Shown here: positions 1 through 39,058 of the stretch, one piece after another
Layout: every line of letters starts with the position of its first letter
How positions within the stretch are numbered: the stretch's first letter is position 1
Assembly: GCA_018053145.1 (NCBI GenBank)
Contig: JAGPMA010000020.1
Location: forward strand, 1-39,058
From: Oscillospiraceae bacterium
GTDB lineage: Bacteria > Bacillota > Clostridia > Oscillospirales > Oscillospiraceae
Reading direction: 5' to 3'
DNA: 39,058 nt
Translations under genes and position numbers: made by a program
The notes under the pieces: model-generated
The model's input: the letters and a program-made list of their open reading frames with translations, nothing else
Databases searched by the model: none
Told to the model about the DNA's origin: nothing

Positions 1-2
1 TC

Positions 3-38
3 CTCGAAGAACAGGACTATATAAATATCGAGCTTTAA
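3..38 (+). CDS. Possible 3' end of an upstream gene
   Basis: One frame entering from the left edge reads LEEQDYINIEL and then a TAA stop. The acidic, ordinary-looking residues suggest the tail of a real protein, but eleven codons cannot identify it. The other two forward frames either stop earlier or run on as low-complexity sequence through the pyrimidine tract that follows. No function can be given. Confidence 0.3.
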   Translation, partial: LEEQDYINIEL

Positions 39-89
39 AACAACAATCCTCTTTTTCTTTCCTTTCTTTTCTCTCCTCCTCCCCCCGCA

Positions 90-123
90 GAAATCAGTCA
101 AGGCATACGCCTTGGCTGATTTC
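90..123. other. Stem-loop after a pyrimidine-rich tract
   Basis: Positions 90-104 pair with 109-123 over 15 bp (one G-U) around a 4-nt loop. A C/T-rich tract of about 40 nt (roughly 46-86) lies just before it. Neither strand has a T run after the stem, so it is not a standard intrinsic terminator. It could be the 3' end of the upstream transcript or part of the leader of the transporter gene starting at 249. Apart from this hairpin and the possible gene tail, nothing else was seen in 1-248. Confidence 0.45.
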
Positions 124-248
124 ATAGGATACAAATACACATAAGGAAAGTTTCTTATCAATACGGTGCGAACCCAGTCGAAACAGCTTCCATCCCATTA
201 ACAACCAAAGCCGATATATAAACGGCCTCACGAAAGGGAATTGATACA

Positions 249-1193
249 ATGAACGATTTTTACGTAGTTCTTCTCAAGTTTCTTCCTGTACTAACAATGA
301 TTTTGTTGGGTGTATTAATCCGCATAATCAAGCTTCTCAAGCCTGAAACCATTCAGGAACTCAAGACCATTCTTATCAACATATCCCTCCCTTCAATGTT
401 TTTCCTCACCTTCTCTAAAACCGAATTCGAGTTTAGGTACATCTTGATTTTCATTGCTGTTTTTCTCGTCTGCCTTGTCATGCTTATTTTTGGAAAAGCC
501 TTTTCCAAAAAGCTTTGTCCCGGCAACAGCTACTATCCCTCCGTGTTCACAGGTCACGAAAACGGTATGCTGGGCTACGCTCTGTTTACCGCTTTTTTCG
601 GTGCGGAGAACACCTATAAGCTGGCGATTTTCGATATTGGTCAGGTGATTTTTGTATTCTTCGTTTTGGTCAATTTCCTTCGTAAACAAAATGGAACCAA
701 TTCATCTCCAAAGCAAGTTCTTTTGGGTTTTGCCAAGTCGCCTATAATTCTGTCAATGACCGCCGGAATCGTTTTCAGCAGCACTGGCCTTGCCTCCTCA
801 GTTCAGGATTACCAACTAACCGCTGCCTTTACGTCTGTTCTTACCCTTCTCGGTAATTTGACTGTCCCGCTCATCTGCATAATCCTTGGTTACGAGCTGC
901 GGATTAATTTTAAGAACATTCTCAGCCCGATTATGACCGTTTTACTCCGCATGGCTCTGATGCTCGCCTTCGCATTTGTGATTAACAAGTTTTTGGTCAC
1001 AGCATATTTGGGGCTCGATAGAAGTTTCGAAATTGCTTTATACACCATGTTTCTTTTACCGCCTCCTTTTGTGATACCCATTTTCATGGATAAGGATGTG
1101 ATTAAAGAGCGAAACGACATCTTGAATGTGATTTCCGTCAATATTATTTTGACTCTTGCTGCCTTCCTCATCCTTGTTTCTGTCACAGCCTAA
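249..1193 (+). CDS. AEC (auxin efflux carrier) family transporter
   Basis: A 314-residue integral membrane protein made of about ten hydrophobic helices in two halves, the usual size and layout of AEC-family permeases. Family-type signatures are visible: the LPSMFF segment near residue 48, a GHENGMLGYALF segment near residue 102 that corresponds to the N-G-x-L-G-x-P region of the family, and GNLTVPLICIILG in the second half, corresponding to the family's 'APL..FLLG' helix. Bacterial AEC proteins usually export or import small organic acids such as malate or malonate; the substrate here cannot be told. The ATG is preceded by an AAAGGGA ribosome site. It stands alone on the plus strand and ends at a strong terminator. 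Confidence 0.85.
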   Translation: MNDFYVVLLKFLPVLTMILLGVLIRIIKLLKPETIQELKTILINISLPSMFFLTFSKTEFEFRYILIFIAVFLVCLVMLIFGKAFSKKLCPGNSYYPSVFTGHENGMLGYALFTAFFGAENTYKLAIFDIGQVIFVFFVLVNFLRKQNGTNSSPKQVLLGFAKSPIILSMTAGIVFSSTGLASSVQDYQLTAAFTSVLTLLGNLTVPLICIILGYELRINFKNILSPIMTVLLRMALMLAFAFVINKFLVTAYLGLDRSFEIALYTMFLLPPPFVIPIFMDKDVIKERNDILNVISVNIILTLAAFLILVSVTA

Positions 1194-1263
1194 AACAACG
1201 CAATTCTCTTGCGTTATCGCTTATCAATTATGCCATTACGACTTCTAAATAGCTCAAAAATAG

Positions 1264-1300
1264 GAACAGCAAAAGCAATGCTTTTGCTGTTCTTCTTTTC
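1264..1300 (+). terminator. Rho-independent terminator of the AEC transporter gene
   Basis: A perfect 13-bp stem (1264-1276 with 1280-1292), 3-nt loop, followed by a T-rich tail with runs of four and six T on the plus strand. Confidence 0.85.
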
Positions 1301-1344
1301 TTTTTTATTATAATACAACCTTTTTTAAGGCAAACTACTTTATA

Positions 1345-2409
1345 TTACCCAGAGGAACTCGAAAGATCGCGGAAATCATAGACGCGGCTGTAGTCCTTGG
1401 TTTCTTGGTTTTTGACAACTTCGCACCTTTTATGGTCGAGCAGTCGAACAATTTCATATACATTTATCCATATCTCGTTATTGCACTCCTTTTGCGATTC
1501 GTCAAATACCAGCTGCATTCCGAAGTGTAGATGCGAGGTATCAATGTTATTCACATTTTCTTTTCTGCTGTAGCCCGTTCTTCCCAAATACCCGATAACA
1601 TCACCTGCTTTTACCACGGAGCCGACCTGCAAATCTTTGTGAAACGGGAAGTTTTTTCGAAGATGAGCATAATAATAGTATCTCTTTGAATCGAGCGACC
1701 TGATTCCGATACGCCACCCCCCATACTGATTCCAGCCCATCGCCTCGATTCTGCCTCCCTCTACCGCCACAATCGGCGTGCCAACTTGGCCCAGAAGGTC
1801 GTTACCAAGATGAGGACGTGAAAACCCGTAGGACCGCTTTTTTCCAAAATCGTCGTAGTGATTGTATGGATAGTTTTTTGCTATCGGGCTAAACACCTTA
1901 ATCCCATAGCGCTTCTCCCATCGTTTTCCGCTTCCGTCCTCGCTCGGCACTTCCATTTCAAACGCTCCCACAAAGCCCGACAATATGGCTGTAAAACACT
2001 CATGATAGTAGGCATAGTATTTCTTGCCCTGAGTGAGCTCCTCCATCGTTTTGCCGGCATTGAGCGCTTCTGCAAACTTTTCAAGCTGAGCGTCCTTATA
2101 GGAGCGGAAGTTATTTCCGTTTTGCGAAGCAAGCAAAGAAAGCAGCTCAATAAAATTTAGCTTTATCTCCTTATCCTGCGAAAGAATGTCCAACGAAATG
2201 GCCTTTTGCAGCGCCTCACACGGCACATTGAAATCAACCCACTTAATTAAATCCTTTTCTTCTTTTTCAGGGCTATCTTCGTCTTCTTCGGTCTTCTCCC
2301 CTGCAATCGCGTGTGCATATAACGGCAAGGAGGCCTGAGTGCAAACCAATAGACCCACAGATAATATAAAGAGGAGAATAATTCTCGTTTTTTTAGTGCT
2401 GAGGTGCAA
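1345..2409 (-). CDS. M23-family peptidase (secreted or membrane-anchored)
   Basis: Predicted zinc endopeptidase acting on peptidoglycan cross-links outside the membrane. The C-terminal third carries the LytM/M23 signature: RPHLGND supplies the first His and Asp ligands, and SHLHFG the HxH motif. An N-terminal hydrophobic stretch (residues about 8-30) is a signal peptide or anchor, followed by an acidic, Lys-rich linker and a helical region. The frame stays open upstream to a TTG at 2469, but that codon has no ribosome site and forms part of a TTGACA -35 box. The TTG at 2409 is preceded by AGGAAGTG at a good distance and was chosen, giving 354 residues. It lies downstream of the CAP gene but with its own promoter. 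Confidence 0.8.
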   Translation of the reverse strand: MHLSTKKTRIILLFILSVGLLVCTQASLPLYAHAIAGEKTEEDEDSPEKEEKDLIKWVDFNVPCEALQKAISLDILSQDKEIKLNFIELLSLLASQNGNNFRSYKDAQLEKFAEALNAGKTMEELTQGKKYYAYYHECFTAILSGFVGAFEMEVPSEDGSGKRWEKRYGIKVFSPIAKNYPYNHYDDFGKKRSYGFSRPHLGNDLLGQVGTPIVAVEGGRIEAMGWNQYGGWRIGIRSLDSKRYYYYAHLRKNFPFHKDLQVGSVVKAGDVIGYLGRTGYSRKENVNNIDTSHLHFGMQLVFDESQKECNNEIWINVYEIVRLLDHKRCEVVKNQETKDYSRVYDFRDLSSSSG

Positions 2410-2440
2410 AAATACGTCACTTCCTATCTTAAGACAAGCA

Positions 2441-2469
2441 ATTGTTTGAAAAGCAATAAATTGTGTCAA
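2441..2469 (-). promoter_or_regulatory. Promoter of the M23 peptidase gene
   Basis: On the minus strand TTGACA (2464-2469) is followed after 17 nt by AACAAT (2441-2446), a fair -10 match. It lies 32 nt before the chosen TTG start, which supports that start over the upstream in-frame TTG. Confidence 0.5.
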
Positions 2470-2552
2470 CTATAATTCAAAGTTATTATTTGTAATTTTA
2501 AGGTCAATATGTCTTCTAAATTCTTACACTTATATCAATCGGCAGATAACAG

Positions 2553-2586
2553 CATCGAAAAAGCCACCCCGAAATAAGGTGGCTTT
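2553..2586 (-). terminator. Terminator of the CAP-domain gene
   Basis: Minus-strand stem AAAGCCACC/GGTGGCTTT (2578-2586 with 2560-2568) followed by TTTTT, placed 19 nt after the stop codon of the CAP gene. Confidence 0.75.
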
Positions 2587-2604
2587 AGTTCAAGATAGTA
2601 TTTA

Positions 2605-3678
2605 TTATCCAATGAATTCTTGTGTCCAGTAGCTTCCGTCTGCAACATAGCCTACGCCTAGCTGTGTATATGAGCCATTAAGAATATTAGCTCTGTGTCC
2701 TGCCGAATTCATCCATGCGCTAACAACGGCCTCGGGAGTGTCATAGCCCATTGCTATATTCTCCCCAGCTGTCCTATAGCTAATTCCAAAGGCATTCATC
2801 ATATCGAATGGAGAGCCGTAAGTGGGGCTGGTATGAGAGAAATAGTTATTATCATGCATATCCTGCGACTTAGTTCTTGCCACATTCGAAAGCTCAGTGC
2901 TAAGTGTCAGCGGAGCAAGCCCATTTGCGGCACGCTGCTCATTGACAAGCGACGCAACCCGCGTTTCAAATGATTTATTGTCGATGTTTTCGCCGTCCGT
3001 TGATGCTGCAATATCAGTCGTAGGTACTGTTTGCGTATTAGTAACGCTTGTCGGAATCGGTACAGCCGTTATGGTTGAACCGCTATTTTCAGACAAATTG
3101 GCGCTTAGTTTATTGATGTTCAAGCCGCATCTTGCAAGCGCATTGTTTATTCGTTCGACTAGTGAGCTATCTCCCGTGCATGGATTAGCGCTGTCAGGAT
3201 ATACTATTGTGCTTTGTTTGCTAACTTTGGTGCAGTCGCTTGCTGTGCAGCCGTCGCTTACCGCGCAATTATTCTTAGCGCAATCGCCGTTAAGACAAGT
3301 GCCAGTCGCACAATCACCGGCAACGCAGATACCGCCGTTGCAATTAACCGTGTCTGATTCGTCAGAAGCCTCCGACGGCTGGGCTAATACTCCCTTTGAG
3401 CTATCGTCAACCGTATTAACGGCGTCAAAGCTTACAGCACCGCCTGACGGCACCGTGCTGTTATTAGCACAAAACTTTTCCAAAAGCGCATTTACGTCAA
3501 TGTTGGATGCACATACGTTGGTATTAGGATTTGGCGACACATAGTACAGCTTTGATTGGACCGCGCCGCCTGAGCACGAGGCTTCTGTTTTAGAAACCGC
3601 CGAAGCGCTTACCGCCATTGCGGAAACCATGAGTACCATTGTTAGAACCACTGTTGCTTTTTTTAAAATTTTATTCAT
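2605..3678 (-). CDS. Secreted CAP (SCP/PR1)-domain protein with a Cys-pentad segment
   Basis: A 357-residue secreted protein. Residues 1-27 are a classical signal peptide ending ASA. Residues 237-357 form a CAP domain like the YkwD/SafA-associated proteins of Firmicutes: conserved SH (281-282), GEN (305-307), GHR (327-329) and the terminal WTQEF are all present. Between them is a Ser/Thr-rich linker with an unusual block of eight cysteines (113-149) at five-residue spacing. Bacterial CAP proteins of this type occur at the cell surface or in spore coats; the biochemical activity is not settled. An in-frame ATG at 3693 exists, but the GGAGGTGATC ribosome site lies inside that extension, so the ATG at 3678 is the start. 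A TGTAAC-N5-TGTAAC repeat lies just upstream. Confidence 0.85.
   Translation of the reverse strand: MNKILKKATVVLTMVLMVSAMAVSASAVSKTEASCSGGAVQSKLYYVSPNPNTNVCASNIDVNALLEKFCANNSTVPSGGAVSFDAVNTVDDSSKGVLAQPSEASDESDTVNCNGGICVAGDCATGTCLNGDCAKNNCAVSDGCTASDCTKVSKQSTIVYPDSANPCTGDSSLVERINNALARCGLNINKLSANLSENSGSTITAVPIPTSVTNTQTVPTTDIAASTDGENIDNKSFETRVASLVNEQRAANGLAPLTLSTELSNVARTKSQDMHDNNYFSHTSPTYGSPFDMMNAFGISYRTAGENIAMGYDTPEAVVSAWMNSAGHRANILNGSYTQLGVGYVADGSYWTQEFIG
3232..3342 (-). repeat. Cys pentad repeat inside the CAP protein
   Basis: Residues 113-149 place Cys at 113, 118, 123, 128, 133, 138, 144 and 149, that is six cysteines at exact five-residue steps followed by steps of six and five. The DNA shows a matching 15-bp rhythm. 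The cysteines could form disulfides or cross-links in an extracellular or spore-surface protein, or bind metal; the sequence does not decide. Confidence 0.8.
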
Positions 3679-3701
3679 CACGATCACCTCCATGACGTAA
3701 T

Positions 3702-3718
3702 TGTAACACTTTTGTAAC
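3702..3718. promoter_or_regulatory. WalR-box-like direct repeat upstream of the CAP gene
   Basis: The plus strand reads TGTAAC, five bases, TGTAAC. This matches the published WalR (YycF) consensus, two TGTWAH hexamers 11 bp apart. It lies 24-40 nt before the CAP start, on the strand opposite to the gene, and would overlap the transcription start if the TTGCAA/TGATAAT-like boxes upstream are the promoter. In Bacillus such an orientation near the start is typical of WalR-repressed genes. Binding is inferred, not shown. Confidence 0.55.
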
Positions 3719-3857
3719 TATTATCAACCCGCAAAAATTGCCAATTGCAACAATTGACTTTTAACAACGGATTAATAAATACGCTCAGCGTCTCATTTGC
3801 CGTATCTCGGTTATCTTAATTATCAGTCCCTTGCTCCCCTGTCTAAAGCTATACAAA

Positions 3858-3906
3858 TTAAAAAATACAAACCCCCGAAAATGCTGCCAGTCTTGCACTT
3901 TCGGGG
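3858..3906 (-). terminator. Terminator of the Spo0A-like gene
   Basis: On the minus strand CCCCGAAA (3899-3906) pairs with TTTCGGGG (3873-3880), with further pairing in the loop, followed by a T-rich run (GTTTGTATTTTTTAA). It begins 37 nt after the stop codon. Confidence 0.8.
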
Positions 3907-3942
3907 TAATGATTCATTTTTACTTTTTAATTCGCCACAAGG

Positions 3943-4266
3943 CTAATGCAGCTTGTTAACGACCATTTTTCGAGCCGGTTCTCTCAGTGAGTGATTATTA
4001 ATTAAATCTTCAACCGCGCAGCTAATGAATTCTTTATTTGTAGTGCCCATTCCTGATATGGCATATCTAATCCCTCTCTCGACACTATGGGGTTCAATTC
4101 CATAGGATAATGCAATGATTGTATAAAGCTCCGTCACTTTAACCAGCGCCTTCGGCGACCCAGCCATCAAGCGAATTGCGTCAACAAGAAAGATATATCC
4201 CTTATTTGATTTTTTGACTCCCTTATTATTTAAGTAAAGGTTAATTGACGAATCCTGAATCTTCAT
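3943..4266 (-). CDS. Stand-alone Spo0A C-terminal (effector) domain protein
   Basis: A 107-residue protein that covers only the DNA-binding effector domain of the sporulation master regulator Spo0A. The segment from GYIFLVDAIRLM to VERGIRYAI matches the conserved helices of Spo0A_C: 'GY.YL.eAI', 'LYP.IA', 'SRVERAIRHAIE'. There is no receiver domain with phospho-accepting Asp, whereas full Spo0A is about 260 residues. The protein starts at an ATG with CAAGGGG upstream and its own promoter and terminator, so it is an independent gene and not a truncated one. It may bind 0A-box-like DNA without phosphorelay control or act as a competitor of Spo0A; the actual role is unknown. Confidence 0.75.
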   Translation of the reverse strand: MKIQDSSINLYLNNKGVKKSNKGYIFLVDAIRLMAGSPKALVKVTELYTIIALSYGIEPHSVERGIRYAISGMGTTNKEFISCAVEDLINNHSLREPARKMVVNKLH

Positions 4267-4343
4267 ACATATACCCCTTGTTTATCTTTATGCCCAGAGC
4301 GATTGGGCAATTAGCACAGATATTCCTTACAGAATATACTTCA

Positions 4344-4372
4344 TTATTAAGCATTCTATCACATTTTGTCAA
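4344..4372 (-). promoter_or_regulatory. Promoter of the Spo0A-like gene
   Basis: Minus-strand TTGACA (4367-4372), 17-nt spacer, TAATAA (4344-4349). The 5' leader of about 70 nt contains a small hairpin GCCCA/TGGGC (4291-4307). Confidence 0.65.
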
Positions 4373-4578
4373 CATTATTTAAAACATTCTCATGTCAATT
4401 CTCGAAGCGCTCCGTTTTTGCTCATTTCTTGTGCAAATATTAGCCTTTCCAGCGTCTTCATTTCAATCCTTGTTATCAAAGAGCAAGCTTTTTCCGAAAA
4501 TTTCCTTCACATACTTTGAAATAAATAATTACTTAAAATTATTTATATAAATTATTTTTTGACTTACTAAAATTTTGT
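4373..4578. other. A+T-rich intergenic stretch without a gene
   Basis: Between the divergent promoters of the Spo0A-like gene and the glutamate dehydrogenase gene the sequence is A+T-rich, especially 4520-4580. No ORF with a ribosome site, no hairpin and no repeat was seen here. Regulator binding sites are possible but none is recognisable. Confidence 0.5.
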
Positions 4579-4606
4579 TTGACATATTCATTAAAACGTC
4601 TATAAT
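4579..4606 (+). promoter_or_regulatory. Promoter of the glutamate dehydrogenase gene
   Basis: TTGACA (4579-4584), 16-nt spacer, TATAAT (4601-4606), about 80 nt before the ATG. Both hexamers match the sigma-A consensus exactly. Confidence 0.8.
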
Positions 4607-4685
4607 TAGTTACGGAATACAGGGTCTAATTGTCATTAAGCACAATGATTTCCTTAAAAAACAATAATAGAACACGGAGGCTGTT

Positions 4686-5948
4686 ATGGAAAACAAAATT
4701 AATCCGTTCCAGAGCTTCATCGCAACTATGGAGCGTGCGGCGAAGATGATGGAACTGCCCGAATCGAGCTACATTCGTCTCAAGCACTGCGAAAGAGAGT
4801 TAACGGTGTCGATACCTGTCGTAATGGATGACGGGTCGCTGAAAATCTTTGAGGGATACAGAGTTCAGCACTGTACCGAAAGAGGCCCCGGAAAAGGTGG
4901 CATCAGATTTCATCAGGATTCGGACATTGATGAGGTAAGAGCCCTCGCAGCTTGGATGACCTTTAAATGCGCTGTCGTGGGCATACCCTACGGCGGAGCA
5001 AAGGGCGGAGTTAGGGTCAATCCTGCTGAGCTTTCAAAAGGTGAGCTTGCAAGACTGACGAGAAGATACACTGCCGCAATCTACCCCATCATTGGGCCGG
5101 AAAAAGATATACCCGCTCCTGATGTTAACACAAACCCGCAAATCATGGCGTGGATCATGGATACATACAGTATGCTTACCGGTTATGTTGTCAACAGTGT
5201 AGTAACCGGTAAGCCTATCGAAATCGGCGGCTCTCTTGGACGCTTTGAAGCGACAGGAATGGGCGTAATGTACATAACGAGAGAAATACTGCATAAGAAA
5301 AACAAGGAGATTTCGGGAACCAGAATTGCCATTCAAGGCTTCGGCAACGTGGGTAAAAACGCTGCTTTGCTTCTTGCTCAGAAGGGTGCAATAATTGTTT
5401 CTGTTTCTGATGTGAGCGGCGGACTGTACAAAGAAACAGGGCTCGATATCGACGCAATCTCCGAATTCGTTGCTGCAAGCAAGGGGAAAATGCTCGTGGA
5501 TTTCTCGGCGGACGGCGTCAAGCATATTTCAAACGAGGAACTGCTCACAGTCGATACCGATGTTCTCATTCCTGCCGCGCTTGAAAACCAAATAACAGAG
5601 AAAAACGCAGGAGACGTAAAGGCCTCCATTATTGTTGAGGCGGCAAACGGCCCGCTGACTCCAACCGCTGATCATATTTTAGAAAGCAAGGGTATAACAG
5701 TTGTACCGGATATTCTTGCCAACGCCGGCGGTGTTATTGTTTCCTATTTTGAATGGGTACAGAACATTCAGAATTTGATGTGGGATAAGGAAGAGGTATA
5801 CAGGGCGCTCGAAAAGCTTATTATCAAGGCTTTTAACAGCGTTTGGGAGGACTCCGAGGAATATCATACCACTCTGAGAATGGGTGCATATATCAACGCT
5901 CTTAGGAAGATAGCAGCGGCAACCGAAATTAGAGGCGTGTTCCCCTGA
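4686..5948 (+). CDS. gdhA: Glutamate dehydrogenase (Glu/Leu/Phe/Val dehydrogenase family)
   Basis: Cytosolic enzyme that interconverts glutamate with 2-oxoglutarate and ammonia. At 420 residues it has the size of the hexameric NAD-type GDH/RocG/GudB group. The N-terminal dimerisation and catalytic domain contains RGPGKGGIRFHQD and the PYGGAKGGV motif with the catalytic lysine region; the second half has the Rossmann motif GFGNVG followed by VSDVSGG. The ending (NALRKIAAATEIRG) is typical of the family. Because members using Leu, Phe or Val share this fold, glutamate is the likely but not certain substrate. ATG with ACGGAGG upstream. It is a single-gene unit with a consensus promoter. No clear terminator was found before the transposase remnant downstream. 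Confidence 0.85.
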   Translation: MENKINPFQSFIATMERAAKMMELPESSYIRLKHCERELTVSIPVVMDDGSLKIFEGYRVQHCTERGPGKGGIRFHQDSDIDEVRALAAWMTFKCAVVGIPYGGAKGGVRVNPAELSKGELARLTRRYTAAIYPIIGPEKDIPAPDVNTNPQIMAWIMDTYSMLTGYVVNSVVTGKPIEIGGSLGRFEATGMGVMYITREILHKKNKEISGTRIAIQGFGNVGKNAALLLAQKGAIIVSVSDVSGGLYKETGLDIDAISEFVAASKGKMLVDFSADGVKHISNEELLTVDTDVLIPAALENQITEKNAGDVKASIIVEAANGPLTPTADHILESKGITVVPDILANAGGVIVSYFEWVQNIQNLMWDKEEVYRALEKLIIKAFNSVWEDSEEYHTTLRMGAYINALRKIAAATEIRGVFP

Positions 5949-6039
5949 TTGTCTGCTCGATTCCGTCTCTCCAAATTTCAAAACAAAGCGTCCTGAAGTA
6001 ATCATCTAACCCCCATCAAAACGTAAACAGCCAAAAAAC

Positions 6040-6291
6040 CTATCCGTAGCAGTCAGTGGAAACCACACACAAAGTAAGTATTTTAAGAACTTTTTGATTC
6101 GAATTGCCGGGACCAATCCCCCCTATAACCGAATGAATCCGCTTTGTATTGTAATTTGAGTTCAACATATTCTGCCGAGCTTGTTCGGGATTGTCGTAGT
6201 GGGCATCCCGAACGAGCTCTCTTTTTATCGTGTGATACAAAGATTCCATAAGTGCATCGTCATAGGCCGCCTCGCAAGCAAATGCACCTGC
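6040..6291 (-). pseudogene. IS3-family transposase (OrfB) remnant
   Basis: The translation reads YDDALMESLYHTIKREL, then YNTKRIHSVIGG. This is the last part of the DDE catalytic domain of IS3-group OrfB, including the third catalytic Glu (E of MES) and the family's 'YN..R.HS..G' ending. Everything N-terminal of this is missing, as is OrfA, and the residues before YDDA are degenerate, so only about 80 of some 280 codons survive. No terminal inverted repeats or target-site duplication were recognised. It is a decayed insertion next to the glutamate dehydrogenase gene. Confidence 0.75.
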
Positions 6292-6313
6292 ATTAACAGT
6301 AATCGTTGATGAG

Positions 6314-6367
6314 CTGCAGCCAACACTTAAAATCTGATTTTAAAGTGTTGGCTGCAGTTATTTTTTC
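6314..6367 (+). terminator. Long hairpin with T tail beside the IS remnant
   Basis: Arms 6314-6334 and 6336-6357 are complementary over 21 bp with one bulged base and almost no loop, followed by TTATTTTTTCG on the plus strand. It looks like a strong terminator, but no intact plus-strand gene ends here. It abuts the point where transposase homology stops. Confidence 0.6.
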
Positions 6368-6567
6368 GTTCTATTAATAACTATTCAGTGGTTGTTCAGT
6401 GGCTTTAATGTATGTTCTGATATACTACTACGTTTTACATCGGGGTTTTTGCGACTGCCCCACAGGATAAATCTAAGTACACATCGTTCTATATCGGTTT
6501 TTTATCTGAATTTAATGCCGCTTGGCCGACAGGATAACCGAGTCATTGATTTAAACAACTCCAGAAA
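6368..6567. other. Intergenic stretch without a recognised gene
   Basis: No convincing coding frame. A 70-codon plus-strand frame (6392-6604) has no ribosome site and an unconvincing composition. A short tandem TTCAGTGG duplication is present near 6386-6404. Otherwise nothing recognisable. Confidence 0.4.
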
Positions 6568-6590
6568 ACCGGCTGTTTTCTCCCGCCGGT
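6560..6590 (-). terminator. Candidate weak terminator of malQ
   Basis: Minus-strand ACCGGC (6585-6590) pairs with GCCGGT (6568-6573) and is followed by TTTTC, 23 nt after the malQ stop. The stem is only 6 bp with an 11-nt loop. Confidence 0.4.
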
Positions 6591-6612
6591 CGTCTGTGAA
6601 GTGATGCTCCGC

Positions 6613-8127
6613 TTAATTAGCTCCGAAGTCTCTGCGGTCCGAATTTTGAAGCCGCCCGAAAAGTGCTGTTTCGTTGTAAAGCTTCTTCGCCAAATCTGAT
6701 GAGAAGCATCCGGCGAGAGCGCGCCATTTCCAATTGGTGCCGACAGTTGAGGGAATATTCATTCTTGCCTCGCTACCCAGACCGAGCAGATCTTGCATCT
6801 GCATCACGGCAAGATCCGCCACGCTTGCCCATGCCGCACGCATCATTCCCCAGTGAAATCCATCCCCGTCGTACAGGCGCAGGTATCGTTTTGCGTAGGT
6901 CACATCGTCAGGCGGGGCGGAGGCCATCCAGCCATTAATCGTGTCGTTATCATGTGTGCCGGTGTAAACGACGCAGTTCCGCTGATATTTATGCGGAAGA
7001 TAATCGCTTCCGCTGCTGTCACGGCTGTCAAATGCGAATTCCAGAATTTTCATTCCAGGATAGCCTGTGTACTCAAGAAGCTTGTGAACACTGGGTGTAA
7101 GAAAGCCCAAATCTTCAGCGATGATGTTACGGCATCCGAGCTTTTCATTGACTGTGCGAAAAAAATTCTCGCCCGGACCCGAGCGCCAGCAACCATTTTG
7201 AGCCGTGGTATCTCCATAGGGTATTGCATAGTAGGAATCAAAGCCGCGGAAATGATCTATACGCAGGATGTCATATATCCGGAACTGAAATTCAATCCGG
7301 CTTAGCCACCATGTATAGCCGTTTGCAGTCATGTAATCCCAGTTGAAAAGCGGATTGCCCCAAAGCTGTCCGTCCGGTGAAAAGCTGTCGGGAGGGCAGC
7401 CGGCCACTTCGGTTGGCTCTCCGTGTTCATTAAGCTGAAACTGCTCCGGATTTGACCACACGTCTACGCTGTCGCTTGAAACATAGATGGGTAGGTCACC
7501 GATGATGGAAATTCCATGTTGGTTGGCAAAAGCCTTTAAAGAGGTCCACTGCCTAAAAAAAAGATATTGAACGGCCTTCCAAAAATTCACTTCTTCAGCG
7601 AGTTCATTGCGTGCCTCCGTCATTGCTTGTGGGTCGCGCAGACGGTATTTTATGGGCCATTGGAGCCACGAAACGCCCCTATGTTTGCCTTTCAGCGCCA
7701 TAAACAAAGTGTAATCCTCGAGCCAAGTCGAGTGAGCTTTGCAAAAGTTGTCAAAATCACTCGGGAGATGTTCTAGCAGCCGGTGGCAGGCTTTTTGTAA
7801 AATTGGATATCGTCTCTCATAGAGCAGACCGTAATCAACACTTGACGAATCAGCGCCCCAGTCGAGGTCTTGATACTCCGAGGGATTTAAAAAATTCTCC
7901 GCCGCCAAGTCATCAAGATCAATAAAGTATGGATTGCCTGCGTAGGTAGAGAACGACTGATAGGGTGAATCCCCATAGCTTGTAGGGCCGACGGGCAGAA
8001 GCTGCCAGCAGGACTGTCCGGCCTCCGACAGAAAATGAACAAAATCCCGAGCAGACTGTCCCATGGTGCCGATACCGCACGGAGAGGGAAGTGCGGAAAT
8101 CGGCATTAAAACGCCGGCTTTTCTCAA
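6613..8127 (-). CDS. malQ: 4-alpha-glucanotransferase (amylomaltase)
   Basis: GH77 enzyme that transfers alpha-1,4-glucan segments between maltodextrins and releases glucose in the cytosol. All active-site motifs are visible: ILRIDHFRGF with the nucleophile Asp (about residue 291), AEDLG with the acid/base Glu (about 338) and THDNDT with the third Asp (about 393); the N-terminal LPSPCGIGTMG is also typical. A GTG at 8139 is possible, but the TTG at 8127 has AAGGGTGG at a proper distance and gives the usual short N-terminus (504 residues). It is the last gene of the minus-strand glucan locus, 155 nt after the LacI-type regulator, and fits processing of imported maltodextrins. Confidence 0.93.
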   Translation of the reverse strand: MRKAGVLMPISALPSPCGIGTMGQSARDFVHFLSEAGQSCWQLLPVGPTSYGDSPYQSFSTYAGNPYFIDLDDLAAENFLNPSEYQDLDWGADSSSVDYGLLYERRYPILQKACHRLLEHLPSDFDNFCKAHSTWLEDYTLFMALKGKHRGVSWLQWPIKYRLRDPQAMTEARNELAEEVNFWKAVQYLFFRQWTSLKAFANQHGISIIGDLPIYVSSDSVDVWSNPEQFQLNEHGEPTEVAGCPPDSFSPDGQLWGNPLFNWDYMTANGYTWWLSRIEFQFRIYDILRIDHFRGFDSYYAIPYGDTTAQNGCWRSGPGENFFRTVNEKLGCRNIIAEDLGFLTPSVHKLLEYTGYPGMKILEFAFDSRDSSGSDYLPHKYQRNCVVYTGTHDNDTINGWMASAPPDDVTYAKRYLRLYDGDGFHWGMMRAAWASVADLAVMQMQDLLGLGSEARMNIPSTVGTNWKWRALAGCFSSDLAKKLYNETALFGRLQNSDRRDFGAN

Positions 8128-8282
8128 TGAAATAACCACCCTTCATCTTTGAATAGTTTTGCTTAATCGCCCTCATAAGCATCATCTTTGCACGAGACGT
8201 GCTAAGATGCCGGCTTTGTTTTCCCAAACATGTCCAGAAAGCTCTGAAAGCAGCGCCCCCATATTTTGCCTAGCGTCTTTGC

Positions 8283-9305
8283 TTATATTGAAGACGGTTC
8301 CGCTAAAGTTATGACGCTTTCTCCCAATATCAACCCGAATGGAACAAGCTCATGAATCGGTTCGGTAGGCGCTTCTAGACTGCGAAGCAGTATTTCTGTT
8401 CCTCGCTCAGCTAAACGGCATGTGTCCTGCTGAATCGTAGCCAGCCGTGGAACGGAGTAACGGGCTGAAGAAATGCCATCATAACCGATAACGGAAATAT
8501 CCTCTGGCACTCGCTTTCCCCTGTCACAAATTGCCCTGATAACGCCAATTGCCATAACATCACTCATGGCAAAGATGGCCGTCATATCAGGATTTCGATC
8601 GAGCAGTCGTCCGGTAGCCGCATAGGCCTCCTGCATTGAAAAACGACAGGGCTCGCATTGCAATTCTTTGTCGAAGGGAATACCGTGATGTTCGAAGCTG
8701 GTACAGCAGCCTATAATACGACGATAACTGATTTGTGAAGAAGACCAGTTTCCGCCCAGCACGCCTATATGGCGGTGCCCACGCTCAATTAAGAAATCAA
8801 TCGCACGGGCGGCGGCAGCGGTATCGTCGGTTGATAGGCTGGACAAATTTGTTAAGTTCAGCTCTCGGGCAATGTTCGTCAACAGGACGCATGGCACCGA
8901 AAGGTCTATAAAGTCGGATTGGAAATACTCCATATCACCACCTAAAAACAGCACTCCCTGAGGCTTGTGTTCTCGGCAAAGCTGGATAGCAAAAACCACT
9001 TCATTGGCGTCTTCGTCCAAATAGTACACAGAAGTCTCACGATCGCTGTCCCGAAGCAATGACTGAATCTGCTCGAGGATGTCGGCGAATAACAGGTTCT
9101 GGGTCCCTTTCACCAGAATGGCGATATTGGAGCTTGTCAGCTGCTTGAGGTGCTTGGCGTTTGTGTTCAACTGGAAGCTGTGTTCCGCTACCACAGACTG
9201 CACCTTCTTTCGGGCTTCTTCGCTTACGGCGGGATGATTATTAAGCACACGGGATACAGTGCCGACGCCATACCCTGACAGCTGCGCGATATCTTTGATG
9301 GTCAT
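8283..9305 (-). CDS. LacI-family transcriptional regulator
   Basis: A 340-residue repressor-type protein. The N-terminal helix-turn-helix is typical (MTIKDIAQLSGYGVGTVSRVLNNH, residues 1-24 in outline), followed by the hinge and a periplasmic-binding-protein-like sensor domain ending in LATIQQD and GESV motifs seen in the family. An in-frame TTG at 9323 would add six residues, but GGAAGGAG lies inside that extension, so the ATG at 9305 is the start. It sits between the permease genes and malQ in the same direction and probably binds the palindrome before the solute-binding-protein gene. The effector is probably a maltodextrin or phosphosugar, which is an inference. Confidence 0.9.
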   Translation of the reverse strand: MTIKDIAQLSGYGVGTVSRVLNNHPAVSEEARKKVQSVVAEHSFQLNTNAKHLKQLTSSNIAILVKGTQNLLFADILEQIQSLLRDSDRETSVYYLDEDANEVVFAIQLCREHKPQGVLFLGGDMEYFQSDFIDLSVPCVLLTNIARELNLTNLSSLSTDDTAAAARAIDFLIERGHRHIGVLGGNWSSSQISYRRIIGCCTSFEHHGIPFDKELQCEPCRFSMQEAYAATGRLLDRNPDMTAIFAMSDVMAIGVIRAICDRGKRVPEDISVIGYDGISSARYSVPRLATIQQDTCRLAERGTEILLRSLEAPTEPIHELVPFGLILGESVITLAEPSSI

Positions 9306-9358
9306 TTGGAGGGCTCCTTCCAATACTGGGATGACAAATTTGGATGTCGGTGATTATT

Positions 9359-10198
9359 TTACCCTTTTACCGCACCGGCGGCAACCCCCTTTACAATGTG
9401 TTTCTGAGAAGAAAGGTAAAAAACGATTACGGGAATTACTGCCATGATTAAAGCCGCCATAATGGCGCCCATATCAACACGGCCGTAGCTGCCTTTCATA
9501 TACTGAATCACAATGGCAATCGTTTTATATTTGGTTGTGTCAAGTGTGAGGTAAGGCAAAAGGAAGTCGTTCCAAATCCACATAGTTTCCAAGATGCCCA
9601 CAGAGATGTAAGTCGGCTTCATGATCGGAAGAACGACCAAAAAAAACATACGAATTGGAGAGCAGCCGTCAATCAGTGCCGCCTCCTCAATTTCAATGGG
9701 AATAGCTTTTACAAATCCGCAGAACATAAACACCGAAAGCCCTGCTCCAAAACCCAGATAAATGATGATTAGTCCCCACGGTGTTCCCAGACCAAGACGG
9801 TCTGTAACAAGTGAGAGTGTAAACATGACCATTTGAAATGGAACCACCATTGAAAAAACGCATAGTATATACGCAAGCTTTGTAAAGCGGGTGTGAACGC
9901 GTGTAATATACCAGGCAAACATGGAGGTGCAGATCAGTATTACCAATACCGAGCAGATGGTAATAAAGACAGTCCAGCCCACAGCTTTAAGAAAATCGTA
10001 CTGGTTGATGGAATTGGCATAGTTCTCGAAACCTACAAATGTTTTTTCGTTGGGAAGCGTGAAAGGCTCAATGTTTATAAACGCTTTCTTTTTAAATGAA
10101 TTAAAGAGGACTATGATGACCGGAATAATATAGACGAGGCTGATAAATGAAAAAAGCCCTGTGCCAAGGCCATTTTTAAGCTTTTTCCTTTTGCTCAT
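9359..10198 (-). CDS. Carbohydrate ABC transporter permease, MalG type
   Basis: Inner subunit of an ABC importer, 279 residues with six hydrophobic helices. The cytoplasmic EAA loop that contacts the ATPase is clear: EEAALIDGCSPIRMFFLVVLP. The C-terminus (KGVAAGAVKG) is the common ending of MalG-like permeases. The start codon overlaps the stop of the MalF-type gene (ATGA), with GGGAGGTG upstream, so the two are translationally coupled. Confidence 0.92.
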   Translation of the reverse strand: MSKRKKLKNGLGTGLFSFISLVYIIPVIIVLFNSFKKKAFINIEPFTLPNEKTFVGFENYANSINQYDFLKAVGWTVFITICSVLVILICTSMFAWYITRVHTRFTKLAYILCVFSMVVPFQMVMFTLSLVTDRLGLGTPWGLIIIYLGFGAGLSVFMFCGFVKAIPIEIEEAALIDGCSPIRMFFLVVLPIMKPTYISVGILETMWIWNDFLLPYLTLDTTKYKTIAIVIQYMKGSYGRVDMGAIMAALIMAVIPVIVFYLSSQKHIVKGVAAGAVKG

Positions 10199-11037
10199 TG
10201 CTGCACCTCCCTGGAACGGGTCATCTTTAACTGAATTAGCCCGATTCCAACAACCAGAATAAAGAACAGTACGGCCTTTGCCTGGCCAACGCCTTCCCAG
10301 CCGGTTCGTCCGTAGAACGTGTTAAAGATATTCAATGCCAACAGTTCTGACATTTGCGAAGGTTCACCCGCCGTCAGCGAAAGGTTTTGATCAAATAGCT
10401 TGAAACCATTAGTTATGGATAAAAAGGTGCAGATTGTAATTGCCGGCATCATCATGGGAATAGTGACGTTCCACAGCTTTTGCCAGCCGGTTGCTCCGTC
10501 TATTGCGGCGGCCTCGCTGAGCTCTCCGGGAATGGACTGAAGCCCCGCAATGTATATAATCATCATATAGCCAATTTGCTGCCATCCCACCAAAATGACC
10601 AGCCCCCAAAAGCCGTATTTCTCGCTGAGTGCCAGCGCAGCATTAAAATGCGCGAGAATACCGTTGAATATCAATTGCCAGATATACCCCAGAACGATTC
10701 CGCCTATCAGATTTGGCATAAAAAACACAGTTCGAAAGAGATTTGTGCCCTTCATTTTTTGGGTCAACGCCATAGCTATGGCGAACGCAATAATGTTTGT
10801 AACGAGTAGAGAAACAACTGCAAAGGCGGCCGTATACCAGAATGCATGTTGAAATATTGTGTCTTCCAATGCTCTGACGAAATTCGAAAAGCCAACAATC
10901 TTTGCGTCAGTGACCGTTGTGAACTTGCATAATGACAACCACAGCCCCATTAGAAACGGGACAATGAATCCGATAACAAAGGCCGCAAACGTAGGAATGA
11001 TGAATATAGGAGCATAACGTTTTATCGTTTTTTCCAC
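10195..11037 (-). CDS. Carbohydrate ABC transporter permease, MalF type
   Basis: The partner permease, 280 residues with six hydrophobic helices and the EAA loop SEAAAIDGATGWQKLWNVTIP. It is of the short (UgpA/MsmF-like) class without the extra N-terminal region of enteric MalF. The frame begins at GTG (11037); the ribosome site is weak, and no better in-frame start was seen. It follows the binding-protein gene after a 250-nt gap that contains a terminator-like stem, so it is probably expressed at a lower level than the binding protein. Confidence 0.9.
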   Translation of the reverse strand: MEKTIKRYAPIFIIPTFAAFVIGFIVPFLMGLWLSLCKFTTVTDAKIVGFSNFVRALEDTIFQHAFWYTAAFAVVSLLVTNIIAFAIAMALTQKMKGTNLFRTVFFMPNLIGGIVLGYIWQLIFNGILAHFNAALALSEKYGFWGLVILVGWQQIGYMMIIYIAGLQSIPGELSEAAAIDGATGWQKLWNVTIPMMMPAITICTFLSITNGFKLFDQNLSLTAGEPSQMSELLALNIFNTFYGRTGWEGVGQAKAVLFFILVVGIGLIQLKMTRSREVQQ

Positions 11038-11118
11038 GGGACCACGTATAATGGAATCATCCTGATATGGAGTCTTCCATTAATTTTCCCCTTTCATAAT
11101 AGTGGTTATACTGCATGG

Positions 11119-11182
11119 CAGTAGCTACACACTTGATATAATTGATATGACCATGTCTTCATGGTTCGTAAAGTGGCTACTG
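11119..11182 (-). other. Long-range stem in the permease leader
   Basis: CAGTAGCTAC (11119-11128) pairs with GTGGCTACTG (11173-11182) with one G-U, enclosing about 44 nt. It lies between the intercistronic terminator and the MalF-type gene and may structure the leader RNA. Low significance alone. Confidence 0.3.
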
Positions 11183-11201
11183 GAACGCCAGCAATAAGCA
11201 T

Positions 11202-11268
11202 GCTACAAAAAACTTAAGGCAACACCGCGCAACACCCACTTCTGCTGTGCTAATTGCGCGGTGTTGCC
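11202..11268 (-). terminator. Intercistronic terminator between binding protein and permeases
   Basis: A perfect 15-bp GC-rich stem (11254-11268 with 11218-11232), 21-nt loop, and on the minus strand a TTAAGTTTTTTG tail. It starts 19 nt after the binding-protein stop. Such elements after sugar-binding-protein genes cause partial termination or protect the mRNA end, giving more binding protein than permease. Confidence 0.75.
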
Positions 11269-11287
11269 ATAGATATTTGCTTATAAC

Positions 11288-12604
11288 TTAGCCGTTGGCA
11301 GCTGCATATTCGGTTGCCCACCCATCGACAAAAGCGGTAAAGACCTTTTTCCAACCATCATCGGTCTGATCTGCTGCATAGGAAGTCAGAGCGGACCCGA
11401 CGCCGTTTTTCCACTGCTCGGACGGCATGGTTGTAAAGTTCCAGGATACGGGGGTATATCCGTTTGCAACGTAATCATTTGCAATGTTTACCAGAGGATT
11501 AGAGGACTTCAAGTTGCCTTTAAAAGGTATTACAAAGCCCATGGTATCACAAAGTGCCTTTGTACCGGCATCGGAAGAAACACACCAGTAAATGAAGTCC
11601 AGTGTAGCCTTGATATCCTCCTCAGACGCCTTGTTGTTTACACACCAATAGTTTTCTGTTCCAGTGCAGAGCCCCTGCTTCTCTTCGCCCTGAGCGCCGA
11701 TGTAGATGGGGAGCATGCCAAGATTGTCATCTCCAAGGTCTTTGACGTCATTATAAGCCCAGGTTCCATTCTGATAGAAAACTGCCTGCCCGGTTACGAA
11801 TTCAGCAGTTGCATCATCGCCGGTTTTTGTAGAAAGAAGTGCTGGGGCACAGGTTGCGTTATTTATATAGAGGTCCCAAATTGCACGATAATCGTCAAGA
11901 TATGTGCCTTTAATTGCGGCGGTAGAATCAATGCCGTCCGCCTTGTATTCATAGTAGATGGGCAGATTGGCAAGATGGGTCTTAAAGCGCCAGTCGGAGG
12001 ACCCGTCCATTCCGGCAGATGTAAATGCGGAGAATCCAAGTTCTGTTTTGCGAGCGGTAATGTCCTCCACGACTTTTTTGAGATCCGCAAAATTCTTAAT
12101 GTCGTCTGCGGTATATCCTGCCTTGGTAAGAAGTTCCTTGTTATAAATAATGCCATAGCTTTCAATAACATAGGCAATACCGGCAGTTTTAGTTCCATCC
12201 TTAAGCGCAAACTGCTCTGAGGAGAGCTCTCCTGCAAGCTGTGAGCCAGCAAGATCATAGCAATAGTCTTTCCATGAAGCAAGGCCCACCGGTCCGTTAA
12301 CCTGGAATAATGTCGGGGCATTGGTTTTGGACATCTCAGACTTCAATGTTGTTTCGTACTGTCCCGAAGCGGCTGTCTTCACAGTAGCTTCAATACCGGT
12401 TTCTGCTGTGTACTCTTTTGCAAGTGTCTGCCAGTCTGCATCCTGCTCTGGCTTAAAATTGAGATAATAAACTTTGCCTGTTTCAGCGGGTTTTGCGGAT
12501 TCAGCTGATGTGTCAGTACTTGCAGCTGGGTTTTGCTTTCCGCAGCCGGCCAGTAAAGCGATTACCATCATGGCGGCAAGAATCAGGGCTAGAAGCTTTT
12601 TCAT
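11288..12604 (-). CDS. Extracellular solute-binding lipoprotein (family 1, MalE-like)
   Basis: Surface-anchored receptor of the sugar ABC importer, 438 residues. A lipoprotein signal peptide ends in the lipobox LLAGC with Cys21, followed by an Ala/Ser-rich linker and the periplasmic-binding-protein type fold. Features usual for the family are visible, for example the GIPY-like AIAYVIESYGIIYNKELLTKAG and the FVTGQAVFYQNGTW segment. An in-frame ATG at 12619 contains the GAGGAGG ribosome site, so the ATG at 12604 is the start. It is first in the locus, directly downstream of a strong promoter and LacI-type operator. Together with malQ the likely ligand is an alpha-glucan oligosaccharide. Confidence 0.92.
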   Translation of the reverse strand: MKKLLALILAAMMVIALLAGCGKQNPAASTDTSAESAKPAETGKVYYLNFKPEQDADWQTLAKEYTAETGIEATVKTAASGQYETTLKSEMSKTNAPTLFQVNGPVGLASWKDYCYDLAGSQLAGELSSEQFALKDGTKTAGIAYVIESYGIIYNKELLTKAGYTADDIKNFADLKKVVEDITARKTELGFSAFTSAGMDGSSDWRFKTHLANLPIYYEYKADGIDSTAAIKGTYLDDYRAIWDLYINNATCAPALLSTKTGDDATAEFVTGQAVFYQNGTWAYNDVKDLGDDNLGMLPIYIGAQGEEKQGLCTGTENYWCVNNKASEEDIKATLDFIYWCVSSDAGTKALCDTMGFVIPFKGNLKSSNPLVNIANDYVANGYTPVSWNFTTMPSEQWKNGVGSALTSYAADQTDDGWKKVFTAFVDGWATEYAAANG

Positions 12605-12637
12605 TTTTTTCCTCCTCATATATTGTACTTCATAAAT

Positions 12638-12659
12638 AGAATGGAAACGTTTCCACTCT
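12638..12659. promoter_or_regulatory. LacI-family operator
   Basis: A 22-bp palindrome centred on TGGAAACGTTTCCA (12642-12655), whose outer arms differ at a single pair. The central CG dyad flanked by AAA/TTT is the classical LacI-family operator form. It lies 12-33 bp downstream of the -10 box, at the transcription start, an arrangement that gives repression. A CcpA cre site is a possible alternative reading, but the strong symmetry and the local LacI gene favour a dedicated operator. Confidence 0.8.
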
Positions 12660-12670
12660 GTTATATAATC

Positions 12671-12699
12671 ATATTACACATAGTGCCGGATAATTTCAA
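12671..12699 (-). promoter_or_regulatory. Promoter of the glucan-uptake locus
   Basis: Minus-strand TTGAAA (12694-12699), 17-nt spacer, TAATAT (12671-12676). Confidence 0.75.
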
Positions 12700-12931
12700 G
12701 AATATTTTTGTCAGAATGGTCAGTTTTGTTGAATTGGTAAAAATGACATGTAATTTTTGTATATTCAGACGGGACATCGTAGAAAATGTGAGAACAAAAA
12801 ACAAATGTCAAGCCTTTAATTTTTTTAGTCGAGATAGAAATAGATATAACGGACTTTATATGAAGTTCGTTTTACATTTACAAAACAATTACGCAAGCAA
12901 ATAGCGCCTCATATCACTACCCGTTTTCACC
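12700..12931. other. Gene-free stretch
   Basis: A+T-rich sequence between the glucan promoter and the sigma-factor remnant. The 93-codon plus-strand frame running from 12623 to 12904 overlaps the promoter and operator and has no ribosome site, so it is not considered a gene. No structure was recognised. Confidence 0.45.
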
Positions 12932-13009
12932 TCAGTCCCTATCGTCCTCCAGCGCTTTTTTCAGCTTTTCCAAGGCTTTTTTCTCTATGCGCGATACATA
13001 TGAGCGCGC
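12932..13009 (-). pseudogene. C-terminal remnant of a sporulation sigma factor (SigK/SigE type)
   Basis: The minus strand reads ARSYVSRIEKKALEKLKKAL and five further residues before a TGA. RSYVSRIEKKAL is the recognition helix of region 4.2 in late sporulation sigma factors. Only 25 codons are left; the frame upstream (codons before GCG at 13009) bears no sigma-factor resemblance. The break coincides with the first copy of an 11-bp direct repeat. Either a recombination event cut the gene, or this is the displaced 3' end of a sigma gene interrupted by an element as in skin-type sigK loci. Confidence 0.75.
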
Positions 13010-13010
13010 A

Positions 13011-13098
13011 TAATGTAAGTGATTGCTGCAAAGCCTTGATAATCGAGACTTAATTAGACATCAAACGACAAGGAATATAACCTCGTCTAATGTAAGTG
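13011..13098. repeat. 11-bp direct repeat flanking the sigma-remnant break
   Basis: TAATGTAAGTG occurs at 13011-13021 and again at 13088-13098. The first copy starts one base after sigma-factor homology ends. It may be a recombination core or a chance match; see findings. Confidence 0.5.
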
Positions 13099-13158
13099 CC
13101 GGTAAAATAAAAATATTAACGGTGGTCATCCATCATTATGACGGAATATGGACAAGCT

Positions 13159-13195
13159 AAAATACATGGCACTCAGACGGAGCGCCATGTATTTT
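13159..13195. terminator. Inverted repeat, possible terminator
   Basis: AAAATACATGGC (13159-13170) and GCCATGTATTTT (13184-13195) form a perfect 12-bp stem with a 13-nt loop. A+T at the base of the stem gives it a terminator look on both strands, but no intact gene ends here, so it may be a relic. Confidence 0.45.
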
Positions 13196-13308
13196 CTTTG
13201 GATAGCACTAAACCGCTAAGTGGAGGCGATATAAACTGAACTACTTTCATAAATGATGCTTCAAGGACACAATGGCCCCCAACAAATTAAACTTTTACAA
13301 AATGTATG

Positions 13309-13437
13309 TCAATTGCTTTGTTAACCATTCTTCAACATACTCCGCCACCATTTTGACCATCGGGGAAGCATCGTCACCACGATAATAGCTGTCAAAGCAT
13401 AGTGAGGTTACGGACAAGTTACAAGAAATTAGTACGC
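13309..13437 (-). pseudogene. Possible C-terminal remnant of an unidentified gene
   Basis: One minus-strand frame reads SYYRGDDASPMVKMVAEYVE and then EWLTKQLTYIL before a TAA at 13309-13311. It is about 40 codons long with protein-like composition, and the 'R..D..SP..K' pattern recalls the C-terminal end of LysR-type sensor domains, but this is weak. No start codon with a ribosome site was seen. It is recorded as a possible gene relic in a region that also holds a sigma-factor relic. Confidence 0.3.
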
Positions 13438-13449
13438 TTACAGTAGGTT

Positions 13450-13499
13450 GACAAAAACAAAATCGCTGAATCTCTTCAAAATCAGAGATTCAGCGATTT
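13450..13499 (-). terminator. guaA: Terminator of guaA
   Basis: A perfect 16-bp stem (13484-13499 with 13460-13475), 8-nt loop, then TTTTGTTTTTG on the minus strand, immediately after the guaA stop codon. Confidence 0.9.
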
Positions 13500-13505
13500 G
13501 AATAC

Positions 13506-15035
13506 TTATTCCCACTCCACAGTGGCCGGTGGTTTTCCGCTTATGTCATAGACGACGCGTCCCGCACCCTTAACTTCGTTTGAGATTCTTGACGAAATTC
13601 TCGAAAGCAGGCTGTGCGAAAGCGGGGCGTACTCGGCTGTCATAAAGTCGCTGGTGATAACGGCTCTGACCGCAATTACATCGTCGTATTTGCGCTCGTC
13701 ACCGGCAACACCAACTGACCGAACACCGGGCAGAACAGCAAAATACTGGCTCGGAGGATTCTTCATTTTTCCGATTTCCTCACACACTATGCTGTCAGCC
13801 TCACGGAGAATTCCGAGCTTTTCGGGTGTTATTTCGCCTAACACGCGCACAGCAAGGCCCGGGCCAGGGAACGGCTGGCGGTCAACAAGCGTATCGGGAA
13901 GCTTGAGCTTTCTGCCGAGAGCACGCACCTCGTCTTTAAACAGGCCTCTTAGCGGCTCGATAAGCCCCTCAAAACCAATATTTTCCGGCAAGCCGCCTAC
14001 ATTATGGTGGCTCTTTATAGTTGCGGTTGTGCCGCCGCCGGATTCAACGACATCGGGATAAATAGTGCCCTGTGCCAAAAACGGAATGTCGCCAAGCTCT
14101 TTCGCTTGCTCCTGAAACACCTCGACGAATTCTTTCCCGATTATCTTGCGCTTTTTTTCGGAATCGGCTACACCTTTAAGTTCACGAAGGAAGCGCTCTG
14201 CAGCGTTTACTCTGATAAAGTTGAGCTGCCTGTTGGCAAAGACAGCTTCTATCTGGTCGCCCTCATTTTTCCGCATCAGACCGTGATCAACGAAAACGCA
14301 GGTTAGCTTTCCGGGAACAGCCTTTTCAATAAGCGCCGCGCACACAGAGGAATCAACTCCGCCGCTTAGCGCAAGCAGAATTTCCTTGTCCCCTACTTTT
14401 TTCCTGATGTCGGCAGCAGCTGCCTCAAGATAATCGTCAATATTATAATCACCTTTGGCTTTGCAAATATTATATAGAAAGTTCTTCAGAACCTCTGTTC
14501 CCCTGTCGGTATGTCTGACCTCTGGGTGAAACTGAACAGCGTACAATCCGCGTTCTTCGCAGATGCAAGCGGCATTTTTACAATGTGCTGTTGACGCAAC
14601 GCACGAAAAGCCCTCGGGCAAATCACGAACCATATCGCCGTGACTCATCAGGGTCATGGCGTTTTCTGAAAGTCCGTCAAAAAGATTATGTCCGGTCTGC
14701 AGCTTTGTGCGGATTCTTCCGTATTCGCCGCCGCCTAATCCCGAGGTTACATTTCCGCCAAGTGTGTGACACATAAGCTGCATACCGTAGCAAATTCCAA
14801 GCACAGGAATGCCCATGGAGAAAATTTTCGGATCGCATTTCGGTGCATCCTCGCCATAAACGCTTTTTGGTCCGCCTGTGAGGATAAGCCCAATGGGTGC
14901 GATTTTCCGTATCTCGTCGGCGCTGATGTTTCCGGCTTTAATCTCCGAATAGACCAGAAGCTGTCTTACGCGCGAAGCAATCAGCTCCTTATATTGACCG
15001 CCAAAATCAAGAACCAGTACCGTTTCGTTTTTCAT
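13506..15035 (-). CDS. guaA: GMP synthase (glutamine-hydrolysing)
   Basis: Converts XMP to GMP using ATP and glutamine, the last step of guanine nucleotide synthesis. The N-terminal class I glutamine amidotransferase domain has the catalytic triad: Cys82 in GICYGMQ, His170 and Glu172 in QFHPEV. The ATP pyrophosphatase domain has the PP-loop LSGGVDSSV (from about residue 223), and the C-terminal dimerisation domain ends PPATVEWE as in bacterial GuaA. The length of 509 residues is normal. ATG with GAAGAGG upstream. It is a single-gene unit; no guanine riboswitch or PurR-like site was recognised upstream. A TATAAT (15077-15082) is a likely -10, with a poor -35. Confidence 0.97.
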   Translation of the reverse strand: MKNETVLVLDFGGQYKELIASRVRQLLVYSEIKAGNISADEIRKIAPIGLILTGGPKSVYGEDAPKCDPKIFSMGIPVLGICYGMQLMCHTLGGNVTSGLGGGEYGRIRTKLQTGHNLFDGLSENAMTLMSHGDMVRDLPEGFSCVASTAHCKNAACICEERGLYAVQFHPEVRHTDRGTEVLKNFLYNICKAKGDYNIDDYLEAAAADIRKKVGDKEILLALSGGVDSSVCAALIEKAVPGKLTCVFVDHGLMRKNEGDQIEAVFANRQLNFIRVNAAERFLRELKGVADSEKKRKIIGKEFVEVFQEQAKELGDIPFLAQGTIYPDVVESGGGTTATIKSHHNVGGLPENIGFEGLIEPLRGLFKDEVRALGRKLKLPDTLVDRQPFPGPGLAVRVLGEITPEKLGILREADSIVCEEIGKMKNPPSQYFAVLPGVRSVGVAGDERKYDDVIAVRAVITSDFMTAEYAPLSHSLLSRISSRISNEVKGAGRVVYDISGKPPATVEWE

Positions 15036-15229
15036 AAGCTCAAACCTCTTCAGTCAAGTTAATCAATGTAATACGCATTATATAACATTTTTCATCATAT
15101 TAAAACCCTGCTTGTATCATAATTTTATCAAGCAAAAACGCCCGTCAGTTGGTTACAAATCATAAAAACGGCTTATTTGTCAAATTGCGGCGCAGAATTG
15201 TCGGCAATTTCGCCATACCACACCAGCTT

Positions 15230-15251
15230 AATATTATTTTGTAATAATATT
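15230..15251. promoter_or_regulatory. AT-rich palindrome in the guaA-marR interval
   Basis: AATATTATT and AATAATATT (9-bp arms) around a 4-bp centre. It lies 23 bp upstream of the -35 box of the marR promoter and resembles the second palindrome at 15309; it may be an additional MarR-type operator. Confidence 0.4.
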
Positions 15252-15273
15252 ATATATACTGCTGAAATTTTAG

Positions 15274-15302
15274 TTGCAAGTATGTGCGGCGGGTGATATT
15301 AT
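15274..15302 (+). promoter_or_regulatory. Promoter of the marR-SPT-SDR operon
   Basis: TTGCAA (15274-15279), 17-nt spacer, TATTAT (15297-15302). The predicted start falls at about 15309, the first base of an AT-rich palindrome. Confidence 0.6.
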
Positions 15303-15308
15303 TGATTT

Positions 15309-15327
15309 AATATTTTATATAAATATT
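15309..15327. promoter_or_regulatory. Candidate MarR autoregulatory operator
   Basis: AATATTT and AAATATT arms of 7 bp around a 5-bp TATAT centre, placed on the predicted transcription start and 17 bp upstream of the ribosome site. MarR proteins typically bind AT-rich palindromes of about this size in their own promoter. Inference only. Confidence 0.45.
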
Positions 15328-15353
15328 TTTATCTATTATTGATGAGGTATCTT

Positions 15354-15785
15354 ATGGTTACAGATTTTGAGCAGATTTACCGCTATCTTCGGCTTGCGCA
15401 TTATCAAAATCTCTTTGCGACAATCAGCGAAAAGCCCGGAAGTCTGAGCGCGACGGAAGCGTTTTCGGCCGAAGTCATATTCCTTTTGGGAGAGCCGACG
15501 ATTGGAGAATTTGCCGACTTTATCGGAATTTCTCAGCCAAATGCTTCTTATAAGGTAATTTCTCTCGTTTCAAAAGGTTATATTACCAAAGAGTCCTGCG
15601 AAAACGATAAACGCGAGTGTCGACTTGTCGTAACCCAAAAATTCCTTGATTACTACGGCAGTCAGCTGCCCGACCTTTCCGGACTTACAAAGGACTTTTC
15701 TGAAGAGGAAATCGCTGTGCTGACCAAGCTTTCGCAGCGGATTTCCAACAATATTATGTCAACCAACAACAAGCACTGCAATTAA
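15354..15785 (+). CDS. MarR-family transcriptional regulator
   Basis: A 143-residue winged-helix regulator. The DNA-binding part reads PTIGEFADFIGISQPNASYK followed by the wing KGYITKESCENDKRECRL, where the D-K-R-E/x-x-L pattern (usually DRR) is the MarR wing signature. Helices at both ends would form the dimer interface. In-frame TTG (15339) and ATG (15342) codons lie upstream, but GATGAGGT sits there as ribosome site for the ATG at 15354. It is first in an operon with the serine-palmitoyltransferase-like gene (22 nt later) and the reductase, and probably controls them in response to a lipid-like or aromatic ligand. Confidence 0.85.
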   Translation: MVTDFEQIYRYLRLAHYQNLFATISEKPGSLSATEAFSAEVIFLLGEPTIGEFADFIGISQPNASYKVISLVSKGYITKESCENDKRECRLVVTQKFLDYYGSQLPDLSGLTKDFSEEEIAVLTKLSQRISNNIMSTNNKHCN

Positions 15786-15807
15786 GCTTATTTAAGGGAG
15801 AGTTTCA

Positions 15808-16992
15808 ATGGACATTTTTGAAAAATGCGAACACAAATCGCTTGCCGACGAAGCACGCGAAGCAGGAGTTTACCCCTATTTTCACGCACTTGAGTCCCGT
15901 CAGGATATCGAAGTTGTCATGGAAGGCAAGCGCAGAATAATGCTCGGATCCAACAACTATCTCGGGCTTACAATCAACCCAAACGTAATTGAAGCCGGAA
16001 TAAAGGCGATTGAAAAATACGGCACCGGCTGCAGCGGCTCACGATTTCTCAACGGAACGCTAAATATGCATCTTGAGCTTGAAGCCGAGCTTGCAGAGTT
16101 TCTGCGTAAGGAGGATATCGTAACCTTCTCAACCGGCTTCCAATCAAATCTTGGCATCATCAGCGCTATCGTCAGCCGTACAGACTATGTCATCTGCGAC
16201 AAGGAAAACCATGCCAGCATTTATGATGGGTGCAAGCTGAGCTATGGAAAAATGCTTCGCTATAAGCATAATGATATGGAAGACCTTGAGCGTCTACTCC
16301 AAAGCATTCCTGACACAGCGGGGATTCTGATTGTAACCGATGGTGTTTTCAGCATGGGCGGCGATATCGCAAATCTCCCCGAAATTGTCAGACTTGCCAA
16401 AAAATATGGTGCTCGAATAATGGTAGACGACGCACACGGTCTTGGCGTTATCGGTGAAGGAGGACGCGGCACTGCAAGCTATTTCGGACTTGAAAAAGAA
16501 GTCGATATATACATGGGCACCTTCTCAAAATCGCTGGCAAGTCTTGGCGGCTATATGGCTTGCTCCTCAAAGGTTGCGGACTTTGTTCGACACAGTTCTC
16601 GTCCTTTCATCTTCTCAGCTTCAATGACGCCTGCGAGTTGTGCCTGCGCTCTTGCTTCTCTACGCGAGTTGAAGGCTCATCCCGAGCTTGTTTCGAATCT
16701 CGCTCATATCTCGCAATATATGCGTGACGGTTTGACAAAGCGCGGGATTGCGCACCGTGCAAGCGCAACGCCTATCATTCCCATCTACACCTACGAAACC
16801 TTCCGCACTCTCGGAATTGCCAAGGATCTCTACGAGGAGGGTGTTTACGTTAATCCCGTTCTTCCTCCGGCAACTCCACCCGCAGAATGTCTGCTTCGCA
16901 CCAGCTACATGGCCTCACATACCGAAGCTATTCTCGACGAGGCCTTGGATATCATCAAGGAAGTTCTGGGGAAGAGCAAATGGGAAATGTAG
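15808..16992 (+). CDS. Alpha-oxoamine synthase, serine palmitoyltransferase-like
   Basis: PLP enzyme that condenses an amino acid with an acyl thioester and releases CO2. The 394-residue sequence carries the family active site: His135 (HAS) stacking on PLP, Asp207/208 and His210 (VDDAHG), and Lys241 (TFSKSLASLGG) for the Schiff base. The segment GSRFLNGTLNMHLELE (77-92) is the form seen in bacterial serine palmitoyltransferases, where KBL has 'RFICGTQ..H' and BioF 'SRL..G....H'. With a ketosphinganine-reductase-like gene overlapping its end, sphingoid-base synthesis is the best reading; the amino acid could also be alanine, glycine or cysteate. No bioA/D/B or tdh neighbours support biotin or threonine roles. 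Confidence 0.85.
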   Translation: MDIFEKCEHKSLADEAREAGVYPYFHALESRQDIEVVMEGKRRIMLGSNNYLGLTINPNVIEAGIKAIEKYGTGCSGSRFLNGTLNMHLELEAELAEFLRKEDIVTFSTGFQSNLGIISAIVSRTDYVICDKENHASIYDGCKLSYGKMLRYKHNDMEDLERLLQSIPDTAGILIVTDGVFSMGGDIANLPEIVRLAKKYGARIMVDDAHGLGVIGEGGRGTASYFGLEKEVDIYMGTFSKSLASLGGYMACSSKVADFVRHSSRPFIFSASMTPASCACALASLRELKAHPELVSNLAHISQYMRDGLTKRGIAHRASATPIIPIYTYETFRTLGIAKDLYEEGVYVNPVLPPATPPAECLLRTSYMASHTEAILDEALDIIKEVLGKSKWEM

Positions 16993-17768
16993 TTGTAATT
17001 ACGGGTGGCAGCAGCGGCATCGGCAAAAGCACCGCAGCCCTATTTTGCAAAAACGGCTGCACAGTTTATGAACTAAGCCGCAGCGGAATAAGCGAAAACG
17101 GCGTAACACATATCACAGCCGACATAACAATTCCTGAGGATATTCAGAGAACTTTCAAAGAGATTTTTGATAAGGAAGGCCGTTTTGACCTTTTGATTAA
17201 CAATGCCGGAATGGGCATTTCCGGCGCAATAGAGTTCACAAGCGAGGAACAGGCTCATCGAATTTTCGATGTTAACTTTTTCGGCACCTTCCTTTGCTGC
17301 AAAGAAGCTCTCCCCTATCTGCGAAAAACTAAGGGCTCACGCATAATTAACTTAAGCTCGGTCGCCGCTCCGCTTTCAATTCCATTTCAGGCATTTTATT
17401 CCGGAACAAAAGCGGCAATAAACTCCTTGACACTTGCACTTGCAAATGAAGTACGCCCATTCGGAATCAAGGTGAGCGCGGTTATGCCCGGCGATGTTCA
17501 CACAGGCTTTACCGCCTCGCGTGAGAAGAACGAGGAAGGCGCGGCACTCTACGGTGAGAGTATCGCAAGAGCGGTTTCTTCAATGGAAAAAGACGAGCTT
17601 TCAGGCATGACGCCCGATTTTATCGCTTCTGTAATATACCGTATTTCACGTAAGAAAAGCCCTAAGGTTCTTTATACGGCAGGCGGAAAATACAAGCTGT
17701 TTGTATTCATTTCAAAAATCCTGCCCGTGAATCTCTGCAATAAGCTGGTGGGAAAAATATATAACTGA
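16980..17768 (+). CDS. Short-chain dehydrogenase/reductase, 3-ketodihydrosphingosine reductase-like
   Basis: A 262-residue classical SDR: cofactor motif TGGSSGIG (8-15), NNAG (74-77), catalytic Ser127 and Tyr140-x3-Lys144. The residue pattern after the first strand (LSRSG) suggests NADP(H) use. The C-terminus (KLFVFISKILPVNLCNKLVG) is hydrophobic and amphipathic, suiting a membrane-lipid substrate. The gene begins at ATG 16980, inside the end of the SPT-like gene (13-nt overlap in another frame), so translation is coupled; the longer frame from 16887 only reads through the SPT gene. Role inferred from context: reduction of the 3-keto group of the SPT product. Confidence 0.8.
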   Translation: MGNVVVITGGSSGIGKSTAALFCKNGCTVYELSRSGISENGVTHITADITIPEDIQRTFKEIFDKEGRFDLLINNAGMGISGAIEFTSEEQAHRIFDVNFFGTFLCCKEALPYLRKTKGSRIINLSSVAAPLSIPFQAFYSGTKAAINSLTLALANEVRPFGIKVSAVMPGDVHTGFTASREKNEEGAALYGESIARAVSSMEKDELSGMTPDFIASVIYRISRKKSPKVLYTAGGKYKLFVFISKILPVNLCNKLVGKIYN

Positions 17769-17798
17769 ATACTGTTCGAGGCATCCACCCCCATTTTT

Positions 17799-17823
17799 GG
17801 CGCTCATTTCGAGCGCCTTTTTT
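17799..17823 (+). terminator. Terminator of the marR-SPT-SDR operon
   Basis: GGCGCTC (17799-17805) and GAGCGCC (17811-17817), 5-nt loop, then six T. Confidence 0.85.
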
Positions 17824-17943
17824 ATGTTCCCTCACCAATCTTTTTATTGTTCTAAATATTTTTAAGTTAAATTAAAGATAATGCAATATGTTAATTTCAA
17901 CCATATGGTTATACTGGATTTCGAATTCGAAAGGAATAACGGG

Positions 17944-18519
17944 ATGAAAAATATTTTTACTAATGTCCTATGCGCTTCGCTTCTTGTCTTCATGCTTGTC
18001 GGCTGCGGCAAATCTTCCGAAAGCAACTTGAGTAACACAACCGTAACTGGCCAGGTAACGACTATAGACGGGAATTCCGTCACGCTTTTACTCGGTGAAC
18101 TGACAGAAAATGAAATGGCTGGCGCCCCCGCTGATGGTGGCGAAGCTCCCTCCGGGGATGGCACGCCTCCTTCCGGTGCTCCCTCCGGGGATGGCACTCC
18201 TCCTTCCGGTGCTCCCTCTGGAGGCGGTACTCCTCCTTCCGATACGCCCTCTGGGGATACAGCTTCCGGCGAGGCACAGTCCGCACAGCTGCCTTCAGGT
18301 GGCTGTGCTATGCCAAGCTTCACAGTGGGAACGGACAGTACAACAATCACAATAACCGACAGTACCGCTATCACAATTGAGGGCATGGGCGAAGGCATCG
18401 AGGGTACAATCGCCGACATCACGGTTGATTCCATTCTTGAAGTCTGCTTTGGTGATGATAATACCGTAAGCACCATTATAGTAAAGAACATTACAGGAGG
18501 TCCCGCGGCAAAGAGCTAA
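17944..18519 (+). CDS. Lipoprotein with Pro/Gly/Ser repeats
   Basis: A 191-residue exported lipoprotein: signal peptide with lipobox LVGC, then a beta-rich segment (VTGQVTTIDGNSVTLLLG), a Pro-Gly-Ser-rich repeat block of about 45 residues, and a second beta-rich segment (TDSTTITITDSTAITIEG onward). The two flanking segments resemble the small beta-barrel repeats of DUF5666-like surface proteins, but the function is unknown. The upstream in-frame ATG at 17881 lacks a ribosome site; the ATG at 17944 follows AAAGGA. A long open frame on the opposite strand here is only a by-product of the GC-rich repeats. Confidence 0.75.
   Translation: MKNIFTNVLCASLLVFMLVGCGKSSESNLSNTTVTGQVTTIDGNSVTLLLGELTENEMAGAPADGGEAPSGDGTPPSGAPSGDGTPPSGAPSGGGTPPSDTPSGDTASGEAQSAQLPSGGCAMPSFTVGTDSTTITITDSTAITIEGMGEGIEGTIADITVDSILEVCFGDDNTVSTIIVKNITGGPAAKS
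18148..18246 (+). repeat. Three 33-bp tandem repeats in the lipoprotein gene
   Basis: Units at 18148-18180, 18181-18213 and 18214-18246, the first two differing at one base, followed by a partial fourth. They encode the 11-residue unit PSGDGTPPSGA. Copy number is likely to vary between strains by slippage. Confidence 0.9.
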
Positions 18520-18555
18520 ACAAGACATTCCTCTTTTTTAGTTTTCCCCATAAAG

Positions 18556-18587
18556 AAAGGTGTCACTTCATTGAAGCGGCACCTTTT
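18556..18587. terminator. Terminator between convergent lipoprotein and ybaK genes
   Basis: AAAGGTG (18556-18562) with CACCTTTT (18580-18587) and further pairing inside; A and T runs on both sides allow it to work for both strands. Confidence 0.65.
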
Positions 18588-18619
18588 AAAATTATTATTT
18601 GGTTTTATCATTGTTATTT

Positions 18620-19090
18620 CTAAGCCGTCACGTCTGCTTCTTGCGCTTTAATATATGCAATTAGGTCGCCCGGCTCGATAAGTATCTGCTGTCCACGAAG
18701 ACCTGCGCTTACGGCAATTTTGTCAAAAAGCTGTGCCGTTTCGTCAATATAGGTCGGATAGGGCTTTTTCATTCCGATTGGACTGCATCCGCCTCGGAGA
18801 TATCCCGTCAAATCGAGCAACTCTTTTACATGGGTCATCTCAATCTTCTTGTTTCCGGAAACCGCGGCCGCCTTGCGTAAATCCAGTTCGCAGCACACGG
18901 GTATACAGAAAACGATAATGCCTGTTTTGTCACCCCTTGTAACCAAGGTTTTAAAGACCTGTTCTGCCGGCATACCGATTTCTTCGGCGGCGTGAGTGCC
19001 CGATAAGTCGCTTTCATCGAAAGCATATTCAGCTGTGCCATAAGTGATGCCGGCAGCATCCAGCAGGCGCATTGCGTTGGTTTTTATCAT
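18620..19090 (-). CDS. ybaK: Cys-tRNA(Pro)/Cys-tRNA(Cys) deacylase, YbaK/EbsC type
   Basis: A 156-residue trans-editing enzyme that hydrolyses misacylated Cys-tRNA(Pro). Family features are present: EQVFKTLV with the conserved Lys47, the strand DLRKAAAVSGNKKIEM, and the GGCSPIGMKK loop that lines the active site. Length and layout match YbaK/EbsC proteins. ATG with AAGGAT upstream. It appears to be monocistronic, with 57 nt to the zinc-ribbon gene upstream in the same direction. Confidence 0.9.
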   Translation of the reverse strand: MIKTNAMRLLDAAGITYGTAEYAFDESDLSGTHAAEEIGMPAEQVFKTLVTRGDKTGIIVFCIPVCCELDLRKAAAVSGNKKIEMTHVKELLDLTGYLRGGCSPIGMKKPYPTYIDETAQLFDKIAVSAGLRGQQILIEPGDLIAYIKAQEADVTA

Positions 19091-19147
19091 GGCTTTATCC
19101 TTCGGTTCTGTCTCAATTAATCTGCGTTATTGCAGCTATACCTGCTT

Positions 19148-19885
19148 CTATAGTTTCGCTTTTGGACAACGGTTAATCATAAAATTAAGCACAAAGTCAA
19201 AAGCCTCTGGTGGAGCATAAATCTGATTATGTAATAAAGTGCCGTTAACCTTGATTGTACCCTTACGTTTAAGAGCTTTAATTCTTCGTACTGTGTCAAA
19301 TTTCGAAAACATACTCTGTCTGCCCATAGAAAGCAGTCCCGCTCCGGTGGCACTTATATTACCTGCAAGTGCCCCTGTCAAGCTTGTGATAAATCCTATC
19401 ACCTGCGCTTTTTTATACTGCTTCGGCATTTGGATATGGTTGATACCTCTGTCGTCCATTTCAAAAATCGTACAGTATTTGCCCCCCATTATCAAAGCAT
19501 ATATAAGGTAAGAGATTGCAACAAGGGCGAACACGCAGGGTATAGCAATCAAAAACACTTTTCCAATTGATAAAAACGTCTCTGGCCAGTAATCGTAATT
19601 ATCAAAACTGATAACATTAATAAACGCCCATATTCCGACAAGCACCCAGAAGAATATCTTTATGCACAAAATAATAATTACAGGGTTGCTGAAGAGTCCA
19701 AGTTCATATGTCCATCTCAGCTTTCCATCTGCGCAACGTATGATACTACTTGGAAGATCGCCGTTGAGATAACCTGGAGTCTTTTCCTCAACCGACGAGG
19801 GAAATGCCAGTGCCGACCCGCATTTTTTGCAGAACCTGCTTCCATCATAAAGCATCGTTCCACAACACTTACAAAAGAAAGACAT
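19148..19885 (-). CDS. Zinc-ribbon membrane protein of unknown function
   Basis: A 245-residue protein. The N-terminus is a zinc ribbon (CKCCG at 5-9 and CKKCG at 18-22). Two long hydrophobic segments follow, roughly residues 65-95 and 108-135, then a cytosolic C-terminal domain with a PH-like beta pattern (YCTIFEMDDRGINHI) and a Gly-rich loop (TGALAGNISATGAG). The last feature is similar to other clostridial zinc-ribbon membrane proteins annotated only as hypothetical. ATG with AAAGGAGGG upstream. Not recognised beyond this description. Confidence 0.7.
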   Translation of the reverse strand: MSFFCKCCGTMLYDGSRFCKKCGSALAFPSSVEEKTPGYLNGDLPSSIIRCADGKLRWTYELGLFSNPVIIILCIKIFFWVLVGIWAFINVISFDNYDYWPETFLSIGKVFLIAIPCVFALVAISYLIYALIMGGKYCTIFEMDDRGINHIQMPKQYKKAQVIGFITSLTGALAGNISATGAGLLSMGRQSMFSKFDTVRRIKALKRKGTIKVNGTLLHNQIYAPPEAFDFVLNFMINRCPKAKL

Positions 19886-20077
19886 GCTATCCCTCCTTTA
19901 ATCATGATATACAGTGTAGAATATCAGCTTTCAAAGTTGAAGTATTAAGCGTTTTTTCTTATTATATAACAAGCCCTCGCAAAACACAAAATAATAATGT
20001 GCGCTAGGCTTGTTCAAAGCCGGATATAATGCTACAATTGATTAAACTAAACCACGACAGGAAAAGGATGGCGGCAA

Positions 20078-20938
20078 TTGAAAAACACAAAGGAAGATAT
20101 CGTTTTTGAGGTCAAAGAGGACGGTGGACTATTAAGCTGCGTCCGAAAAGAGAGACCTGAACTTCCGTCAGGTAAGGCTAAGTCATATCTTGAGCATCGT
20201 ATGATTTCGGTTGACGGAACGATAACAAGCAAATTTGATTATCCCGTTAAGCAGGGACAAACGATAAAAATTAGTCAAGCGGTTAACAGTTCATACGATT
20301 CTCCGCTGGAAGTCATATATGAAGACTCCGACCTTCTGGCAATTAATAAGCCGGCGGGTTTGCTCTCTGTTGCAACGGACACCGAAAAGGAAAACACAGC
20401 AATTAGGCTTCTTCGTGAAAGCGGCATTGACCCCCTCTATGTTGTCCACCGTATCGACCGCGACACCTCCGGTGTTTTGCTTTTTTCGAAAAGCATCGAA
20501 ATACGCGACAAGCTTCAAGCCTCATGGGAAGAAATTATAAGACGCGAGTATCTGGCCGTATGTGAGGGAGTATTTGCCGAAAAGCGCGGACGCTGTGATA
20601 CGATTTTGCGTGAAACCTCAACGCACCTAGTCTATTCTGTGAAGTCGGGAGAGGGTCAACGAGCCATTACAAATTATGAGGTAATCAAAGAAAATGCGCA
20701 CTATTCATACCTTCGAGTGCTTATCGAAACCGGACGCAAAAATCAGATTCGCGTGCATATGAAGGAACTGTCGCACCCGGTAGTCGGCGACAAAAAATAT
20801 GGCGCTCACGGAAACCCAATGGGCAGGCTCGGTCTGCACGCAAGCCTATTGGAGTTCATTCATCCACGAACAGAAAATCCGGTTGTTATAAAAGCGCCGA
20901 CCGAAAGCCGCTTCCGTCTTCCGAAGGAAAAAAAATAG
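20078..20938 (+). CDS. RluA-family pseudouridine synthase
   Basis: Isomerises uridine to pseudouridine in rRNA or tRNA. The 286-residue protein has an S4-like N-terminal RNA-binding part (about 18-66, with ISVDG and GQTIKI) and the catalytic domain with HRIDRDTSGVLLFSKS, where Asp127 is the expected nucleophile, plus the GRKNQIRVHM and HPVVGDKKYG motifs. It starts at TTG (20078) with AAAGGATGG upstream; no better start was seen. The exact target site (RluC, RluD or another) cannot be assigned from sequence alone. Confidence 0.92.
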   Translation: MKNTKEDIVFEVKEDGGLLSCVRKERPELPSGKAKSYLEHRMISVDGTITSKFDYPVKQGQTIKISQAVNSSYDSPLEVIYEDSDLLAINKPAGLLSVATDTEKENTAIRLLRESGIDPLYVVHRIDRDTSGVLLFSKSIEIRDKLQASWEEIIRREYLAVCEGVFAEKRGRCDTILRETSTHLVYSVKSGEGQRAITNYEVIKENAHYSYLRVLIETGRKNQIRVHMKELSHPVVGDKKYGAHGNPMGRLGLHASLLEFIHPRTENPVVIKAPTESRFRLPKEKK

Positions 20939-20967
20939 AGACTTCCGGACATTTAATGCTTTTTGTT

Positions 20968-21025
20968 ATGACAATAAAAGATGACTGTGCTGATAGCCCT
21001 CAGCACAGTCGTATTTTATTGTCAT
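20968..21025. terminator. Bidirectional terminator
   Basis: A long stem of about 26 bp (20968-20993 with 21000-21025, two mismatches) with a 6-nt loop and A/T-rich ends. It serves the RluA gene (+) and the convergent gene ending at 21042 (-). Confidence 0.85.
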
Positions 21026-21041
21026 AAGTTTACATAATGTG

Positions 21042-21611
21042 CTACATTCTAAATTGCTTTATAATACCGTTGGCCATGTAATCTCCCATTTCCAGCGCTT
21101 GCTTCTGTATATCGTCATATTCAGCTATGCCGGCTTCATATTCTCCCGACAGTATCTGCCCCGCCTCATTTTCAGTCATTTTTAAATGGTCATAGAGCAG
21201 AGTCTGCCAAGCCAACCTACTCCAATATGGATTGATGTCGCTAAGAAAGTCCGCAAGGTCATCCGCATTGTCGTACCATTGAATACGAACCTCATCCGCA
21301 GCCTTGGTATCCCCCGCTTTTGCTGCGTTGACCAACTGCGCTCCGATTTCGAGATGCTCAGTTAAAAGATTTTCAAATATTGTGGCCCTCTCTGTTCCGT
21401 AAAACGGTATGAGCACCTCAGCAAGGTCTTCTGGATTGCGCAGCAGTCGATTGGTTACAAATTCCAAATCAGGCAGATTGAACGCTGTGCTGACAATAAA
21501 AGCACGCGTCCACATTACGTGTTCCGTCCAAAGGCGCCGAAGCGTGTTCATCAGCCGCAGTTGTCTTGAGGTAATTGCCATGCTCTCACAGTTACTGTTT
21601 CGATTATTCAT
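21042..21611 (-). CDS. Conserved clostridial/bacillar helical protein of unknown function
   Basis: A 189-residue, mostly helical protein with two similar halves, each beginning with a 'LW.EHV.WTR' or 'WYDNADDLADFLSDINPYW' type helix pair and a later 'LLTEH' or 'LLYDHL..TE' helix. This internal duplication suggests a four-helix bundle. Similar proteins in spore formers are often labelled acetylglutamate kinase, for which no kinase motif exists here, so that name should not be used. ATG with GGAGG upstream. Function unknown. Confidence 0.65.
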   Translation of the reverse strand: MNNRNSNCESMAITSRQLRLMNTLRRLWTEHVMWTRAFIVSTAFNLPDLEFVTNRLLRNPEDLAEVLIPFYGTERATIFENLLTEHLEIGAQLVNAAKAGDTKAADEVRIQWYDNADDLADFLSDINPYWSRLAWQTLLYDHLKMTENEAGQILSGEYEAGIAEYDDIQKQALEMGDYMANGIIKQFRM

Positions 21612-21864
21612 AGTTTGCCTCCAAAATTAAGCTATATCATTCTATGCCTGCGTACGCCGATATTTACCACAGGTTTTTTAAAGTTGGGGCATGAATCTTT
21701 AACTTTTTAACCTATTTTTATGTTGTTTTTTGCGAAAAAGTCAGCTACTTGGTAGTATTGAAAAACAAATATGCCTTATGTATAATAGTAATTGCGTACA
21801 TCAAGATATAAACATTTTTTATAATCGAAACCAAAACAACAAAACTTTCTTTCAGAGGTGCGAT

Positions 21865-22485
21865 ATGCGGGTTTTAATTAGGAGCTTTTTGGCCGGAATG
21901 CTTGTCAGCATGGGTTGCGTGGTCTACTTAATGTCACCGGATAAGATTATCGGAAGTTTTCTGTTTTCCTTTGCGCTGTTCGCAATTGTAAATATGAAGC
22001 TTAACCTTTACACCGGAAAAATCGGCTATCTGGTATTAAACTGCAATTGGACGTATGTAATAGACTTGGGACTGACCTTAGTCGGCAACTTTATCGGCAC
22101 TCTTTTTACCGCCTTTATGATCAGGCAAACTCGTTTGGATATTATGGAGCTTGTTACAACTGTCACTCAAGTCAAATTAAATGACGGCTACATAAGTATG
22201 TTCGTTTTGGCCATTTTTTGCGGAATGCTCATGTTTCTTGGCGTTGACTTATTTAGGTCAATCGAAAGCTATCTCGGGAAAGTTCTGTCCATAGTTTTTG
22301 TGGTAATGGTATTTATTTTGTCGGGCTTTGAGCACTGCATCGCTGACATGTTCTATTTTAATCTCGCAGGTAATTTAAATCTTTTAACCTTGTGCGTCAT
22401 AATCTTAGGAAATTCAGTCGGCGGAATTCTCTTGTGCTTTCTATGTGAAAAAGGAAAAGAACAATCATTAACGCAAGCACCGTAA
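21865..22485 (+). CDS. FNT-family (formate/nitrite) channel, short form
   Basis: A 206-residue membrane protein with six hydrophobic helices. FNT hallmarks are present: the GFEHCIADMFYFN segment corresponds to the 'G.EHSvANM' helix of FocA/NirC, LGNSVGGILL to the 'GN..GG' helix, and LYTGKIGYL to the first re-entrant loop. It lacks the N-terminal amphipathic helix of about 30 residues found in FocA. The frame is open further upstream to 21730, but AGAGGTG precedes the ATG at 21865, and the extension is polar and not FNT-like. Likely a channel for a small monovalent anion such as formate, acetate or hydrosulfide. Single gene with its own terminator. Confidence 0.8.
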   Translation: MRVLIRSFLAGMLVSMGCVVYLMSPDKIIGSFLFSFALFAIVNMKLNLYTGKIGYLVLNCNWTYVIDLGLTLVGNFIGTLFTAFMIRQTRLDIMELVTTVTQVKLNDGYISMFVLAIFCGMLMFLGVDLFRSIESYLGKVLSIVFVVMVFILSGFEHCIADMFYFNLAGNLNLLTLCVIILGNSVGGILLCFLCEKGKEQSLTQAP

Positions 22486-22532
22486 GTCACTTTTTTGCTT
22501 CTATTGACGGGGGAGCAGATAATAATACTGAG

Positions 22533-22569
22533 AGAAGGAGAGAGTTGCTTGCCTCTTCCTTCTTTTTTA
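22533..22569 (+). terminator. Terminator of the FNT gene
   Basis: AGAAGGA-GAG (22533-22542) pairs with CTC-T-TCCTTCT (22553-22563) with one bulge, followed by a run of T. Confidence 0.65.
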
Positions 22570-22677
22570 TGCTAAAATGTAATTACATTACTGAAACATA
22601 AACTCACTGAACTTTGTTTTCTTCTATCGTGATTCAACTTGGCATTTATTCTGATTTTATACATTGGAGGACTTCTC

Positions 22678-23523
22678 ATGAGCAGTTTGAAAATTACCGC
22701 GCTAATAGAGAACAAAGCGCCTGAAGGCTTCAAAAAAGAACACGGGCTTTCCGTTTTGTGCGAATACAACGGCAAAAGCTATCTGCTCGACACTGGAGCA
22801 TCTAACGCCTTCGCCTCAAACGCAAATAAGCTTGGCTATGATTTATCCGCGGTTGATTGTTCTGTGCTGTCGCACGCCCATTACGACCACTCAGGCGGTT
22901 ACAAAGCATTTTTCGCTCTCAACAGCAAATCCAAGGTTTTTCTTCGTTCGGAGGCACAAGCTCGTTGCTATTTTAAGCCCTGGTTCTTTATCAAATACGT
23001 CGGCATACCGAAGGGTATTCTCAAAAATTACGCTGAACGCTTTGTCTTCATTTCAGAAAACACCAAGCTTGCCGAGGGCGTTTGGCTAATTGGTCACGAT
23101 ACGCCAAATCTGGCCGAGCGTGGTAAGCGCACGCATTTATACCGAAAAACTGCGCATGGACTTGTGCCTGATGATTTTGCGCATGAACAAAGCCTTGTGT
23201 TTGAAACAAGTGCCGGACTAGTTATCCTCAACAGCTGTTGCCACGGCGGAGCTGATAACATCGTTTCAGAAGTTAAAACCGCTTTACCAGGACGCGAGAT
23301 TTCGGCGCTCATCGGCGGGTTTCATCTAATGGGCGAGCGAGGCACATCCACTCTCGGCGTAACGCCACAGGAAGTTGAAGCGCTCGGACGCAGGCTGCTC
23401 GAGCTGGGCGTTCGGCGCACATATCTTTGTCATTGCACAGGTGAACCGGCAATCAACATTTTAACTCGCGTTATGGGCGAGAATGCATTTAATTTTAACA
23501 CCGCAACGGTAATAGAGTTTTAA
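22678..23523 (+). CDS. MBL-fold hydrolase, aminobenzene-phosphate synthase-like
   Basis: A 281-residue metallo-beta-lactamase-fold protein. The metal motif H66-A-H68-Y-D70-H71 is intact, with further ligands in NSCCHGG and GGFHLMG and a closing CHCTGEPA. This set matches the family annotated as 7,8-dihydropterin-6-yl-methyl-4-(beta-D-ribofuranosyl)aminobenzene 5'-phosphate synthase, known from archaeal methanopterin synthesis but of uncertain role in Clostridia. The ATG at 22678 follows TTGGAGGACTT; the frame upstream of it has no ribosome site. Only 13 nt separate it from the DUF2461 gene, so the two are co-transcribed. Confidence 0.85.
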   Translation: MSSLKITALIENKAPEGFKKEHGLSVLCEYNGKSYLLDTGASNAFASNANKLGYDLSAVDCSVLSHAHYDHSGGYKAFFALNSKSKVFLRSEAQARCYFKPWFFIKYVGIPKGILKNYAERFVFISENTKLAEGVWLIGHDTPNLAERGKRTHLYRKTAHGLVPDDFAHEQSLVFETSAGLVILNSCCHGGADNIVSEVKTALPGREISALIGGFHLMGERGTSTLGVTPQEVEALGRRLLELGVRRTYLCHCTGEPAINILTRVMGENAFNFNTATVIEF

Positions 23524-23536
23524 GGAGCTTTCATAT

Positions 23537-24217
23537 ATGTCATTCTCCGAAGAATCAGTTAAATTTCTTTTTGAAAACCGTGTTGTTGACAGCAAAGCAT
23601 GGTTTTTGGAGCATCGTGCCGACTATGACCGCCTTGTGCTCGATCCTATGCGCGAGCTTGTCAACGCTCTTGAGCCAACTATGCTTTCTATCGACCCGCA
23701 ATTAATTTGCGAGCCGAAGGTGGGTCGCTCAATCTCAAGAATTTACCGTGACACGCGCTTTTCAAACGACAAGTCCATTTTTCGTGACGTTATGTGGTGC
23801 GTGTTTATCCGCGACAAAAAGCTATACAACGGTCTGCCGGCCTTTTGGTTTGAATTCTCGCCGAGAATTTTTCGTTACGGCTGCGGCTACTATCATGCAA
23901 GTGCCGAGTCGATGGAAGCAATGCGTGCAATGATAATAGCTGATGACAAATCTTTCAAGGCAGCACAAAAAGCGCTAAATAAGCAAACAGTTTTTCGACT
24001 AGATGGCGAAAAATACAAACGCAGCCGCCATTCAGAACAGACCGCGGAAAAGAGAGAATGGCTCGACCGCCGTGATATTGGCTTCATCACCGAAAGTGAG
24101 GATTTTGACCTTCTGTTTTCTGACGCTCTTGCGGACAAGCTTGCAGCGGATTTCAAGCTTCTCGTTCCGATGTACGACTTTATGATGGCCGCCGAAGCCC
24201 GGGTTCTTAAGGCATAA
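23537..24217 (+). CDS. DUF2461-family protein
   Basis: A 226-residue protein of the DUF2461 family. Seen here are the opening 'F...V.DSKAWFLEHRADYDRLVLDPM', the central RDTRFSNDKSIFRDVMW and the FEFSPRIFRYGCGYYHASAE segment typical of the family. Its biochemical role is unknown. AAGGAGC precedes the ATG. It lies 13 nt after the MBL-fold gene and is likely its partner in one transcript. Confidence 0.85.
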   Translation: MSFSEESVKFLFENRVVDSKAWFLEHRADYDRLVLDPMRELVNALEPTMLSIDPQLICEPKVGRSISRIYRDTRFSNDKSIFRDVMWCVFIRDKKLYNGLPAFWFEFSPRIFRYGCGYYHASAESMEAMRAMIIADDKSFKAAQKALNKQTVFRLDGEKYKRSRHSEQTAEKREWLDRRDIGFITESEDFDLLFSDALADKLAADFKLLVPMYDFMMAAEARVLKA

Positions 24218-24243
24218 ATGCTTGCTTTTTACAGAAACTAATG

Positions 24244-24272
24244 TTGACATCCGAATTTTAATGTGTTATTGT
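24244..24272 (+). promoter_or_regulatory. Promoter of the leader-aroF-tyrA operon
   Basis: TTGACA (24244-24249), exact 17-nt spacer, TATTGT (24267-24272), 28 nt before the leader peptide start. Confidence 0.75.
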
Positions 24273-24299
24273 TGCTTCAACCATTTAAAGGAGCACGTG

Positions 24300-24404
24300 A
24301 TGAATAAAAACATTTTTGCAGCTGTATATTATTACTTCTACCTTATCTATTCTCAGATAAGGCCAGTTTTGCTGCAAAAAAAGCATTATTCATACAGTTG
24401 CTAA
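24300..24404 (+). CDS. Tyr/Phe-rich leader peptide of the aroF-tyrA operon
   Basis: A 34-residue peptide beginning MNKNIFAAVYYYFYLIY. Codons 10-17 encode Y-Y-Y-F-Y-L-I-Y, and two more Tyr follow, so 7 of 34 residues are Tyr and 2 are Phe. It has its own ribosome site (AAAGGAG, 7 nt before the ATG). A hairpin starts directly at the last clustered Tyr codons (24341-24362), and a terminator follows the stop codon. This is the architecture of ribosome-mediated attenuation: ribosomes stalled at Tyr codons when charged tRNA(Tyr) is low would favour read-through into DAHP synthase and prephenate dehydrogenase, the Tyr pathway. No T-box features were seen. An upstream in-frame ATG (24222) lacks support. 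Confidence 0.85.
   Translation: MNKNIFAAVYYYFYLIYSQIRPVLLQKKHYSYSC
24341..24362 (+). promoter_or_regulatory. Pause/1:2 hairpin of the tyrosine attenuator
   Basis: CCTTATCT (24341-24348) and AGATAAGG (24355-24362) form a perfect 8-bp stem with 6-nt loop. The 5' arm begins with the last base of Tyr codon 14 and includes part of Tyr codon 17, so a ribosome stalled there would open it. Confidence 0.65.
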
Positions 24405-24418
24405 CAAAAGTGTATGTA

Positions 24419-24460
24419 TAGAGCCTCGCAGTGAAACATCTGCGGGGCTCTATTTTATTA
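24419..24460 (+). terminator. Attenuator terminator before aroF
   Basis: A 13-bp stem (24419-24431 with 24440-24452, one U-G) and 8-nt loop, followed by TTTTATTATT. It lies between the leader peptide stop and the aroF ribosome site (GGAGG). A smaller stem CATACA/TGTATG (24391-24396, 24411-24416) abuts it and could compete. Confidence 0.85.
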
Positions 24461-24477
24461 TTAGGAGGTTATTAAAA

Positions 24478-25479
24478 ATGGTAGCAGTAGTAAAACAAGG
24501 AACAACTCAACAACAAATAGAAAACCTATGCGCATGGTTCAAAAGCCGCGGACTTGACGTTCACATCTCCAACGGCAAAACGTGCACCGTGCTTGGACTT
24601 GTCGGCGACACCACCGTAATCGACATCGAGCTTCTCGAGTCGATGGACATCATCGAATCCGTAAAGAGAATCAGCGACCCCTTTAAGGGCGTAAACCGCA
24701 AGTTTCACCCTGACGACACTGTAGTTAGTGTTGGCGACGTCAAAATCGGCGGTGGAAGCTTCCAGTTCATCGCCGGACCCTGTTCAGTAGAATCGCCGGA
24801 GCAGATACTCGAAATTGCAAGGCGCGTCAAGGCTTCGGGCGCGACTATGCTGCGCGGCGGTGCTTTTAAGCCGCGTACCTCACCGTATGATTTTCAGGGA
24901 CTTGCGGCGGACGGGCTGAAGCTTTTACTGGAGGCAAAAGCCGAAACCGGAATGCCCATAGTTTCCGAAATCATGAACGCCAACCATCTTTCGCTTTTTG
25001 AAGACATAGACGTAATTCAGGTCGGCGCGAGGAATATGCAAAATTTCGAGCTTCTCAAGGAGCTTGGAAAAACGCAGAAGACCATTTTATTGAAGCGCGG
25101 ACTTGCGAACACCTTGACTGAGCTTCTCATGAGTGCGGAATACATCATGGCAGGAGGAAACTCGAATATTATCCTCTGTGAGCGCGGGATCCGCACCTTT
25201 GAAACACGCACGAGAAACACTCTTGATTTATCGGCTGTTCCGCTGCTTCACGAGCTTACCCATCTGCCGGTCGTTGTCGACCCCAGTCACGCGGCAGGAC
25301 TTGCAAGACTTGTTCGTCCAATGGCTATGGCAGCTGCCGCGGCAGGCGCAGACGGACTTATGATTGAGGTGCACAACGACCCTGCAAACGCTCTTTGCGA
25401 CGGTGCTCAGTCACTTACCCCCGACCAGTTTGACGAGGTCGCAAAAAAGGTCTTTGCGATACGTGAGGTAATGGCATGA
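24478..25479 (+). CDS. aroF: 3-deoxy-7-phosphoheptulonate (DAHP) synthase, type I-beta
   Basis: First enzyme of the shikimate pathway, joining phosphoenolpyruvate and erythrose 4-phosphate. The 333-residue sequence has an N-terminal ferredoxin-like regulatory domain (1-75) as in Thermotoga-type enzymes, then the barrel with AGPCSVES (99-106), RGGAFKPRTSPYDFQG (126-141), the KRGL loop and VVDPSHAAG. The N-terminal domain suggests feedback inhibition by Tyr and/or Phe, which agrees with the Tyr leader. GGAGG precedes the ATG. It overlaps tyrA by 4 nt. Confidence 0.95.
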   Translation: MVAVVKQGTTQQQIENLCAWFKSRGLDVHISNGKTCTVLGLVGDTTVIDIELLESMDIIESVKRISDPFKGVNRKFHPDDTVVSVGDVKIGGGSFQFIAGPCSVESPEQILEIARRVKASGATMLRGGAFKPRTSPYDFQGLAADGLKLLLEAKAETGMPIVSEIMNANHLSLFEDIDVIQVGARNMQNFELLKELGKTQKTILLKRGLANTLTELLMSAEYIMAGGNSNIILCERGIRTFETRTRNTLDLSAVPLLHELTHLPVVVDPSHAAGLARLVRPMAMAAAAAGADGLMIEVHNDPANALCDGAQSLTPDQFDEVAKKVFAIREVMA

Positions 25480-26321
25480 GGCTTGGAATAGCAGGGCTTG
25501 GTCTGATCGGTGGCTCACTGGCTAAAGCGTACAAGCTTAACAGCTCTTCAACTGTTTACGGGTATGACATTGCTGACGGCGTAGTCGATATAGCGCAAAT
25601 TGCGGAAGCCATCGACGGCGAACTGACAAATGAAAACATTGCTTCTTGCGACTTGCTTTTAATCGCGCTATACCCCAAGGATGCAATCGAGTATTTAGAA
25701 AAAGTCGCACCTTTCATTTCTCCCGGCACTTTTGTAATTGACTGCTGCGGAATTAAGCGTGACGTGTGCAGCCGTGGCTTCGAGCTGGCGCGGCAATTTG
25801 GCTTCACCTTTGTTGGGGGACACCCGATGGCTGGAACTCAGTTTTCTGGCTTTAAACACAGCAAAGCAACGCTCTTTAAAGGCGCATCTATGATCGTTGT
25901 GCCACCTGTTTTTGACGATATGGCGCTTTTGGAAAAAATTAAGGAGATATTAGACCCCGTCGGTTTTGGGCGTATATCCGTAACCACACCCGAAAAGCAC
26001 GATGAAACAATCGCGTTCACCTCACAAATGGCGCATCTTGTTTCAAATGCTTACATTAAAAGCCCAACCGCGCAAACTCACAAAGGGTTTTCCGCAGGCA
26101 GCTACAAGGATTTGACAAGAGTTGCTTGGCTTAACGAGGAAATGTGGACGCAGCTGTTTTTGGAAAACGGAGATAATTTGATAAAAGAGCTTGATTTTCT
26201 GATGAACTCACTCGAACAGTACCGCAGTGCTCTGGCAGCTTCCGATTCCGACGCACTCAAGAAGTTGCTTGCGGAAGGCCGAAAGTGCAAGGAAGCAGTC
26301 GACGGTGATATTAAACATTGA
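25476..26321 (+). CDS. tyrA: Prephenate dehydrogenase
   Basis: NAD(P)-dependent oxidative decarboxylation of prephenate to 4-hydroxyphenylpyruvate, the committed step to tyrosine. The 281-residue protein has the Rossmann motif GLGLIGGS near the N-terminus, GGHPMAGT in the centre and the helical dimer domain with conserved His in TPEKHDE and SQMAHLVS. There is no ACT domain at the C-terminus, and none of chorismate mutase. The ATG overlaps the aroF stop (ATGA), giving coupled translation. Together with aroF it forms a dedicated tyrosine operon under the attenuator. Confidence 0.93.
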   Translation: MRLGIAGLGLIGGSLAKAYKLNSSSTVYGYDIADGVVDIAQIAEAIDGELTNENIASCDLLLIALYPKDAIEYLEKVAPFISPGTFVIDCCGIKRDVCSRGFELARQFGFTFVGGHPMAGTQFSGFKHSKATLFKGASMIVVPPVFDDMALLEKIKEILDPVGFGRISVTTPEKHDETIAFTSQMAHLVSNAYIKSPTAQTHKGFSAGSYKDLTRVAWLNEEMWTQLFLENGDNLIKELDFLMNSLEQYRSALAASDSDALKKLLAEGRKCKEAVDGDIKH

Positions 26322-26450
26322 TTTGAAAGGCAGACTTTTACTTCTCTTTTGCGATTGTTGAATGATCTATTGGTATAGCTCGGCTGTTTTTGAACAGAAT
26401 AGCACTTGAGGCAACTTCATAACAAGTATTATTCAAAAAAGGATAATTAA

Positions 26451-27335
26451 ATGTCTTCATTTTCAACCTTTAATCGCTTGAGCGAAATTTTTAAATCAGC
26501 GCCGGAAATACCCTATAGCAACTCATCAAAAATCGTCCTATTTAGCGATTGTCATCGTGGAGACGGCAGCTGGGTCGATGATTTCAGACATAATCAGAAT
26601 ATTTATTATGCTGCAATAAAGCATTATTTTGATCAAGGATTTACCTACATCGACCTTGGGGACAGCGATGAATTATGGAAAAACAAGAAGCTTTCAGAAA
26701 TCACCAACATCTATTCCGACACCTATCGTTTGCTGCATGATTTCTATGCCGAGCAACGATACTATTCGCTTTTCGGCAACCACGATATTGAAAAAAAGTA
26801 TCCTTCCTTTGTTGCAAAGAACATGAAGACCTATAACAGCAGCAACAATGCAAGCCCCTTGCCCTTGTTTGAAAACATTGTGGTCCACGAAGGTCTGGTA
26901 TTAAAGAATGTTGAATCTAAAGCAAAAATTCTTTTGGTGCATGGTCATCAGGGTGACATTTTAAGTGATATTTTCTGGAAGCTTGGCAGGTTTCTTTCAA
27001 GATACATCTGGAGAAGACTGGAGTTTTTTGGACACAAAGATCCCACAAGTGCCGCCAAAAACTATCAGGCCAGAAAAAAGGTTGAGCGAAAAATTATCTC
27101 TTGGATTAAAGAAACCCATCAAATCGTAATCGCAGGGCACACTCACAGACCGTCTTGCCCCACTGCGGGCGAGCTTCCGTATTTTAACACGGGAAGCTGT
27201 GTTCACCCCAATTGCATCACCTGTATTGAAATTGTTAATTCAGAGATTTTGCTTGTGAAATGGGATATTAAAACAAGAGAAGACAGAACGGTTTTTATTA
27301 ATAGAGAGCCGATTTCATTGCCTCGAAAGACATAG
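26451..27335 (+). CDS. Calcineurin-like metallophosphoesterase
   Basis: A 294-residue two-metal phosphoesterase. Motifs in order: SDCHRGD with Asp33 and His35, DLGDSDE with Asp71, GNHD (109-112), VHGHQGD, and AGHTHRPS. The layout resembles LpxH-type and UDP-sugar-nucleotide phosphoesterases, but no substrate can be stated; a cytosolic location is likely because there is no signal peptide. AAAAAAGGATAA precedes the ATG. It is transcribed alone and ends at a bidirectional terminator. Confidence 0.85.
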   Translation: MSSFSTFNRLSEIFKSAPEIPYSNSSKIVLFSDCHRGDGSWVDDFRHNQNIYYAAIKHYFDQGFTYIDLGDSDELWKNKKLSEITNIYSDTYRLLHDFYAEQRYYSLFGNHDIEKKYPSFVAKNMKTYNSSNNASPLPLFENIVVHEGLVLKNVESKAKILLVHGHQGDILSDIFWKLGRFLSRYIWRRLEFFGHKDPTSAAKNYQARKKVERKIISWIKETHQIVIAGHTHRPSCPTAGELPYFNTGSCVHPNCITCIEIVNSEILLVKWDIKTREDRTVFINREPISLPRKT

Positions 27336-27374
27336 TCTTATTAGCCTTAAAATGCAACTTCATCTCTGCCAATA

Positions 27375-27417
27375 TAAAGAAGTAAAAACCACCGAACAGG
27401 TGGTTTTTACTTCTTTA
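27375..27417. terminator. Bidirectional terminator
   Basis: A perfect 19-bp stem (27375-27393 with 27399-27417) with a 5-nt loop; poly-A and poly-T parts inside the stem serve both directions. It overlaps the stop codon of the minus-strand gerQ-like gene. Confidence 0.85.
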
Positions 27418-27759
27418 TGGTAATAATATGGTAACAAATTTGACTGAATACAAATCGCACATTATGTTGGCTCGGGAATTGGGGTCATATAACACGAAGT
27501 AATTTATCCCCACCTCTGAAAGTACACCTGTTTTGTCCACATACTGAGTGGTACCGATAATGAATTCTGCCCTGACACTTTTTCCTATATTGCTCGCCAA
27601 ATAATAGGGAATGAAGCCTTTTTCCGTTGAGGGCGGAGGCCCTTGCTGTGTGATGATGCTTCCTTGGTTTGGAACCACCGGTAAAGGGGCTTGTTGCGTT
27701 TGACGGGATGGGCTTGGGTCAAGCACCTTGTTCCCCGTCCAATTAATACTGTTGTTCAT
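27415..27759 (-). CDS. gerQ: GerQ-like spore coat protein
   Basis: A 114-residue protein with a Pro/Gln-rich N-terminal half and a C-terminal beta domain (IPYYLASNIGKSVRAEFIIG through YSVKFVTIL) that aligns in outline with GerQ of Bacillus: 'L..N.GK.V..y.tf', 'G.l.eaG.D.iil.dp..g....l.l.y..yVt'. GerQ is a coat protein needed for CwlJ function and is cross-linked by transglutaminase. Its gene lies directly behind cwlJ as here (19-nt gap; the ribosome site AAGGAGGTG overlaps the cwlJ stop codon). The low similarity is offset by this context. Confidence 0.75.
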   Translation of the reverse strand: MNNSINWTGNKVLDPSPSRQTQQAPLPVVPNQGSIITQQGPPPSTEKGFIPYYLASNIGKSVRAEFIIGTTQYVDKTGVLSEVGINYFVLYDPNSRANIMCDLYSVKFVTILLP

Positions 27760-27777
27760 GTAATTGAAAACACCTCC

Positions 27778-28218
27778 TTAGGTTTCGGCGTAGGCCGGCA
27801 TGGGATTATAAAAGCAATGCTGATTTATCCTTGTAAACCAATATCCGGTTTCATTATAGGGAAAAAAATTTGGACATTGGGGAACAAACGGATTCATGTA
27901 CCACAAGCTGTCTGAGGTTACGCCCGTATATATGCCACCATTCATGGCCCAATCGGCAACCTGATAATGAATATCCTCCGGTGTAGACGTCCAAACATTC
28001 TGGTAGTTCGGCTGTCCTCCTATAATGGTTTTGTAACAGGAAAACTGGCACATCTGCTCTATTACCCTTCGCAAGTCGCCCTGACACACTCTTTGGTATT
28101 CCCCGTATGAAACTCTCACGCGATTCATGCATACGGTCGCTACAGCTCTCATTCCGGCAAGGCCCTCACCGCCTGCCTCGCATTTTATTAGTCTGGCAAA
28201 TAGTTCCCTTGTATCCAC
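27778..28218 (-). CDS. cwlJ: Spore cortex-lytic cell wall hydrolase (SleB/CwlJ family)
   Basis: A 146-residue hydrolase of spore cortex peptidoglycan used in germination. It starts directly with the catalytic domain (ELFARLIKCEAGGEGLAGMRAVATVCMNR in outline; catalytic Glu14 of the CEAGGE motif) and has no signal peptide or binding repeats, which fits CwlJ and not SleB. The middle and end (YNETGYWFTRINQHCFYNP) also fit the family. It begins at GTG (28218) with GAGGTGAG upstream and is the first gene of the cwlJ-gerQ pair. Expression in the mother cell is expected from the family, but no clear sporulation promoter was recognised. Confidence 0.9.
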   Translation of the reverse strand: MDTRELFARLIKCEAGGEGLAGMRAVATVCMNRVRVSYGEYQRVCQGDLRRVIEQMCQFSCYKTIIGGQPNYQNVWTSTPEDIHYQVADWAMNGGIYTGVTSDSLWYMNPFVPQCPNFFPYNETGYWFTRINQHCFYNPMPAYAET

Positions 28219-28311
28219 TGTTTCTCACCTCTGTCTTATAATACTCACTGTGATCAATTATGTTACATAGAGCTATACTCTTCAAACATACTGGACAAAA
28301 GCCCTTTTATG

Positions 28312-28375
28312 GCATAAGATGCAGTAGTTGCAAGCACTAAGACATAGTAGCGGTACATCTTATGCTTTGCCTTGA
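28312..28375. other. Inverted repeat in the cwlJ / MBL-hydrolase divergent interval
   Basis: GCATAAGATG (28312-28321) and CATCTTATGC (28366-28375) are perfectly complementary over 10 bp with a 44-nt interior. The position, just upstream of the plus-strand gene at 28415, would allow an RNA leader structure or a bipartite operator. Confidence 0.35.
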
Positions 28376-28414
28376 GTAATATTCATCGTCGCCGAAAAGG
28401 GGATAAAGTGACTA

Positions 28415-29323
28415 ATGCAAATTAACATCTCAGATAAAATCACACTAATGCTTACGGAACAGGGCTTCACCTATTCAAACTGGCTTTATATCGATGACGA
28501 TGTTCAGGCAGTTATCGAAACTGGCATGGACGAGAGCGGCTTCCAGGGGCTTAAGCCCGAAGGAATTGATTTGATTATTAACAGTCACCATCATCTTGAC
28601 CACACGCGAGGAAACGATCTCTTTCCTCGTGCTCAGATAATGATTCATGAGCTTGAAGCGGCCGTTCTTAAAAGCGATGACCTATTTATTCAATATAACT
28701 CACTCGACATGTGGGATGAGCTTATGCCCGGCAGCGATGTGTGGGAAGCCTTCGAAGAAGTCGGCTTCAACGGATATAACCGCAGCTATAAGCCGTTTGA
28801 CACTACTCGTAAGGTTACTTCGATCAAGGACGGACAAATTTTGGATTTTGGCTCTGTAACGGCCGCGGTAATGCATTTGCCGGGGCATTCCGTCGGGCAT
28901 TGCTGTTTTTGGTTTCCTGAGGAAGAATTTTTGTTCAGTTCCGACATTTGCCTTACAAAGGCCGGCCCTTGGTACGGGGAGCATTTGGCTGACCCTGCAG
29001 AAATGGTGCGTTCCATCGATCGAATAATTGAGCTTGCCCCTCCGCGCATTGTATCAAGCCATATACACGAACTGGTGGAAAACCCTTTACCCCGCCTTGT
29101 GGAATTCAAGCAGCGAATTGAGAAGCGCGAGGAGAGAATATATCAGTATCTTTTACAGCGCCCCTCCGACATTCATGCTTTAGCCGCGGCGAACCTTGTA
29201 TACCGTGCGCATCCTACAAATTACGTCGTTTTCTGGGAAAAGCTTATGCTTTTGAAGCATCTTGAGCGGCTTGAGGCGCTTGGTCTGGTAAGAAAAGCGG
29301 AGGGCGTGTACTTCGGTCTTTGA
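28415..29323 (+). CDS. MBL-fold metallo-hydrolase with C-terminal winged-helix-like part
   Basis: A 302-residue metallo-beta-lactamase-fold enzyme. The ligand set is complete: H58-x-H60-x-D62-H63 (HHHLDH), His in LPGHSVGH, Asp in SSDICLT and His in SSHIHE. The last 80 residues are helical and basic, with LLKHLERLEALGLVRKAEGVYFGL ending like a winged helix, as in the LACTB2-type subfamily (nuclease/hydrolase). The substrate is unknown. Gene is monocistronic with a terminator directly behind. Confidence 0.85.
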   Translation: MQINISDKITLMLTEQGFTYSNWLYIDDDVQAVIETGMDESGFQGLKPEGIDLIINSHHHLDHTRGNDLFPRAQIMIHELEAAVLKSDDLFIQYNSLDMWDELMPGSDVWEAFEEVGFNGYNRSYKPFDTTRKVTSIKDGQILDFGSVTAAVMHLPGHSVGHCCFWFPEEEFLFSSDICLTKAGPWYGEHLADPAEMVRSIDRIIELAPPRIVSSHIHELVENPLPRLVEFKQRIEKREERIYQYLLQRPSDIHALAAANLVYRAHPTNYVVFWEKLMLLKHLERLEALGLVRKAEGVYFGL

Positions 29324-29337
29324 TTATAACTGATAGC

Positions 29338-29379
29338 AAAAGAAGCACCGTTAACCAAGTTGTTTACGGTGCTTCTTTT
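29338..29379. terminator. Bidirectional terminator
   Basis: AAAAGAAGCACCGT (29338-29351) and ACGGTGCTTCTTTT (29366-29379), perfect 14-bp stem, between the convergent MBL-hydrolase and CbiET-like genes. Confidence 0.85.
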
Positions 29380-29407
29380 ATGTTTGGCAAAGTAATTTTA
29401 ATTTTGT

Positions 29408-30319
29408 TTACTCGACTTCGGCGCTTCTACCTGAGATTATCCAAGGTGCGGGAAACGGCTCTGTCAGGTTTTTGCTGTTGACGCGCGACACCTCAACATG
29501 AATCACTTCGGTGCGCTTCAACCCGTTTTCCCGAAGCAACGCGGGAAGTGACGCCAGAATTTCGAAGTCCAGTGTGTAAATAACAAAATCCATTGAAGGA
29601 TTTACGGTAAGCAAGTTTTTTATCTCATGGTCAAGCTTGTTTGACGCGACAATAAACGCGATGTTTGGTATCGGCAACCCTTTCAGAGTGTCATTCTCGA
29701 GCGATTCAACGATTGTTACGTTGCTCAGCCCGAATTTGTCTACATTTTCCTTCATGGTGTCCCTGTCACGGCTGTCATACTCCACAGCGATTATACTGCC
29801 CTCTGTGGCTATCATTGCGGCTTCAACCGCGATGCTCTCGCCCGAGATGATGCAAATATTATCTTGAAGCCCCATATTGAGCTTGTTCATAATAACCGCA
29901 CGCACCTCGCGGCAAACATACCGCACAGAGCCGCTGGAAAAGTGACTGTTCTCCATTCCGATATTATAGTTCGCTGCAGCTCTCGGATTAATAATCAGCA
30001 TAGCCGCTGAAGCGTTAATTCCGCGGTCAATCATGTCCGAGAGCTTGTTGTGCTTAATCTCGCCAATTGGGTCCGCGCCCTCGTTGTACCAAATGTCGCA
30101 ATCGCCAAGCTCGGCGTTCCACATATCATAGAAAATGTCAGGATGCCCTGCGTCAGTGAACACCAGCACAGCCTGATTGCTCATTATTGCCGGAATAAGA
30201 TTTTTGTTTTTCCCTGTAATGTCCAGCATTTTCAGCTTTGATAGATTGATTTCCACGCTTTGGGAAAAATACTTTAGCCAAGATAAAATAATCTCGTTAG
30301 TAAAAATTGTCGGTTTCAC
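29408..30319 (-). CDS. Degenerate CbiE/CbiT-like (precorrin methyltransferase-related) protein
   Basis: A 303-residue protein. Residues about 48-112 (VLVFTDAGHPDIFYDMWNAELG and following) resemble the C-terminal half of CbiE, and 125-300 resemble CbiT/CobL-C: REVRAVIMNKLNM, a Rossmann-like centre, and the ending PAPWIISGRS. The SAM-binding glycine motif of CbiT (D-x-G-x-G-x-G) is replaced by IISGESIA at 158-165, although the acidic residue after the next strand (AVEYD) remains. The N-terminal half of CbiE is missing. No other cobalamin genes are near, so a direct role in B12 synthesis is doubtful; an RNA- or protein-directed or regulatory role is possible. GTG start with GGGAGG upstream. Confidence 0.6.
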   Translation of the reverse strand: MKPTIFTNEIILSWLKYFSQSVEINLSKLKMLDITGKNKNLIPAIMSNQAVLVFTDAGHPDIFYDMWNAELGDCDIWYNEGADPIGEIKHNKLSDMIDRGINASAAMLIINPRAAANYNIGMENSHFSSGSVRYVCREVRAVIMNKLNMGLQDNICIISGESIAVEAAMIATEGSIIAVEYDSRDRDTMKENVDKFGLSNVTIVESLENDTLKGLPIPNIAFIVASNKLDHEIKNLLTVNPSMDFVIYTLDFEILASLPALLRENGLKRTEVIHVEVSRVNSKNLTEPFPAPWIISGRSAEVE

Positions 30320-30462
30320 AGATAAACCTCCCAGTTAACAATAAATATTCTTGTCAACGCCATCTCAGGCACTTTGCTCCGTTGTGCTATTTCTAATCGC
30401 TATATCATTTGTAAATAATATCATAGCACATTTTATGAAATTTTTGTAGTCAAAGCTGAAAT

Positions 30463-31401
30463 TTATGAGCTAGTGCGCTCAAGCAGGCGTTCCCATTTTT
30501 CGTCAACTGCTTTCTGAGCTTCTTCAAGCATCCACTCATTGCCCTTTTGGAACATATGGCTGAATCTGGTCTGCGAACGTAAATAGTCCACAACCGGCAG
30601 TTTCTTCTTCGGCGAATAGCTAAGGCGCCACACGCCCTCCTCAACCTCGAAAAGCGGCCAGACGCAGCTGTCCACAGCGAGCTTAACGATTTCGGGAAGC
30701 TTTGCCATCGGATAGCCCCAGCCGCGCGGGCACGGTGAAAGCACGTTCAAAAAGCAGGGCCCCTCGGTGTAAATCGCCTTATATGACTTGGTATGCAAGT
30801 CCTTCAAATTTCCTATCGGAGCGGTCTGTGCAACATAAGGGATATTATGCGCGACCAGAATCTCTGTCATGTCCTTTTTGTTCTGCAGCTTACCCTGACG
30901 AGACGAACCAACTGCCGTGGTTGTCGTGCTTGCAAAACGGGGTGTAGATGACGAGCGCTGGATTCCCGTGTTCATATAGGCTTCGTTGTCATAGCAGACA
31001 TATACCATGTCATGCCCGCGCTCCATCGCTCCCGACAGGGACTGAAAGCCTATATCATATGTACCGCCGTCACCTGCAAAGGTAATGAATTTAACTGTAT
31101 CGTCCACCTTACCACGACGCTTGAGCGCATTATATGCCGCTTCAACTCCTGAGCAGGTCGCCGCAGAATTTTCAAAAGCAGAATGAATGTAGCTGTCCGT
31201 ATAGGCGGTATAGGGATACATAAAGGTTGAAACCTCAAGACAGCAGGTTGCATTGGTTATGACAGCTCTGTCCTCTTTTTCAAGTGCGCGCAGAACTCCC
31301 GACACAACGATTCCGGCACCGCAGCCCGCGCAGAGGCGATGCCCTCCGGTGAGACGTTCCGGCTTTTCCACTTCCCTTTTCAGGTCATATACTGTGTTCA
31401 T
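30463..31401 (-). CDS. porB: 2-oxoacid:ferredoxin oxidoreductase, beta subunit (PorB-like)
   Basis: Thiamine-diphosphate subunit of a four-subunit 2-oxoacid:ferredoxin oxidoreductase, 312 residues. The N-terminal CAGCGAG supplies cysteines for the proximal 4Fe-4S cluster, GDGGTYDIGFQ is the ThDP/Mg site, and YDNEAYMNTGIQRS is the conserved following segment. The enzyme reversibly decarboxylates a 2-oxoacid to acyl-CoA with ferredoxin reduction. Last gene of the operon; the ATG overlaps the end of porA by 4 nt. PorB and VorB types look alike here, so pyruvate is not certain; the Ile T-box upstream argues for a role linked to isoleucine. Confidence 0.9.
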   Translation of the reverse strand: MNTVYDLKREVEKPERLTGGHRLCAGCGAGIVVSGVLRALEKEDRAVITNATCCLEVSTFMYPYTAYTDSYIHSAFENSAATCSGVEAAYNALKRRGKVDDTVKFITFAGDGGTYDIGFQSLSGAMERGHDMVYVCYDNEAYMNTGIQRSSSTPRFASTTTTAVGSSRQGKLQNKKDMTEILVAHNIPYVAQTAPIGNLKDLHTKSYKAIYTEGPCFLNVLSPCPRGWGYPMAKLPEIVKLAVDSCVWPLFEVEEGVWRLSYSPKKKLPVVDYLRSQTRFSHMFQKGNEWMLEEAQKAVDEKWERLLERTSS

Positions 31402-32582
31402 GTTGTCTCTCCCTTCGTTCTGTGCCCCATATGGCTGTATACAGGCCCCGTAACGCCCGTTTCAGCAATCGTCTGAAGTCGTGAGAAAACTCTCTCTGCG
31501 TCCTCGATTTTGAAGTCACGTCCACCAAGACCGTAAACTATATTTATTAAATGCGGTCGTTTTTCCAAATCATACAGAGCACTTCGAGTTTCGGCAAAAA
31601 GCGGCCCTCCGTTTGCGGAAAAGCCCTCGGACTTATCCAAAACGGCAACAGACTTTGTTTTGGATAACACCTTTGCAAGCTCCTCACCTGGGAAGGGTCG
31701 GAACACGCGGATTTTTACGAGACCGGCCTTAACCCCCTCGTCACGCAGCTTATCAATTGCGGCCTTGGCGGTTCCGGCACTTGAACCGATTAAAACAATC
31801 GCAAGCTCCGCGTCCTGCATTTGATACTCCTCAAATAAACCGTAGTGCCTGCCCGAGAGCTTTTCGAATTCCCCCGCCACCTTAAGAATACGAGCCTTAA
31901 CCACCTTCATCGCCTCTGCCTGCATAACCTTGTGTTCCATGTAATAGGCGCTTATATCATAAGGCCCGACCGCCAGAGGATTTTCCTTTTTAAGCAGATA
32001 ATTTTCGGGCTTATATTCCCCGACGAACTCGCGCACGGCCTGTGTTTCAATAAGTTCAATGTTCTCTACTGCGTGGCTTGTTATAAAGCCGTCCATACAG
32101 CACATGACAGGCAAGCGTACATTTTCACCAACTGGCATAGCCATGATAAAATTATCGTAGGCCTCCTGATTGCTCTCGGCATACATTTGGATCCAGCCGG
32201 CATCACGTGCGCCCATGGAGTCGGAGTGGTCGTTGTTAATATTAATTGGGCCAGAAAGAGCGCGGTTGACGCAGGCAAGCGTAATCGGCAAGCGATTTGA
32301 TGCAGCGACATACAGAAGCTCATACATCAGCGCAAGTCCGCAGCTTGAAGTCGCGCTCACGCTTCTTGCCCCCGCGGCTTCCGCCGCGATGCAAACGGAC
32401 ATTGAGCTGTGCTCGGATTCGACGGTTACATATTCGGTGTTGACCTCGCCGTTAGCAACATATTTGGCGAAATATTCGGGGATTTCTGTTGAGGGCGTGA
32501 TTGGGAAAGCGCCCATGACGTCGGGATTAATCTGCTTCATGGCGTAGGCCACTGCCTCATTTCCGGAAATACAGGTGCTCAT
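31398..32582 (-). CDS. porA: 2-oxoacid:ferredoxin oxidoreductase, alpha subunit (PorA-like)
   Basis: A 394-residue alpha subunit. The N-terminal domain contains GAFPITPSTEIPEYF and the TATSSCGLALMYE-like segment of the pyrimidine-binding domain, the middle domain has the FRPFPGEEL motif, and the C-terminus carries the VLDKSEGFSANGGPL segment (typically 'DR..s.G..G.L'). It pairs with the beta subunit to form the active site. AGGAGGTGAG precedes the ATG; a 4-nt overlap with the delta gene gives coupled translation. Confidence 0.92.
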   Translation of the reverse strand: MSTCISGNEAVAYAMKQINPDVMGAFPITPSTEIPEYFAKYVANGEVNTEYVTVESEHSSMSVCIAAEAAGARSVSATSSCGLALMYELLYVAASNRLPITLACVNRALSGPININNDHSDSMGARDAGWIQMYAESNQEAYDNFIMAMPVGENVRLPVMCCMDGFITSHAVENIELIETQAVREFVGEYKPENYLLKKENPLAVGPYDISAYYMEHKVMQAEAMKVVKARILKVAGEFEKLSGRHYGLFEEYQMQDAELAIVLIGSSAGTAKAAIDKLRDEGVKAGLVKIRVFRPFPGEELAKVLSKTKSVAVLDKSEGFSANGGPLFAETRSALYDLEKRPHLINIVYGLGGRDFKIEDAERVFSRLQTIAETGVTGPVYSHMGHRTKGETT

Positions 32583-32887
32583 ACGCTCTCACCTCCTGAC
32601 ACCATTTTTATTGCCGCAAAGGGGCACACGGTTTCGCATATACCGCATCCCTTGCAGTGCATATAATCAAATTCCAAGCGTTTACCGTCCTTAACAGGGA
32701 TTGCGCTGTCGGGACAAAACGGCACGCAAAGCATACAATGCTTGCAGGCATCCGCAATAAAAACCGGCGTGTCGGTTCGCCAAGTGCCCGTATTAAAGTT
32801 TCTCGCTGTTCCGGGCTCGTAGATTTCACCACCGGGTGTTAACTCTTCATAAGGTGTCTGTTCATTGATATCTCTCGCATGAATCAT
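32579..32887 (-). CDS. porD: 2-oxoacid:ferredoxin oxidoreductase, delta (ferredoxin-like) subunit
   Basis: A 102-residue subunit with two classic 4Fe-4S cluster motifs, CKHCMLCVPFCP and CKGCGICETVCP, which carry electrons from the ThDP site to external ferredoxin. The N-terminal part (EIYEPGTARNFNTGTWRTD) matches PorD/VorD subunits. GGAGGTGCAGG precedes the ATG, and it overlaps both neighbours by 4 nt. Confidence 0.92.
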   Translation of the reverse strand: MIHARDINEQTPYEELTPGGEIYEPGTARNFNTGTWRTDTPVFIADACKHCMLCVPFCPDSAIPVKDGKRLEFDYMHCKGCGICETVCPFAAIKMVSGGESV

Positions 32888-33468
32888 CCTGCCTGCACCT
32901 CCTCCAAGGATTTTTTAAGTGTCTCCATATTGCCCGCGATAACCTGCGGTTTCGAAGCGAACTTATGTTTGAACGAATCTTCCATATTCGATAAAAAGCG
33001 CTCTGTTTCCAAAACTTCGCTCACCTTGACTACTGCGGCAAGCATGGGCGTGTTCGGAAAATTTTTACCAAGTATCTCCTCCGAAATCTTGCGCGCATCA
33101 ATTGTGCAGACTTGTCCCTCCCAACCTCGCAGCTTGGAGCGTACATTTTGGGGTGAACTTGAGCTGTTAATGATAACCGCTCCGCCCTCTTTCAGCCCTG
33201 CGCAAACATCAACGCTTTCCAGCAGTGTTTCGTCTAAAACGACCACATAGTTCGGATAGTAAATATTGGAGTGTATGGTGCAGCGCTTTTCGCAGATTCG
33301 ATTATAAGCCGTAATGGGGGCTCCCATTCGTTCTGGACCGTATTCTGGAAAGCCCTGCACGAATTTCCCTTCTGTTCCCGCCACCTCCGCCAGCAGCAGG
33401 CAGGCCGTTTTTGCTCCCTGTCCGCCTCGGCCGTGCCAGCGAATCTCAACCATATCGCTTGTTGCCAT
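32884..33468 (-). CDS. porC: 2-oxoacid:ferredoxin oxidoreductase, gamma subunit (PorC/PorG-like)
   Basis: A 194-residue gamma subunit with the opening RWHGRGGQGAKTACLLLAE and the FPEYGPERMGAPI segment, both hallmarks of the family, and ending in a helix-rich tail. The in-frame TTG at 33486 precedes a GGAGG ribosome site and can be discarded; translation begins at ATG 33468. It is the first gene of the gamma-delta-alpha-beta operon and follows the T-box leader by about 120 nt. Confidence 0.92.
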   Translation of the reverse strand: MATSDMVEIRWHGRGGQGAKTACLLLAEVAGTEGKFVQGFPEYGPERMGAPITAYNRICEKRCTIHSNIYYPNYVVVLDETLLESVDVCAGLKEGGAVIINSSSSPQNVRSKLRGWEGQVCTIDARKISEEILGKNFPNTPMLAAVVKVSEVLETERFLSNMEDSFKHKFASKPQVIAGNMETLKKSLEEVQAG

Positions 33469-33589
33469 TTCTTTTCCTCCAGTCAATAAGTGTGATAAAT
33501 CATGTCAAATTTCTCTTTAGGGCCAGTTACCCTCTCGTAAGCGGTAATTACGGCTCATGTCATTAGCGTCCAATACGCCTCGTAAGTGA

Positions 33590-33853
33590 GAATAAATACA
33601 AAAATAGCCTTCGTTCCGCAAAGGGACGAAAGCTATAAAGCTGTCGCTATACCACCCATTCAAAGCGTACAATCATAAGCTTTCCCTGTTACGGGGGAAT
33701 CCGTCGGAGCCTACTTGATTTCTCGTTCGGTCCGCAGCTCGGGAGTGATTTTCGGATTCAGACTACCGGTATCGGGCTCGCACTATCCCCGACTCGCTGA
33801 AGCTTTCGGCTGAAACTTACTCTCTCCGTCAATGCCTTTGGTTAGAGTTTAAC
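33590..33853 (-). promoter_or_regulatory. T-box riboswitch, specifier read as isoleucine (AUC)
   Basis: The minus-strand leader has the T-box parts in order. The AG-box GGAGAGAGTAAG is at 33817-33828, a distal-loop-type GGATAGTGCGAGCC follows, and the specifier side reads CCGAAA-ATC-ACTCCCGAGC with ATC at 33747-33749. The T-box itself, GAATGGGTGGTATAGCGACAGC in outline, is at 33640-33661, with UGGU as the bulge that pairs with an A-discriminator tRNA end. It ends in a terminator. The specifier codon AUC is followed by A, as is usual, and tRNA(Ile) has discriminator A, so isoleucine fits; an AAU (Asn) reading is less likely. It controls the porCDAB-type operon. Confidence 0.85.
33595..33636 (-). 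terminator. T-box regulatory terminator
   Basis: Minus-strand stem ATAGCTTTCGTCCC (33623-33636) with GGAACGAAGGCTAT (33604-33617), about 13 bp with one U-G and one bulge, then TTTTTGTATTT. Its 5' arm overlaps the end of the antiterminator region. Confidence 0.8.
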
Positions 33854-33860
33854 TATTTAA

Positions 33861-33889
33861 AGTATAAAACCCAACTTGGCTTTTGTCAA
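33861..33889 (-). promoter_or_regulatory. Promoter of the T-box-por operon
   Basis: Minus-strand TTGACA (33884-33889), exact 17-nt spacer, TATACT (33861-33866), just upstream of the T-box. Confidence 0.8.
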
Positions 33890-33993
33890 TGATAGTTTTC
33901 GATTTTCAAATTTATTGCAAAACAAGTCGATGCTCGCACAATTTGTAGTTGAAAATCACTATTCATAGATGATTTATTAAGCTGCAAAAATGT

Positions 33994-34737
33994 TCAGTCC
34001 CTGATTGTAACGCTAACATCCTTGCAAAATGGGTTTCTTCTAACTTCGAGCGAATATAGATAGGGGTACTCTGAGCGAAGATGCTGCAGATGCTCAACCC
34101 ATTGAATAAGCAGTGTGCTAAGCGCTCTTTTTATATCATTGGAAAGATGCGCCATATCCGTTCTGTTTTCATCATCAAACTCGCTTCTAGCAATCAATTC
34201 TTCTGTAATATGAAACAGCGCAAGGAGCATGTCCGTGAATTTATCATGCTCGAGTAGATTGGGGTTTTCAATCATTCGAATTAAAAAGTCACGCTTACTT
34301 TTTAGCAAGGCTTTTAAAGACTCAAGCCCATTCGTGCTACATTCAACAATTAAATCAGCGTTTTCTAAATAATTAATTGCCCTAGAGAAAGACCTTTCAT
34401 TCCAATCGAATTGCACATCTAAGCTCGGTCGAATTTCGTCACAGTTTTTATTGAACTCTGTAAGTTTGATGAGCAATTCTGTTCCGGCTTCGCTGAAAAA
34501 CGCGTTGATTACCATATTTAATTTCCCAAGCCGCGCAGTTTTTTCACGGTTTTTCAGGTATCTGCCGAGCACAACAGTTACAATTGCTATCTGAAGCGGA
34601 AGAAAGGCAAAATCCTGTAAAACATAAAAGGCAGTGTCGCGCGAATCATGGAAAACAATCAGCTGAAGTATATACAGAACAGCCGAAAGAGCAACCAGAA
34701 GCAGGACGATCAATAAACTTGACTTATTCTTTTTCAT
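33994..34737 (-). CDS. Membrane protein of unknown function
   Basis: A 247-residue protein. Two hydrophobic helices at the N-terminus (about 8-28 and 40-60) are followed by a basic RYLKNREK stretch and a cytosolic, mainly helical domain of about 180 residues. No motif was recognised. AGGGGA precedes the ATG. It lies 62 nt downstream of the NlpC/P60 gene in the same direction with no terminator visible between them, so it may share that transcript. Confidence 0.65.
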   Translation of the reverse strand: MKKNKSSLLIVLLLVALSAVLYILQLIVFHDSRDTAFYVLQDFAFLPLQIAIVTVVLGRYLKNREKTARLGKLNMVINAFFSEAGTELLIKLTEFNKNCDEIRPSLDVQFDWNERSFSRAINYLENADLIVECSTNGLESLKALLKSKRDFLIRMIENPNLLEHDKFTDMLLALFHITEELIARSEFDDENRTDMAHLSNDIKRALSTLLIQWVEHLQHLRSEYPYLYSLEVRRNPFCKDVSVTIRD

Positions 34738-34799
34738 GTCGTTCCCCTAAAAATATTCAAACTCGGGGTAATTGCCTTTTGTTTTGTGATAAAAATACA

Positions 34800-36062
34800 T
34801 TAAGAAATAATTCTTCTTGCTCCCCAGTAGTGGCTCGTGTAATAAGAGTCCGAAAGACTCGATATCTTAACCACATCGCCGGTATGTGGGGCGTGAATGA
34901 ACTGACCGCCGCCAATATAAATGCCCGTATGTCCAACGTAGCTTCCGTCCGTTGATGTGAAAAGAATAACGTCGCCAACCTGAAGTGCAGAAGACGAAAC
35001 CGCTGTTCCGCTGTACGCAAGGCCTGCCGCGGTGCGGTTTACCGTGTATCCAAAGTGCTTATAGCAATAGTAAACAAGACCGGAGCAGTCAAAGCCCGAG
35101 GGTGAGGTTCCGCCATAAACATAAGGAACTCCGAGAAAGGTCTGCGCATAATTGACTATATCCTGACCTGTTCCAGACGCAACAGCATCTCCATACCAAT
35201 TGCTGCCGCTATTACCGCTATTGCTGCTACCGCTGTTTCCGGACGAAATCTGATTTGAGGCATTCTGTTCCGCCTGCAGACGCTCTTGCTCGGCCAGTGC
35301 ATCGGCCATATTGCTAATCTGTCCGCCAATCGCCGACACAAGCGCGTTAACTGATGCAAGCTGTTTTTGGTAATCGGCCGAATCGGCAGTCAGGCTCGCA
35401 AGAACAGCTTCGACTTTTTCTTGCTGATTTAAGAGGTCTTCCTTTTTATCCTGATATGCCAGAAAGACTTCCTGCTGTGCCGCCATCTCGGCTTCCATGT
35501 CTTCTTTGGCCTGTTTAACCTTTACTTGGGCCGCCTGAACTTCCTCAACGAGCCCGTCGTCGTATTCCATTATGTCTCTTATGCAGTAAATACGGCTTAG
35601 AAGATCCTGAAAGCTACTAGCCCCCAAGAGTATCGATATGTATGTAGCGCTGCCGTTTTCCTCCATTGCCCGCATGCGGGTTTTGTAGTGTTCAAGCAGT
35701 TTTTGTTCCTTTTGTTTATCGACAACAAGTTGATTTTCCATTTGTGCTATGGAATTTGTGTATATCGCTATCTGTTCGGAAAGAACTTCAATTTCCTGAT
35801 TTGTAATCTCAAGCTGCTCCGACAAAAGCTCAAGCTGCTCTGTTTGAGATGCCACTTTGTTGCTCAGTTCATCTGCCTGTGCCTGAATGCCAGCCTTTTT
35901 TTGCGCGAGCTGCGCCTGCTGCTGCTTTAACGCATTTAATTCCGACTTACTGACAGCCTGAACTGGTGTATCTAAAAGCGCGGAGCTAATGGTCAAAACC
36001 ATTAGTATAGTCATAATCCACGCAAATATCGTCTTATTCTTATTTTGAAATTTTAATACCAT
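34800..36062 (-). CDS. Secreted coiled-coil NlpC/P60 peptidoglycan hydrolase
   Basis: A 420-residue protein. A signal peptide (about 1-36, ending VQA) is followed by a long Gln/Glu-rich coiled coil of about 220 residues, a Ser/Gly/Asn linker, and a C-terminal NlpC/P60 domain with the catalytic Cys in GFDCSGLVYY and His in GHTGIYIGGGQF, then HAPHTGD. The layout is that of CwlO/PcsB-type D,L-endopeptidases that open peptidoglycan for growth and are held by the FtsEX complex. The start was placed at ATG 36062 with GGGTGAT upstream. A consensus promoter and three 10-bp-spaced GTTACA-type repeats lie before it. Confidence 0.9.
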   Translation of the reverse strand: MVLKFQNKNKTIFAWIMTILMVLTISSALLDTPVQAVSKSELNALKQQQAQLAQKKAGIQAQADELSNKVASQTEQLELLSEQLEITNQEIEVLSEQIAIYTNSIAQMENQLVVDKQKEQKLLEHYKTRMRAMEENGSATYISILLGASSFQDLLSRIYCIRDIMEYDDGLVEEVQAAQVKVKQAKEDMEAEMAAQQEVFLAYQDKKEDLLNQQEKVEAVLASLTADSADYQKQLASVNALVSAIGGQISNMADALAEQERLQAEQNASNQISSGNSGSSNSGNSGSNWYGDAVASGTGQDIVNYAQTFLGVPYVYGGTSPSGFDCSGLVYYCYKHFGYTVNRTAAGLAYSGTAVSSSALQVGDVILFTSTDGSYVGHTGIYIGGGQFIHAPHTGDVVKISSLSDSYYTSHYWGARRIIS

Positions 36063-36077
36063 TTTAATCACCCGACA

Positions 36078-36103
36078 GTTACATACTGTTACTATTTGTT
36101 ACA
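36078..36103. promoter_or_regulatory. Three GTTACW repeats with 10-bp spacing
   Basis: GTTACA (36078-36083), GTTACT (36088-36093) and GTTACA (36098-36103) lie between the -10 box and the start codon of the NlpC/P60 gene. The hexamer is the complement of the TGTAAC seen in the WalR-like box before the CAP gene, but the spacing here is one base shorter. Confidence 0.45.
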
Positions 36104-36105
36104 TC

Positions 36106-36134
36106 ATTATAGACTAAAAAGATTCTAGTTGCAA
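36106..36134 (-). promoter_or_regulatory. Promoter of the NlpC/P60 gene
   Basis: Minus-strand TTGCAA (36129-36134), 17-nt spacer, TATAAT (36106-36111). Confidence 0.75.
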
Positions 36135-36279
36135 TACAATGCGCAAAAATCCCTATGGTGGCTCTTACCAAAAAGAGCTTAGCTTAAGCAGCTTCATGCC
36201 ATATTACATTAAAAAACATAAGCATTGTTTGACTAATTCCTGAAGATATTGTTCATTTATCAGCCACAGATATTGACAC

Positions 36280-36326
36280 GCATTAAAAAACAGTGTGTTC
36301 CCACAAAGTGGAAACGCACTGTTTTT
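36280..36326 (-). terminator. Terminator of the RpiR-family gene
   Basis: A 19-bp stem with one mismatch (36308-36326 with 36286-36304) and 3-nt loop, then further T on the minus strand, right after the regulator's stop codon. Confidence 0.85.
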
Positions 36327-36332
36327 GCGGCA

Positions 36333-37193
36333 TTAATCATTTTCGTCTGCTTGCCTTAGGTTGCTTACGTTTGTACGGCTCATAGACATGGTGTGCTTTT
36401 CGTAATTGGCATTTATAAGCGCCGTGAACAAAATGTCTATCATACTCAGCGTTGAAATTCGGCTGGACATGCCGCCCAAGCGGTTCCATGATTCGCTGGC
36501 GTCAACAAATAAATTATATTTACATTTTTCACTAAGCTCGTTTTCGCTGACAGAAGTAAGCGATACTGTTGGAACACCGAGTTCTGCAAGCTTTGAGGAA
36601 ACATCGATAATTTCTTCCGTCAAGCCTGTATATGAGATTAGAAATGCCAGCGTGCCCTTCGTGTACGCCTTAGCGTTCATCAGCATCGAAACTCTGTCTT
36701 TAAACGCAGCACTGGGTATACCCAAACGCATACACTTAATCTGCGCGTCCTCTGCGACCACATTAGAAGGGCCCACCCCATAGAAATCGATTCTTGAGGC
36801 TCGCGACATTTCAACTATTACGCTGTCAAGTGTTTCCGCGCTGTTTAAATTCATTGTGTCGATTATTGATTTTGCGTTCTGGCTCGATACTTTTTTGATG
36901 ATGTCATCGGTGGAGTCGTACCTTCCCACAGGAGTCTGGGCAGATTCCAATATCGAATTTTTGTTATAATCTGTAAGTTCGGCTGATAGCTGAAGTCTGA
37001 AATCAATGTAGCTATCCACGCCAAGCTTCTTGCACAGCCTTTTGACCGTTGCCGTGGAAGTGAAGGTTCGTTCCCCGAGATCAACGATTCCTATATTGAA
37101 AATGTCGTTGAGATTTTCAAATATATAGTCCACGATATGGCGCTCGGAGGGCGAAAGATCTTTTATCTGCCGCATCTGCACTAAAAGGCTCAT
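36333..37193 (-). CDS. MurR/RpiR-family transcriptional regulator
   Basis: A 286-residue regulator. The N-terminal RpiR-type helix-turn-helix (LSPSERHIVDYIFENL, then TFTSTATVKRLCKKLG) is followed by a SIS sugar-phosphate-binding domain (from about 110) with IDFYGVGPSN and FLISYTGLTEE, the usual 'i.G.G.S' and 'iS.SG.t.e' sites. The GTG at 37214 has no ribosome site; the ATG at 37193 was chosen. It lies 100 nt downstream of the HPr-like gene, same strand, and so may regulate the PTS-like module in response to a phosphosugar. Confidence 0.88.
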   Translation of the reverse strand: MSLLVQMRQIKDLSPSERHIVDYIFENLNDIFNIGIVDLGERTFTSTATVKRLCKKLGVDSYIDFRLQLSAELTDYNKNSILESAQTPVGRYDSTDDIIKKVSSQNAKSIIDTMNLNSAETLDSVIVEMSRASRIDFYGVGPSNVVAEDAQIKCMRLGIPSAAFKDRVSMLMNAKAYTKGTLAFLISYTGLTEEIIDVSSKLAELGVPTVSLTSVSENELSEKCKYNLFVDASESWNRLGGMSSRISTLSMIDILFTALINANYEKHTMSMSRTNVSNLRQADEND

Positions 37194-37293
37194 AAATGTG
37201 ACTCTTCCTTTCACGGCGTTTAATGCACAAATTGTGCTTTCTTGCAGTTTAGCAAAAATATGTTAAAGTATCAACTCAACCGCAATAATTTTA

Positions 37294-37557
37294 TCAGAGG
37301 TTTTCTGACACGAATATGTCCCGTATAGCGTCAGCAAGCTCCTGTTCACTTTCGCCGTCAACTGTGACGGTTATGGTTTCGCCCTGATTAACCTGCAGAC
37401 CAAGAACAGCAAACATTCTCTTTCCGTCTGCTGTCTTGTCGTTGTAGCTGACAGTAACTTTGCTTGCCTTATATGGGGCGGCAGCCTTAACCATTATTCC
37501 GACAGGACGTGCGTGAAAGCCCATCGGGTCCTTAATCGTATAATCAAAAGACACCAT
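37294..37557 (-). CDS. HPr-like phosphocarrier protein without the regulatory serine
   Basis: An 87-residue HPr-fold protein. The phosphorylated His15 lies in a normal MGFHARPVG motif, so phosphotransfer from enzyme I looks possible. The usual regulatory site of Firmicute HPr (K-S46-I-M-G-V) reads K46-R47-M-F-A-V, so phosphorylation by HPr kinase is not expected, and the CcpA-type role is probably lost. This makes it a second, specialised HPr and not the housekeeping PtsH. AAAGGAG precedes the ATG at 37557; the longer frame to 37608 lies in the upstream gene. It is downstream of the membrane/TPR-like gene (22-nt gap). Confidence 0.85.
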   Translation of the reverse strand: MVSFDYTIKDPMGFHARPVGIMVKAAAPYKASKVTVSYNDKTADGKRMFAVLGLQVNQGETITVTVDGESEQELADAIRDIFVSENL

Positions 37558-37579
37558 GTCTTGATTCTCCTTTGCAATT

Positions 37580-38311
37580 TCATTTCGTTTCGAGGATTTC
37601 AGGCTCATCGAGAGCCCGCGAAATTATCTCCCGGTAATCGGTATCGGAAAGCAATTTCATTGCCTGCTCGAGATATTTTTTTCTTTCGTCGGCATCGCCT
37701 TTGAAATGAGCAAGCTTAGCCAAGCGGTAATACACTACGCCACGCAAAACCGGATGCTCGGCGTTCTTGGCTTTTTCAATCAGTTTTTCCATATATGATA
37801 TGTCCCTGTCCAGATATACGGCAATAATTTCTTGTCCCTCATCTAAAAGTGCGCTGTATCTTTCCACTTTGTCGGCTTTTACCGAATGTAAATACTTGTT
37901 AAGCCTGTCAAAGCTTGCACGTGCCTCGTCCGCCTCACCGACGGAAACGAAAAAAGACATACGATTTTGGATAAATTCGACCTTGTCTCTCGGCTCAAGC
38001 TTTATCTTGTCAAGCTCAGCGATAACAGACCGAGTCTTCTCGTCATCGCCTGTTTTCATATAACCATCGAGCTTGTAAAGCAGCATGATTGGCTTGCGAA
38101 ACACGTATTTAAGCCGTTTGTTGTGCTCCAAGCGCTCCAGATATAGCTTCACATCGCTGTCGTATAGTCTGCGCAGCTCCTCTTCGGTCTGCCGTCTGAC
38201 ATTTACCAAAAGCTGCAGCAGAACGAACGCCAGAATGACCATTACGGCGAAGGCAATGACAAACGGCTTATATGAGGCCCAGAACTCCCCCGCTGATATC
38301 AGCTTAATCAT
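37580..38311 (-). CDS. Membrane-anchored helical-repeat (TPR-like) protein
   Basis: A 243-residue protein with one N-terminal transmembrane helix (about 16-38), followed by a basic, helical cytosolic part. Helix pairs such as KPIMLLYKLDGYMKTGDDEKT and the LAKLAHFKGDADERKKYLEQAM segment near the C-terminus have the A/G-spaced look of TPR repeats. It overlaps the EIIA gene by 4 nt and precedes the HPr-like gene closely, so it is a fixed partner of two PTS proteins. It may tether them at the membrane or act as a phosphorylation-dependent sensor; this is inference. Confidence 0.7.
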   Translation of the reverse strand: MIKLISAGEFWASYKPFVIAFAVMVILAFVLLQLLVNVRRQTEEELRRLYDSDVKLYLERLEHNKRLKYVFRKPIMLLYKLDGYMKTGDDEKTRSVIAELDKIKLEPRDKVEFIQNRMSFFVSVGEADEARASFDRLNKYLHSVKADKVERYSALLDEGQEIIAVYLDRDISYMEKLIEKAKNAEHPVLRGVVYYRLAKLAHFKGDADERKKYLEQAMKLLSDTDYREIISRALDEPEILETK

Positions 38312-38703
38312 TTCATTTGACCCGCGGAAAATACGATTATTGTTGAACGGGCAACCTCTGCCGCCTGCTCCGCAAGCTCAGGAGGTGTCAAATCAAGACT
38401 GTATACCATGTCGGTATAGGCCGAGGTGTTTAGCCCTGCAACAACGGCATAGTTTTCATGCTCGGTGCAGATGAGCGCCGCTTCGCGGAAGGGAGAGCCG
38501 CCGGACAAATCGCAGGCAAAAAGAACATCACAATCCTCGGTTTCTTTTAGTGCCTTTGTAATCTTCCCGCGAAGCAGCTCAAGGTCGTCCTGCTCGTTGA
38601 AATCTACAAAAATGAAATCTGGAACCTCGCCCACCAACATATTTATATTTCGTTTCATGGCCGACCCATAACCGGCGTGGCCGATGACAATAACCTTAGT
38701 CAT
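38308..38703 (-). CDS. PTS EIIA(Man)-family protein
   Basis: A 131-residue single-domain EIIA of the mannose/fructose-sorbose class. The phospho-accepting His9 lies in VIGHAGYGSAM, and the family's second signature is present as DLSGGSPFREAA (usually 'D..GGSPfN.a'). As the first gene of the unit (GGAGG before the ATG), it is followed by the TPR-like, HPr-like and RpiR genes, but no EIIB, EIIC or EIID genes are seen in the window. The resemblance includes the DhaM-type EIIA domain, which signals to dihydroxyacetone kinase, but no dha genes are present. Confidence 0.85.
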   Translation of the reverse strand: MTKVIVIGHAGYGSAMKRNINMLVGEVPDFIFVDFNEQDDLELLRGKITKALKETEDCDVLFACDLSGGSPFREAALICTEHENYAVVAGLNTSAYTDMVYSLDLTPPELAEQAAEVARSTIIVFSAGQMK

Positions 38704-38744
38704 AGGATATCCTCCATTTTACATGTGAGTATAATTATTCTAAC

Positions 38745-38808
38745 ATAATTTAAGTTAAATTCAAACAAAAACAGGAGTCTGCCCGGGCAAGCTCCTGTTT
38801 TTGTTTGA
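38745..38808 (-). terminator. Terminator of the gene at the right edge
   Basis: A perfect 17-bp stem (38761-38777 with 38792-38808), with an inner GCCCGGGC palindrome, and a T/A-rich tail on the minus strand. It separates the edge gene from the PTS-like unit. Confidence 0.85.
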
Positions 38809-38818
38809 CCGGTGCAAA

Positions 38819-39058
38819 TCACATATTGTGATTGTTGAAAACGGTTTCCGTGTAAGAGGCATAAACCTCGTTCATATAGTCCTTAGGAACTTCGGTGACG
38901 TTGGGCGACACGAAAATATACATCTTGTGCCCCATCTTCTGAAGGCGAAGAGCTGTTTCCGACGCGATGGACTGAGAAATCGTTATAGTCGCCACAGTTG
39001 AGGATGCGCCGACCTTCTGGTAATATTCGGGTATCTCTACCAGTGCGTCTTCCAGAGG
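38819..39058 (-). CDS. C-terminal part of an unidentified protein (cut by the window edge)
   Basis: An open frame of 79 codons enters from the right edge and ends at a TGA (38819-38821). It includes EIPEYYQKVGASSTVATITI, SQSIASETALRLQKMGHKMY and IFVSPNVTEVPKDYMNEVYA, and ends NNHNM. The alternating beta-alpha pattern with a nucleotide- or sugar-binding look (SQSIASETA, then a strand IFVSPN) suggests an alpha/beta fold such as a SIS-type isomerase domain, but no motif is decisive and no name is given. A strong terminator follows. It may belong with the sugar-signalling genes downstream. Confidence 0.7.
   Translation of the reverse strand, partial: PLEDALVEIPEYYQKVGASSTVATITISQSIASETALRLQKMGHKMYIFVSPNVTEVPKDYMNEVYASYTETVFNNHNM

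Follow-up and report, generated by a model that had tools for sequence, protein, structure and literature searches.

The question raised by this locus is whether a clostridial genome carries, in one compact operon, the enzymes that begin the synthesis of sphingoid bases. Sphingolipids are not normally expected in Clostridia; dozens of bacterial phyla are already on record as carrying serine palmitoyltransferase (SPT) genes, so a system of this kind is itself known. The DNA analysed (hereafter the window) is a stretch of 39,058 nt from contig JAGPMA010000020.1 of an Oscillospiraceae bacterium (assembly GCA_018053145.1). An earlier reading made without database searches (the sequence-only reading) had singled out three of its genes, for a MarR-family regulator, an SPT-like alpha-oxoamine synthase (AOS) and a short-chain dehydrogenase (SDR). 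With a probability of about 0.77, we propose that the AOS and SDR of this operon catalyse steps one and two of long-chain-base synthesis and together form a sphinganine-type base under MarR control; the SPT type of the AOS and its conserved pairing with the SDR support this reading.

Operon layout and putative control region

The three genes, all confirmed on the + strand, form an operon bounded upstream by a conserved promoter-like stretch and downstream by a hairpin resembling a terminator. The MarR-family gene (15354..15785; Pfam PF01047 at 32 bits, above its cut-off of 24.6) has its stop side at 15785 and two possible start codons, TTG at 15339 and ATG at 15354, of which the ATG is the likelier because of its ribosome-binding site. 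It is followed by the AOS gene (15808..16992, 394 aa), assigned to the SPT type by models, structures, trees and residues, and by the SDR gene (16980..17768, 262 aa), a probable 3-ketosphinganine reductase by models, tree and motifs. The SDR reading frame as listed begins at 16887, and its ATG at 16980 gives a 13-nt overlap with the AOS stop, so that the single operon first proposed is borne out in coordinates, strand and overlap. Strong purifying selection acts on the AOS: compared with three relatives, its dN/dS is 0.02-0.04, at saturated dS. Inspection of the window's open reading frames by eye recognised no biotin or threonine genes, in agreement with the sequence-only reading.

Upstream, a pattern scan placed a sigma-70-like promoter at 15274..15302 on the + strand (TTGCAA, a 17-nt spacer and TATTAT, with TG before the second hexamer); the scan gave six such patterns where shuffles predict 5.1, which makes the match weak on its own. 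The pattern TTGnA...GTGnTAnTAT is common to all six aligned promoter rows, two of them (L010 and L039) identical in sequence. An imperfect AT-rich palindrome at 15298..15339 (inverted repeat I1, no strand assigned, 72% complementary) is a candidate MarR operator: it contains a conserved core, TTTATATAAA, at 15314-15323, and TTTTATATAAA is invariant across 6/6 aligned rows. MarR would probably control the operon through this conserved palindrome below the promoter. A perfect palindrome at 15229-15252 was dropped as the operator in its favour, not being conserved in relatives. Downstream, an intrinsic terminator-like hairpin of seven pairs, six of them G-C, lies at 17799..17817 (+) and is followed by TTTTTT; terminator-like sites numbered five against 3.3 expected in shuffles. 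Since MarR adjoins the AOS in only 7 of 93 loci (the window, L010 and its duplicate L039, L037, and L040-L042), the regulator is typical of close relatives of the window.

The synthase and the probable reductase

The best NCBIfam model for the AOS was SerpalmtaseCFB (522.8 bits), followed by gly_Cac_T_rel (379.7), bioF (375.0) and Kbl (374.2). Compared with solved structures, it matched S. multivorum SPT (SmSPT) best, at 411 bits, against 258 for the best non-SPT structure (8s1y, an AOS named BioF/KBL), 241-250 for KBL, 229 for cysteate acyltransferase, 198 for BioF and 114 for CqsA. In a 55-row tree that included neither SulA nor CqsA, 19 rows on the KBL/BioF side split at 100/100 from all SPTs together with the window clade, which was sister to Bacteroidota SPT at 92/77; a 70-row quick tree gave the SPT branch an SH-aLRT of 100. 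Because its score lies below the curated NF047600 cut-off (522.8 against 640 bits), we assign the AOS to the SPT clade on sequence grounds and claim no NF047600 equivalog status. Parabacteroides SPT passes that cut-off (683.8), the Priestia SPT-branch AOS (522.0) and that of Oceanirhabdus (585.5) fail it, and Roseomonas passes a different SPT model, NF047599. Identity to Bacteroidota SPTs is 51-53%, and at roughly 50% identity to a solved SPT the fold of the AOS is plain.

The motif and active-site features noted earlier are present. In an alignment of 133 AOS homologue rows (128 distinct, the window's own included), SGSRFLNGTL occurs in 124; the same region reads AGSRFLNGTL in SmSPT, and the GSRFLNGTL motif is replaced by other readings in E. 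coli Kbl (ASVRFICGTQ) and BioF (GGSGHVSGYS). None of the PLP and catalytic residues is missing (N49, S78, H135, D207, H210, K241 and R364), the last five being the equivalents of SmSPT His138, Asp210, His213, Lys244 and Arg367; H135, D207, H210 and K241 are kept in 133/133 rows and R364 in 131, with two gaps. This set is not diagnostic, as KBL and BioF have it too.

For the SDR, the best NCBIfam model was KdsR (NF049977), top among 218 families at 225 bits and below the model's cut-off of 400; the best Prevotella match in the controls reached 223, and no control genome of the 14 (Bacteroides ihuae among them) passes. SPT-adjacent SDRs cluster in a tree with that best Prevotella match at 99/95, although identity to this Prevotella KdsR candidate, itself unproven, is only 34%. 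Candidates for 3-KDSR in P. copri are described as just 20-25% identical to references (PMC10865984). The TGxxxGxG and Ser-Tyr-Lys motifs are present, their residues (T8, G9, G13, G15, S127, Y140, K144) each being kept in 95% or more of 41 rows; they are not diagnostic of KdsR because other SDRs have them. The SDR is probably a 3-ketosphinganine reductase: best-model score, tree and co-occurrence favour the ketoreductase role that had been read from the sequence, while the distance to the nearest Bacteroidota candidate and the score below the curated cut-off weigh against it.

The order of steps would be the eukaryotic one, condensation and then keto reduction. The PLP-dependent AOS would join a small amino acid (L-serine being the likeliest) to a long-chain acyl thioester with loss of CO2, giving a 3-keto long-chain base, and the SDR would reduce the 3-keto group, presumably with NADPH, to a sphinganine-type amino alcohol.

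Pairing in relatives and the search for a ceramide synthase

The AOS occurs in 55 of 150 same-family genomes (58-90% identical outside the window's own) and in 20 of the 398 genomes of a phylum sample; many of the uncultured Clostridia that carry it come from ruminant guts according to database records. The earlier statement that such lipids are unusual in Clostridia holds for the literature, where none of the matches listed reported SPT or sphingolipids from Clostridia in its title or abstract opening, but not for the genes, which are common. Within the family, the SDR was found in 52 of 55 AOS-positive and 8 of 95 AOS-negative genomes (both 52, AOS only 3, SDR only 8, neither 87; Fisher p 7e-28, kinship ignored). 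Where both occur (53 genomes, counting a weaker SDR in G111), they are adjacent in 47 and on different contigs in six. Across 106 distinct AOS loci the SDR adjoins the AOS in 85 (74 downstream, 9 upstream, 2 divergent) and an adjacent SDR is absent at 21; a search of 17 of the 21 genomes without one found none at E≤1e-30 in eight, weak matches only in two, and a clear SDR elsewhere in seven. Gene rows for 19 phylum AOS loci have the SDR as the sole linked partner recurring across families (17/19), the other neighbours appearing by eye to be housekeeping genes or lineage synteny. At one phylum locus (L228), the AOS itself is masked by an antisense gene call. Oceanirhabdus sp. W0125-5 has both genes of the pair on a complete chromosome (locus L111).

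A search for ceramide synthase-like genes, which the sequence-only reading had proposed, was run with two profiles: A1, built from three GNAT-type proteins encoded in spt clusters, and A2, its enlarged version. In the window genome, which is ~95% complete, no bCerS match was found with A1 at E≤0.001 or with A2 at E≤0.01. A1 matched five of the 150 family genomes, four strongly, all AOS-positive, and one (G130, AOS-negative) with a weak partial match; A2 matched seven at E≤0.01, three of them weakly. At E≤1e-10, A2 matched 67 of 398 phylum genomes (17/20 AOS-positive vs 50/378 others). We do not identify these A2-matched acyltransferases as ceramide synthases, since a tree of 24 of them with three references did not sort them by the presence of the AOS and placed them at a distance from the references, and the AOS lay in none of 19 regions around their genes. 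The model NF047601 was rejected as a ceramide gene model, being actually a mechanosensitive-channel model.

That the AOS is instead a KBL or BioF enzyme of threonine or biotin metabolism, with the SDR merely an unrelated neighbour, is highly improbable. The superfamily is shared, with BioF and Kbl models reaching 375 and 374 bits, and a same-genus genome (G003) has bioB and, as its sole AOS at E≤1e-60, one of this type. Against this stand the 100/100 split in the tree, which places the AOS outside the KBL/BioF clade, Ser78 in place of the Val of KBL references, and A271 (SmSPT position 274), which is Ala in 133/133 homologue rows and 11/11 SPT-branch references and Thr or Asn in the four KBL/BioF references. 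BioB had no match in the window genome at E≤0.001 and none above cut-off in 54/55 AOS-positive same-family genomes. The AOS query had a single match in the window genome at E≤1e-60, and seven other PF00155 loci gave no tblastn match to it at E≤1e-3; it is the only AOS found there, 8 of 9 PF00155 matches being covered. Tree, residues, best-model scores and the missing biotin synthase agree in supporting SPT over KBL/BioF, as first read. The same position 274 bears on a cysteate acyltransferase of the SulA type, which would make capnine, a sulfonolipid base: SulA and SPT are described as alike in fold and in almost all of the active site, with Lys281 of SulA at this position (PMC9304779), but the Ala found here and in every homologue row, together with the lower structure score (229 against 411 bits), leaves this alternative of the sequence-only reading next to no probability.

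A different product from an SPT-type enzyme is easier to entertain, though still unlikely: preference for L-alanine or glycine would give 1-deoxysphinganine-type bases instead of sphinganine. SPT is reported to be able to use both, SmSPT with much lower efficiency (PMC10196870), and bacterial 1-deoxyceramides have been reported with Spt acting on alanine named as their source (PMC11334938). SmSPT Ala79, which makes a water-mediated contact to the substrate side chain, is Ser in 132/133 homologue rows, so a serine preference is not assured; however, the SmSPT residues surrounding serine (Asn52, Gly80, Ser81, His138, Thr241, Lys244) are all retained, and Ser or Thr at position 79 is also found in the AOS of the Aureispira, Streptomyces and Rubrobacter spt-bCerS-cerR clusters. 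A secreted alpha-amino-ketone or amino-alcohol signal from a CqsA-like or natural-product AOS, also raised earlier, would suit a unit of only two enzymes and a MarR, in a genome where no ceramide synthase was found. We judge it quite improbable on scores alone, as SPT far outscores both the CqsA-type model (199 bits) and the structures of CqsA (114); the wide distribution and strong purifying selection of the pair look more like core lipid metabolism, while staying compatible with a signal.

Relation to known systems

The clostridial clade and the tight SPT-reductase pairing without bCerS or CerR look new. Evenly balanced, in our estimate, is the wider proposal that many uncultured Clostridia use SPT and then a linked KdsR to make sphinganine-type bases reductase-first and independently of bCerS/CerR, the base being free or capped, in most of the window's family, by an acyltransferase distinct from the ceramide synthases known so far, and so form an overlooked supplier of sphingoid lipids in the animal gut. 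Bacteroides species are named as the major sphingolipid producers in the gut (PMC10865984); should many Clostridia of the rumen and gut produce sphingoid bases as well, microbiome lipidomics would have to attribute sources differently. Whether bacteria reduce ketosphinganine ahead of N-acylation is called an open question (PMC11087976), on which the SPT/KdsR-like SDR link bears because both genes lie in one small operon and are jointly testable.

Bacteroidota SPTs (S. multivorum 3a2b and the spt of Bacteroides, Parabacteroides and Prevotella) share with the window AOS the GSRFLNGTL motif, the PLP site and the diagnostic Ala; the window AOS differs in scoring under the SerpalmtaseCFB cut-off and in the Ser at SmSPT 79. 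In two annotated Bacteroidales records spt lies beside a diacylglycerol-kinase-family gene with no SDR annotated within 3-4 kb, whereas in the window the SDR adjoins. BT_0972 of B. thetaiotaomicron is reported to have 3-ketosphinganine reductase (KdsR) activity (PMC9278070), and its in vivo role has been called unclear (PMC11087976); the window SDR is likewise a classical SDR, compared with this system through the KdsR model and the best Prevotella match, and its gene is linked to spt. The spt-bCerS-cerR clusters (Caulobacter type; here Rubrobacter, Streptomyces and Aureispira) likewise pair a reductase gene with an AOS of the SPT clade, but that reductase is of the epimerase type and not a classical SDR (both examples scanned, from Rubrobacter and Rahnella, match PF01370), and they contain a GNAT-type gene, read as bCerS from its place, of which none is detectable in the window genome. 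SulA resembles the window AOS in fold and PLP site, Lys281 apart. Weighing against the proposed activity, a cyanobacterial AOS rich in SPT residues is reported to have yielded no ketosphinganine in E. coli (PMC8895605), though that AOS lay outside the SPT clade.

Assignment of the synthase

The sequence-only reading, in which the operon encodes a serine palmitoyltransferase (SPT) and its reductase, is well supported at the level of sequence by models, trees, residues and linkage; the clostridial version of this pair appears new, while the general type is already known. Among NCBIfam models, the alpha-oxoamine synthase (AOS; 15808-16992) is matched best by SerpalmtaseCFB, at 522.8 bits (the cut-off of 640 is not reached), which leads the best non-SPT model by 143 bits. 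Against solved structures, S. multivorum SPT scores highest (411 bits) and the top non-SPT chain 258, with KBL at 241-250, cysteate acyltransferase (SulA) at 229, BioF at 198 and CqsA at 114 bits. The closest named records to the gene (86-90%) are metagenome assemblies of uncultured 'Clostridiales', 'Firmicutes' and 'Bacillota'.

The AOS falls inside the SPT branch in a 70-row quick tree as well as in a careful one of 55 rows, from which five long-branch and ten near-duplicate or thinned rows had been removed (both trees without CqsA, SulA and ALAS). Its placement outside KBL and BioF, as had been proposed, is borne out by the careful tree (E. coli BioF being in the 70-row tree only), in which 19 KBL/BioF-side rows, same-family paralogues among them, are separated at 100/100; support is 90/75 for the window clade (26 rows) and 92/77 for that clade with Bacteroidota SPT. 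Genome context speaks against a BioF role: a single AOS was found in the source genome (2.25 Mb, 106 contigs), which at about 95% completeness gave no match to BioB. BioB exceeds its cut-off in 6 of 150 same-family genomes, one of them AOS-positive (G003, of the same genus). The partner of KBL is threonine dehydrogenase.

The window protein and 133/133 homologue rows (identity at least 54%; 128 distinct; the window's own included) retain, in S. multivorum SPT numbering, residues with assigned roles (PMC10196870): Asn52, Ser81, His138, Ser185, Asp210, His213, Thr241 and Lys244. The position that PMC9304779 gives as Lys281 for SulA, with Ala for SPT, is Ala in all 133 rows and in 11/11 SPT-branch references; the four KBL/BioF references carry Asn or Thr there. 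Unlike Bacteroidota SPT, the homologue rows have Ser for Ala79, close to the substrate side chain, in 132/133. Two family genomes have one in-frame TGA within the AOS match (G004:C2:136373-137548 and G052:C23:70611-71789).

Bacteroidetes and Proteobacteria are the groups to which a 2022 paper assigns bacterial sphingolipids (PMC9386255). Spt-like genes from 38 phyla are described from the Black Sea, against nine phyla known previously, in a paper whose main text, searched without its supplements, has no mention of Firmicutes, Bacillota or Clostridi (PMC11334938). A warning case for the SPT reading is the cyanobacterial AOS reported to produce no ketosphinganine, which lies outside the SPT clade, whereas the window AOS lies inside (PMC8895605).

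The probable reductase and the operon

For the short-chain dehydrogenase (SDR, P0002; 16980-17768), KdsR, the 3-ketosphinganine reductase model, is best among 218 SDR models at 225 bits; its cut-off of 400 is not reached, nor is it in any of 14 control genomes, the top Prevotella match scoring 223. P0002 is 34% identical to the best Prevotella KdsR-model match, 36% to the SDR adjoining Oceanirhabdus spt, and 27-32% to eight other SDRs from three records. SPT-adjacent SDRs and the Prevotella match share one branch (99/95), which also takes in one long-branch Oceanirhabdus SDR.

The three genes are present as first described: marR (15354-15785) precedes the AOS by a 22-nt gap, AOS and SDR overlap by 13 nt, and a terminator-like hairpin (17799-17817) lies 3' of the SDR. 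Upstream of marR, TTGnA...GTGnTAnTAT is common to all six aligned rows (the window and five loci, two of these identical in sequence), and TTTTATATAAA, within an imperfect palindrome at 15298-15339, is invariant in all six immediately 5' of marR; we infer a candidate promoter and MarR operator. Directly 3' of the operon, 17881-18519 encodes a putative lipoprotein that is short and has Gly/Pro-rich repeats (GDGTPPSGAPS), with a Pfam Mucin-like match under cut-off. A set of 2-oxoacid:ferredoxin oxidoreductase genes (Pfam POR_N and POR) lies at 30463-33486; such enzymes can provide acyl-CoA, and nothing ties the set to the operon.

Pairing of synthase and probable reductase

Among the 150 family genomes, AOS (E<=1e-100) occurs in 55, three as fragments, and SDR (E<=1e-50) in 60, at thresholds chosen after the lists were seen: 52 have both, 3 AOS only, 8 SDR only and 87 neither (Fisher p 7e-28, relatedness ignored). 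With SDR at E<=1e-30 (62/150), 53 have both, adjacent in 47 and on separate contigs in 6, some of which may be assembly breaks, as the AOS of one (G040) ends at a contig edge. Another of the six, G004, lacks an SDR within 1.5 kb of its AOS and has one elsewhere. Across 106 distinct AOS loci, 85 have an adjacent SDR (three arrangements) and 21 none, three of these with at most 255 nt of contig downstream; in 17 of those 21 genomes, a search found a clear SDR elsewhere in 7, a weak one in 2 and none in 8.

Of the 398 genomes sampled across the phylum, 20 carry AOS at 54% identity or more; one of these is the window's own, and in 17 of the other 19 SDR adjoins AOS, one family's SDR being divergent (30-36% identity). 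In family f31 (L222, L224, L227, L231, L232, L234, L239), a small protein, OmpH-like by eye, follows the divergent SDR and could point to a host with two membranes. MAGs labelled as Izimaplasma (L110, L113) or Spirochaetaceae (L114) hold SPT homologues of 61-62% identity that are nested within the clostridial clade, by either transfer or misbinning. A Priestia megaterium plasmid (Bacilli; CP109762.1, L119:5001-6215) carries an SPT-clade AOS of 50% identity, with 522 bits to SerpalmtaseCFB and the SPT-type Ala, divergent from methyltransferase and Acyl_transf_3 acyltransferase genes.

Candidates for a ceramide synthase

An AOS with a GNAT-type gene and an oxidoreductase or epimerase-type gene is a known ceramide arrangement, and such genes lie near AOS in Rubrobacter, Streptomyces and Aureispira records (the Aureispira gene is annotated hypothetical, and GNAT per Pfam). 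A broader GNAT-type family, recovered with a profile of these GNAT proteins, is present in 67 of 398 phylum genomes, 17/20 AOS-positive versus 50/378 others (by genus, 9/12 versus 39/255, p 1e-5). Its members of about 380 aa (L181-L184, L194-L213), distantly similar to bacterial ceramide synthase (bCerS), are commoner with AOS-positive genomes, yet unlinked to AOS and mixed between AOS-positive and -negative genomes in the tree; the family is not called bCerS here, the tree giving no tie to it. A profile of the GNAT proteins from the Rubrobacter, Streptomyces and Aureispira clusters had no match in the window genome (about 95% complete) and four strong matches in its family, all in AOS-positive genomes.
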